A stretch of 41,614 nt of DNA from Phycisphaerae bacterium. GTDB taxonomy: Bacteria; Planctomycetota; Phycisphaerae; UBA1845. The stretch's first letter is position 1. The number at the start of each line of letters is the position of its first letter. Position numbers and translations under genes: made by a program. The stretch is from contig JAJDDT010000103.1 in the NCBI GenBank assembly GCA_029260165.1, positions 1 to 41,614 of the forward strand. The letters run 5' to 3'. Below the pieces are notes generated by a model. It did not search any database and was not told the origin of the DNA. It worked only from the letters and a program-made list of their open reading frames with translations. This document shows, one piece after another, positions 1 through 41,614 of the stretch.

Positions 1-137
1 GGATTGGCCGTTACCGTCGGATGAGCAAAGATTACGAAATGTTGCCCGTCAGCAGCGAAGCCATGGTGCTATTGACCATGATCAATCTGATGATTCACCG
101 GCTAAAACCAGGATGATCTTGCTTCTCACACACCCTC
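1..137 (+). mobile_element. Right end of an IS5-family insertion sequence (partial)
   Basis: The window opens inside an insertion sequence. It contains the last codons of a DDE transposase (3-116) and then the terminal inverted repeat at 120-137. On the minus strand the repeat reads GAGGGTGTGTGAGAAGCA, and it is identical to the 18 bases at 41482-41499 where a second element begins. The bases just outside are TCA (138-140), which fits a TNA target site as I recall it for the IS1031 subgroup of IS5. The left end of this copy lies outside the window, so its target duplication cannot be checked. Confidence 0.88.
3..116 (+). CDS. IS5-family transposase, C-terminal end (partial)
   Basis: This is the last 37 codons of a transposase whose start lies upstream of the window. 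The residues IGRYRRMSKDYEMLP followed by SSEAM and a hydrophobic NLMIHRL tail match the C-terminal end of the DDE domain of IS5-type transposases, where a similar RYRRLSKDYE stretch follows the catalytic Glu. The stop codon TGA is at 114-116, four bases before the terminal inverted repeat. Residues DDE themselves are not in the window. The N-terminal 23 codons at 41546-41614 belong to a similar protein, but the two pieces do not overlap, so identity cannot be tested here. Confidence 0.88.
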   Translation: MGRYRRMSKDYEMLPVSSEAMVLLTMINLMIHRLKPG

Positions 138-469
138 TCAGCAATGACGGTTTTCGGATAGGACGAGAGAAAGGTGTCAATCAATGGAAGGAGCCTTTCC
201 ACTTCTTTGAGTGAAAGCGGTGCTCCACTTGCAGATATAGGTGCGTCTCGCCACTTGTGAGGAAAGTACTCATCTGCACCATAGTGATAGTGCACCTGCA
301 CACCATACGTTTGCTTTATCTTCCGAATCTGCGATTCAATTGCGGTCTCAGCAGTAGACTCCTTCCTGGCGTCGTCTTGAACGGTTTGATCATGCCCAAT
401 ACACGCTCCGAAGACCATTGGAACAGCCCAGCAAAGTGCATGAAATGATCGTACGCTTAAGCGTCCCAT
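95..469 (-). pseudogene. Lipoprotein gene truncated by an IS insertion
   Basis: The frame starts at 469 with a signal sequence and lipobox-like FGAC, so the product would be an exported lipoprotein. About 110 native residues follow, including TYGVQVHYHYGADEYFPHKW. From about residue 110 the frame enters the inverted repeat of the insertion sequence and reads RVCEKQDHPGFSR before an IS-supplied stop at 95-97. The native 3' part is therefore missing. From memory the native part resembles the front of secreted putative zinc metallopeptidases of planctomycetes, whose catalytic half would lie beyond the IS. That assignment is tentative. Confidence 0.7.
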
Positions 470-497
470 CTGATCATCCGATCCTGAGGTTCAGCGG

Positions 498-530
498 GTA
501 GGTCAGGTCAAGCGGAGCGGACCTGACGAT
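498..530. repeat. Short hairpin element, GTCAGGTC/GACCTGAC arms
   Basis: Arms GTCAGGTC (502-509) and GACCTGAC (520-527) are perfect inverted repeats with a ten-base loop. The flanks GTAG before and GAT after are also present around the same arms at 40597-40621, near the other end of the window. It sits 26 bases beyond the stop of the pyruvate kinase gene and may serve as a 3' stem-loop, but no T-run follows, so it is not a canonical intrinsic terminator. Confidence 0.6.
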
Positions 531-555
531 CCACCGTTCCCCCCCCCGCGCTCAA

Positions 556-2013
556 TCAACCGTCCCGCCGCTCGCCGACCACATGAATCGTCAACCGCGG
601 CTCGCGACTCAACGCCACCGGATCACCCACCAGCACGACAATATCCTCGCGCGCCATCGGAAATGATTCCAGAATCGCCGCCTCCAACTCCGCCCACGTT
701 CGATCGCCCGTTGCAAAATCCGCCCCCACCAACATCGGACAAATCCCATACGAAAGCGCCATCCGCCGACAGGTCTGCGCGTCGGCTGAGATCCCCACCA
801 ACGTCTGCTCCGGACGATACTTGCTGATCCAACGCGCCGTCGTCCCACCACGACACCAGACCGCAATCATCTTCGCACACAAATCATGGGCAACGAGCGC
901 CGCACTCCGCGACACCGCCGACGTCGTCGCGTCCCGCTCATGCCCCACCCGCATCCGCTGCGCCAACGAGTCCGACCACCGCTCCCCCAACTCCCCCTGT
1001 GCATCCTGCACCCGACGCGAAATCCGACGCATCATTCGCACACTCTCCACCGGAAACGCACCCGCCGCACTCTCCGCCGACAGCATCACCGCGTCCGCAC
1101 CATCCAACACCGCGTTGGCTACGTCACTCACCTCCGCCCGCGTCGGGGTCGGAGACTCCACCATGCTGTGCAACATCTGCGTCGCCACGATCACAGGCTT
1201 CCCGCGTTCATGACACTTGAGCACGATCGACTTCTGCAACATCGGCAGCCGCGTCACATCCATCTCCACGCCCAGATCACCCCGAGCCACCAGAATCGCA
1301 TCCGACACCGCAATGATGTCATCAATCACCGCCACCGCCTGGGGCGTCTCAATCTTCGACACGACCGGAATCTCCGCCTCCAACTCCAGCAACGCCTTCT
1401 TGAGCCTCTCGACGTCCGCCACCCGCCGCACGAACGATATCGCCACAAAATCGACCCCCGCCTCCACCGCCCACTTCAAATCATTCAGGTCTTTCTCCGT
1501 AATCGAAGGCACACCCAAATCCGTGTCCGGCACGTTGATCCCCTTGCGACTCCCGATCACCCCCGCCACGTCACACCGGCAAGTCACCTCATCGGCCCGT
1601 TTCTCCGTCACGCGCATCGAGATCGTCCCGTCATCGATCAGCACCGCGTCTCCCACCTTTAGGTCGTCCAGCAGTTGCGGGCAGTTCGTCTCAAACCGTT
1701 CACTCGTCCCGACCCCGCCATCCCCCAGCGATCGCACGATCACGCAACTCGCCCCGACCTCGATTCCCGACCGCGCCAAATCCATCGTGCCCGTCCGCAC
1801 CTTGGGCCCGCAAAGGTCCGCCAATATCGCGACATGCGCTTTCGCCCGATCCGCCACCGCACGCACCGTCGCCAACGTATCCGTATGCTCCGCCAGCGTG
1901 CCATGCGACATGTTGAACCGCACGACGTCGACGCCTTCTGCCACGAACTTTTCAAGAATCCCCGCCGAACAACTCGCCGGCCCGACCGTCGCAATGATTT
2001 TTGTTTTGGACAT
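556..2013 (-). CDS. pyk: Pyruvate kinase
   Basis: This 485-residue protein catalyses the last step of glycolysis, phosphoenolpyruvate plus ADP to pyruvate plus ATP, in the cytoplasm. It opens with TKIIATVGPAS, then VVRFNMSHG and LADLCGPKVRTG. The catalytic Lys lies in VVSKIETPQAV, the metal and substrate Asp in VARGDLGVEM, and the family signature ends in AVMLSAESAAGAFPVES. A C-terminal regulatory domain follows, and the length is normal for the family. I chose the Met at 2013 because MSKTKII is the usual family start; an in-frame extension of eight residues reaches 2037. It is divergent from the cytochrome gene at 2218. The signature has AES where many homologues have GET. Confidence 0.95.
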   Translation of the reverse strand: MSKTKIIATVGPASCSAGILEKFVAEGVDVVRFNMSHGTLAEHTDTLATVRAVADRAKAHVAILADLCGPKVRTGTMDLARSGIEVGASCVIVRSLGDGGVGTSERFETNCPQLLDDLKVGDAVLIDDGTISMRVTEKRADEVTCRCDVAGVIGSRKGINVPDTDLGVPSITEKDLNDLKWAVEAGVDFVAISFVRRVADVERLKKALLELEAEIPVVSKIETPQAVAVIDDIIAVSDAILVARGDLGVEMDVTRLPMLQKSIVLKCHERGKPVIVATQMLHSMVESPTPTRAEVSDVANAVLDGADAVMLSAESAAGAFPVESVRMMRRISRRVQDAQGELGERWSDSLAQRMRVGHERDATTSAVSRSAALVAHDLCAKMIAVWCRGGTTARWISKYRPEQTLVGISADAQTCRRMALSYGICPMLVGADFATGDRTWAELEAAILESFPMAREDIVVLVGDPVALSREPRLTIHVVGERRDG

Positions 2014-2217
2014 GCCCACGAATTCTACGACACCCACCCCCGGCCCGCGAGCGTCATCGAGATTTTTCGCTACCGCTGCCCACCACCCCCAGACATATCC
2101 CGGAAAACCCAGGCCAACATCCCTGTACGCGGCCCATGTTCACCGATACCATCCCGGCGAACGCCCGCCTGAGTAGGGTGGGCCATTCGCGGTCTCAAGT
2201 GGAAGAAAGGTACTGCT

Positions 2218-3003
2218 ATGATTAGCGACAGACTCTCCAGATTCGGGTTGGTTCTCTTGGCACCGGTCGCATGTTTCGTCGCGGGATGCATCCCCGTCGC
2301 ACCGCCCATGAACGGCGATACAACCCCCGCCGAGTTTACAGCCGCAAACCTCAACCGCGGTGGAGCGCTCTACGACAAATGGTGGAACGTCGCCGGAGTC
2401 GCAGAGCCGACCACCGATCACGCCCTGTGGGCGACCCGACCCGACACCGACTCAAACACAAGAACCGGTCCGGACACCTGGCGGTGCAAGGAATGTCACG
2501 GGTGGGACTACAAAGGCGTGAACGGTGCCTACGCGACCGGCAGCCACCGCACCGGGATTGCGGGAGTTTTCGGAACAACGCAGTCACCGCAAGAGGTCTT
2601 TGACCTGCTCACCAATGCGGAAGGCCACGCTTTCCTGACCACCGGCCTGGCCGATACGGATATTTGGGACCTGGCCAAATTCGTCCTTGAAGGGCAAATC
2701 GACACCGATGACATCATCGACGAGCAGGGAGCGTTCATCGGCGTCGCCGCCGACGGACAGGCACCCTATGAGGCAGCGTGTTCCGCCTGTCACGGCACCG
2801 ATGGCCTGGCGGTCCCGCCCGGTGGTGATGCCGATTTCGATGCGTTCGTCGGCGTCCTTTCAAACGACAATCCGTGGGAATACCAGCACAAGGTTCGATA
2901 CGGCCAGCCCAACACAGCCATGCCGCCGCAGCAGGGCTTGCTGACCACCGCTCAGGTCGGCGACCTCGGTGCCCATTCGCAAACATTGCCGACCGCGCCG
3001 TAG
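2218..3003 (+). CDS. Diheme c-type cytochrome lipoprotein
   Basis: This 261-residue exported protein begins with a hydrophobic segment ending in the lipobox-like VAGC (Cys about residue 24), so it is probably lipid-anchored outside the inner membrane. Two CxxCH haem-attachment motifs are visible, CKECH near residue 91 and CSACH near residue 188, each in a cytochrome c-like stretch. The second ends in an AMPP segment whose Met could be an axial ligand. It is likely an electron carrier, but no oxidase or partner gene is adjacent. A purine-rich AGAAAGG lies upstream of the ATG. The spacing between the two domains suggests two fused monohaem domains. Confidence 0.82.
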   Translation: MISDRLSRFGLVLLAPVACFVAGCIPVAPPMNGDTTPAEFTAANLNRGGALYDKWWNVAGVAEPTTDHALWATRPDTDSNTRTGPDTWRCKECHGWDYKGVNGAYATGSHRTGIAGVFGTTQSPQEVFDLLTNAEGHAFLTTGLADTDIWDLAKFVLEGQIDTDDIIDEQGAFIGVAADGQAPYEAACSACHGTDGLAVPPGGDADFDAFVGVLSNDNPWEYQHKVRYGQPNTAMPPQQGLLTTAQVGDLGAHSQTLPTAP

Positions 3004-3237
3004 AGGATTTCGAGACGAAGTTCGTGGTTGAGACGGGTGTCGAGGCGTTCGGCCTGGACACCCGATCTTGACCGGTCATGCCTGCGAAGTAGCAGCGACC
3101 GCGGTTTGGCGAACGACGTGTTCATCTCGTCCGCCTAGCGAAACCTGCATGGATATGTGAATCGCGGTCCTATCGAAGTGAGTCGCGGGGGAGCGATGCG
3201 CGCCACGGACGCGCTGGAATTGCTCGACCCCTGAACC

Positions 3238-3744
3238 TCAATGACCATGTGCATCCGCTTCATCAACGCCTCGCGGGTCGTCACAGGATACGCCGATTTC
3301 ACTCAAAACCCCGCAGTATTCCGCCCTCCGATGAAACGCCACATGCCCACCGGAGTACAGAATCCCCCCACCCCAATCTCCGCCATTAACAAAACACCCA
3401 AACCAACGATCGAGCAACGAGCAAGACAACTCGGAATAGACGAGCGGATAAGCGCTGGCATCGAGATCGCTACGCATCGGCTTGTTCAACAGCCGAAAAC
3501 GCCGCTGAGATCGCGGATCAAATCGTTCCGCCGGCTGCAACGCACCCAATCGCACCAACTCATCCAACACATCTACCCCATCCGTCAATTGCCCGTGATA
3601 CGCCTTCACCGCCCCACGAATCGCCACCAGATTCCTGACACACCGGGTTCTGAGATGAATGTCATACAACCTGGCAGCCGATCCGAACAAGACGACGACC
3701 ACCAACAATGCGGACGAAATGACGATCATTTTCTTAAGCGTCAT
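3238..3744 (-). CDS. Pseudopilin-like membrane-anchored protein
   Basis: This is a 168-residue protein with one N-terminal membrane segment (MIVISSALLVVVVLFGSAA), followed by a CVRNLVAIRGAVKAYHGQ stretch like the conserved helix of planctomycete type II pseudopilin-like proteins (CxxNLxxIGxAxxxY). Near the C-terminus GGILYSGGHVAFHRR recalls the DGHVxF segment of the same group. The start at 3744 is supported by GGGAGG eight bases upstream; an extension to 3834 has no such site. There is no canonical prepilin peptidase Gly-Phe/Glu site, so processing is uncertain. It has no operon partners. Confidence 0.55.
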   Translation of the reverse strand: MTLKKMIVISSALLVVVVLFGSAARLYDIHLRTRCVRNLVAIRGAVKAYHGQLTDGVDVLDELVRLGALQPAERFDPRSQRRFRLLNKPMRSDLDASAYPLVYSELSCSLLDRWFGCFVNGGDWGGGILYSGGHVAFHRRAEYCGVLSEIGVSCDDPRGVDEADAHGH

Positions 3745-4071
3745 CAGCGAGACCTCCCGATTTATTGTAGTCAGCGAGCCGGGACATGGTTTTCGTGTCG
3801 CCTGATTTCTATCGCACAATATCCAAACACTCAACGAGAGGATTCAAGGTCTCGCTTCCCATCTGTATCGCCCGTGTGCGAAGTCACACCATCATCGCCC
3901 CGGGGCCGCAATGATCAGCCAATATCGCCGTATAGCCATTCATGCTCCGTCCATTTCGACTGACACGTCCATCGAATTCACCCACAGGCTGGTATTGACG
4001 CATCCAAACAGGTAGAATGGGCTGGATCAACCACGGAAAATGGGACGTCCAATTCAATCGAACGGGGAAGA

Positions 4072-5163
4072 ATGACCATCGCCGATCCATGCAATCGGAA
4101 TTACTGTCCGTCACCACCGCGACCGGGCGTTGGACTGATTCTCGCCATGCTGCTCACCGCGCCTGCGCTCGCGGGTCAGCCGCAGGTCGGCAACGGGCGT
4201 ATCGCGTTTACAAAAGAAACCCCGACAGGACAGCAGATATTTACGATCCTGCCGGACGGGACCGGTGAAACCCAACTGACCTTTCAGGGGACCTCCACGT
4301 TCCCGGGCTGGTCGAGGGACGGCTCTAAAATCGCCTTCTCGTCAACGCAATCGGGAATCTCGGAAATCTGGAGCATGAACGCTGACGGGACCAACCAGAC
4401 CCGGATCACCTTCGCAACCCAGGGTGGAAACTTCATCCCCGAATGGTCACCGGACGGGACAAAAATCGCCTACGCATCACTGCAGGATGCAACAGGACAC
4501 CCCGAAGTGTGGGTCATGAATGCCGACGGGACGAACCAGACACGGCTGACCTTCACACCCGTCAATCAAAACGCCCCAACCTGGAGCGTGCATCCGAGCT
4601 GGTCGCCCGACGGGCAACAACTGGTCTACGCCTCGACTGCTACCGGCAACACCGAAATCTGGATGATGAACGCCGACGGCAGCAATCAAACCCCGATCAC
4701 CAACGGCAACGGACCGCAGTTCCCGGACAGCAATGCCTCCGAATGGTCTCGCGACGGTTCAACCATCGCGTTCTGGTCTGGTTTCGAGACGCAGTTCGGT
4801 GAGGTCTGGATCATGAACCCCGACGGAACAAACAGAACGCAACTGACACAAACGCAGGATCCTTTCAACAGCGACAACCCGGTCTGGTCACCCGACGGAT
4901 CCAAAATCATCTTCGACTCCAACCGGGCAGGTCCTGTCCAGCTTTGGATCATCAATGCGGATGGCACCAACCCCACCCCCCTCGTCGACACCGCGGGCGG
5001 CCCCGCCTCCTGGCAACCGGTCGTCACGACCGTTGGCGCCCCCGTCCCGACGGTCTCGCAACTGAGCATGGTCGCCATGACGCTGATTCTGCTCGTCACC
5101 GGGGTCATGGTGCTGCGCAGAAGCCCGATCCGGGTACACCCCGTCCCGCGCAGGCACGGTTGA
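4072..5163 (+). CDS. Exported PD40/TolB-like beta-propeller with IPTL-CTERM-like tail
   Basis: This 363-residue protein has an N-terminal hydrophobic signal (LILAMLLTAPALA) and then about six repeats of the PD40 type. Each has a WSPDGxKIAF core followed by MNADGTNQTRLT, as in the TolB propeller. The C-terminus has PVPTVSQLSMVAMTLILL, a second membrane segment, and RR, which matches the IPTL-CTERM sorting signal: a short conserved motif, a transmembrane helix and a basic end. It is therefore likely exported and then sorted by a dedicated protease. The ligand of the propeller is unknown. The signal start could also be a few codons later, since the first 20 residues are polar. Confidence 0.85.
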   Translation: MTIADPCNRNYCPSPPRPGVGLILAMLLTAPALAGQPQVGNGRIAFTKETPTGQQIFTILPDGTGETQLTFQGTSTFPGWSRDGSKIAFSSTQSGISEIWSMNADGTNQTRITFATQGGNFIPEWSPDGTKIAYASLQDATGHPEVWVMNADGTNQTRLTFTPVNQNAPTWSVHPSWSPDGQQLVYASTATGNTEIWMMNADGSNQTPITNGNGPQFPDSNASEWSRDGSTIAFWSGFETQFGEVWIMNPDGTNRTQLTQTQDPFNSDNPVWSPDGSKIIFDSNRAGPVQLWIINADGTNPTPLVDTAGGPASWQPVVTTVGAPVPTVSQLSMVAMTLILLVTGVMVLRRSPIRVHPVPRRHG

Positions 5164-5241
5164 GACGCGCGCGTCTTGACACTGGGCGGGTGCCAAGGGA
5201 CTCTTGTCAGTTCAACACTGCAATATTGGCGAGGAGCAACG

Positions 5242-6957
5242 ATGAGTCTTAAGAAACTGGTGGATGTTGGTGCGGGACGTCGGGAGGCGGACCTTGTCAT
5301 TCGTGGGGGGCGGATCGTCAATGTGCTGTCGATGGAGGTGCACGACGGTGACGTTGCGATCTTCGATGGGCGGATCGCGGGGATCGGGGACTACAAGGGT
5401 CGCGAAACGGTCGACGTGAAGGGTCAATACCTGGTGCCGGGGCTGATCGACGGTCATGTGCATATCGAATCGTCGATGCTGAGCGTGCCGGAGTTTTCAA
5501 AGGTGGTCTGTGCGTGTGGGACGGCGGTGGTGGTGACCGATCCGCACGAGATTGCCAACGTCCTGGGCGTCGACGGGATTCGGTACATGATCGAATCGAG
5601 CGCGGGGGTGCCGCTGGATGTGTTTGTGATGCTGAGTTCGTGCGTGCCCGCGTCGCATTTTGAGAGTGCGGGGGCGACGCTGATGGCGAAAGATCTGGAA
5701 CCGCTACTGGACGAGCCTCGGGTATTGGGATTGGCGGAGATGATGAATTTTCCCGGCGTCGTGATGGGCGACGCGGAGTGTCTCGCCAAGGTCGAGATGA
5801 CGGGCGATCGTCCGGTGGATGGTCATGCGCCGGGGTTGCGGGGGATCGGATTATGTGCGTACGCCGCGTCGGGGATTGGGAGCGATCATGAGTGCACAAC
5901 GGCGGAGGAGGCGGCGGAGAAGTTGCGGATGGGCATGCGGATCATGATTCGCGAAGGCAGTCAAGCCCGGAATCTGGATGCACTGTTGCCGCTGGTTAAA
6001 CCCGAGACGCTGGACCGGTTTTTCTTCGTGACGGATGACAAAACCGTGGATGATCTGTTGGCGGAGGGACACATCGATCATCTCGTGCGTCGCGCGATCG
6101 GTAAGGGCATGAATCCGCTGCATGCGGTGCGACTCGCGACGTACAACGCAGCCAACTGGTTCGGGCTGAAAGATTTCGGGGCGATCGCGCCGGGCAGGGT
6201 TGCGTCGATCGCGTGCGTGGACGATCTGAAGACGTTCAAGGTAACGAAAGTGTGGCATCGCGGGACGTTGGTGGCAGAAGACGGTGCGTTCGTGGGAACG
6301 GTGTCGGGGGGTGGGTCGTCGAAGCAGGTGACAGGAACGATGAACGCGGCGGCGTTTGATGCGGGCTGTTTCCGCGTGGCGTCGGACGGGGATACCAGGG
6401 TGCACGTGATTGAGGTTTTGGAGGATCGGATTGATACGCAGCGCAGCGTGGAGGCGATCTCGTCGGTGGATGGCGAATTACGGGCGGACCCGTCGCGGGA
6501 CCTAGCCAAGATCGCGGTGATCGAGCGACACCATGCGACGGGGCGAGTCGGGGTTGGATTCGTTCGCGGGTTTGGATTTGAAAACGGCGCGCTGGCTAGT
6601 TCGGTGGGGCATGACGCGCACAATCTGGTCGTAACCGGGACGAATGATGAGGACATGTGCGTCGCAGCCAGGTGGTTGGTCGAGATTGGGGGCGGGTTTT
6701 GTATCGCGCAGGGTGGGAAAGTATTGGCGGACGTGCCGTTGCCGATCGGCGGACTGATGAGCGATGTGGACGCGAAAACGTTGGACGGGCAGTTTCACAC
6801 CTTGCGTGAAGCGGCAGGTCGGTTGCCGAGTAAATTGCGTCATCCATACATGGCGTTGGCGTTCCTGAGTTTGTCGGTGATCGGATCGTTGAAGATAACG
6901 GATCGAGGTCTGGTGGATGTGGACAAGTTTGAGTTGACTGGATTGGTGGCGGACTGA
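5242..6957 (+). CDS. ade: Adenine deaminase
   Basis: This 571-residue amidohydrolase converts adenine to hypoxanthine and ammonia in purine salvage. The N-terminal composite domain leads into GLIDGHVHIESSML with the HxH metal ligands, then TDPHEIANV, the AEMMNFPGV stretch, DGHAPGL, SDHE and IREGS, all in the order found in the adenine deaminase family. The C-terminal domain contains the conserved glycine-rich stretch FVRGFGFENGALASS and the HDAHN segment. I chose the ATG at 5242 because GAGGAG precedes it by about six bases and the residues MSLKKLVDVG fit family starts; a 22-residue extension has no ribosome site. Its stop overlaps the next start in TGATG (6955-6959), indicating translational coupling. 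Confidence 0.95.
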   Translation: MSLKKLVDVGAGRREADLVIRGGRIVNVLSMEVHDGDVAIFDGRIAGIGDYKGRETVDVKGQYLVPGLIDGHVHIESSMLSVPEFSKVVCACGTAVVVTDPHEIANVLGVDGIRYMIESSAGVPLDVFVMLSSCVPASHFESAGATLMAKDLEPLLDEPRVLGLAEMMNFPGVVMGDAECLAKVEMTGDRPVDGHAPGLRGIGLCAYAASGIGSDHECTTAEEAAEKLRMGMRIMIREGSQARNLDALLPLVKPETLDRFFFVTDDKTVDDLLAEGHIDHLVRRAIGKGMNPLHAVRLATYNAANWFGLKDFGAIAPGRVASIACVDDLKTFKVTKVWHRGTLVAEDGAFVGTVSGGGSSKQVTGTMNAAAFDAGCFRVASDGDTRVHVIEVLEDRIDTQRSVEAISSVDGELRADPSRDLAKIAVIERHHATGRVGVGFVRGFGFENGALASSVGHDAHNLVVTGTNDEDMCVAARWLVEIGGGFCIAQGGKVLADVPLPIGGLMSDVDAKTLDGQFHTLREAAGRLPSKLRHPYMALAFLSLSVIGSLKITDRGLVDVDKFELTGLVAD

Positions 6958-8207
6958 TGCGGATGAATTCGAGGTGGATGAAAATCGGCGTTTGTATGTT
7001 CGCAATAATGGTGACGCCGTCGATTGCGGATGAACCGGTGACCGGGCGGTGGCGGGCGTGGCTGGATTCACCGGGCGGGGAGTTGCCGTTTGGGTTGCAT
7101 TTGAAGCAATCCGGGGATGGCTGGTCGGCGTGGTTGATGAACGGTGAGGAGCGAATCGAAGTACCAGAAGTGCGGTTTGGGGATGGCAGGATCGTGCTGG
7201 ACATCGGGCACTACGATGCGGTTATCACGGCGAAAGTATCCGGACGCGGAAAACGGCTTGATGGTGAGTGGGCCAAGGCAACGAAGGACGGACAGGTGTC
7301 GCGATTGCCGTTTCACGCTCGACGGGACGGCGGTCCCCGTTTTGCGACGTCGAGCGGTGGTGGCAGAGCGGCAAAAAAACTGGCCAATCGATGGAAGGTT
7401 AGGTTTGAGAAGAGCGATGAGCCTGCCGTGATGTTGGTGGATCACCGATCGGACGGGCGGGTTCTTGCGACGGTCATGACGACGACGGGGGACTATCGGT
7501 TCCTGGAGGGCATGTTTGAGGCTGGTCGGTTGCGGTTGTCGGTGTTTGATGGTGCGCACGCGTTTCTGTTCGACGCAACGTTGCAATCGGATGGTCGGCT
7601 TGTCGGGCATTTCTGGTCGCGTGATGTTTGGCATGAGACGTTTGAGGCGGATCCTGATCCGACGGCGACGGTGGCGGACGGTTTTGGTGCGGTGGGGTTT
7701 GATCCGGATTTTGACATGAGCGCGCTTTCGTTTCCGGGTTTGGATGGCAAGCTGCGAAAGTTCTCGGAACCTGCGTTGTCGGGGAAAGTGCGCGTGATTG
7801 AGGTGTTCGGTTCGTGGTGTCCGAACTGTCACGATGCGTCGACGTTCCTGCAGTCGCTCTACAAGCAATATCGATCGGAGGGGTTGGTCGTCGTTGGGCT
7901 TGCGTTTGAGTTGACCGGTGATTTCACGCGCGACGCGCGGCAGGTGAAACGGTTTATCGAGCGGGTTGATGCAACGTATCCGATGCTCGTGGCTGGCAAG
8001 GCGGACAAGGGGTCGATCCCGAGCGTGTTGAGGTTTCTAAAGTCGTTTCGGGCGTATCCGACAACAGTGTTTGTTGGCGCGGACAATCGGATCAAGGCGG
8101 TTCATACAGGGTTTTCAGGTCCCGCGACGGGACGTCACTACGACGAGCTACGCGCGGAGTTCGTGAAAATCATCGAAGAAATGCTGGCAGAAGCGAATAA
8201 AAAATAA
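6957..8207 (+). CDS. TlpA/ResA-like thioredoxin-domain protein
   Basis: This 416-residue exported protein begins with a signal sequence (MKIGVCMFAIMVTPSIA). The first 250 residues form a beta-rich region of unknown function. The C-terminal domain carries GSWCPNCHD, the CxxC of TlpA-type thiol oxidoreductases, followed by AYPTTVFV with the cis-Pro segment. It probably reduces or exchanges disulfides outside the cytoplasm, perhaps in cytochrome maturation; that role is inferred from the family. It starts within the stop of the adenine deaminase gene, so the two are co-translated despite having no obvious shared chemistry. Confidence 0.9.
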   Translation: MRMNSRWMKIGVCMFAIMVTPSIADEPVTGRWRAWLDSPGGELPFGLHLKQSGDGWSAWLMNGEERIEVPEVRFGDGRIVLDIGHYDAVITAKVSGRGKRLDGEWAKATKDGQVSRLPFHARRDGGPRFATSSGGGRAAKKLANRWKVRFEKSDEPAVMLVDHRSDGRVLATVMTTTGDYRFLEGMFEAGRLRLSVFDGAHAFLFDATLQSDGRLVGHFWSRDVWHETFEADPDPTATVADGFGAVGFDPDFDMSALSFPGLDGKLRKFSEPALSGKVRVIEVFGSWCPNCHDASTFLQSLYKQYRSEGLVVVGLAFELTGDFTRDARQVKRFIERVDATYPMLVAGKADKGSIPSVLRFLKSFRAYPTTVFVGADNRIKAVHTGFSGPATGRHYDELRAEFVKIIEEMLAEANKK

Positions 8208-9057
8208 CGCGGATCGCAGGGTATGTCGCGCAATTCAAACGCGGCGACATCCAACGAGCGAAGCATTGTCGCCATACTCGGTAACGCGCATGACCTGGAA
8301 CTGTTCCCTGTTTCGGGTCCGGGCAAGCCATACCTGATCGCCACAGCAGGGTTCGTTATTGCGGTTGGTCACGAAGCTGATGCCGCTGACGGATTCGTCG
8401 CTGAGCAATCCGACGTTCCGGCTGATCTGATGATGACCACCCCACGAAACCCGCCCCACAGCCGCTCGTCGATTCTCATGTCTGCGATTGTTGGACCATC
8501 GACCGTCTGTCATGCGGATTCTCCCGTTGGGCGTCGGTTTGCGTCAGGCTTCGATTTCCGCGTAGATGAGATTCAGCCCGCCCGCCAATGGCGCGACGCG
8601 ACGCACGACGGCGAACCTGAATCCGTATTTGTCTGCCTGTTGTTGCACATGGGGCGACAATCGCTTGCCAACACACGGCGTGTCTCTCTCATCGGCAACG
8701 AAGACTAATCCATGCAGGGAGCGCTGGACGAGTCTGCTCTCGCGGGGACGCCTGCCACGATAAAGTCGCCACTGAATTCTCTGGTTGGTCCACCACCGCT
8801 GCGAGCGCCGACGCTCCCTGCGCGATGGCTGAACTTCCGAGGAAACCAGTGACGTTAAATACTGACGCATTGTTCGTAGCATCCGGCGACGTGATTTTTT
8901 CGCATTTTCTACTGGCCGCTGTCCTGGCCGAGACAGCCGGCGACGTGACGACCCCAACTGTAAAAGAAATATCGGCGAATGCAAAAAAAAACTCAAAAAA
9001 ACCTCCTGTTTTGTTGTGCGAATGCAAAATACCGAAAAACGGGGTGGGGCCTGGTTT
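8208..9057. other. Interval without a confidently assigned gene
   Basis: Between the TlpA-like gene and the clear part of the next membrane protein there is no gene I can defend. A 161-codon frame runs at 8223-8708 on plus and overlapping frames of 150 and 92 codons run on minus at 8544-8996 and 8235-8513. None has a recognised domain or a good ribosome site. The minus pieces (ending GFRFAVVRRVAPLAGGLN and containing REQFQVMRV) look somewhat protein-like and could be the remains of one frameshifted gene. Around 8985-9005 there are A-runs, which would suit a promoter or upstream region. Confidence 0.4.
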
Positions 9058-10471
9058 GGACGATAATGCCCATGTGAATACGCAGTTGCACAACTTCATT
9101 CCCGGACGCACAATAAACACCCGCGTGAAAGACGAATCCCGACATTCGCATTCAGCCTGGTGGAAGGTGCTGTCGGCTCCCTGGGTGGGTGTCGTTTCGC
9201 CGTCGTGGGCGTGTTCGACGCTCGACGGAGCGCGTACGACGACGATTGTTATCCTGGCCTTCATTCTGGCGGCGGTTTGGTCGTTCGTTGGGTTTCTCTC
9301 GACGCTGTTCTGGTTTGGGATCGAACGCAAGCTGGTCGATGGCAAGACTCAAATCGTGATCCGATCCATCGGGGACGTCTGGTACGGCTGGCAATTGGAG
9401 GGTTGGTTCGGAACGGGTGGACACGTCGGGCTTGTCTGCGTGACCGTGTTTGTCGTTGTGATGCTGGTTGTCGCAGCCATGCATGTTGTTTCGATTCATC
9501 GAACGAGCGGTTTTCAGGGCTTGCTTTGCTCGTACGGACGATCGATTCGGGCGGTGTTGGCGATCGGTGGCTGGGTGGTGATACTGAGCGCCGTACTGGG
9601 AAACTTCGTGGGCATCGCACGCCATCAGTTCATGATCGTGCTACCCAAGGAGCCTTCGTTGGCGATGGTCCTCGCCTGGGTTGTCGCTGCGACGTCGGCG
9701 TGTTTTCTCACACTGCGCATGAGCAGATGCACAGCGTTGCTGCGTGACAGGATCAGCCCCACCCTTCCACCGCGGTGCGAAACCTGCGGATACGATCTTT
9801 CCCATACGGACATGAACGGTCGCTGCCAGGAGTGCGGCGATCCCTGTACCCATTCGATCGGCAGGAACCGCATTCGACAGGGTTGGGCGTGGCAGTCGAA
9901 ACCAACCGCCTGGCGATGGATGGTGACCACGTTCCACGTCGTGTTCGGGCCGACTCACTTTTACAGTCGTTTGTCAGTCCGCCGGGACAGCGACGAACAC
10001 GTCCTGTTCGGTCGTATTCATCTGTTTGTAATAGCGATGATGGCGGCGACGTGGATATTCTGCATGCTCTCATTTGCAGACGGATCGTCCCAAACCACTG
10101 TGACCGTCGTCTCTCTGGTTGTGTTTCTCGTACCCATTTTCGGGTGGCTGACGCATCGCGTGGTCATGATGGCTTGCACCGGCGTGTTGCTGACGACGAA
10201 CCCTCCGGAAGATTTCCGATGGGCGTGGGTGGCGATGTGCTACGAGACGGCGTTTCTCTGGTGCTTCTGTGCGGTCGGGGGTTGCTTCATCACCGGCGGT
10301 GTTCTCAGTCGCGAGTTTCGCGAAATCGTCAGGTCTGTTGCAGCATACCTGCCGGTCATTGCGCCACCGCCCGATTTGATTCTGCTCCTGATGCTTGAAC
10401 TGTTGCTCGCGGTCGTCTGGATCTGGCGGATGAATCGTGTCGTCGCAGCCATCCGATTCAACAACAGCTAA
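8825..10471 (+). CDS. Multi-pass membrane protein with a CxxCGYDL zinc ribbon
   Basis: The open frame codes for up to 548 residues, but the first 100 or so are low in family character and have no ribosome site. The true start may be later, for example GTG at 9125, just before WWKVLSAPW. The body has three membrane segments, then CETCGYDLSHTDMNGRCQEC, a CxxC...CxxC zinc ribbon of the kind that ends or divides many planctomycete membrane proteins, then four or so further hydrophobic segments. The function is unknown. Four cysteines in two pairs are intact, so metal binding is likely. Confidence 0.7.
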   Translation: MAELPRKPVTLNTDALFVASGDVIFSHFLLAAVLAETAGDVTTPTVKEISANAKKNSKKPPVLLCECKIPKNGVGPGLDDNAHVNTQLHNFIPGRTINTRVKDESRHSHSAWWKVLSAPWVGVVSPSWACSTLDGARTTTIVILAFILAAVWSFVGFLSTLFWFGIERKLVDGKTQIVIRSIGDVWYGWQLEGWFGTGGHVGLVCVTVFVVVMLVVAAMHVVSIHRTSGFQGLLCSYGRSIRAVLAIGGWVVILSAVLGNFVGIARHQFMIVLPKEPSLAMVLAWVVAATSACFLTLRMSRCTALLRDRISPTLPPRCETCGYDLSHTDMNGRCQECGDPCTHSIGRNRIRQGWAWQSKPTAWRWMVTTFHVVFGPTHFYSRLSVRRDSDEHVLFGRIHLFVIAMMAATWIFCMLSFADGSSQTTVTVVSLVVFLVPIFGWLTHRVVMMACTGVLLTTNPPEDFRWAWVAMCYETAFLWCFCAVGGCFITGGVLSREFREIVRSVAAYLPVIAPPPDLILLLMLELLLAVVWIWRMNRVVAAIRFNNS

Positions 10472-10489
10472 ACGACGATTTTTCGATTT

Positions 10490-11320
10490 CTACGCATGAG
10501 CGCCGGTCCGGAGTTTTTCGACCAGCTTGCGGACGCGCGGACCATCGACCGGTTGCTGCCAGTCCCCTTTTTTCTTGCAGGCAGACCCGACGAGCAGGAC
10601 GTCCGCCAACCGCCCCAGCGAGACGATGTTGGACAGGTTCACACCCGATCCAATGACAACGCGCACGCCAAGGCCGGTGACGGCTTCGACATCATTTTCA
10701 CTCGGTGCGACACCGGTGTGCGACCCGGTCACAATCACCCCGTCGGCGCGGCAATAAACCGCCCCCTTCGCTTGCTCCCGAATGGTCAGATCGGACGTCA
10801 ACGCGTTAGCACAATGTTTCTTCTTGATGTCGGTCCAGACCTCGACACGGTCAGCCCTGATATGCGCCCGGCGTCGCAAAATGTTCGCAGCGTCGCCCTG
10901 AATGATGCCTTCGTCCGCCACATGCGCGTACACGAACCCTTCGGCACGGATAAAATCGAGATCGCAGGTGGCAGCCACATCGACGGCGGCGATGTCCGCA
11001 CCCGCGAGAATCTGGATACCGATGGGAATATCATACAATTTGCGAACGTCGGCTGCGACAACGGACATCCCCGCCACCGTACCCGCGTCAACGGACGATC
11101 GTTGATAAGGCGTGTCGTGCGTGTTTTCGATGAGCAGTCCGTCAACCCCACCTTCGACATACTTTTCCGCGTCGCGAAGAGCCTGATCGCGAACCGCACG
11201 CATCCTGCCATCCCACCGCGGGCTACCGCAAAGCGGAGACAGATGGACGCAACCGATGAAAACGCATTTCCGACGATTCAACTTCGCCAGCCGCTTGTTC
11301 ACGTTCGCCTTCGATAACAT
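10490..11320 (-). CDS. BtpA/SgcQ family TIM-barrel protein
   Basis: This 276-residue cytoplasmic protein has the BtpA-family plan. It begins FIGCVHLSPLCGSP and continues with a DGLLIENTHDTPY stretch and GVIVTGSHTG near the phosphate-binding end of the barrel. BtpA is known in cyanobacteria as a photosystem I biogenesis factor, and SgcQ is an enterobacterial homologue of unknown reaction. There is no sign of photosynthesis here, so a sugar- or nucleotide-related enzymatic role is more likely, but the substrate is unknown. It is convergent with the membrane protein gene ending at 10471, with no clear terminator between them. Confidence 0.88.
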   Translation of the reverse strand: MLSKANVNKRLAKLNRRKCVFIGCVHLSPLCGSPRWDGRMRAVRDQALRDAEKYVEGGVDGLLIENTHDTPYQRSSVDAGTVAGMSVVAADVRKLYDIPIGIQILAGADIAAVDVAATCDLDFIRAEGFVYAHVADEGIIQGDAANILRRRAHIRADRVEVWTDIKKKHCANALTSDLTIREQAKGAVYCRADGVIVTGSHTGVAPSENDVEAVTGLGVRVVIGSGVNLSNIVSLGRLADVLLVGSACKKKGDWQQPVDGPRVRKLVEKLRTGAHA

Positions 11321-11367
11321 GAGGCGAACGTTACGCGATCACACCGGATTTGAACACCGAAGCGAAT

Positions 11368-12090
11368 CTACAGTTCGGCCATTTTCTCGCGAATGGCGTA
11401 GCGCATCAGGTCTGTCGAATTCCTGAGACCGAGCTTGTCAAGCAGTCGCGCTCTGTGGTACTGAATCGTGCTCTTCGAAATACCAAAAACCGTCGCCAAC
11501 TTCGCCGTTGATGCGACATTGACCATCGCAGCGAGGAGTTGCCGTTGCCGCTCGGTGAGATCGCTCCCGCGTACGATGTCCGAGTCGCGCAAGCCGGGCT
11601 TCAGTCTGGCAACAATCGACGGACCGAAAAACGTCTTACCCTCGACAGCTGATCGAACCGCACTGACAACCACCGACGGGGGATCATAAGCGGACACGAT
11701 GTGGCGAACGTTCAGTTCCAACGTCTGTGCAATCAGATAATCTCGAACCTCATGCAGAAACACGATTCGAGGCGCCTCGACATTCCTGGGGGTCGCAACG
11801 CGAACCGCCACGGGACAATCGTTATCAGAGACAGGGACTCCGAGGATGACGACGTCAAGCCGCTGACCACCACCGGGCAGGGGCAGTTTGTCGGCGAGAG
11901 CGTCAGACAGCAGCAGACCCAGGCCCCTCTGCCTGTTGATGATGGCTGCGAGCGACTCGCGCATCATCATGACGGGATCAACGACCGCAACGCTGATCAA
12001 CCTGGCAGGACCGCGCGATCGCGATCGAACCCGCTCAACGGCTCGCGGAACCCTGAAACCCAGTTGCGCTTTTTCGGATACCTCATGCAT
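11368..12090 (-). CDS. LuxR-family transcription regulator with degenerate receiver
   Basis: This 240-residue protein has a receiver-like domain at about residues 31-150 and a LuxR-type helix-turn-helix at about residues 174-240. The helix-turn-helix is the strong part (LTERQRQLLAAMVN, ATVFGISKSTIQYHRARLL). The receiver lacks the phosphate-accepting Asp: the strand LDVVILG has Gly84 where Asp is expected, and the acid pocket has VDP instead of a DD pair. It cannot be phosphorylated in the usual way and is probably controlled by dimerisation or a ligand. No kinase is adjacent. The upstream gene on the opposite side is far enough away that the regulator appears to be transcribed alone. Confidence 0.85.
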   Translation of the reverse strand: MHEVSEKAQLGFRVPRAVERVRSRSRGPARLISVAVVDPVMMMRESLAAIINRQRGLGLLLSDALADKLPLPGGGQRLDVVILGVPVSDNDCPVAVRVATPRNVEAPRIVFLHEVRDYLIAQTLELNVRHIVSAYDPPSVVVSAVRSAVEGKTFFGPSIVARLKPGLRDSDIVRGSDLTERQRQLLAAMVNVASTAKLATVFGISKSTIQYHRARLLDKLGLRNSTDLMRYAIREKMAEL

Positions 12091-12188
12091 GGAAAATCAC
12101 CATCCCGACGACTCATTGGCCAACCGTCGTACCGTGACAGACACACCTGCTCAACGTCCAATCGAGAATATTTCGCACAACGGTGGTG

Positions 12189-13523
12189 TCATTTTTTGAC
12201 AGCGATGCAATACAGGTGTGATGACGAGCGGATGAACACCTTCCCGTTGATGACGCACAACGACGAAATCGTGTACCCATCGTCCAGCCTGTTGGTGGCC
12301 AGGGTCCTGAACGCACCACCAGCCGCCAGAACCGTCGTGACTGCGGACTCGTTGGTGATGTACAGTTTTCCGTCGGCGAGAATGGGCGACGCACTGACGG
12401 TGCCGATGGCGGTCCGCTCAGGCCCCCATATTGTCGCACCCGTCCCGGCATCGAGACAGGAGGCAACCCCACGATCGCTCACGAGATAGATGTACTTACC
12501 GTCGCAAACCGGCGAGGGCACGTCGGGGGCGGCTTTGCCTTCGTATTTCCAGACGATTCCGTCGTTGTCCGCTTTCGGACCATCGCCGCGAAGTACCAGA
12601 AAAGGTTTGACACGCGTCGGAGCGTAAACCAATCCGTTCATCGCGATCGGAGACGCAACGATGCGGTAATTCCTCGCCTTGTTCGGATTCAACCCGCCGA
12701 TTCGCCACAGTTCTGCACCCGTCTCCAAATGGTGCGCCGTGACGTAGTCTGCCCCGGTCACAATCAGGAATTCCTTCCCATCGGAATTCAACACGACCGG
12801 TGTTGTGTAGGCATCCGGCGCTTCGGCTGGCGCGTCGGAGAGACGGTCGATCTTCCAAATCGTCTTACCCGTGTCAGCCTCAAGCGCGAGCAGGTAAGAC
12901 GGATCATCCGTGACCGCGCCGTGCAAAACCTGAATGAACAACCTGTCCTCATGCAACAGCGGCGACGAGGCATAACCCCAATACAAACCGAATTTTACGT
13001 AGTCAGCCTGCAAATCACGGCGCCAGACCTCTTTGCCATCCATATCGAATTGCGCAACAACACCCGTCCCGCTCATCGCCCAAACGTGTCGTCCATCGGT
13101 CACCGGCGAAGGCGACCCCATATTCTGTTTTCCGTACAACGTATTGTTGGAACACAACTTCCGCTGCCAGATTTTTCGTCCGTTGCGCACATCAAAACAC
13201 ATGACCAGAATATCCGGACCACCGGGTTGGTTCCGACCCCCACGCGGGAATTTGCGGACGACGCTTCCGTCCTGATCGCCTTCAATCGGCGCGGACGGCG
13301 TGGTCAGAAACAGACGATCACCCCAGACGACCGGTGTCGATCCACCCCATGAAGGTAGCGGAACCTTCCAGGCGATGTTCTTTTCCTCCGACCACTCGGT
13401 GGCAAGATCGCGAGCCTGCGACACGCCGTTGTGATCAGGACCGCGCCATTGAGGCCAATGCATGTCCGCCGGAGCGTCCGATAACGACACCACGCTCAAC
13501 AGAACAAGACAAATTCGCACCAT
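12189..13523 (-). CDS. Exported PQQ-type beta-propeller protein
   Basis: This 444-residue protein has a short signal peptide (VLLSVVSLSDAPA) and then repeated blades with the PQQ/BamB motif, such as DVRNGRKIWQ, DADGKEVWRR-like, ADTGKTIWK, ETGAELWRIGG and DAGTGATIWG. The opening WPQWRGPDHNGVS is common in planctomycete PQQ-like proteins. It has about seven or eight blades. It is probably a secreted or periplasmic binding or scaffold protein; a dehydrogenase role would need PQQ ligands that I do not see. It stands alone, divergent from the LolA-like gene at 13711. Confidence 0.88.
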   Translation of the reverse strand: MVRICLVLLSVVSLSDAPADMHWPQWRGPDHNGVSQARDLATEWSEEKNIAWKVPLPSWGGSTPVVWGDRLFLTTPSAPIEGDQDGSVVRKFPRGGRNQPGGPDILVMCFDVRNGRKIWQRKLCSNNTLYGKQNMGSPSPVTDGRHVWAMSGTGVVAQFDMDGKEVWRRDLQADYVKFGLYWGYASSPLLHEDRLFIQVLHGAVTDDPSYLLALEADTGKTIWKIDRLSDAPAEAPDAYTTPVVLNSDGKEFLIVTGADYVTAHHLETGAELWRIGGLNPNKARNYRIVASPIAMNGLVYAPTRVKPFLVLRGDGPKADNDGIVWKYEGKAAPDVPSPVCDGKYIYLVSDRGVASCLDAGTGATIWGPERTAIGTVSASPILADGKLYITNESAVTTVLAAGGAFRTLATNRLDDGYTISSLCVINGKVFIRSSSHLYCIAVKK

Positions 13524-13710
13524 CGCAATATCCTCTCAAAAAGCGGGACCACCGTTCCGATCAGGTTAACCGGCGGAACGATATTCTGCCACGAACGAAC
13601 CAGACACCCGGACAGGTCCAGACATTTGCATCGAACACGGGACAGCTTTACGATCATGGACCGCGACGGAAGCGAGCCGTCGAAAAATCCGCACACGATG
13701 GAGAACAGCC

Positions 13711-14430
13711 GTGGCTTTGCGAACGTTCATGATCCTGGGATTGACGGCGTCGATGGTGATCGCCGACGAACCCAAACGAACGGTTGAACAACTTGAAAAC
13801 GAGATCAAATCGAAGCTTTCCAGGGTCAAATCCCTCAAGGCGACGCTGATCATCGATACGGAGATGGTATTCGACGAATATCGATATCAATCGTTCGACA
13901 GCGGCACCTTTGAATACGTCGTCAAAAAGGGCAACACTGTTTTTCGCAAGGAACTAACAACATACGAAGTCAGCGAAGCCCAGGACAAACGCTCCGAAAA
14001 GCACGGCTCACACCTGACCATCTCTGACGGGAAGATGAGTTTCGGTGTACGCGAAGTGCGCAACAAACAAACCGCCTACAAGATGAAGCAACTCGAACAG
14101 TATGGCACCGACCCGTTCATGGAGCTTCGGACAAACGGGGACATCACCGTTCGACCCGACGCAAAGGTGGATGACCACGACTGCCATGTGGTCCGCACAA
14201 CACCGACCGCAGCCCACGGTGACACGACCATCAGCGGATATGTGAACTATTTTTTCGACAAAAAGCTCGGTGTTCTGCGCAGGTACACCGCGTACGGACC
14301 CGAAAATCAGCAGATGCGTGTCGTAACATTCTCGGAATTCAAAATCAACGAACCAATCGACCCCGAACGGCTCAAATTCAAACCACCCGTCGGTGTGTCG
14401 ATCGTCGATCTCACCAAATACGGAAACTAA
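13711..14430 (+). CDS. LolA-like exported protein
   Basis: This 239-residue protein starts with GTG, preceded by GGAG about seven bases upstream. A signal peptide (FMILGLTASMVIA) is followed by an amphipathic coil (VEQLENEIKSKL) and a beta-rich domain ending FKINEPIDPERLKFKPPVGV, a shape seen in outer membrane lipoprotein-sorting (LolA/DUF2092-like) proteins. It may carry a lipid or lipoprotein ligand across the periplasm. Its TAA stop overlaps the TAG stop of the convergent S9 peptidase gene by three bases. Confidence 0.7.
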   Translation: MALRTFMILGLTASMVIADEPKRTVEQLENEIKSKLSRVKSLKATLIIDTEMVFDEYRYQSFDSGTFEYVVKKGNTVFRKELTTYEVSEAQDKRSEKHGSHLTISDGKMSFGVREVRNKQTAYKMKQLEQYGTDPFMELRTNGDITVRPDAKVDDHDCHVVRTTPTAAHGDTTISGYVNYFFDKKLGVLRRYTAYGPENQQMRVVTFSEFKINEPIDPERLKFKPPVGVSIVDLTKYGN

Positions 14431-16520
14431 TCGACACCCGCCTCAGGCTCGTCCGGGCTTTGCTCCGATCCGCCGAGCACATGGTGCTCGAACCATTTGA
14501 GATCCCATTCCATCTTGGCTTTGCGATGCTTGTAGGTCGTCAGACCATGCCCCTCACCCGGATAGACAACCAGTTCCGTCGGCACCTTGATGTAGTGATA
14601 AAGACTTCGGAACAGACCCCGGCTGTGACCCGGTGGACAACGTGGATCGTTCTCCCCAACGTGGATCAACGTGGGCGTCGTGACCTTGTCCACGTTGTAC
14701 AGCGGCGAACTCTTCTGCAATCGGTCCGTCGTCCACGGAAGCCCCTTGCTGAAATTGATCACATGCCCGGGCGTGTCCTCGGTCAGCCATTGAAGCGTCG
14801 TGTCGAACACACCCGCCCCACTGCTCGCTGCCTTGAACCGCGTCGTGTTGGTGATCATGCAGTTGGTCAGAAACCCACCATTGCTCCACCCCATGACGGC
14901 CAGTTTATCAGGGTCGGCCACCCCGCGCTCGATCATCGCGTCAACACCAGAGAGGATGTCCTGCACATCGATGTCGTTCTTCCTGCCAATCAAATCCGCC
15001 AGAAACCTGTCACCGTACCCCGTTGAACCACGATAGTTGGGACTGAATAGTGCCCACCCCCTGGCTGGAAACAACGCACGACCGTAGATCCAGAATCGAA
15101 GTTCAAACTGTGTCGACGACGTCGGTCCCCCGTGCAACTCCACAACCATCGGCAGACGCTCACCCGGCTTGTAATCCGGCGGCAATTCGAGAATGCCCTC
15201 GCATTCGATCCCGTCGTTGCTCTTCCACCTGACGATTTCAATCTGCGGCAACTTCCAGGAATCCACCTGCGGATTGATGTTCGTCAGTCGAATCGGATCA
15301 CGACGTTCACCCCTGGCAGGCCATAGAAAAAGATCCGGCGTGTGATTGATCGTTCCCATGATCGCGACCATCTGCTGTCCGTCTCTGGAAAACGCAAAAC
15401 TCTTCACCGAAACATCCCCAGGCGTGATCGTGGCTGGCCGCCCCTGCGTACCACCGCCGACACCGAGTAGACACATCACACGCGTCCGCGCGTGGTCGTC
15501 TGCCGCAAAACAAAAGTCCCGCGTTCCAGGCAGCCACCTCATCTGTCCACTGACGTAAACCTCGTTCGGTCGCGTCAATCTGTGCGTGGCTGTGTGCCCA
15601 TCGTCGTCGAACTCCGCCACATAAACCTCACCGGAATATCCGTCAAAATCGACCCGAAACGCAACCGCCCTGCTGTCGTCCGCCCAGGTCAATCCCAGAA
15701 TCCACCCATAAGGCGACGGCGCATCAGCGCGCCACTGCTTGTCCGGCAGCGTCGTTGTTTCCCCGGATTTGGCATCATGGATATCAACATGCGACCACCC
15801 CTCGTTTGTGATCAGCTCCGCCGTCGGGGTCGTGATCATGGCGATATACCGCTCGTCCGGCGAGACATGAAATTCACCGATCACGCGCTGCTCATCGACG
15901 ATTTTTCGCTCCCGCCAGGAGGTCAGATCCAGCTTCCATATCTGCGAATACTTCACCACGCCATGCCCATACTCGAGCGAATCAAACTCCTCGCGCAGCT
16001 CGTTCCATCGATCCTCAGCCACGTTCTTCTTCTTCGTCGCAAAATAGATCGATTTCCCGTCGGCTGAGAGTTCGTATCCGTTGATACCATCCTTGACCCG
16101 CGTCACAGGCTGAACGTCGCCGCCATGTGAACCGATACGCCACACCTGCGTCTTGCCGTTGTAGGGTGGCTTGTCACCACCATCGCGTTTTCGCGAGCTG
16201 GTGAAATAGATCCATTTCCCGTCCGGGCTCCAGTGCGGCGAACCGACTGAAGACGTGTCAAATGTGAGGCGTTCCCGTTCTTGTGACACGACTGAAACAA
16301 TCCAGAGATCGCGAATTCGGCCATCCTCGGATTTGTCCCATCGCGACTCAACGTAGACAACGGAAAGTCCGTCGGGCGACATTTCCATCGCACCAATGCC
16401 CGCAATCGTGAAGTAGTCGTCCGACTCCAACACGTGATCACGAACCAGCGCATCCGCTGCCCACAAAGGACCAATCCCCAACGCAGCCACCGCAAATCCG
16501 AAAATGAAACCCGGTCTCAT
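14427..16520 (-). CDS. S9-family serine peptidase (prolyl oligopeptidase/acylaminoacyl type)
   Basis: This 697-residue exported enzyme has a signal peptide (FIFGFAVAALGIGPLWA), an N-terminal beta-propeller with several PDG blades (LSADGKSIYF, VSPDERYIAMI, WSPDGKWIYF), and a C-terminal alpha/beta hydrolase. The catalytic triad is visible as Ser in MGWSNGGF, Asp in VGENDPRCPP and His in YPGEGHGL. It likely trims short peptides outside the cytoplasm. The Met at 16520 is preferred because AGAGGG stands before it and the signal peptide follows; an extension to 16622 is polar and has no ribosome site. The length fits S9C-type enzymes. Confidence 0.93.
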   Translation of the reverse strand: MRPGFIFGFAVAALGIGPLWAADALVRDHVLESDDYFTIAGIGAMEMSPDGLSVVYVESRWDKSEDGRIRDLWIVSVVSQERERLTFDTSSVGSPHWSPDGKWIYFTSSRKRDGGDKPPYNGKTQVWRIGSHGGDVQPVTRVKDGINGYELSADGKSIYFATKKKNVAEDRWNELREEFDSLEYGHGVVKYSQIWKLDLTSWRERKIVDEQRVIGEFHVSPDERYIAMITTPTAELITNEGWSHVDIHDAKSGETTTLPDKQWRADAPSPYGWILGLTWADDSRAVAFRVDFDGYSGEVYVAEFDDDGHTATHRLTRPNEVYVSGQMRWLPGTRDFCFAADDHARTRVMCLLGVGGGTQGRPATITPGDVSVKSFAFSRDGQQMVAIMGTINHTPDLFLWPARGERRDPIRLTNINPQVDSWKLPQIEIVRWKSNDGIECEGILELPPDYKPGERLPMVVELHGGPTSSTQFELRFWIYGRALFPARGWALFSPNYRGSTGYGDRFLADLIGRKNDIDVQDILSGVDAMIERGVADPDKLAVMGWSNGGFLTNCMITNTTRFKAASSGAGVFDTTLQWLTEDTPGHVINFSKGLPWTTDRLQKSSPLYNVDKVTTPTLIHVGENDPRCPPGHSRGLFRSLYHYIKVPTELVVYPGEGHGLTTYKHRKAKMEWDLKWFEHHVLGGSEQSPDEPEAGVD

Positions 16521-16801
16521 GAAATACCCTCTCGTCTTGTTCTTCGTGCGACACACCTGTCGAAAAATGTCGCCGGCATTGTTATCAACGGAGTCCAATC
16601 GCACAACAGGCGCAGACATCAACCATTCCGACCTCCCGACAGAAAAATACAGATTTCTCCCGCGATTTTGTTGAACCCAAAACGAGGATCATGCGTATCA
16701 TGGGTAAAGGGGACCGAATTGGTGCGGAATTACGGCCCCGGCGAGAAACTGCGGTCTCGTGGCATTGAACGCCACGAATGAACATGGAAGGAAAGGTACC
16801 C

Positions 16802-17602
16802 ATGACATACAAGCAGTTACAGAAAAATCCATGTGACATGGCTGCCCACCAGATGTGGTTTGTGCCCGACCGCCGAATTCGCACGGATTCCGCGGCCGAG
16901 ACAGCCATCTCGGTAGCCGGGTGGATCGCAACGGGCGAGGGTTTTGAGCAAAAACCCGACGAACAGACCCTGTTTCGAGCCTTGCACACCTGTGCGTGGC
17001 GCGCAACACGTCAGCCTCGCAAGGAGAAGGTGACCTGCAAGGAACGACACCTGTGGGCCAGGCGGTGGCGCAGCATCCGTGAACACAATGTCAGATCGAA
17101 CCTCGGACTCGCGTTCATGCTTCTCACCCGTTTTCCATCGCCGCAATCGTTTGAAGACGACATGCGCAGCGATGCGTTGATGGCATTGGGGCGGGCGGTT
17201 GAGCGATTCAATCCCTGGCGTGGGATCAAATTCAGCACATTCGCGTGTAACGTCATCGTGCGCGACCTCGTGCGACGATCGAAGTCGGCGGGTCGGCACC
17301 AACGCCTTTTCCCGACCCAACATGAAGCATGGCACGAGACGCCTCTGCCCTCGGATGATCCTCTACAGGAGCTTCGAGCCGACCGTTTACGGCGTACGCT
17401 GACGAACAATCTCGCGGAATTGACGGATATCGAGTCGGCGATCATTGCTCAACGGTTCCCACGCACGCACATGCAGAGGCAAACCCTCCAGGAGCTTGGC
17501 AACACCCTCGGCATGAGCAAGGAACGCGTCCGCCAGATCGAAATGCGCGCGATCGACAAGATTCGCGACATCCTCGACGAGGATCCGGCGTTGAAATCCT
17601 GA
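16802..17602 (+). CDS. RpoD-like sigma-70 family factor
   Basis: This 266-residue protein has region 2 (ERFNPWRGIKFSTFACNVI, with a core-binding and -10 recognition pattern) and region 4 (TLQELGNTLGMSKERVRQIE), the -35 helix-turn-helix. It lacks the long region 1 and is shorter than primary sigma factors, so it is an alternative factor of group 3 or related. The ATG at 16802 follows GGAAGGAAAGG at a good spacing; an in-frame ATG at 16778 is upstream of that site. A hairpin and T-run (17639-17675) follow the gene. The genes it controls are not evident here. Confidence 0.85.
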   Translation: MTYKQLQKNPCDMAAHQMWFVPDRRIRTDSAAETAISVAGWIATGEGFEQKPDEQTLFRALHTCAWRATRQPRKEKVTCKERHLWARRWRSIREHNVRSNLGLAFMLLTRFPSPQSFEDDMRSDALMALGRAVERFNPWRGIKFSTFACNVIVRDLVRRSKSAGRHQRLFPTQHEAWHETPLPSDDPLQELRADRLRRTLTNNLAELTDIESAIIAQRFPRTHMQRQTLQELGNTLGMSKERVRQIEMRAIDKIRDILDEDPALKS

Positions 17603-17638
17603 TTGCGGTCACCCCGTTCAAACAACATTCGATGTAAC

Positions 17639-17675
17639 AAGACCCCGCGACGATTTCGTCGCGGGGTCTTGTTTT
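17639..17675 (+). terminator. Intrinsic terminator between convergent genes
   Basis: Arms of 15 bases (17639-17653 and 17656-17670) form a perfect GC-rich stem with a very short loop, and GTTTTG follows on the plus strand. It ends the sigma-70-like gene. The stem is symmetrical, and it also lies 3' of the minus-strand gene that ends at 17700, so it may act in both directions. Confidence 0.9.
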
Positions 17676-17699
17676 GAAGCATCCTCGAAATCCACTGAC

Positions 17700-18920
17700 C
17701 TATTCGCCGTCAACGGTCGATTGACCCGATTCAACGGCCGTCGAAAAATTGAACATCGAACTGAATTGGCTCATGTCCAGCACGCGTGTGTTCGGTCCCT
17801 TCACTTTTTCGACATCCAGCATATCCGGATCAATTTCGCCGTCGCGAAAGTCCATCGCCAACACGCCCTTCTCATCGCCAAGGTCCACCAATTCCATCAA
17901 CAACACCTCACTCCCGTCCGGGTCGTACAGGATATGGAGCGTGCTTCCAACCAGAAAATCATCACCACCCCGCGAATCCTCATCGGAGACTAACCTGGAC
18001 TCCTCCACGACATACTCACCAGGCTCGATTCCCGTGATAAGCGTCGCCTCCTCATCCGTTCCTCCACTGAAACCGATCGTCAGTGTCGTCCGCGTCTCCA
18101 CATTAACACCCATCGGTGGTGCCACACCACCGCCCAATGCGCCATTCACGGCCTTCCCCAGCGATCGCACCGCATCATTGCTTTCGATCGCCAACGTCAT
18201 CAACACGGTTCCATCCTCCTGCGGCTCTATCGTTACACCGGTGTCGGATTGTTCCCTGACAAACTGCCGGATGGTTTCGATGATTTCAGGTCCACCGACG
18301 TCGATGGTCGAAATGAACCTACCGTTGTCTGCCCCGGTATTCGGAAACATGAGCAGCGTTTTACCCTTTGACGCAACGAACATGCTCGCCATCAATGCCA
18401 TCTGCGGATCGGCAATCGACAATTCGCGCACAAGCACCCAACCACCGGAGGGCTGGAACGCCACCGACGCGTCGATCGTAAAAACCCCGTCGTCACCGCC
18501 TCCGGGGGCGTGAACGTGGAAATCCCCAGCCACCACGTCTTCGGACAGGTAAATGGAACCCTCAACGGCGTTCCCGCCCCAGACGATGTTGTCAAATACG
18601 AGTTCCACAACACGCGCCCCCGCCACCTTCGCATCGAATTGGGCAAGGATATCCGCTGCACTGACCGATGACACTCCGCCCCACGGAACAATCAGGCCGA
18701 CCACCACCGCGATCGAAGCCGCTATTCCGCAAAATGACAGGATAGTCGGTCGCCTGAAAAAAGACCGCCTCAAGGTTTGCGACGACACATCTCCAGCCAG
18801 CATCTGTTCACACGCCTCCAAAACACGGGCACCGGGACCGTCGTCATGGACGTGCGAACCCGCAACGCGACGCACGTTGTCATCAAAGTGCTGACTCTGC
18901 TCATGGCCGAATTCGTTCAT
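17700..18920 (-). CDS. Membrane-anchored LolA-like protein, probable ECF partner
   Basis: This 406-residue protein has a cytoplasmic N-terminus of about 60 residues, one membrane segment (FCGIAASIAVVVGLIVPWGGV) and a large extracytoplasmic beta-rich domain. A membrane-spanning regulator with a cytoplasmic head that starts inside the end of an ECF sigma gene is the usual plan for an anti-sigma or sigma-control protein. I see no zinc anti-sigma HxxxCxxC motif in the head, so the sigma-binding role is inference. The start codon overlaps the sigma stop (18917-18920), indicating coupled translation. Confidence 0.72.
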   Translation of the reverse strand: MNEFGHEQSQHFDDNVRRVAGSHVHDDGPGARVLEACEQMLAGDVSSQTLRRSFFRRPTILSFCGIAASIAVVVGLIVPWGGVSSVSAADILAQFDAKVAGARVVELVFDNIVWGGNAVEGSIYLSEDVVAGDFHVHAPGGGDDGVFTIDASVAFQPSGGWVLVRELSIADPQMALMASMFVASKGKTLLMFPNTGADNGRFISTIDVGGPEIIETIRQFVREQSDTGVTIEPQEDGTVLMTLAIESNDAVRSLGKAVNGALGGGVAPPMGVNVETRTTLTIGFSGGTDEEATLITGIEPGEYVVEESRLVSDEDSRGGDDFLVGSTLHILYDPDGSEVLLMELVDLGDEKGVLAMDFRDGEIDPDMLDVEKVKGPNTRVLDMSQFSSMFNFSTAVESGQSTVDGE

Positions 18921-19474
18921 GTATCTACCCTTTCAAGATCGCTCAGCGCCAACCGAAGCCTTCCGCGTATGCGATAGAGTTTGGTTTCGATGGCTTTGGG
19001 CGTTACACCAACCTCGCCGGCAAGGTCCGTTTGTGATCGCCCTTCAAAATAATAGCCAAAAATCAACCGTTGCTCGTCGGTCGGCAATTCCGAAACCGCC
19101 AACATCAACGCCTGATACGTTTCGCGATTCGCGATAACCTCGTCGGGCAACAACGCGCCGTCCATGCTCGATACCAGCCCGCGTGCCACCTCAGCAGCCG
19201 ACTCGTACGAAGCGACCACCCCGTTCCGGCTCGTTCGCCAGTGCGCCTTGATCAGATTCCGCGCAATACCACGAAGCCAGGCTTCACACTGCACGTCATC
19301 ATCCGGAACCCGTTCGTGCCCAATCGCCACCCGACAAACCTCCTGCAACATGTCGTCTGCCGCAGACCGATCGCCGCCAACCCTGAACAAAATGAAGCGG
19401 TAAAGCGCGTCACACGCCCGTCGAAACACACGGGCCAGGCGTTCGCGCGTGTCTTGCTCCTGCATTCGTATCAA
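18917..19474 (-). CDS. ECF sigma factor
   Basis: This 185-residue sigma factor has region 2 with LYRFILFRVGGDRSAADDML and region 4 with LPTDEQRLIFGYYFEGRSQT followed by the helix-turn-helix in EVGVTPKAIETKLYRIRGRL. The size and lack of region 3 are typical of ECF factors. The downstream membrane protein overlaps its stop. It is likely to be held by that partner and released by an envelope signal; the target promoters are unknown. Confidence 0.92.
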   Translation of the reverse strand: MIRMQEQDTRERLARVFRRACDALYRFILFRVGGDRSAADDMLQEVCRVAIGHERVPDDDVQCEAWLRGIARNLIKAHWRTSRNGVVASYESAAEVARGLVSSMDGALLPDEVIANRETYQALMLAVSELPTDEQRLIFGYYFEGRSQTDLAGEVGVTPKAIETKLYRIRGRLRLALSDLERVDT

Positions 19475-19685
19475 TGAATCACACCTGCCAATTCGTCTGT
19501 CTCGTTCCTGTTACCGCCCATCAACCGCATCAAGGCGACGGTGTCATCACCTGTACAATGTGCAAAACACCCCTGTCCCCTCGCAAAATCGACAAGAGCC
19601 GAAAAATTTTATCGTACCCCCCCCCGCCGGGTGCATGACAAAATCGGCGGACACGATCGTGGTGCTTTGCGGGTGCCCATTCTGT

Positions 19686-19761
19686 AGCGTCGCCCCTTGT
19701 GGGCGGCGCGATTGCAGGCGAACGTCCTTTCGTATTCCCGTCACCCACAAGGGGTGACGCT
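19686..19761. repeat. Imperfect 18-bp inverted repeat upstream of the globin kinase
   Basis: The left arm (19686-19703) and right arm (19744-19761) pair over 18 bases with one mismatch (core CCCCTTGTGGG/CCCACAAGGGG), with a 40-base loop. It lies in the 369-base divergent gap between the ECF gene and the kinase gene. No gene is visible in that gap, which is otherwise C-rich near 19617-19626. Confidence 0.7.
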
Positions 19762-19843
19762 GCAACGATCAATGGCGTCCTGCCGAAACTGTCATACACC
19801 CCGTCCCACTGGCCACGCCCGTGACGGACCCTATGATGACCCC

Positions 19844-21046
19844 ATGGACTATGCGGAGTTTGAGGACTTTTGTCGGTACGTCGGATTCGACGGGGTGGCT
19901 GCTGCCCGTGTCGCACAGTTGGCAGCGTATGTTTCGCCTCAGACAAATCGCATCGTTGACGTATTCTACGCCATTCTGGAAAAAAACCCCAAAGCACTGG
20001 CTGTCTTCACTGGTGGCCGACAGCAGATTCAAAAGCAAAAAATCCGGCTCGCAGGCTGGGTCGATGAACTGTTCGATGGGACGTATGGCCAATCCTATTT
20101 CGAAAATCGGCTGCGGATCGGGCAGGCCCATGTACGCGTCGGACTCCCCCAGCATTACATGGTTGCGGGCATGGAAGTGGTCCGGAGTGAAATAGGCGAT
20201 ATTCTTCGCGAAAATAAAATCCCCGCGCGAGACGAACGCGTGTTGGCGTTGATGAAGCTGCTGTCGGTCGAGTTGGCCATCATGCTCGGAAGCTACAAGG
20301 AAAGCCATACCGCTCGCATTCGCGAGAACGAACGCGATGCTGTCGAAGCAAAACTCACGCGGGCCGAACACCTGGCCAAGCTGGGACAACTCGCCGTTTC
20401 ACTCGCCCACGAAATCAAGAATCCGTTGGCAGGCATCAGTGGAGCCATTCAGGTTATTCGTGAAAGCCTCGGCAAAGACCACGAACACGCCCACATCATG
20501 CATGAAGTGCTCGCCCAGATCATGAGGCTTGACGACGTCGTCAAGGACCTGCTGCTGTACGCGAGGCCCAATTCCCCCAGATTTGAATCCTGCGACCTTG
20601 ATCACGTCGTGAGAAGCACCCTGGTGCTCATGCGTGAAGAACCTGCCGCCCAGAACGTTGACATCGCATACACCCCCGTGGATCAACCAGTCAGACTGGA
20701 AGCCGATCCTGCTAAAATGGGCCAGCTAATGATCAATCTGATTATCAACGCCGTCGACGCATGCAGACACACTGGCCGCGTGACTGTTGACATGCAGGTG
20801 AGAACGGATGTCATCAGCATGACGATTACCGACACGGGACAGGGAATGAACGCAACAACGCTCGACCGCGCCTTCGAGCCTTTCTTTACCTGCAAACCGA
20901 AAGGAACGGGACTCGGGTTGTCGATTTGCAAGAGCATCGTGGACGCTCACGCAGGTTCCATTCAGATCACCAGCGAGGTGGGCGATGGAACGCGGGTTTC
21001 TATCCTGCTTCCGCGTCAACAGGAATCACCAGACAGCCGTCACTAG
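19844..21046 (+). CDS. Globin-coupled sensor histidine kinase
   Basis: This 400-residue soluble kinase has an N-terminal protoglobin-like domain (about residues 1-165). The segment RIGQAHVRVGLPQHYM contains the expected proximal haem ligand, His96. A linker helix leads to a HisKA domain with SLAHEIKNP (His189), and an ATPase domain with the N box (LIINAVDA, Asn302), DTGQGMN and GTGLGLS. The likely signal is oxygen, NO or CO bound to the haem. The ATG at 19844 is chosen because MDYAEFEDFCRYV is the natural start of the globin; upstream sequence is C-rich and unlike a protein. The NtrC-type regulator follows after 27 bases. Confidence 0.93.
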   Translation: MDYAEFEDFCRYVGFDGVAAARVAQLAAYVSPQTNRIVDVFYAILEKNPKALAVFTGGRQQIQKQKIRLAGWVDELFDGTYGQSYFENRLRIGQAHVRVGLPQHYMVAGMEVVRSEIGDILRENKIPARDERVLALMKLLSVELAIMLGSYKESHTARIRENERDAVEAKLTRAEHLAKLGQLAVSLAHEIKNPLAGISGAIQVIRESLGKDHEHAHIMHEVLAQIMRLDDVVKDLLLYARPNSPRFESCDLDHVVRSTLVLMREEPAAQNVDIAYTPVDQPVRLEADPAKMGQLMINLIINAVDACRHTGRVTVDMQVRTDVISMTITDTGQGMNATTLDRAFEPFFTCKPKGTGLGLSICKSIVDAHAGSIQITSEVGDGTRVSILLPRQQESPDSRH

Positions 21047-21073
21047 AAAACCTTATCGGAGATTCATTCGACC

Positions 21074-22471
21074 ATGTCCATCCATGTGTTGATCGTAGAA
21101 GACGAGAGCCTCATTCGGTGGTCGCTTCGCCAGAAATTTGAACAGACCGGATACGACGTCACCGAGGCAGAGCGCGGCAGCGAGGGACTGGCAATCCTCG
21201 AATCCCGACAATTCGATCTGGTCATGCTCGACCACAAACTTCCCGACGTAACCGGACTTGAAATCCTCCGACAACTTCGACAACGCGACCAGGACACCGT
21301 GGTCATCATGATGACTGCCTACAGCCGTATCGAGGACGCCGTCGAAGCCATCAAACTTGGCGCGTACGACTATGTGCCAAAACCGTTCCAGATGGACCTC
21401 CTGCTGCTCACCGTGGAAAAAGCCCTGGAAACGACACGTCTGCGACGCGAAGTCCGCGAACTCCGACGGCACATGGAACATCAGTTTGGGTTCGATCAGG
21501 TCATCGGTGAGCATGAGTCGATGCGCCAGATGATGGAGATCGTCAAAAGCATCAGCGCCAGTCGTGCAACCACCGTTTTGCTTCGAGGGGCAACCGGAAC
21601 CGGCAAGGATCTCATCGCACGTGTCATTCACTACAACTCCGAACGGGCACCCAAACCATTCATGAACATCACCTGCACCGCTATCTCCGAAGCCCTTCTC
21701 GAAAGCGAACTTTTCGGACACGAACGCGGTGCCTTTACCGACGCGCGAACACAGAAAAACGGACTGTTCGAGCTGGCAGACGGCGGAACGGTATTCCTCG
21801 ACGAGGTCGGTGACATGCCCGCAACGCTCCAGGGAAAACTCCTTCGTTTTCTCGAGGAACGAACATTCAGACGCGTGGGTGGAACAGATGAAATCAGCGT
21901 CGACGTCCGAATCATCGCAGCCACGAATCGCGACATTGAAGCAGCCATCGACAAGGGACTGTTCCGCAGTGATCTGCTTTTCCGATTGGATGTCGTCTCC
22001 ATCGATATACCCGCCCTGCGTGACCGTGGCGACGATATCGCCGACCTGGCGAGGATTTTCATCCACCGGTTTGCGAGCGAATTCAAAAAAGAAATGACCA
22101 ACGTCTCTGACGACGCAATCAAAAAGATGATCCGCTACCCCTGGCCTGGAAATGTTCGCGAGCTTCGCAACGTCTGCGAACGCGCCGTTCTGCTGTGCAA
22201 GGGACCCGTGATTGAAAAAGACGACATCACCCTTGGAAGGCTCAGCAACTCCCCAGGCGACGACACCGCCCTCACGAAAATCCCCGAAAAAGGCCTCAAC
22301 ATGGATCAACTCGAAAAGAAACTGCTCCAGCAGGCCCTCGCTCAGTCAGACGGAAATCAAACCAAAGCCGCCAAACTCCTGAGCATGTCCCGCGACACAT
22401 TCAGGTACCGACTCGAAAAGCACGACCTCCTCAATCACAAATCAGGCGATACGAGCGTAGACGACGATTAA
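21074..22471 (+). CDS. NtrC-family sigma-54-dependent response regulator
   Basis: This 465-residue protein has an intact receiver (IVEDES, Asp53 in VMLDHKLPD, and Lys in VPKPFQ), an AAA+ domain with Walker A in GATGTGKD, the sigma-54 contact loop GAFTDA, Walker B in VFLDEVGDM, and a Fis-type helix-turn-helix (NQTKAAKLLSMSRDTFRYR). It is expected to take phosphate from the globin kinase beside it and drive transcription from sigma-54 promoters. All key residues are present. A hairpin (22475-22497) follows the gene. Confidence 0.95.
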   Translation: MSIHVLIVEDESLIRWSLRQKFEQTGYDVTEAERGSEGLAILESRQFDLVMLDHKLPDVTGLEILRQLRQRDQDTVVIMMTAYSRIEDAVEAIKLGAYDYVPKPFQMDLLLLTVEKALETTRLRREVRELRRHMEHQFGFDQVIGEHESMRQMMEIVKSISASRATTVLLRGATGTGKDLIARVIHYNSERAPKPFMNITCTAISEALLESELFGHERGAFTDARTQKNGLFELADGGTVFLDEVGDMPATLQGKLLRFLEERTFRRVGGTDEISVDVRIIAATNRDIEAAIDKGLFRSDLLFRLDVVSIDIPALRDRGDDIADLARIFIHRFASEFKKEMTNVSDDAIKKMIRYPWPGNVRELRNVCERAVLLCKGPVIEKDDITLGRLSNSPGDDTALTKIPEKGLNMDQLEKKLLQQALAQSDGNQTKAAKLLSMSRDTFRYRLEKHDLLNHKSGDTSVDDD

Positions 22472-22474
22472 AAA

Positions 22475-22497
22475 ATCCCCCGGCGCGCCCGGGGGAT
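22475..22497 (-). terminator. Hairpin, best terminator geometry on the minus strand
   Basis: ATCCCCCGG and CCGGGGGAT form a perfect nine-base stem with a five-base loop. Read on minus the stem is followed by TTTTTT, the usual terminator shape. On plus there is no T-run, only CAGAAAAAA. It therefore fits stopping antisense reads from the right better than ending the regulator gene. The rest of the gap up to 22784 holds no feature I can support. Confidence 0.6.
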
Positions 22498-22783
22498 CAG
22501 AAAAAAGAGGCAGCCGACGGCACCCGTCCGTTCGGGCCGGGATGGGATGAGCATAGAACGGGCGTTGACCCGCCGATTGCCTTGTACTGTGGACCATACC
22601 CCAAGCATGTGTCATGCCATCCACAAAACAGCACGCTCAGCCTCCAGGCCCGTCATCCGGGCTATGCAGTATCACTTTATCCGTCATTTGACGCAGTTGG
22701 TGTGGCAAATCACCCTCAACTGTGTTGATCGGTCGGGTCGGTACCGGCGAAGATGACGGCACAGCGTTTGCTGGGCATCCCCC

Positions 22784-23146
22784 ATGCATCCTGCGAGATC
22801 ACCAACCAGACGGCTGCTCATTGTCGAGCCTGATCGCCTGACTGCCTGGTCATTGAAGCTGTACTTTCAAAAAGAATACGACATTGTACAGACAGACTCC
22901 GTATCAGGGGCATCGGATTGCATCAAATCAGGGTGTGCCGACGTCGTCCTCCTTTCGGACAACCTGCTCGACCCTGACCTTCAGGATATCGATGATCAGA
23001 TTACCCACGCCAACCCTCACGCGCTGATCGTTCAAATGACCACGCGTTCAAGCGACGCTGTATTAGAGGGAGACACGCGGGTGACCATCGAAAAACCGTT
23101 CGAGCTGGCAGCGCTGGGTCGGATTTTGAGGGATCGCGTGTCGTAG
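22784..23146 (+). CDS. Stand-alone pseudo-receiver domain protein
   Basis: This 120-residue protein is one receiver fold only. It has LLIVEPD at the first strand, VVLLSDNL where the phosphate acceptor belongs (Ser58, followed by Asp59), and the conserved Lys in TIEKPFEL. The Asp at the usual position is lost or shifted by one, and the acid pair is E-P-D. It is probably a signal-binding or dimerising regulator, or an evolved remnant. It lies 312 bases after the sigma-54 activator and is convergent with the gene ending at 23163. Confidence 0.75.
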   Translation: MHPARSPTRRLLIVEPDRLTAWSLKLYFQKEYDIVQTDSVSGASDCIKSGCADVVLLSDNLLDPDLQDIDDQITHANPHALIVQMTTRSSDAVLEGDTRVTIEKPFELAALGRILRDRVS

Positions 23147-23162
23147 CGACTGAAAGGGCGGC

Positions 23163-23522
23163 CTATGGTCGTCGCCCACGCCCTCTGCCTCGTTTCGGTT
23201 TGGGTTGCTGGACCGCGCCCATGAACTGATTCAGGTCGGTCCCGCCGAGAACTGCAATCTGTTTCTTCTGCATGTCGTACCGGTACTGGATCACGCGTTT
23301 CATCGCGGTGTTCAGCACATAGAGTGATTCCTCCTGGTCGCGAAGCTCACCGACAATCATGATGTAGTCACCGCCACGATCACCCATCCCGGATGCGACC
23401 GCGCGTTCCGGCTGAATGCTGATCAGGATCAACCCGACAAACAGCACAATCGCGGTCGTGCTTAGAACACCAATCGCCAAATCCTTCTGATTCATTCCGG
23501 TTTTCTCTTGTAATTCTGACAT
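23163..23522 (-). CDS. Small membrane protein with beta-rich domain, paralogue of the gene upstream
   Basis: This 119-residue protein has one membrane segment (IGVLSTTAIVLFVGLILISI), then a domain reading DYIMIVGELRDQ, LYVLNTAMKRVIQY, IAVLGGTDLNQF, and a Lys/Arg/Gly-rich end. The domain lines up along its length with the protein at 23540-23827 (NFISVTCRA, LYILDLGQRRLMCF, MKFGGDRDLGQDF). The pattern LYVLDxxxxRLxxY recalls propeller blades. The start at 23522 has GGGAG eight bases upstream; a GTG at 23543 overlaps the previous stop. Function is unknown. It is the last gene of a three-gene operon. Confidence 0.72.
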   Translation of the reverse strand: MSELQEKTGMNQKDLAIGVLSTTAIVLFVGLILISIQPERAVASGMGDRGGDYIMIVGELRDQEESLYVLNTAMKRVIQYRYDMQKKQIAVLGGTDLNQFMGAVQQPKPKRGRGRGRRP

Positions 23523-23539
23523 ATTGATTTCTCCCGGAA

Positions 23540-23827
23540 TCACCTGTTGAAGTCCTGTCCCAAATCACGATCGCCGCCAAACTTCATCTGACCCTTCAGA
23601 TTTCGGTCCGGCACGAAGCACATCAATCGACGCTGGCCGAGATCAAGAATATACAGAACATCAAATTCATTGTCGGCCCGACAGGTCACCGAAATGAAAT
23701 TGCTCGACGCCCCGGCTCGCTGGGCGAATGCCTCTGGCAACGAATAAGTACTCAACACCATGGCCACGAGCAGAAAAACATTCAGACCCACCAGGCCTGC
23801 AATGATACTTCGTTTGCTTGGCTTCAT
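23540..23827 (-). CDS. Small membrane protein with beta-rich domain, first paralogue
   Basis: This 95-residue protein has one membrane segment (IIAGLVGLNVFLLVAMVL), a signal-peptidase-like EAFAQ, and a beta-rich domain that matches the downstream 119-residue protein over about 50 residues. It is probably exported and could be cleaved or stay anchored. The start at 23827 (MKPSKRSII) is the natural one, and the ORF continues in frame to 23869 without a better site. Similar small proteins occur in planctomycetes, as I recall, without an assigned function. Confidence 0.72.
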   Translation of the reverse strand: MKPSKRSIIAGLVGLNVFLLVAMVLSTYSLPEAFAQRAGASSNFISVTCRADNEFDVLYILDLGQRRLMCFVPDRNLKGQMKFGGDRDLGQDFNR

Positions 23828-23887
23828 TTGTACACTCCCTATGAATAAAAATTCACCGACCGGGGTCACCCGGCAGGTCAGACAGAT

Positions 23888-24094
23888 TCAGCCCTGATGC
23901 GTTCGTTTCGCGTTTTTCGTCGAAATCGCGATGACCAGTGCGGCTGCGACCATAACAAACGCCCACTGCATCCAGGGCGATGATTCCTCCTGGATCGGCG
24001 ATTCTGCCTGCGCGAACACAAATTCCGCGCACACAGCCCCGACCATCACAACGAACAACATCAATCGACGACCTTTTTGAAGGCAACTTCTCAT
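23888..24094 (-). CDS. Small exported protein with C-terminal membrane segment
   Basis: This 68-residue protein has a signal peptide (LMLFVVMVGAVCAEFVFA, cut after FAQA-like), a short acidic stretch, and a membrane helix (WMQWAFVMVAAALVIAIS) with a basic end. It is the first gene of the three-gene operon and stands 17 bases after the predicted transcription start. GGAAGGATGG precedes the ATG. It has no recognised family. Confidence 0.6.
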   Translation of the reverse strand: MRSCLQKGRRLMLFVVMVGAVCAEFVFAQAESPIQEESSPWMQWAFVMVAAALVIAISTKNAKRTHQG

Positions 24095-24117
24095 GCCCCA
24101 CCATCCTTCCGCGTTTG

Positions 24118-24145
24118 ATTATAGCACCAGTCCATCCACCGTCGA
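24118..24145 (-). promoter_or_regulatory. Extended -10 promoter for the small membrane protein operon
   Basis: On minus the sequence reads TCGACG, 16 bases, TATAAT, with TGC directly before the -10 (an extended -10). The -10 occupies 24123-24118 and the -35 24145-24140. The predicted start is near 24111, giving a leader of about 17 bases to the ATG at 24094. The -10 is a perfect match, so a sigma-70-type factor is implied. Confidence 0.65.
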
Positions 24146-24191
24146 TGACATTTCTCCAGCCAACCCACACCGTAACGATCAATTGAGAAAA

Positions 24192-24701
24192 TCAACCCGC
24201 ACGCTGGACCGGCTCTGCCATTTCGCGAAACCGCCGCGTCGGCATCGATAACGTATCCCACCTGGCTGACCTCTTTCGAGCGTGCTCCTGATAGGCGGTC
24301 ACCGAAATCCACAGGAACGAATAATGCGCACCCTTGTACGAATGTACATGGGATGTGGGCAATCGATCATCAGGCCCCAGTAGCAGGTACGCAAACACGA
24401 ACACCCCGACAAATCCCTGACCAAAAACACCCTGCCATTGTGACAAACCATTCATGTCCTCGCGCGTCACCCAATTCTCCCAATATCGCTTGCTCGTCGG
24501 CGTGTCATAGGGAAACTTGCGGCCTTTGACATCAACCAGCCACGTCTCACCAGGATCGCGATACAACAGAAAATCAAAAGACTTGACCCGCGCACCGGAG
24601 AAAATAGCTTTGCGATGTTCATCGACCGCAATATAGGCAATACCCTGCGATCGCAGGTAATCCTCAAACGCCGCTTCGTAATGAATATACCGACGCGTCA
24701 T
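24192..24701 (-). CDS. HYExAFE-family protein
   Basis: This 169-residue protein begins RRYIHYEAAFEDYLRSQ, the motif that names the HYExAFE family. The following FDFLLYR and TWLVDVKGRKFP give an E, D, DxK order like that of PD-(D/E)xK nuclease folds; nuclease activity is inference, not shown. It starts three bases after the stop of hisS, so the two are co-transcribed. Some planctomycete genomes keep this pairing in my recollection, but I cannot confirm it here. Confidence 0.82.
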   Translation of the reverse strand: MTRRYIHYEAAFEDYLRSQGIAYIAVDEHRKAIFSGARVKSFDFLLYRDPGETWLVDVKGRKFPYDTPTSKRYWENWVTREDMNGLSQWQGVFGQGFVGVFVFAYLLLGPDDRLPTSHVHSYKGAHYSFLWISVTAYQEHARKRSARWDTLSMPTRRFREMAEPVQRAG

Positions 24702-24704
24702 CGA

Positions 24705-26015
24705 TCAACCATCCAACGAAAGAAACGGGTCTTCATACACTTTTTCAATGGGAACATCCATTTGCGCACCCGATATCAAATCCTTCAGCCCGACAACGCC
24801 GTCGCCGGCTGCCCGCTCATCAACGATCGCAACCCGTCGCGCTGCCTTTGACGACGCCTGCTTCATCTGCCTGCCGATCGACTGCCGCTTGTATGAAAAC
24901 AGTGCGCGAATCCCACGCCGCCGCAACTCAGCCGTGATTTTCAACACCTGTGAGAAACAGGCATGGTCCCCATCGATCACGAACACGTCGACCGATTGCG
25001 TCAACTCAGGCAACAAATCAAATTCGGTCAATACGTCTTCAATGACAACATCGCTCGTCGCAAACCCGATGGCTGGCATCGCGGGACCTCCCATCTGTCC
25101 GATCAGTTGATCATACCGCCCCCCGCCGGCGATGGCACGTTGCAACCCGCCCTTGCCAAACGCCTCAAACACGACCCCCGTGTAGTAGGCCAACCCACGA
25201 ACAACACCCATGTCGAACGTGCACAGGTCACCCACCGACATTGCTTCCAGCGTTGAAAACAACTCCCGCATCCGCGCGATCTCAGCGATCCCCCGTTCAG
25301 AATCCCGCACCAGGTTCGCCACGGACGCCAGCCCCGCGTCACCCTTGGCTTTGCCGAGCGTCGTCAACATTTCAAATTGTTGTGGATTCAAGAAACCTAA
25401 TTCTTCCAACATTTTTCCGAACGTATCGTCATCGACCTTATCACGCTTATCCAGAACGCGATAAACCGCGTCCAACGCGTCGGCCGCAATACCTGTACGA
25501 TCCAGAACCGCCGCCACCAGATTTCGCGAATTGACCTTGATGATGACATGATCAGCCGACAACCCAATTTCGCGAAAAAAGTCGGCTGCAACGAAAATAC
25601 ATTCCGCGTCAGCCAATACACTGTCATCCCCGGCGATGTCGATGTTCCACTGGAAAAACTCACGCAACCGCCCCCGTTGAGGTCGCTCCGCCCGGCACAA
25701 GCGCGGGATGGAATACCATTTCACCGGTTTCGGCAACGCTCCCGCCCTACCCGCGACCATGCGTGCAAACGTCGGCGTCATTTCGGGACGAATCGCAAAC
25801 TCACGCCCGCCACGATCCGTAAAATGAAACAACTCACTGACGATCTCGTCGCCACTCTTGACGCGGTACAGATCAAGATTCTCAAAGATCGGCCCGTCGA
25901 ACGCGACAAAACCGCTGCGTTCGGACACACGTTGCCAGCGATCGACAATCCAATTCCGAATCGCCATCTCCTCCGGATAAAAATCCCGGGTCCCCTTGGG
26001 CCGCTGAAATTTCAT
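24705..26015 (-). CDS. hisS: Histidyl-tRNA synthetase
   Basis: This 436-residue class II aminoacyl-tRNA synthetase charges tRNA-His with histidine. It opens with MKFQRPKGTRDFYPEEM, has the class II motif 2 in RAERPQRGRLREFFQ, the HisA-type LAYYTGVVFEAF and GGGRYDQLIG, and the C-terminal anticodon-binding domain with RRRGIRALFSYK. The start at 26015 is the family start. An in-frame extension to 26144 crosses a hairpin and a direct repeat that look like non-coding sequence. The HYExAFE gene follows three bases after its stop. Confidence 0.96.
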   Translation of the reverse strand: MKFQRPKGTRDFYPEEMAIRNWIVDRWQRVSERSGFVAFDGPIFENLDLYRVKSGDEIVSELFHFTDRGGREFAIRPEMTPTFARMVAGRAGALPKPVKWYSIPRLCRAERPQRGRLREFFQWNIDIAGDDSVLADAECIFVAADFFREIGLSADHVIIKVNSRNLVAAVLDRTGIAADALDAVYRVLDKRDKVDDDTFGKMLEELGFLNPQQFEMLTTLGKAKGDAGLASVANLVRDSERGIAEIARMRELFSTLEAMSVGDLCTFDMGVVRGLAYYTGVVFEAFGKGGLQRAIAGGGRYDQLIGQMGGPAMPAIGFATSDVVIEDVLTEFDLLPELTQSVDVFVIDGDHACFSQVLKITAELRRRGIRALFSYKRQSIGRQMKQASSKAARRVAIVDERAAGDGVVGLKDLISGAQMDVPIEKVYEDPFLSLDG

Positions 26016-26022
26016 CGAAGCC

Positions 26023-26155
26023 GTCTCCAGAACAATTCTGCATCGCCAACCAATTCCAAAAAGACCCGACGGGTGGCCCACCTCTTTAGAGGTGGGCCAC
26101 CCAACCATCATCAACGCAGTCTCCAGAACAATCCGCATCGCCAACCGATTCCAAC
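26023..26155. repeat. Direct repeat around a perfect hairpin upstream of hisS
   Basis: Two copies of a 36-37-base sequence (26023-26059 and 26119-26155) differ at a few positions and one indel. Between them is a hairpin with 14-base perfect arms (26071-26084 and 26089-26102, core GGGTGGCCCACCTC). The block lies between the lipoprotein stop at 26165 and the hisS start at 26015. On minus the hairpin is followed nine bases later by a T-run (TCTTTTT), so it may end the lipoprotein transcript or act as the leader of hisS. Confidence 0.75.
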
Positions 26156-26164
26156 AAGGTGTCG

Positions 26165-26926
26165 CTATGGCGTGGACAGCAACCGTTCGATCACATGTTG
26201 TCGGCCACGATCATCCATAACCGTAAAACGTACCTGCGTCGTCCCCGAGGAATTCAACATCTCCGCGGAAGGCTCATAGGTCACCATATATTTGCCGTCA
26301 TCGAACGGCCCGCGAACCTCGAACCCGTCCTCTCCGTTTTGCGATGCCCGCACCACCGTCGTTCGACCATCCCGCCGAATCAACGCCAACCCTCCGCCTG
26401 CAATATCCCAATCATCCGAGTCGGGCTGCACGGGCAATTCGATCCGGCTTTTGTAAGCTGTCAGCGTCAGATCATCCTGACAGATGACCCGATCGGTCTG
26501 ATCAAAATCAGTGCGTGTGATCCACTCACCCGCGATCAATCGTCGATCACGACTGCCGAGCATGCGGTAACCCGTCGCGGTTACCGTTACCTCCTGTCCG
26601 GGCGGCAGGGCATCGAATACATGCTCAACCTCGAAATGCCCGAATTCCCCAATACCGGTTTCCAGCAGATCCTGCCCAATACGCACAAAGCAGTAATCCA
26701 CGATCCCGGAAGGTTCTATCCCCTGCTCCGCGTTCAGACTGGCTGTCAGCACAAAGCTGAACCGTACGCGCTCGCCAACATGCACTATCTGCGGATCTGC
26801 CGTCGACCAGACGCCGGCGCTGGGCCCCGTAGTGCTCGCCAGAGACCCTCCCGGCGACACACACCCCACCAGCGATCCTGTCATCGCCATCAGTCCTGCC
26901 ATGGCGCATCCGCGTATCGCAGACAT
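26165..26926 (-). CDS. Lipoprotein of unknown function
   Basis: This 253-residue protein has a signal peptide with lipobox LVGC (MAGLMAMTGSLVGC) and then beta-rich sequence with a FDALPPGQEVTVTATG segment typical of Ig-like or fibronectin-like domains. The start at 26926 begins the signal peptide; an in-frame extension to 27184 is basic and overlaps the upstream gene. The stop of the YkgJ-like gene (26928-26930) is one base from this start, so translation is coupled. Confidence 0.65.
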   Translation of the reverse strand: MSAIRGCAMAGLMAMTGSLVGCVSPGGSLASTTGPSAGVWSTADPQIVHVGERVRFSFVLTASLNAEQGIEPSGIVDYCFVRIGQDLLETGIGEFGHFEVEHVFDALPPGQEVTVTATGYRMLGSRDRRLIAGEWITRTDFDQTDRVICQDDLTLTAYKSRIELPVQPDSDDWDIAGGGLALIRRDGRTTVVRASQNGEDGFEVRGPFDDGKYMVTYEPSAEMLNSSGTTQVRFTVMDDRGRQHVIERLLSTP

Positions 26927-26927
26927 C

Positions 26928-27326
26928 TTACGCAACTTTCTTTCGCTTCGTTTTTGACTTTCGGGATTTGCTCTTTTTCTTTTTTGCAAAATGCTCCTTC
27001 GCAAACGCCTCGATCTGCTCAGGTTCGTGGAAGATGTGCTCGTATTCATAATCCCCACCGATGTAGTCGCAGTTCTCGGCCTTGTACTCGCGACATATCG
27101 TGGGCCTCGTTTCGTAAACACCGCACTTGAAGTCAGACTGGAGGTTTCGACATTTTGCCCGAAACTGAAGATACCACGTTCCATCCTCGACGAAAATGAT
27201 CACACCGTCGTGCATCAGATACCAGCGAATATCGTCGAAATCCCGACGCGTCGTCGGCTTCTCGATCGGCAACGCCACATAGTGGCAACAAACGGCTGTA
27301 CAGTGCTCGCAAAGCGTGCAACCCAT
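26928..27326 (-). CDS. YkgJ-family cysteine cluster protein
   Basis: This 132-residue protein has an N-terminal CxxCxxxCC cluster (CTLCEHCTAVCC), a further CGVYETRPTICREY and a C-terminal Lys-rich tail. YkgJ-type proteins bind zinc or an iron-sulfur site through such cysteines; the biochemical role is not settled. The spacing CEHCTAVCC, CRNLQSDFKC and RPTICREY matches the family. It is divergent from rsmD and upstream of a lipoprotein in a coupled pair. Confidence 0.88.
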   Translation of the reverse strand: MGCTLCEHCTAVCCHYVALPIEKPTTRRDFDDIRWYLMHDGVIIFVEDGTWYLQFRAKCRNLQSDFKCGVYETRPTICREYKAENCDYIGGDYEYEHIFHEPEQIEAFAKEHFAKKKKSKSRKSKTKRKKVA

Positions 27327-27341
27327 CGCGCTCTTCCTTCC

Positions 27342-27370
27342 TTGTCAAAGCCATGTCCCTGGCGGATTAT
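27342..27370 (+). promoter_or_regulatory. Candidate promoter for rsmD-cca
   Basis: TTGTCA (27342-27347), a 17-base spacer and GATTAT (27365-27370) resemble a sigma-70 promoter, with five of six and about three of six consensus bases. The start would be near 27377, giving a leader of some 24 bases to the rsmD ATG at 27401. GAGGG stands in that leader. Confidence 0.4.
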
Positions 27371-27400
27371 AGAGAGACGCCCACAAGAGGGTCAAACAGC

Positions 27401-28033
27401 ATGAGAATCCGCAGGCAACAAACCGTTCAGCTACGCATCATTGCAGGTCGATGGCGATCGCGAAAGATCCACGCGCCACCAACCACAAAAACACGTCCCA
27501 TGCCCGATCGCGTCCGGGGGGCTGTCTTCGACGTTCTCGGAGCCTTGAACGATCAGCCTGGGACGTTGCCCCCCTGCAGGATTGCCGATTTTTTCGCAGG
27601 CAGCGGAAGCATGGGACTCGAAGCGCTCTCCCGAGGTGCCACCACCTGCGACTTCATCGAAAAGGGAGCACTCGCCGTCCAAACGCTTAAGGAGAACATC
27701 GACACGCTCGATGCCAATGAATGCGCCAACATCTTTCGTCTCAGCGCGTGGTCCGCCTGCCTCACCACGCCAAAACCGAAACACCGCTATCGATTCATCT
27801 TCCTCGATCCGCCCTACGCCGACGCACGCGACAGTTCACCCAAAAGCAAGGTTTGCAATCTGCTGGGCGATCTGTTCCGCACCGCATGGGCTGACGACCA
27901 GACCAACATCGTCCTGCATCACGAGGAATCCGTCACCTGGCAGCCCGGTCCCAATACACCCTGGATCGTCAGCGATCGGCGATCCTACGGTGCCACAGCC
28001 ATCACCTTCATCCAACATCGGAACGCACCGTGA
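27401..28033 (+). CDS. rsmD: 16S rRNA (guanine(966)-N(2))-methyltransferase RsmD
   Basis: This 210-residue enzyme methylates G966 of 16S rRNA with S-adenosylmethionine during 30S assembly. It has RIIAGRWRSRKI, RPMPDRVRGAVFDVL, the SAM-binding FFAGSGSMGLEALSRG and the catalytic FLDPPYAD. The ATG at 27401 starts MRIRRQQTV; AAGAGGG precedes it by about nine bases. The downstream cca gene begins with a GTG inside the TGA stop (GTGA), so the two are coupled. Confidence 0.93.
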   Translation: MRIRRQQTVQLRIIAGRWRSRKIHAPPTTKTRPMPDRVRGAVFDVLGALNDQPGTLPPCRIADFFAGSGSMGLEALSRGATTCDFIEKGALAVQTLKENIDTLDANECANIFRLSAWSACLTTPKPKHRYRFIFLDPPYADARDSSPKSKVCNLLGDLFRTAWADDQTNIVLHHEESVTWQPGPNTPWIVSDRRSYGATAITFIQHRNAP

Positions 28034-29265
28034 AACAAACCAACCGACAAGCCGCTGAATTCGTCATCGACAAACTCATCGAGCACGGACACACCGCCCT
28101 GCTCGCCGGTGGATGCGTTCGTGACCTGTTGCTCAACAGGCAACCCAACGACCATGACGTCGCGACCGATGCGCCCCCCAACACCGTCACAAAAATTTTC
28201 AGGAAAACTGACAAGGTCGGTGCCTGTTTCGGGGTCGTACTCGTCAGACTGATGGGACACCAGATCGAGGTAGCCACCTTCCGCACCGACGGATCATATT
28301 CCGACGGCAGACACCCCGATTCCGTCACGTTTGGGACCCTCGAAGAAGACGCGCAGCGCCGAGATTTCACCATCAATGGCATGTACCTCGACGTACAGGA
28401 ACAGAAGGTGATCGACCTGGTCGGCGGACAGACAGATATCGACAACAATCTCATTCGCGCCATTGGCGATCCCGAAAAACGGTTCGCCGAGGATCATCTT
28501 CGCCTGCTCCGCGCCATCCGTTTCGCGGCACGCCTCGATTTCGCCATCGAACCCGCCACCGCCGCCGCCATCAGGTCGCAAGCCCGGCACCTTCCGCAAA
28601 TCAGCACCGAACGCGTCCGCGAGGAATTGCGCACCATCCTCAATGAACCAACCCATGCGACGGCCTGGACGCTCATCACCGCACACGGTCTTGCAGATCA
28701 ATTGATCCCAAACACGACATTCACAGCAGACCAGCAGACCACTATCAGCCATCGCCTCGCCGCCCTGCCGGAGACCGCCGATTTCGTCGACGCGCTGGCG
28801 ATCCTGCTTCGACACCTCAACCCAAAATCAGCCGAATCCACCTGCCGGGATTTCACCTGCAGCAACGCGGAAGCAAAAACCGTCGCGTGGCTGCTGACCC
28901 ATCTCCCTCGAATCCACCAATGGGAATCCCTCGAACTCGCCGATGTCAAAACCCTGCTCGCAAGCAGCGACTTCCAGCGACTCACGACACTCTACAAGAC
29001 CGACCTCCTCGTGGAAGAACAACCCACCGAAATCCATCAACACCTGCTCGACCACTGCGCACAGATTCCCGACGATCAGATCGCCCCACCGCCTTTCATC
29101 ACCGGCGACGATCTTCTCCGCAGAAACGTACCGCGCGGGCCCCAGTACGCTCGCATCCTGGCTGAGCTTTATCGGTCCCAACTCAACAACGAATTGACAT
29201 CCAGAATCGAAGCCGAAACCCGGCTCGAAGAAATGATCGACAACCCAACGTCCGAAAAAAACTGA
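28030..29265 (+). CDS. cca: CCA tRNA nucleotidyltransferase / poly(A) polymerase family
   Basis: This 411-residue protein has the nucleotidyltransferase head with ALLAGGCVRDLLLNRQPNDH and DVAT (G-G-x-V-R-D and D-x-D), then the RRDFTINGMYLD segment and the tRNA-binding helices with LRAIRFAARLDF. Such enzymes add or repair the 3' CCA of tRNA; poly(A) polymerase cannot be excluded from sequence alone. No HD domain is present. The GTG start overlaps the rsmD stop. Confidence 0.9.
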   Translation: MKQTNRQAAEFVIDKLIEHGHTALLAGGCVRDLLLNRQPNDHDVATDAPPNTVTKIFRKTDKVGACFGVVLVRLMGHQIEVATFRTDGSYSDGRHPDSVTFGTLEEDAQRRDFTINGMYLDVQEQKVIDLVGGQTDIDNNLIRAIGDPEKRFAEDHLRLLRAIRFAARLDFAIEPATAAAIRSQARHLPQISTERVREELRTILNEPTHATAWTLITAHGLADQLIPNTTFTADQQTTISHRLAALPETADFVDALAILLRHLNPKSAESTCRDFTCSNAEAKTVAWLLTHLPRIHQWESLELADVKTLLASSDFQRLTTLYKTDLLVEEQPTEIHQHLLDHCAQIPDDQIAPPPFITGDDLLRRNVPRGPQYARILAELYRSQLNNELTSRIEAETRLEEMIDNPTSEKN

Positions 29266-29278
29266 CGCGGACGGATCG

Positions 29279-29698
29279 TTATCGTTTCAAACCCATCGAA
29301 ATCAGTCGCTGCGTCCAGGGCTGAACGCGCGAAACCCGAAGTCCAAACTTCTCCCCACACTTGACCGCGTTTCCGACCCCAACAGCCACGTTGCTCACCA
29401 CAAGATCGAGGTCGGCGTCGGAGTGTTTTTCAAACTCAACGATCGTCCCGACCGTCCAGTTCAATATTTCGTTGATTCTGGCGCGTCTCTCTGCGAGTCG
29501 CACGACCACGGGCACCTGCACCGGCAGCAATCGCTTCAGTTGTTGTTCGGTTGTTCTCAGGCGATAATCGTCCGGTAATGTGGCATCCACAGTGGCAGAC
29601 CGCGCGATCGGGCCGGCCCCAGCGTCCGCCACAGACGGTTCGCTGTCACCGCCCCCGGAAAGAAGACTGTCTATCTCTGATTGATCGAGAATATCCAT
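29279..29698 (-). CDS. fliN: FliN/FliM C-terminal domain flagellar switch protein
   Basis: This 139-residue protein has an N-terminal LDQSEIDSLLSG, the CheY-binding type motif of FliM, and a C-terminal SpoA domain (VVVRLAERRARINEIL, VVSNVAVGVGNAV). It may form part of the C-ring of a flagellar motor. No other flagellar gene is in the window. It follows fabF with a 66-base gap and could be the last gene of the fab operon. It is convergent with cca. Confidence 0.88.
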   Translation of the reverse strand: MDILDQSEIDSLLSGGGDSEPSVADAGAGPIARSATVDATLPDDYRLRTTEQQLKRLLPVQVPVVVRLAERRARINEILNWTVGTIVEFEKHSDADLDLVVSNVAVGVGNAVKCGEKFGLRVSRVQPWTQRLISMGLKR

Positions 29699-29764
29699 AC
29701 GACCACCCCAAATTGCGCGAATGTCACGCAGAGATCGTATCGGACCGATGGTGGTCAGACTTGA

Positions 29765-31006
29765 TTACCCGGAATATCGGCCCACAGCCAAACACGCATT
29801 GTGCCCGCCAAAACCGAACGAATTGCTCATGGCCACATCGATGCGCATGTCCCGAGCCTTGTTTGGAATGTAGTCCAGATCGCATCCGGTGTCCGGCTCG
29901 TGCAGATTGATCGTCGGAGGAGCGATACCATTGTTGATCGCCTGGACACACGCAATCAACTCAACCCCACCACTGGCCCCCAGAAGATGTCCGATGCTGC
30001 TCTTGGTACTGCTGACCGCAACATTCATCACATGGTCGCCAAACACACGCTTGATGGCCTGCGTCTCCGCGAGGTCACCCAGAGGCGTGCTGGTACCATG
30101 GACATTGATGTACTGCACATCCGTCCTGCTGATCGTCGCATCAGCCATGCAATACTCCATCGCCTCTGCCCCCCCACGTCCATCATCATGGGGCTGAGTT
30201 ATATGCCCGGCATCCGATGACGCACCGTATCCTAAAACCTCGGCGAAAACCCTCGCACCACGCTGTTTCGCGTGTTCCAACTCTTCAAACACCAGAATCC
30301 CCGAACCCTCGCCAAGGACAAAACCGTCCCGGGCTGAATCAAACGGACAGGAAGCCTTCGCGGGCTCACATTCCCGACTGCTCAACGCCTTCATCGCGGC
30401 AAACGCAGACAATCCGAGCGGACACAGGGCAGCCTCGGTTCCACCGGTCACGATGACATCCGCACGGTTGTGCCGAATCGCGTCCAGCGCAACTCCCATC
30501 GCATCCGCCGCCGATGCACACGCCGTCCCCACCGCGTTCGACGGACCGTGCAAACCAAGCTCCATCGAGACATTGCCCGCCGCCGCGTTGACCATCAGCC
30601 GCGGAATCGTAAACGCCGAAACCTTGCGAGGCCCCTTCGTGAGCAATCGCTCTTTCTGGGTCTCAAGCTCCCAGAGACCACCAATCCCCGTCCCAACGAT
30701 CGCCCCGGAACGTTTTGGATTGAAAGAGCTTTTGGGCAGTCCCGACTGATCGAACGCTTCCCGCGCGGCGAGCAATGCGAAAATCGCATTCCGGTCCAGC
30801 CGCTTCTGCGTTTTGCGATCAATCGAATCGAAATCGGCATCCGAACATTCCGCACCGATCGACACACCAAAACCCGTCGTGTCAAACAACGTCACGCGCC
30901 CGACACCGCTGGCCCCGTCAACAAGTCCATCCCAGAACTTGTCCACAGACTGCCCCAGCGGAGTGACCGCACCCATTCCCGTGATAACAACACGACGATC
31001 AGACAT
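29765..31006 (-). CDS. fabF: Beta-ketoacyl-ACP synthase II
   Basis: This 413-residue enzyme extends fatty acyl-ACP by condensing it with malonyl-ACP. The catalytic Cys is in VGTACASAAD, and the two His lie in INVHGTSTPLGD and KSSIGHLLGASG. The start at 31006 gives MSDRRVVITGMG, the family beginning; an in-frame extension to 31045 is not needed. It follows acpP in the operon rpmF-fabH-fabD-fabG-acpP-fabF. Confidence 0.96.
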   Translation of the reverse strand: MSDRRVVITGMGAVTPLGQSVDKFWDGLVDGASGVGRVTLFDTTGFGVSIGAECSDADFDSIDRKTQKRLDRNAIFALLAAREAFDQSGLPKSSFNPKRSGAIVGTGIGGLWELETQKERLLTKGPRKVSAFTIPRLMVNAAAGNVSMELGLHGPSNAVGTACASAADAMGVALDAIRHNRADVIVTGGTEAALCPLGLSAFAAMKALSSRECEPAKASCPFDSARDGFVLGEGSGILVFEELEHAKQRGARVFAEVLGYGASSDAGHITQPHDDGRGGAEAMEYCMADATISRTDVQYINVHGTSTPLGDLAETQAIKRVFGDHVMNVAVSSTKSSIGHLLGASGGVELIACVQAINNGIAPPTINLHEPDTGCDLDYIPNKARDMRIDVAMSNSFGFGGHNACLAVGRYSG

Positions 31007-31074
31007 AAACAAATCCAGGAGCGCGCAAGCCATCACCAAGGCCACCGCGACACAAACCCAACCAATTCTCGCGA

Positions 31075-31320
31075 CTATCCGACGCTGCTTCTGATGTAGT
31101 CGATCGCCTGACCGACGGTCTGAAGCTTCTCAGCCTCATCATCCGGAATATTCATGTCGAACTCGTCCTCAAGCTCCATCACAAGCTCGACCGTGTCCAG
31201 CGAATCCGCGTTCAAATCGTTTACGAACGACGTCTCACGCTTGATCTCACCCTTTTCAACACTCAACTGCTCGCTGACGATATTGAAAACCTTTTCTTCG
31301 ATCTCTTCCACTGTCGGCAC
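31075..31320 (-). CDS. acpP: Acyl carrier protein
   Basis: This 81-residue acidic protein carries the growing acyl chain on phosphopantetheine attached to the Ser of DSLDTVEL ([10 protein letters not shown]). It fits the family in length and composition. The GTG at 31320 is chosen because GGAGG stands nine bases upstream. The in-frame ATG at 31374 would add 18 residues. The ATG inside the GGAGGAATG stretch is in another frame. Confidence 0.95.
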
Positions 31321-31443
31321 CGATCCATTCCTCCAATGACGCTCCAGTAATTCCCTAATCCCGAACAACAGCACGTCGCGGGAATATAACCAGCCACTGC
31401 TCCGCTGGCAACGACCTCCCGGACCCAGCCGATGCGGGTCAGA

Positions 31444-32193
31444 CTACATGCAAAGGCCCCCGTCCACAACGATCACCTGCCCGGTCACATACGATGCGGA
31501 ATCCGACGCCAAAAACGCCACCACGCTCGATATCTCGTCAGCCTCCCCAAAACGCTGCATCGGAATCAGTTCCTTATATTTGCCTTTCACCGCATCGGGC
31601 AGGACCGACGTCATATCCGTCATGATGAACCCCGGCGCGATCGCATTGCAGGTAATCCCCCGCCTCGCCAGCTCCTTGGCCACCGATTTGGTAAAACCGA
31701 TCACCCCCGCCTTGCTGGCTGCATAATTCGACTGCCCCGGATTGCCCATCACGCCCGACACACTTGCAACATTGATAATCCGCCCCTTGCGCGCACGAAC
31801 CATGTGCCGCGACACCGCCCGTGTCAGCCGGAAAACCGACCGCAGATTCGTCGCAATCACATCGTCGAACTGATCATCCTCCATATTCATCAACAACCCG
31901 TCACGCGTAATCCCCGCGTTGTTGACCAGAATATCGATCCGCTCATGCTGCCCGGTCACCTTCCCCACCAACGCGTCAATCGCTGACTGATCGCCGACAT
32001 CCAACACAAATGGAATCACTTCCCCGGTCGCGCCACTGTCCTTCACCTCCCCCGACAACACCGCCAACGCATCCTCCGACCGTGCACACGCGTAAACCTT
32101 CGCCCCCTGCTCCGCCAGATTCTGCGCGACTGAACGACCAATCCCCCGGCTCGCACCCGTCACAATCGCAATTCGATCCTGCAGATTTCCCAT
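31444..32193 (-). CDS. fabG: 3-oxoacyl-ACP reductase
   Basis: This 249-residue short-chain dehydrogenase reduces beta-ketoacyl-ACP with NADPH. It has the nucleotide-binding TGASRGIGRSV, the NNAG-type motif in ILVNNAGITRDG, Ser in VASVSG and the Tyr-Lys pair in NYAASKAGVIG. The ATG at 32193 follows GGGAGG at a good spacing; a TTG at 32196 is one codon upstream. The fabD gene lies just upstream with a 14-base gap. Confidence 0.96.
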   Translation of the reverse strand: MGNLQDRIAIVTGASRGIGRSVAQNLAEQGAKVYACARSEDALAVLSGEVKDSGATGEVIPFVLDVGDQSAIDALVGKVTGQHERIDILVNNAGITRDGLLMNMEDDQFDDVIATNLRSVFRLTRAVSRHMVRARKGRIINVASVSGVMGNPGQSNYAASKAGVIGFTKSVAKELARRGITCNAIAPGFIMTDMTSVLPDAVKGKYKELIPMQRFGEADEISSVVAFLASDSASYVTGQVIVVDGGLCM

Positions 32194-32207
32194 CAAAACG
32201 CCTCCCG

Positions 32208-33152
32208 CTAACTCGCCGCCAACACCGACTCCAAATCCAGACCAGCCGCGGTGCTCACATTCACCGCCCGCGTCTTCCGATCAATCTTCCGCATCATCCC
32301 GGTCAGCACACGTCCCGGCCCCACCTCAACAAAACAATCATACCCCTCCGAAATCAACCGCTGAACCGACGCTGTCCACCGCACCGCACTGGTCATCTGG
32401 CGCGTCAGTTTCTCCCGAATCGAACCCGCATCACCATGCGCGACCGCATCCACGTTTGCAATCACCGCGCACGAAGACTCACGGATCTCCGTGTCAGCCA
32501 ACACCGCCGACAGCGCATCAGCCGCACCCGCCATCAATGGAGAATGAAACGCTCCTGCCACCTTCAACGCAATTGCACGCACGCCATGCTCACTCGCAAG
32601 TTTAACCGCCCGATCACACGCCCCGGTCGAACCACTAATCACAATCTGACCCGGGCAGTTGAAATTGGCCGGCACGAGAACCTCTCCCTGAGCAGCCGCC
32701 TCACACAGCGCGACGACGTTTTCCTCATCGCCGCCGATGACCGACACCATCCCGCTCGGCGTCGCCGTCGCCGCTTCCTGCATCAACTCACCACGCCGCC
32801 GCACCAGCTTCAACCCATCCTCAAACGACAAGCTACCCGCTGCATACAACGCCGTATACTCCCCCAGACTCAAACCCGCCGTCGCCCCCATCAGCGATCC
32901 ACTGTCCACCCCCCGCTCCCTGATCGCCTCCCAAATCGCCACACTCACCGTGAAGATCGCCGGCTGCTGCACGTCCGTCCGCTTCAACTCCGATTCAGGC
33001 CCCTCAAAATACATCCGCGACAGGTCAATCCCCAACACCTCGTCCGCCCGCTTGAACACATCGGCAGCCGCAGCACTCGCGCCAGCCACATCCCTGCCCA
33101 TGCCAACCGCTTGTGAACCCTGCCCCGGAAAAATGATTGCTGTTCTGCCCAT
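32208..33152 (-). CDS. fabD: Malonyl-CoA:ACP transacylase
   Basis: This 314-residue enzyme loads malonate on to ACP. It begins TAIIFPGQGSQAVGMG. The active-site Ser is in AGLSLGEYTALY: GxSxG is kept, but Leu replaces the more common His before Ser. The His of the dyad follows in VAGAFHSPLM. The start at 33152 is the ATG before GRTAII; a TTG at 33161 is three codons upstream. It stands between fabH and fabG. Confidence 0.95.
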   Translation of the reverse strand: MGRTAIIFPGQGSQAVGMGRDVAGASAAAADVFKRADEVLGIDLSRMYFEGPESELKRTDVQQPAIFTVSVAIWEAIRERGVDSGSLMGATAGLSLGEYTALYAAGSLSFEDGLKLVRRRGELMQEAATATPSGMVSVIGGDEENVVALCEAAAQGEVLVPANFNCPGQIVISGSTGACDRAVKLASEHGVRAIALKVAGAFHSPLMAGAADALSAVLADTEIRESSCAVIANVDAVAHGDAGSIREKLTRQMTSAVRWTASVQRLISEGYDCFVEVGPGRVLTGMMRKIDRKTRAVNVSTAAGLDLESVLAAS

Positions 33153-33185
33153 CCGTCTCAAACTCTCGCTAACAGGTAGTTACAA

Positions 33186-34178
33186 CTACATCCGCGCGAC
33201 GATCGTCGCCCATGTCACGCCCGCACCAAACGCCATCATCAACACAATATCGCCTTCCTTCACCCGGCCACTCCTGCGCGCTTCATCAAGCGCCAACCCA
33301 ATCGACGCAGCAGATGTATTTCCATATTTGTCGATATTCACCGACACCTTTTCGGGGGGAAGTTTCAAACGCGTTCGTACAGATTCGATAATTCGCCGAT
33401 TCGATTGATGCATGATCGCCATCGACAAATCATCCGGCGTCAGGTTGCACGCCGTCAACGCGTCGTCCACCATCGACTGCATCTTCGTCACCGCAATTTT
33501 ATAAACATCCCGGCCACGCATCCTCATAAAGTGCAACCGCTCGTCGACAACCTTCTGCGATATCGGCTCGCGCGTTCCCCCGCCCGGCATCCAGATGTAA
33601 TCCCACTTCGTACCGTCCGCACCAAGATCGTTGTACAAAAAACCACGCTCAGGATCGGGCGATTTCGACATCACAACCGCACCCGCACCATCACCGAACA
33701 AAATACACGTCGCACGATCCTCGTAGTCCGTAACGCTCGTCAAAACCTCTGCCCCACAAACCAGCACATTTTTGTACAGTCCCGTCGTCAGCAACTGACC
33801 CGCAATGACCATCCCGTACACGAACCCGCTGCACGCCGCCGAAACATCAAAAGCAGCCGCACCCGCAAGACCCAACTCACCCTGCAATATGCACGACGTC
33901 GACGGAATCGGCATCTCCGGGGTCGCCGTGCAGACAATCAGAAGATCGATATCCGAAGGGTCACATCCCGAATCCGCAATCGCACGGCGACAAGCCTCCG
34001 CCGCCATCGTCACCGTCGATTCACCTTCGCTAACCTTGCGACGCGTTTTGATCCCCGTACGCTGAAGGATCCACTCGTCGCTCGTGTCCAGATACGACGT
34101 GAAATGATCGTTGGTTATCGTTTGCTCCGGAACGAACGACCCCGTCCCGCGAATCACCACAGGCGTCACGATGTTCAT
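33186..34178 (-). CDS. fabH: Beta-ketoacyl-ACP synthase III
   Basis: This 330-residue enzyme starts fatty acid synthesis by condensing acetyl-CoA with malonyl-ACP. The Cys is in VSAACSGFVYG (Cys116), the His in IMHQSNRRI and the Asn in KYGNTSAASIG, the usual triad. It lies 99 bases after rpmF and 33 bases before fabD. No plsX gene stands between rpmF and fabH, which is a common place for it in other bacteria. Confidence 0.96.
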   Translation of the reverse strand: MNIVTPVVIRGTGSFVPEQTITNDHFTSYLDTSDEWILQRTGIKTRRKVSEGESTVTMAAEACRRAIADSGCDPSDIDLLIVCTATPEMPIPSTSCILQGELGLAGAAAFDVSAACSGFVYGMVIAGQLLTTGLYKNVLVCGAEVLTSVTDYEDRATCILFGDGAGAVVMSKSPDPERGFLYNDLGADGTKWDYIWMPGGGTREPISQKVVDERLHFMRMRGRDVYKIAVTKMQSMVDDALTACNLTPDDLSMAIMHQSNRRIIESVRTRLKLPPEKVSVNIDKYGNTSAASIGLALDEARRSGRVKEGDIVLMMAFGAGVTWATIVARM

Positions 34179-34277
34179 GAAAACGACCTATCTTGCATAC
34201 CGCTCAAAACACACCACTGGCCAGGACGACCAGGGAACCACACGATATTGAATGACAACACCAGGAGAAACGCGTCC

Positions 34278-34466
34278 CTACGATCCGGACGCACTCTCCG
34301 GCGCGAACATCTGCCTGCCACTGACGTAGCCACACATGTCACACGCCGCATGAGGCAACTTCGCGTTACCACACTTCGGACACGGAACCAGATTCGGTGC
34401 CGTCAACGCATGATGAGACCGCCGCTTGCGCTTGGCACATTTCGATTTCTTTTTTACCGGTAGCAT
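34278..34466 (-). CDS. rpmF: 50S ribosomal protein L32
   Basis: This 62-residue basic protein starts MLPVKKKSKCAKRKRRS and has CPKCGN and CDMCGYVSG, the two CxxC pairs that bind zinc in the C+ form of L32. It is first in the fab operon, a common arrangement. A promoter is predicted at 34558-34586. Confidence 0.95.
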   Translation of the reverse strand: MLPVKKKSKCAKRKRRSHHALTAPNLVPCPKCGNAKLPHAACDMCGYVSGRQMFAPESASGS

Positions 34467-34557
34467 GTCAATCCTCTGTCACCCAACCATCAGCCTGTCG
34501 AGCGATTCGCGTACCACTGAAAAATTCTTCCCTACACTTACTAACACAAACCGTCGC

Positions 34558-34586
34558 AGCCTACCCCCGTATCACCGGCATGTCAA
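34558..34586 (-). promoter_or_regulatory. Sigma-70-like promoter of the rpmF-fab operon
   Basis: On minus, TTGACA (34586-34581) and TAGGCT (34563-34558) are separated by 17 bases. The -35 is a perfect match and the -10 keeps the TA and final T. The start would be near 34551, giving a leader of about 85 bases to rpmF. Confidence 0.6.
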
Positions 34587-34635
34587 ACCAGTCTCGCCCA
34601 AACCTGCCTTGTCGCGGCACACCAGCTACTTTTGT

Positions 34636-34664
34636 TTGACGCCGGCGACTCGTTTGGGTATGAT
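34636..34664 (+). promoter_or_regulatory. Sigma-70-like promoter of the IPTL-tailed protein gene
   Basis: TTGACG (34636-34641), exactly 17 bases, then TATGAT (34659-34664), each five of six to consensus. The start would be near 34671, with a leader of almost 200 bases to the ATG at 34867. I see no recognised riboswitch in that leader. The promoter is back to back with the rpmF promoter. Confidence 0.6.
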
Positions 34665-34866
34665 CGCAGACTGGGGCTTGGTTGGGCCGGGCTCTTGAAT
34701 TATCGTCGAATGTTTGGTTGTGCACACGCTGGCGGACCTCATCGGTACGTCGGTGGTTGAGGCAGCGCCAACAAATCTGAGTGCGGCGACGGACCGGGAC
34801 GATGTTTCTCAAGCGAGCGAACATCGATGGGAATCTGAGGCAACCAGGGGGCGAGGAGGAATTCAA

Positions 34867-35499
34867 ATGAACATCGGCCAGCAAAAACTGTTCTTGACGG
34901 CAGCCGCCTGCGGATGGGCGGTTTCGTTTGGGGTCGGAAGCGCGATGGCCGGCTCGCACACCTGGGACGTGAATGAGCTGTTCAGCAACGCAGACGGAAC
35001 CATACAATTCATCGAGCTTTTTGAGGCCAACGGAACGCCCGGTGAAGTCAACGTGCAGGGGCACCCGATTTCGAGTGATACAAAAAACTTCAACCTGCCC
35101 GGATCTGCGTTGACGGCTCCGACAACCAACAAGTCCCTTCTGATCGCGACTCAGGCATTCGCCGATTTGCCCAACGCACCAACTCCGGACTATATCATTC
35201 CTGCGGGACTGTTGCCGTTTTTCTTCTCGGTGAATGGAGACACCATCGCCTATCAGCCCTGGGACAGCCTGACTTTCGGTGCCGGCGTTCTTCCGACTGA
35301 TGGTACTAATTCCCTCAATTTCGACCTGACCACAGGTGTCAATTCGCCCACCAACTATGCGGGCGAAACCGGGTCGGTCGATGCCTCCGGACCTGCGGCG
35401 ACCGTCCCGGCGGCGTCGGGTTGGTCGGTCGCTGCCATGTGGCTGTTGATTACGACTGTCGCCGCGATCGTGGCGCGCCGAAGACCCGAAAATGCCTGA
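34867..35499 (+). CDS. Exported protein with IPTL-CTERM-like tail
   Basis: This 210-residue protein has a signal peptide (FLTAAACGWAVSFGVGSAMA), a beta-rich body beginning SHTWDVNELFSNADGTIQFI and including TPDYIIPAGLLPFF and GVNSPTNYAGETGS, and a tail VPAASGWSVAAMWLLITT with a basic end, which matches the IPTL-CTERM/PEP-CTERM sorting plan. The family occurs in several phyla and its role is not known. GCGAGGAGG precedes the ATG. A weak stem-loop with seven T residues follows its stop. Confidence 0.82.
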   Translation: MNIGQQKLFLTAAACGWAVSFGVGSAMAGSHTWDVNELFSNADGTIQFIELFEANGTPGEVNVQGHPISSDTKNFNLPGSALTAPTTNKSLLIATQAFADLPNAPTPDYIIPAGLLPFFFSVNGDTIAYQPWDSLTFGAGVLPTDGTNSLNFDLTTGVNSPTNYAGETGSVDASGPAATVPAASGWSVAAMWLLITTVAAIVARRRPENA

Positions 35500-35515
35500 T
35501 TTTCACGGTTTTTTT
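35488..35515 (+). terminator. Weak stem-loop and T-run after the IPTL-tailed gene
   Basis: Arms GAAAAT (35488-35493) and ATTTTC (35499-35504) lie around the stop codon, and seven T residues follow at 35509-35515. The stem is AT-rich and short, so the terminator call is weak. Confidence 0.35.
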
Positions 35516-35623
35516 GCGCGGTCGGGGGCTTGGGTTTCACTGTGTGCGCGGTGGTCGTCGGCGATGCGTGGACAAGTCGGGAGAAATCATGTCGGTCTTG
35601 TCTCACCGATCGGCACTACTGCA

Positions 35624-36241
35624 ATGGTGTATCTGGGCGTCGTCATTCTGTCATCTCTTTGCACCGCGGCGGGTGTTCGCGCAAACAGGCCCGAATGCGC
35701 GTGCGCGGCGAACAGGATTTCAAACGGGTGGTGCGAATCCTGCAATGTTGGTTATGTGGCTTCGACCAGAATTAAATCAGCCGAGTTCTTTCATGCCATC
35801 GACGCGCATGGCCACGAAACGCGGGCTGATTCGCTTCGATGCAAGACCTGTCGAATCGAAATCAAATCCGATGGTTTCTGCAAAAAATGCAAAACAGGAT
35901 ACATCAACCAAAAAGCCTACTTTTCAAGACTGACCTATTTACTTGCCAGGGGCAGGGTGAAGGTGCCCGGGTCTGTTGCGTGCAGGCAATGCCGGAACCA
36001 CGTCGAGCATCCTTCCTGGTGCGAGACATGCAAGACTGGAACGATAGGCCATGTCGCATTCAAGGACAGAAACACATTCCTGGAGGCCTCTCAAGCCCAC
36101 GACGTCATGCTGAAAGCCATCCGACACCTTCAGAAATGCGAAACATGCGCGATCGCCATGGCCGTTGACCGCAAGTGCTATCGCTGCAACAAGTCATACG
36201 AGCGCGGCAAGCTGGTGGAACGCGCGACTCCCGAGGACTGA
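35624..36241 (+). CDS. Exported protein with four cysteine ribbons
   Basis: This 205-residue protein has a signal peptide (MVYLGVVILSSLCTAAGVRA) and four zinc-ribbon-like units. Each has two cysteines, about ten residues, then WCxxC and a GY or GxI segment: CACAANRISNGWCESC, CKTCRIEIKSDGFCKKC, CRQCRNHVEHPSWCETC, CETCAIAMAVDRKCYRC. They probably bind metal ions, as structural sites, outside the cytoplasm. The start is uncertain. In-frame starts also exist at 35492 and 35564. A good GGGAG site stands before an ATG at 35589 in another frame whose product also looks like a signal peptide. Confidence 0.7.
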   Translation: MVYLGVVILSSLCTAAGVRANRPECACAANRISNGWCESCNVGYVASTRIKSAEFFHAIDAHGHETRADSLRCKTCRIEIKSDGFCKKCKTGYINQKAYFSRLTYLLARGRVKVPGSVACRQCRNHVEHPSWCETCKTGTIGHVAFKDRNTFLEASQAHDVMLKAIRHLQKCETCAIAMAVDRKCYRCNKSYERGKLVERATPED

Positions 36242-36424
36242 CCGTTTTCTGTGAACGAATACGCGAAATGGATGCGTTGACGGGTACTCTGCGAGAAAGT
36301 ACCCTGCAGGCTCGCCAGCTTCGTGTTTTTGTGCCGCGACCCATAGTGCCATGGATTCGGAGGTGCGAACATGTCTTTGCCTTGTCGCCGTTCTGAAACC
36401 ACACCAGATGTACGGAGATTTCAT

Positions 36425-39244
36425 ATGAAGACTTCGACCACCCAATTGACCTTGATATGCGCCGCAATCACGGGCCTTTCGCACGCTGCAATCGGCCAGG
36501 CAAGACTCTTCATGGTCCCCGAAGGCCACTCACCCGAACTGACGACCCCGGGACAGGACTATGAAGCCACCGTGTCAGCCGGATCGGACGTCACCATCGA
36601 GGTCTATCTGGATAACGCGACCCAACCCGTCGCAGGGTATGAAATCGCCATGGATTGCCAATACGAAAACACATCCGGCAATCCATCATCGTTGGTACAG
36701 CTCGTTGACAGCGAGACCATCGACGCCAACCATCCGCGGTGGCTGTTCTCAGGGTTTTCCATTGTTGATGTCCTTGTCCCGCTGGACGGGGGACAGTGTG
36801 ACGAGAACCGTGCATGCAACAACAATCAGCCATGTGGCACGCCCCTGAGCCAATGCGTCGGAGGTCTTTGCACTATTTCTGCCCCTCGTGTCGCGGCCTT
36901 GCTATTGGGCGAACAAACTGCGTTTGCCTCATCTGCCGTTTACCTGGGCGAATTCGTCTTTTCAACACCCGCGAACGTTACAACGTCCTATGCCCTGACC
37001 CTTCCATGCATGCCCAACGATGGTTGTGTACCGCCCCTTCAGAGCGTGTTCGGGAATATTGTCCCGAATGGTTCAAACGATATCCCAATCACGGCGGACG
37101 GACTGGCGCTCAATGTGGCTCCCGGACCGCCTCCACCCCCCCCGCCGCCGCCGCCGCCTCCCCCGCCACCTCCTCCTCCTCCGCCCGGTCCCGACGGTCC
37201 CGCACGATTGTTCATTCTTCCACAAGGCGTAGACCCGACATCGACCCAGGCGGGCGAAACCTTTGAAACCACCGTCGCGGCGGGTACGACACTGACCGTC
37301 GATGCCTACATCGAAAACATACTCGGCGTCGTGCAAATCGCAGGCATCGCGATGCCCTGCTCCCACACAGGCGACGAACCCGGCGTACCGTCACTCGATT
37401 ACGTCGCAGCCAGCGTCGCGATCGACGCTGACAGACCTGATTTTCTGTACGTCGGAGACCTGAGCGCGGTGGCCGCTACCGACGTCGGCCATTGTGAACC
37501 GTTCGTCGCTTGTTCATCATCCAGCGATTGCGGCGGATCATCGCCCTGTCCGAGCAACACGCACATTTGCGAAATTCTGCCCCCACGTCTGGGCGTCATA
37601 TCCTTCAACGGTGCCATCGCCTTTGCCCCGCGCTACATCGGTCAGTTTGAATACGACATCCCAATCGACGCCCTCGGTCGATACGAATTCCCAACAGCCT
37701 GTCCGCAACCCTTCGACGGGCAAACGTTCAGTAACTGCCAATTGTTCCTCAGTGGAGCACCCGCGGACGAACCAACCTTCGTTCCAATTGACGGCATGAC
37801 CGTCACCGTCCTGCCACCGCCCCCGCCACCCGTGCGACGCATCTTCCTGACCCCCGCCAACGGCGACCCCACCGCCACCGCGCCCGGTGAGAACGCTCAG
37901 GGACAGGTTGTCGCAGGCGGAACGGTCGTCATCGACGCATTCATGGAAAACTCATTCGAACCGCTCCGCAGCGTCGATGTCGCCCTGAATTGCCAATACA
38001 TCAGCTCGGACGATTTCGCGGGTGATCTTGGACCCGTCGCACAGGCAGCTTCCGTGGACGTCACACGCTCCGACTACGTTTTCGCTGGCCTGGAGCATTT
38101 TGCGAGCGCCGATCAAGGGGCCTGCGTCGGCGATCAAGCCTGCACCACCAATGGCGACTGCACGGCATTCAACCCATCCAGTCGCTGCGACGGTGACTTC
38201 TGCCGAGACGTCCCGCCCCGTGTCGGCAACGCACTCTTTGCAGGCGCAACCACCGTCACCGACCCCAGGTACATCGGATCATTCAGATTCGCCGCACCCC
38301 CGGACGCAGGCGGCGTCTACCAGGTTTCCCCGTTTTGCACGTCTGACGCCGGGTGTTCCCCGCCCTGGCCTGTTGGGGTGGCACTCACAGAAATGCAAGG
38401 CCAAAGCGGGCCGCTGTCGTTCGATTATGACGGTATCGATATCACAATCGTTCCCTGCTCAACCGACGCACAATGCATCAACACCAACGTGTGCGATTTC
38501 GACCAATGCGATGCGGGCATCTGCTCCAGCTTCGCCATAAACTACGGCGACGTCGCACCGCCATTTGGCGGCCTCGTCCAAACGTCGGATATTCTTTGCG
38601 CCGTGGACGGTTTTGGTAACTTCAGCGTCTGTCCCAACGCCGACATTTTTGAATGCACGCCCAGCGGATCCCCCATCTCCACCGGTGACATCCTCGCGGT
38701 TGTCGATTCCTTTGGAGGCGCTGACCCATGTGGCTGCGCACCGTCGGCTGCCACATCCGCCCCCACGTCAGACACGGGCTACAGACTTCAAAAAGGCAGG
38801 GGCGATGCTGTCATTGTTCTCAGCCCGCAAAGTCGATACGTCAAACCCGGACAACGCGCCTTCGTCGATGCCTATGTGCGAAATGCACCGGACCTGATCG
38901 CCTACGAAATCCAGGCGGACACATCGAACGCGAGCCTGAAAATCGAAACGGTGTTCATCGATGATGACCGCGAGGAATTCGCCTTCGCCAGGTCTGAATA
39001 CGTCACCGCCATCGACGACAACCTGAACCGAATCGGCAGTGTCGTCATCGGTGAATCAGTCAAATCTGCCCACCTGCAATACCTGGGAACATTCGAATAT
39101 CGTGCAGCCAACCGCGCCCGTGGAGTCGTCACAATTTCCGCCGACCCCGAGAGTATTCAACTATTCAGACGCCTGGACAACCTGATCGAAATCGCCGGTG
39201 TGGAGGACGCAAACATCATCATCGCCGCCCCACCGAAACGCTGA
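36425..39244 (+). CDS. Large modular exported protein with cohesin-like repeats and a dockerin-like module
   Basis: This 939-residue protein has a signal peptide (ending AAIGQA) and four similar domains of about 150-200 residues: 36500-37120, 37198-37810, 37829-38455 and 38796-39230. Each starts ARLFxxP or an equivalent, then GxxxxxTVxAGxxxxxxxYxEN. The first three contain a Cys-rich loop like CNNNQPC, CSSSSDC or CTTNGDC. A run of about 18 prolines joins the first and second domains. Before the fourth is a Cys and Asp/Asn-rich module (38456-38745) like the dockerin-type modules of planctomycetes (CDFDQCDAGIC, TSDILCAVDGFG). It is likely cell-surface or secreted. Confidence 0.82.
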   Translation: MKTSTTQLTLICAAITGLSHAAIGQARLFMVPEGHSPELTTPGQDYEATVSAGSDVTIEVYLDNATQPVAGYEIAMDCQYENTSGNPSSLVQLVDSETIDANHPRWLFSGFSIVDVLVPLDGGQCDENRACNNNQPCGTPLSQCVGGLCTISAPRVAALLLGEQTAFASSAVYLGEFVFSTPANVTTSYALTLPCMPNDGCVPPLQSVFGNIVPNGSNDIPITADGLALNVAPGPPPPPPPPPPPPPPPPPPPPGPDGPARLFILPQGVDPTSTQAGETFETTVAAGTTLTVDAYIENILGVVQIAGIAMPCSHTGDEPGVPSLDYVAASVAIDADRPDFLYVGDLSAVAATDVGHCEPFVACSSSSDCGGSSPCPSNTHICEILPPRLGVISFNGAIAFAPRYIGQFEYDIPIDALGRYEFPTACPQPFDGQTFSNCQLFLSGAPADEPTFVPIDGMTVTVLPPPPPPVRRIFLTPANGDPTATAPGENAQGQVVAGGTVVIDAFMENSFEPLRSVDVALNCQYISSDDFAGDLGPVAQAASVDVTRSDYVFAGLEHFASADQGACVGDQACTTNGDCTAFNPSSRCDGDFCRDVPPRVGNALFAGATTVTDPRYIGSFRFAAPPDAGGVYQVSPFCTSDAGCSPPWPVGVALTEMQGQSGPLSFDYDGIDITIVPCSTDAQCINTNVCDFDQCDAGICSSFAINYGDVAPPFGGLVQTSDILCAVDGFGNFSVCPNADIFECTPSGSPISTGDILAVVDSFGGADPCGCAPSAATSAPTSDTGYRLQKGRGDAVIVLSPQSRYVKPGQRAFVDAYVRNAPDLIAYEIQADTSNASLKIETVFIDDDREEFAFARSEYVTAIDDNLNRIGSVVIGESVKSAHLQYLGTFEYRAANRARGVVTISADPESIQLFRRLDNLIEIAGVEDANIIIAAPPKR

Positions 39245-39267
39245 CGGCCAACAACCAACAGGAGCAG

Positions 39268-39353
39268 GTAGTCCATCGCTTCACCCGCAAAGCCGCGTGG
39301 CCCGTCGCTTCAGCCGTAGAGCCGGGTGGCCCATCGCTTCAGCGGTGGGGGAG
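39268..39353. repeat. Three tandem copies of a 29-base unit
   Basis: Copies start at 39268, 39297 and 39326 and share GTGGCCC(A/G)TCGCTTCA as a core. They differ at several positions, and the third is cut short. There are no spacers, so this is not a CRISPR. The core GTGGCCCA is also in the hisS hairpin (26071-26102) and, in the form GGGTGGGCCA, at 2176-2185. Confidence 0.8.
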
Positions 39354-39458
39354 TCGAATCGATATGCTCACCAGCGTCGAGTCGTTGTCCCGGCGTTACA
39401 CCCGCACCTGAAACAAATCCAGCCAATCCTGTAGTCTGTGCCCAACAACATATTTGCA

Positions 39459-39486
39459 TTGTAATACCCGCTTCTCATAGCATAAT
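39459..39486 (+). promoter_or_regulatory. Candidate promoter for the SGNH hydrolase
   Basis: TTGTAA (39459-39464), 16 bases and CATAAT (39481-39486) resemble a sigma-70 promoter in an otherwise AT-rich stretch. The ATG at 39491 is so close that the transcript would be leaderless if this promoter is used. Confidence 0.35.
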
Positions 39487-39490
39487 ATAA

Positions 39491-40600
39491 ATGATCCTGT
39501 TCGCCCCCGAACCAACCCGGAATGCAACGACAACAGCAGACCGCGAAAGTACGTCCCAAACCACACGATCAGGCATCATCCGCCGACTGGCTTTCGCGTG
39601 TGGCGCTTTGGTTGTGTTTGGATCCATCAGCATCGCCGTCACCGAAATCTGCATGAGACGGTACATGTCCTTCGACCCCCTTGGCTGGTACGAAAAAACA
39701 TCCGACCCCATCCTGTTCTATCGCCTGACAGCCTCGATAGCCGATCTTGATCACGGAAAACAACGCACCCAAAACGCCCAGCGAATCCGCGGGACCAGGG
39801 AGTACGCCCAAACCCCGCCCAACGGCGTATACCGAACCCTGTGGCTTGGAGATTCCGCATGTTGCGGAAGCTGCATCGGTGACGACGAAACCGCCCCCGC
39901 CATCATCGAAAAACTGGCCCGCAAACGGAACCAATCCCTCGAAGCCATCAACCTCGGTGTCGTTGGCTACAACATCCGCCAGGTCCGCGAGGTATTTCGT
40001 CAACGATCGAGCGAATTCCACAACCCAGCCACCGTCGTCTACTACCACCACATCAACGACATCATCAACGCCCCATGGTGGCGATTAGCCCCCTCGATTC
40101 CCCACCAGCTACGTCGCGATTACGACCCGCCCGCCCCATGGCTCAGGTCCACGCTTCGTCGAAGCGCACTCGTCCAGTACCTCGCCCACACATCCATCGT
40201 CCACCGACTTCGATTCGGCCCGAGGTCCGCCAACACACGCACGAAAAAACCAACCGACACCACCCGCCTCTGCCTCAACCTCTATGCAAGCCAAAACGAG
40301 CACGCCATCAAATTCAACGAAAACCTCAAAACGCTCGCCAAAAATGTACAGGAGTCAGGCGCGAATTTCGTTGTCATCTGGTGGCCAACCCGATACGCCG
40401 AATCCGATCCGAACTACACAACCGCCCGGGACAATCTCCGAAAATGGACATCGGAAACCGGCGCCGATTTAATCGACCTCACCACTCAATTCTCAATCGG
40501 CGACCAAAACCTCCTCTATGTCGACCCAGACCACCCCAGCCGCCAGGGACAACACCTCATCGCCGAAGCAGTTCTCGCAACCCTCGAAAACGAACAGTAG
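39491..40600 (+). CDS. Membrane-anchored SGNH/GDSL-like hydrolase
   Basis: This 369-residue protein has a 30-residue polar start, one membrane segment (LAFACGALVVFGSISIAV) and an SGNH-type domain outside. Block I is LWLGDSACCG (nucleophile Ser), the Gly block is GVVGYNIRQ, the Asn block is YYHHINDI and the last block is DPDHPSRQGQH (Asp and His). It probably removes an acyl or acetyl group from a cell-surface glycan or lipid; the substrate is unknown. Its stop codon is inside a hairpin element (40597-40621). Confidence 0.85.
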   Translation: MILFAPEPTRNATTTADRESTSQTTRSGIIRRLAFACGALVVFGSISIAVTEICMRRYMSFDPLGWYEKTSDPILFYRLTASIADLDHGKQRTQNAQRIRGTREYAQTPPNGVYRTLWLGDSACCGSCIGDDETAPAIIEKLARKRNQSLEAINLGVVGYNIRQVREVFRQRSSEFHNPATVVYYHHINDIINAPWWRLAPSIPHQLRRDYDPPAPWLRSTLRRSALVQYLAHTSIVHRLRFGPRSANTRTKKPTDTTRLCLNLYASQNEHAIKFNENLKTLAKNVQESGANFVVIWWPTRYAESDPNYTTARDNLRKWTSETGADLIDLTTQFSIGDQNLLYVDPDHPSRQGQHLIAEAVLATLENEQ

Positions 40601-40621
40601 GTCAGGTCGCGACCTGACGAT
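40597..40621. repeat. Short palindromic element, GTCAGGTCGCGACCTGAC
   Basis: The 18-base sequence at 40601-40618 is a perfect palindrome. It shares its GTAG left flank, both arms and its GAT right flank with the element at 498-530, which has a longer loop. It overlaps the stop of the SGNH gene. It may be a REP-like or terminator-like element. Confidence 0.75.
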
Positions 40622-41493
40622 TGGGTTGGGCAATCCAACCTGAAACCGACAACGGCACGTTTGCGTACGTCTACGACGCCTGGAACCGGCTGGTGCAGGT
40701 GAAATCGTCGAATGACGATAGTATCATTATCGCCACCTACACCTACGACGCCCTTGGCCGGCGGATCAGGAAAGTCGTGACGAATCGTGGCGAACTGGAC
40801 GGGACGACGTTGTATTATTACAATCATCGCTGGCAATTGTTGGAAACGCGTGACGGGTCGGAGAGCCTCGACATGCAGATCGTGCACGGCACGCAGTACA
40901 TCGACGAGATCGTCCGCTTCGGCAAGGTCGGGCGTGGCGGGATGTTCGTCTATCAGGACGCCAACTGGAACGTGACAAGTGCGGTTGGGTTTTCGGGCAT
41001 CGTGTTAGACCGCGTCACCACCACACCGTACGGCCAACCGACGTTCGACACGCACACGGTCAACGGCGACTACGACGGCGACGGCGATTTGGACGCCAGC
41101 GACGACAGCCAACTCAACACCTGTGTTATCGCCAGCACCTTCCCGGACACCTGCCGCATGTTCGACTACGACCTGGACGGCGACGTCGATACGAGCGACG
41201 AATCACGATTCGATGAACTACATCCACCAAGCTCAACCGTCATCACACGATTCCCTGGTGGCAAGCAAAGCCAAAACGGACTCGTTTTCGCGCATCAAGG
41301 GCTACTCTTGAATAGTGCAAGTAGCCTTGTATATATCCGATTTCGTCTTCTATCTCCCCAATTGAATTCCTTCAACTCACGCGACCCGTTGGGATATGCC
41401 TCTAATATGAATTTGTTTACATACGAGTCGCAAAACCCAATTGCGCATGTTGATCCTATGGGCCTCATTGATGATGCCTTAGAGGGTGTGTGA
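40621..41493 (+). pseudogene. Rhs-core fragment with an inserted dockerin/EF-hand segment, cut by an IS
   Basis: The frame encodes the C-terminal part of an Rhs/YD core: VYDAWNRLVQV, TYTYDALGRRIRK, YYYNHRWQLLE and finally NSRDPLGYASNMNLF and AHVDPMGL, the DPxGL that ends Rhs cores. Between the TTPYGQPTF and the FPGGKQ parts lies GDYDGDGDLDASDD and YDLDGDVDTSDES, two calcium-binding-like loops. An in-frame TGA stands at 40615-40617 and the only start is a TTG with no site, so the 5' part is missing. The second IS begins at 41482, and the last codons (LEGV and stop) come from it. The variable C-terminal tip is lost. Confidence 0.85.
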
Positions 41494-41614
41494 GAAGCAG
41501 GGATATCGCCGATAAGGATGGAAATTGGCAAGGAGTGCCTGATCCATGGCGAGGAATGCTTATCCCAGCGACTTGACGGACGCGCAGTGGAATCTGATTC
41601 GACGACGAATACCG
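41482..41614 (+). mobile_element. Left end of an IS5-family insertion sequence (partial)
   Basis: The element begins at 41482 with GAGGGTGTGTGAGAAGCA, identical to the inverted repeat of the copy at 1-137. It is preceded by TTA (41479-41481), which again fits a TNA target. Transposase starts at 41546. It is in the same orientation as the left copy. Only the first 133 bases are in the window. Confidence 0.88.
41546..41614 (+). CDS. IS5-family transposase, N-terminal end (partial)
   Basis: The first 23 codons, MARNAYPSDLTDAQWNLIRR and a final RIP, match the YPSDLTDAQWxLIxPLLP start of IS5-type transposases. The ATG is 64 bases inside the element. The rest of the gene is outside the window. There is no overlap with the C-terminal piece at 3-116, so I cannot tell whether both belong to one IS type, though the inverted repeats say so. 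Confidence 0.88.
   Translation, partial: MARNAYPSDLTDAQWNLIRRRIP

Follow-up and report, generated by a model that had tools for sequence, protein, structure and literature searches.

The window analyzed here is a 41,614-nt stretch of DNA from a Phycisphaerae bacterium (assembly GCA_029260165.1, contig JAJDDT010000103.1), and the locus of interest within it consists of three small genes, here called A, B and C, that are transcribed in this order (Table 1). The three genes are co-directional and closely spaced in the window, with gaps of 60 nt between A and B and 17 nt between B and C; in 35 loci, the B-C gap had a median of 31 nt and a range of -4 to 294 nt.

Table 1. Features of the A-B-C locus and of the related module elsewhere in the same genome. 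Positions are those of the window except where contig C117 is named.
Feature	Position	Strand	Basis or remark
Gene A, 68 aa	24094..23888	minus	ORF listing and family alignment
Gene B, 95 aa	23827..23540	minus	ORF listing and profile search
Gene C, 119 aa	23522..23163	minus	ORF listing and profile search
B membrane helix, residues 5-27	23747..23815	minus	AlphaFold2 helix 5-27
B A-x-A-Q motif, residues 33-36	23720..23731	minus	possible signal-peptidase I site
B single-blade domain, residues 44-88	23564..23698	minus	AlphaFold2 strands 44-50, 56-62, 67-73, 81-88
C helix, residues 3-35 in model	23418..23516	minus	AlphaFold2
C single-blade domain, residues 53-96	23235..23366	minus	AlphaFold2 strands 53-61, 64-71, 76-83, 88-96
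Promoter-like site before A: TCGACG, 16 nt, TGc-TATAAT	24118..24145	minus	weak
169-aa gene	24192..24701	minus	upstream of A; conserved neighbor, no Pfam family
Receiver-like protein, 120 aa	22784-23146	plus	downstream of trio, convergent; read by eye
D, own genome	C117:928-1323		blade gene
HTH protein, own genome	C117:1439-2623		profile E 1.4e-6; Pfam HTH_17 only E 0.037
OmpA lipoprotein, own genome	C117:2763-3629		Pfam E 5.3e-16

A preliminary description of this DNA had the operon start at a clear extended -10 promoter. The TATAAT hexamer (24123-24118) with TG before it is indeed present, and together with the TCGACG element upstream it reaches 10 of 12 positions. However, two such promoter-like sites were found when 1.1 would be expected from shuffled sequences, and nothing similar was seen by eye before A in the sister species. 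The site is no better than chance, and on these two grounds we dropped it as evidence.

The surroundings of the trio differ between lineages. Upstream, beyond A, lie hisS and a 169-aa gene that has a dN/dS of 0.05 in comparison with the sister species. Counterparts of this 169-aa gene precede B at 22 of 37 loci at the order level, where contig ends truncate some of the loci, and at many of those at the class level. Its product may be a small nuclease of the PDDEXK type, as residues such as SFDFLLY...WLVDVKGRKF suggest; the gene probably lies outside the mechanism of the trio. Depending on the lineage, the neighbors are hisS and the 169-aa gene, bioB-like and fabF-like genes, a signal-peptidase-I-like gene, or a plsY-like gene (names assigned by eye from sequence starts). 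Since neighbors vary between families, neither hisS nor the 169-aa gene was adopted as a mechanistic partner. For the receiver-like protein on the other side of the trio, no Pfam match at an E value of 0.01 was found; its gene comes after those of an NtrC-type regulator and a histidine kinase (by eye).

Of 40 genomes searched by profile, one of them that of the window itself, 37 contained B and the same 37 contained C, and a reading of both match tables placed B and C next to each other on one strand in every genome that had either of them (37/37). The three genomes without B and C were 63%, 85%, and 97% complete, and the last of these (G027) seems to lack the pair. The A profile matched in 31 of these 40 genomes, with its best match next to B each time. 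In a wider search across the class, which appears to be Phycisphaerae, 181 of 248 genomes had a match to the C profile; nine genomes of one family (f21) were without a match, and none of that family had one. At 20 more distant class loci (19 genomes, chosen by C match across families), B stood beside C in all 20, and the order A-B-C was found in 18. The order was C-B, with A absent, at L126 and B-C, again with A absent, at L132, and L135 carries an operon of the form B-C-A-B-C (8140-10101, minus strand), in which the pair is duplicated around A. These 20 class loci, like the 20 phylum loci and 12 HTH loci considered below, were selected among the profile matches, and in the case of the phylum loci mostly among the highest-ranking ones; the fractions given for them therefore do not come from random sampling, and some of their contigs end near the genes.

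Thirty-six order-level loci contain a complete B; A was recognized by its tail motif at 28 of them and by its profile (E of 3e-4 or better) at six of the other eight (L069, L071, L075, L079, L094, and L096), with A lying some 700 nt from B at L071. L090 gave an A profile match only at an E of 2.0, and the A of L076, which is outside the profile count, is nearly identical by eye to that of L075. Two loci in which the start of B is missing at a contig end (L087 and L119) and one with only the end of B (L111) were dropped before these counts were made, and L080, with an unsettled C start, was excluded from the C alignment (A2) and from the gap and charge counts. The 18 relatives that came from the contig scan are all metagenome-assembled genomes.

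We also considered whether these frames might be spurious, or a local curiosity of a single genome, as their small size and the lack of a database family might suggest. Comparison with the sister species gave a dN/dS of 0.20 for C, and dN values of 0.115 for B and 0.457 for A, both with saturated dS. With this constraint on C and with homologues in most genomes of the class, such a reading has practically no chance of being right; the counts for B and C among the 40 genomes and for C in the class rule out chance ORFs. A, B, and C are real genes, and the consistent pairing in many genomes that the preliminary description looked for as a mark of a system is well supported both among the 37 genomes and at the 20 distant loci.

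The homology of B and C is likewise well supported. Compared as whole profiles, they gave an hhalign probability of 98.4% (E of 1e-14). Since the membrane helix could inflate this score, the comparison was also run on the blade regions only, and it gave 96.7% (E of 4e-10), while 20 column shuffles reached at most 3.6%. Judged by their profiles, B and C are true paralogues, and with the ORFs and the adjacency of B and C confirmed, the three-gene operon with tandem paralogues stands as first described.

AlphaFold2 models of B (17 sequences; mean pLDDT of 81.5, pTM of 0.47) and C (19 sequences; mean pLDDT of 81.3, pTM of 0.48) both predict a helix followed by a four-stranded antiparallel meander, after which C ends in a basic tail. 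The two models thus show the same meander rather than the differing folds that would have told against the earlier proposal. Foldseek searches with the two models returned no PDB match at an E of 0.001 or better (best E values of 0.22 and 0.36), and searches of the PDB by sequence returned nothing meaningful and no solved propeller. In VIA, nearly all of the best 50 rows for B were propellers by title (Z of 5.0 to 6.2, rmsd of 1.6 to 3.8). For C, propellers made up roughly half of the best 50 rows (Z of 4.8 to 7.0), and the rows were mixed, beginning with 5hal, KhtT, and YmzC and continuing with propellers, monellin, and others. All of these Z scores are below 8, a range in which the tool warns that a match may mean a common arrangement only, and the likeness to a propeller blade is therefore a statement on arrangement and shape rather than on descent. 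The suggestion that these proteins resemble single propeller blades thus agrees with the models and the VIA titles, but only at the level of arrangement. The unit of a propeller, a four-stranded antiparallel meander, is what both models predict; a ring of four or more blades in one chain is absent, with one blade in B, in C, and in most copies of a third paralogue, D, and with two per chain at most in the relatives that were opened.

No Pfam or NCBIfam match at cut-off was obtained for A, B, and C of the window or for eight phylum relatives, the lowest E being 0.00037, for SGL in the two-blade protein of L174. Three of the 36 C members also gave SGL matches below cut-off, the best of them with an E of 0.019. 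Pfam scans of alignment members gave best E values of 0.013 (A8) and 0.0029 (A2), listed without cut-offs, and the scan of B covered the window member. The blade proteins scanned are without a convincing Pfam or NCBIfam match. In six of 36 B sequences, namely, those of the window and its five nearest relatives, positions 49 and 70 are both cysteine, and outside those six they are mostly Ala, Gly, or Val. We dropped the idea of a disulfide between neighboring strands, as the pair is confined to these six sequences and, in the model, strand 1 bears one of the two residues and strand 3 the other. These strands do not adjoin in a meander, so the model leaves the pair unexplained as a disulfide.

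Gene A had been described as having a signal peptide and a second helix, and both were found. The signal peptide looks typical and has an A-x-A-Q site, with A28|Q29 as the likely point of cleavage; a second hydrophobic membrane helix follows at about residues 43 to 58, and the protein ends in a conserved N-A-K-R-T-H (K-R-x-H) tail that is presumably cytoplasmic. Q29, W44, K63, and R64 are invariant in the family alignment (n = 17). In two f2 genomes, A is fused behind a thioredoxin domain (L088:9522-10148 and L089:10255-10890, minus strand), with CGPC and CGYC motifs and Pfam Thioredoxin matches at E of 2.3e-19 and 2.9e-16, respectively. The fusion suggested a thiol role, but the B proteins of these two loci are without a blade cysteine, and we therefore treat that role as a lead only.

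The N-terminal helices of B and C are the better conserved parts of these proteins. In the B helix, L12 and N16 were found in 36 of 36 order sequences and L19 in 35 of 36, and all 21 B proteins from the class level had the Asn as well (19 by script window; L139 and L140, where it lies slightly earlier, by eye). In the C helix, a patch of the S-x-T-A type (S-T-T-A in the window) was found throughout the 36 order sequences; by eye it is lost in some class families, e.g., at L136. Conservation was 0.65 for the helix of B versus 0.58 for its blade and 0.76 for residues 15 to 35 of C versus 0.51 for its blade (19 sequences), whereas the signal peptide of A, at 0.33, is not conserved. Cleaved signal peptides rarely show such constraint. 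Given this contrast with the signal peptide of A, the helices of B and C are unlikely to serve for export alone. The net charge of B is +2.0 at the N terminus and +0.56 after the helix, which suggests an N-in topology; for C, no topology signal was found in the charges.

These observations have to be weighed against the sequences that follow the helices, where 34 of 36 B proteins have an A-x-A/G-Q motif and all 36 C proteins have A-x-A/G, much like the A-x-A-Q of the typical-looking signal peptide of A. B and C could accordingly be cleaved by signal peptidase I at A-x-A and assemble with each other as soluble periplasmic single blades, so that only A would stay in the membrane. We consider this somewhat unlikely, as the helices are of sufficient length for a membrane span, exceed the blades in conservation, and bear the invariant Asn in B and the S-x-T-A patch in C. 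We favor a retained anchor for both proteins, with cleavage at A-x-A as the other possibility. The view that B and C are membrane proteins, as first proposed, is therefore likely to hold on account of their long conserved helices, although the A-x-A site could allow cleavage.

Relatives outside the class connect the B-C pair to other blade proteins. Among 294 genomes searched, the C profile gave 84 matches in total, and outside the class it matched 70 genomes labeled as belonging to the same phylum. At L178 and L183, both from family f58, one protein contains two blades in B-C order. In the L178 protein, the first blade scored 21.4 bits with B and 8.6 with C, and the second scored 44.6 with C and 28.2 with B; in the L183 protein, the first blade was nearly tied (26.2 bits with B, 24.7 with C), and the second scored 36.7 with C and 23.5 with B. 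The blades are spaced by 60 residues in L178 and 58 in L183, and at L178 a small gene with a signal peptide and a helix lies upstream of the fusion. L189 and L191 have tandem blade genes without an HTH match; those of L189 (7073-8432) are two adjoining genes that each encode two blades per chain, with no adjacent HTH match.

Most of the phylum loci that were opened contain D, a third blade paralogue with a single blade, directly before a gene for a protein that begins with an HTH_17-like domain and continues with an acidic linker and a membrane helix. D and the HTH gene were neighbors at 16 of the 20 phylum loci opened, and an OmpA lipoprotein was found in 10 of those 16. Within the class, the HTH protein profile matched in 79 of 101 genomes, and D lay in front of the HTH gene in 9 of 12 opened loci. 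Judged by eye, the linkers of several class HTH proteins have a motif in common that approximates SGSGLLDLTRESDDTSLGAELLDEIYP. Blade-only hhalign comparisons gave 97.9% for B with D and 98.1% for C with D, and 20 column shuffles of each reached at most 6%; by the same profile measure as before, B, C, and D are homologous. On contig C117 of the window's own genome (L220:928-3629), D, an HTH_17-like membrane protein, and an OmpA lipoprotein follow one another in a row. D of this genome had no Pfam family at cut-off and is without a name in the libraries searched. The blade genes of this genome thus number three or more and fall into two operons. In the window itself, neither an HTH nor an OmpA gene was seen adjoining A-B-C (ORFs by eye; hisS and the 169-aa gene by Pfam). 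Most simply, A-B-C would be a duplicated, class-level offshoot of the phylum-wide D theme.

We tentatively propose that A-B-C encodes a small inner-membrane pair of B and C blades, together with A, that derives from the D module and acts in envelope sensing or coupling; this is the reading we prefer, though we hold it with less than even confidence. B and C would each place one blade-like meander on the periplasmic side behind an N-terminal helix, and the two may act as an obligate pair whose helices meet through the invariant Asn of B and the S-x-T-A patch of C. The two blades would pack side by side, as expected for the natural two-blade fusions. A would be a third single-pass subunit with its K-R-x-H tail toward the cytoplasm, a possible inward-facing element. 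The likely job, sensing in the envelope or coupling of periplasm and cytoplasm, is one that we infer from the kinship of B and C to D and from the HTH and OmpA neighbors of D. OmpA family proteins bind peptidoglycan. As neither kind of gene was seen at the A-B-C locus, the sensing role rests on this relative. The preliminary suggestion that the paralogues assemble with each other gains from the natural proteins with two blades in B-C order, but the pairing itself is our interpretation; the suggestion of more copies is partly borne out by D, a separate third blade gene in the same genome.

The small size of the three proteins, their single helices, and their class-wide retention at one locus would also fit a role as accessory subunits of some known, larger membrane machine whose genes lie elsewhere, in the manner of CydX, which the available text of PMC4325964 describes as a small subunit of cytochrome bd. 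The neighbors change by lineage, however, and include no constant machine, and we regard this explanation as improbable. The homology of B, C, and D, together with the HTH_17-like protein with a membrane helix that adjoins D at most of the phylum loci, raises a further alternative, namely, that A-B-C is a second copy of the D-HTH-OmpA signaling module in which A replaces the HTH protein, forming a co-component sensor like ToxR/ToxS. ToxR has a periplasmic domain, whereas the HTH protein continues past its membrane helix with no more than a short tail or a second helix. The HTH_17 assignment itself reached the Pfam cut-off in one of four phylum HTH proteins scanned and fell short of it in the window's genome (Table 1). 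A, at 68 aa, is without a DNA-binding domain; it is too small for one and had no such Pfam match, so that the membrane-anchored DNA-binding protein expected of a ToxR/ToxS-like operon was not found. We therefore judge this alternative to be quite improbable. A bolder extension of the B-C pair that we prefer is that B and C are separate blades that close, as several B-C pairs, into a hetero-oligomeric membrane propeller, a living counterpart of the proposed single-blade ancestor that has been kept across the class, with D kept across much of the phylum; we regard this as a long shot.

In our searches of the literature on planctomycete and Phycisphaerae small proteins, single blades, and ToxR-like systems, the matches listed, as far as their text was available, contained no description of these genes. 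As far as these searches reach, one-blade proteins kept as an operon pair are undescribed; the shape of the blade itself is known. C, found class-wide, and the related module spread over the phylum had no match in the libraries searched, and B, C, and D are candidate envelope genes for planctomycete biology. Natural single-blade proteins also bear on the origin of propellers. A single-blade ancestor of propellers has been proposed (PMC9218822, in the text available), and another study reports, in its accessible portion, that the WD40 blades tested singly failed to fold and that hetero-oligomers were not obtained (PMC6805158). B, C, and D would allow both points to be tested on natural proteins.

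Among known structures, the models of B and C resemble the blades of beta-propellers (WD40/PROPPIN, DPP4, DDB1, and others), sharing with them a four-stranded antiparallel meander of ~45 to 50 residues at an rmsd of mostly about 2 to 3 A. The known propellers differ in that they comprise between four and twelve blades, which nearly always belong to a single chain according to the accessible sections of PMC3797127 and PMC6805158, whereas B and C have one each and no sequence match to a solved propeller. C also resembles YmzC of Bacillus subtilis (3kvp), a small "precursor" protein, with 49 of 49 residues aligned at a Z of 6.2 and an rmsd of 2.1 but with only 8% identity. As neighboring membrane proteins that would meet in the periplasm, the products of A-B-C are comparable to ToxR/ToxS and VtrA/VtrC, termed co-component systems in the portions seen of PMC9214523 and PMC7265457; these systems have a DNA-binding partner, whereas the A-B-C operon is without one. 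Another counterpart is the D-HTH-OmpA module, which likewise has a homologous blade with an N-terminal helix encoded by a small gene in a conserved operon. In that module, however, D is usually single and stands beside an HTH_17-like membrane protein and often one or more OmpA lipoproteins, whereas B and C are paired with each other and accompanied by A.
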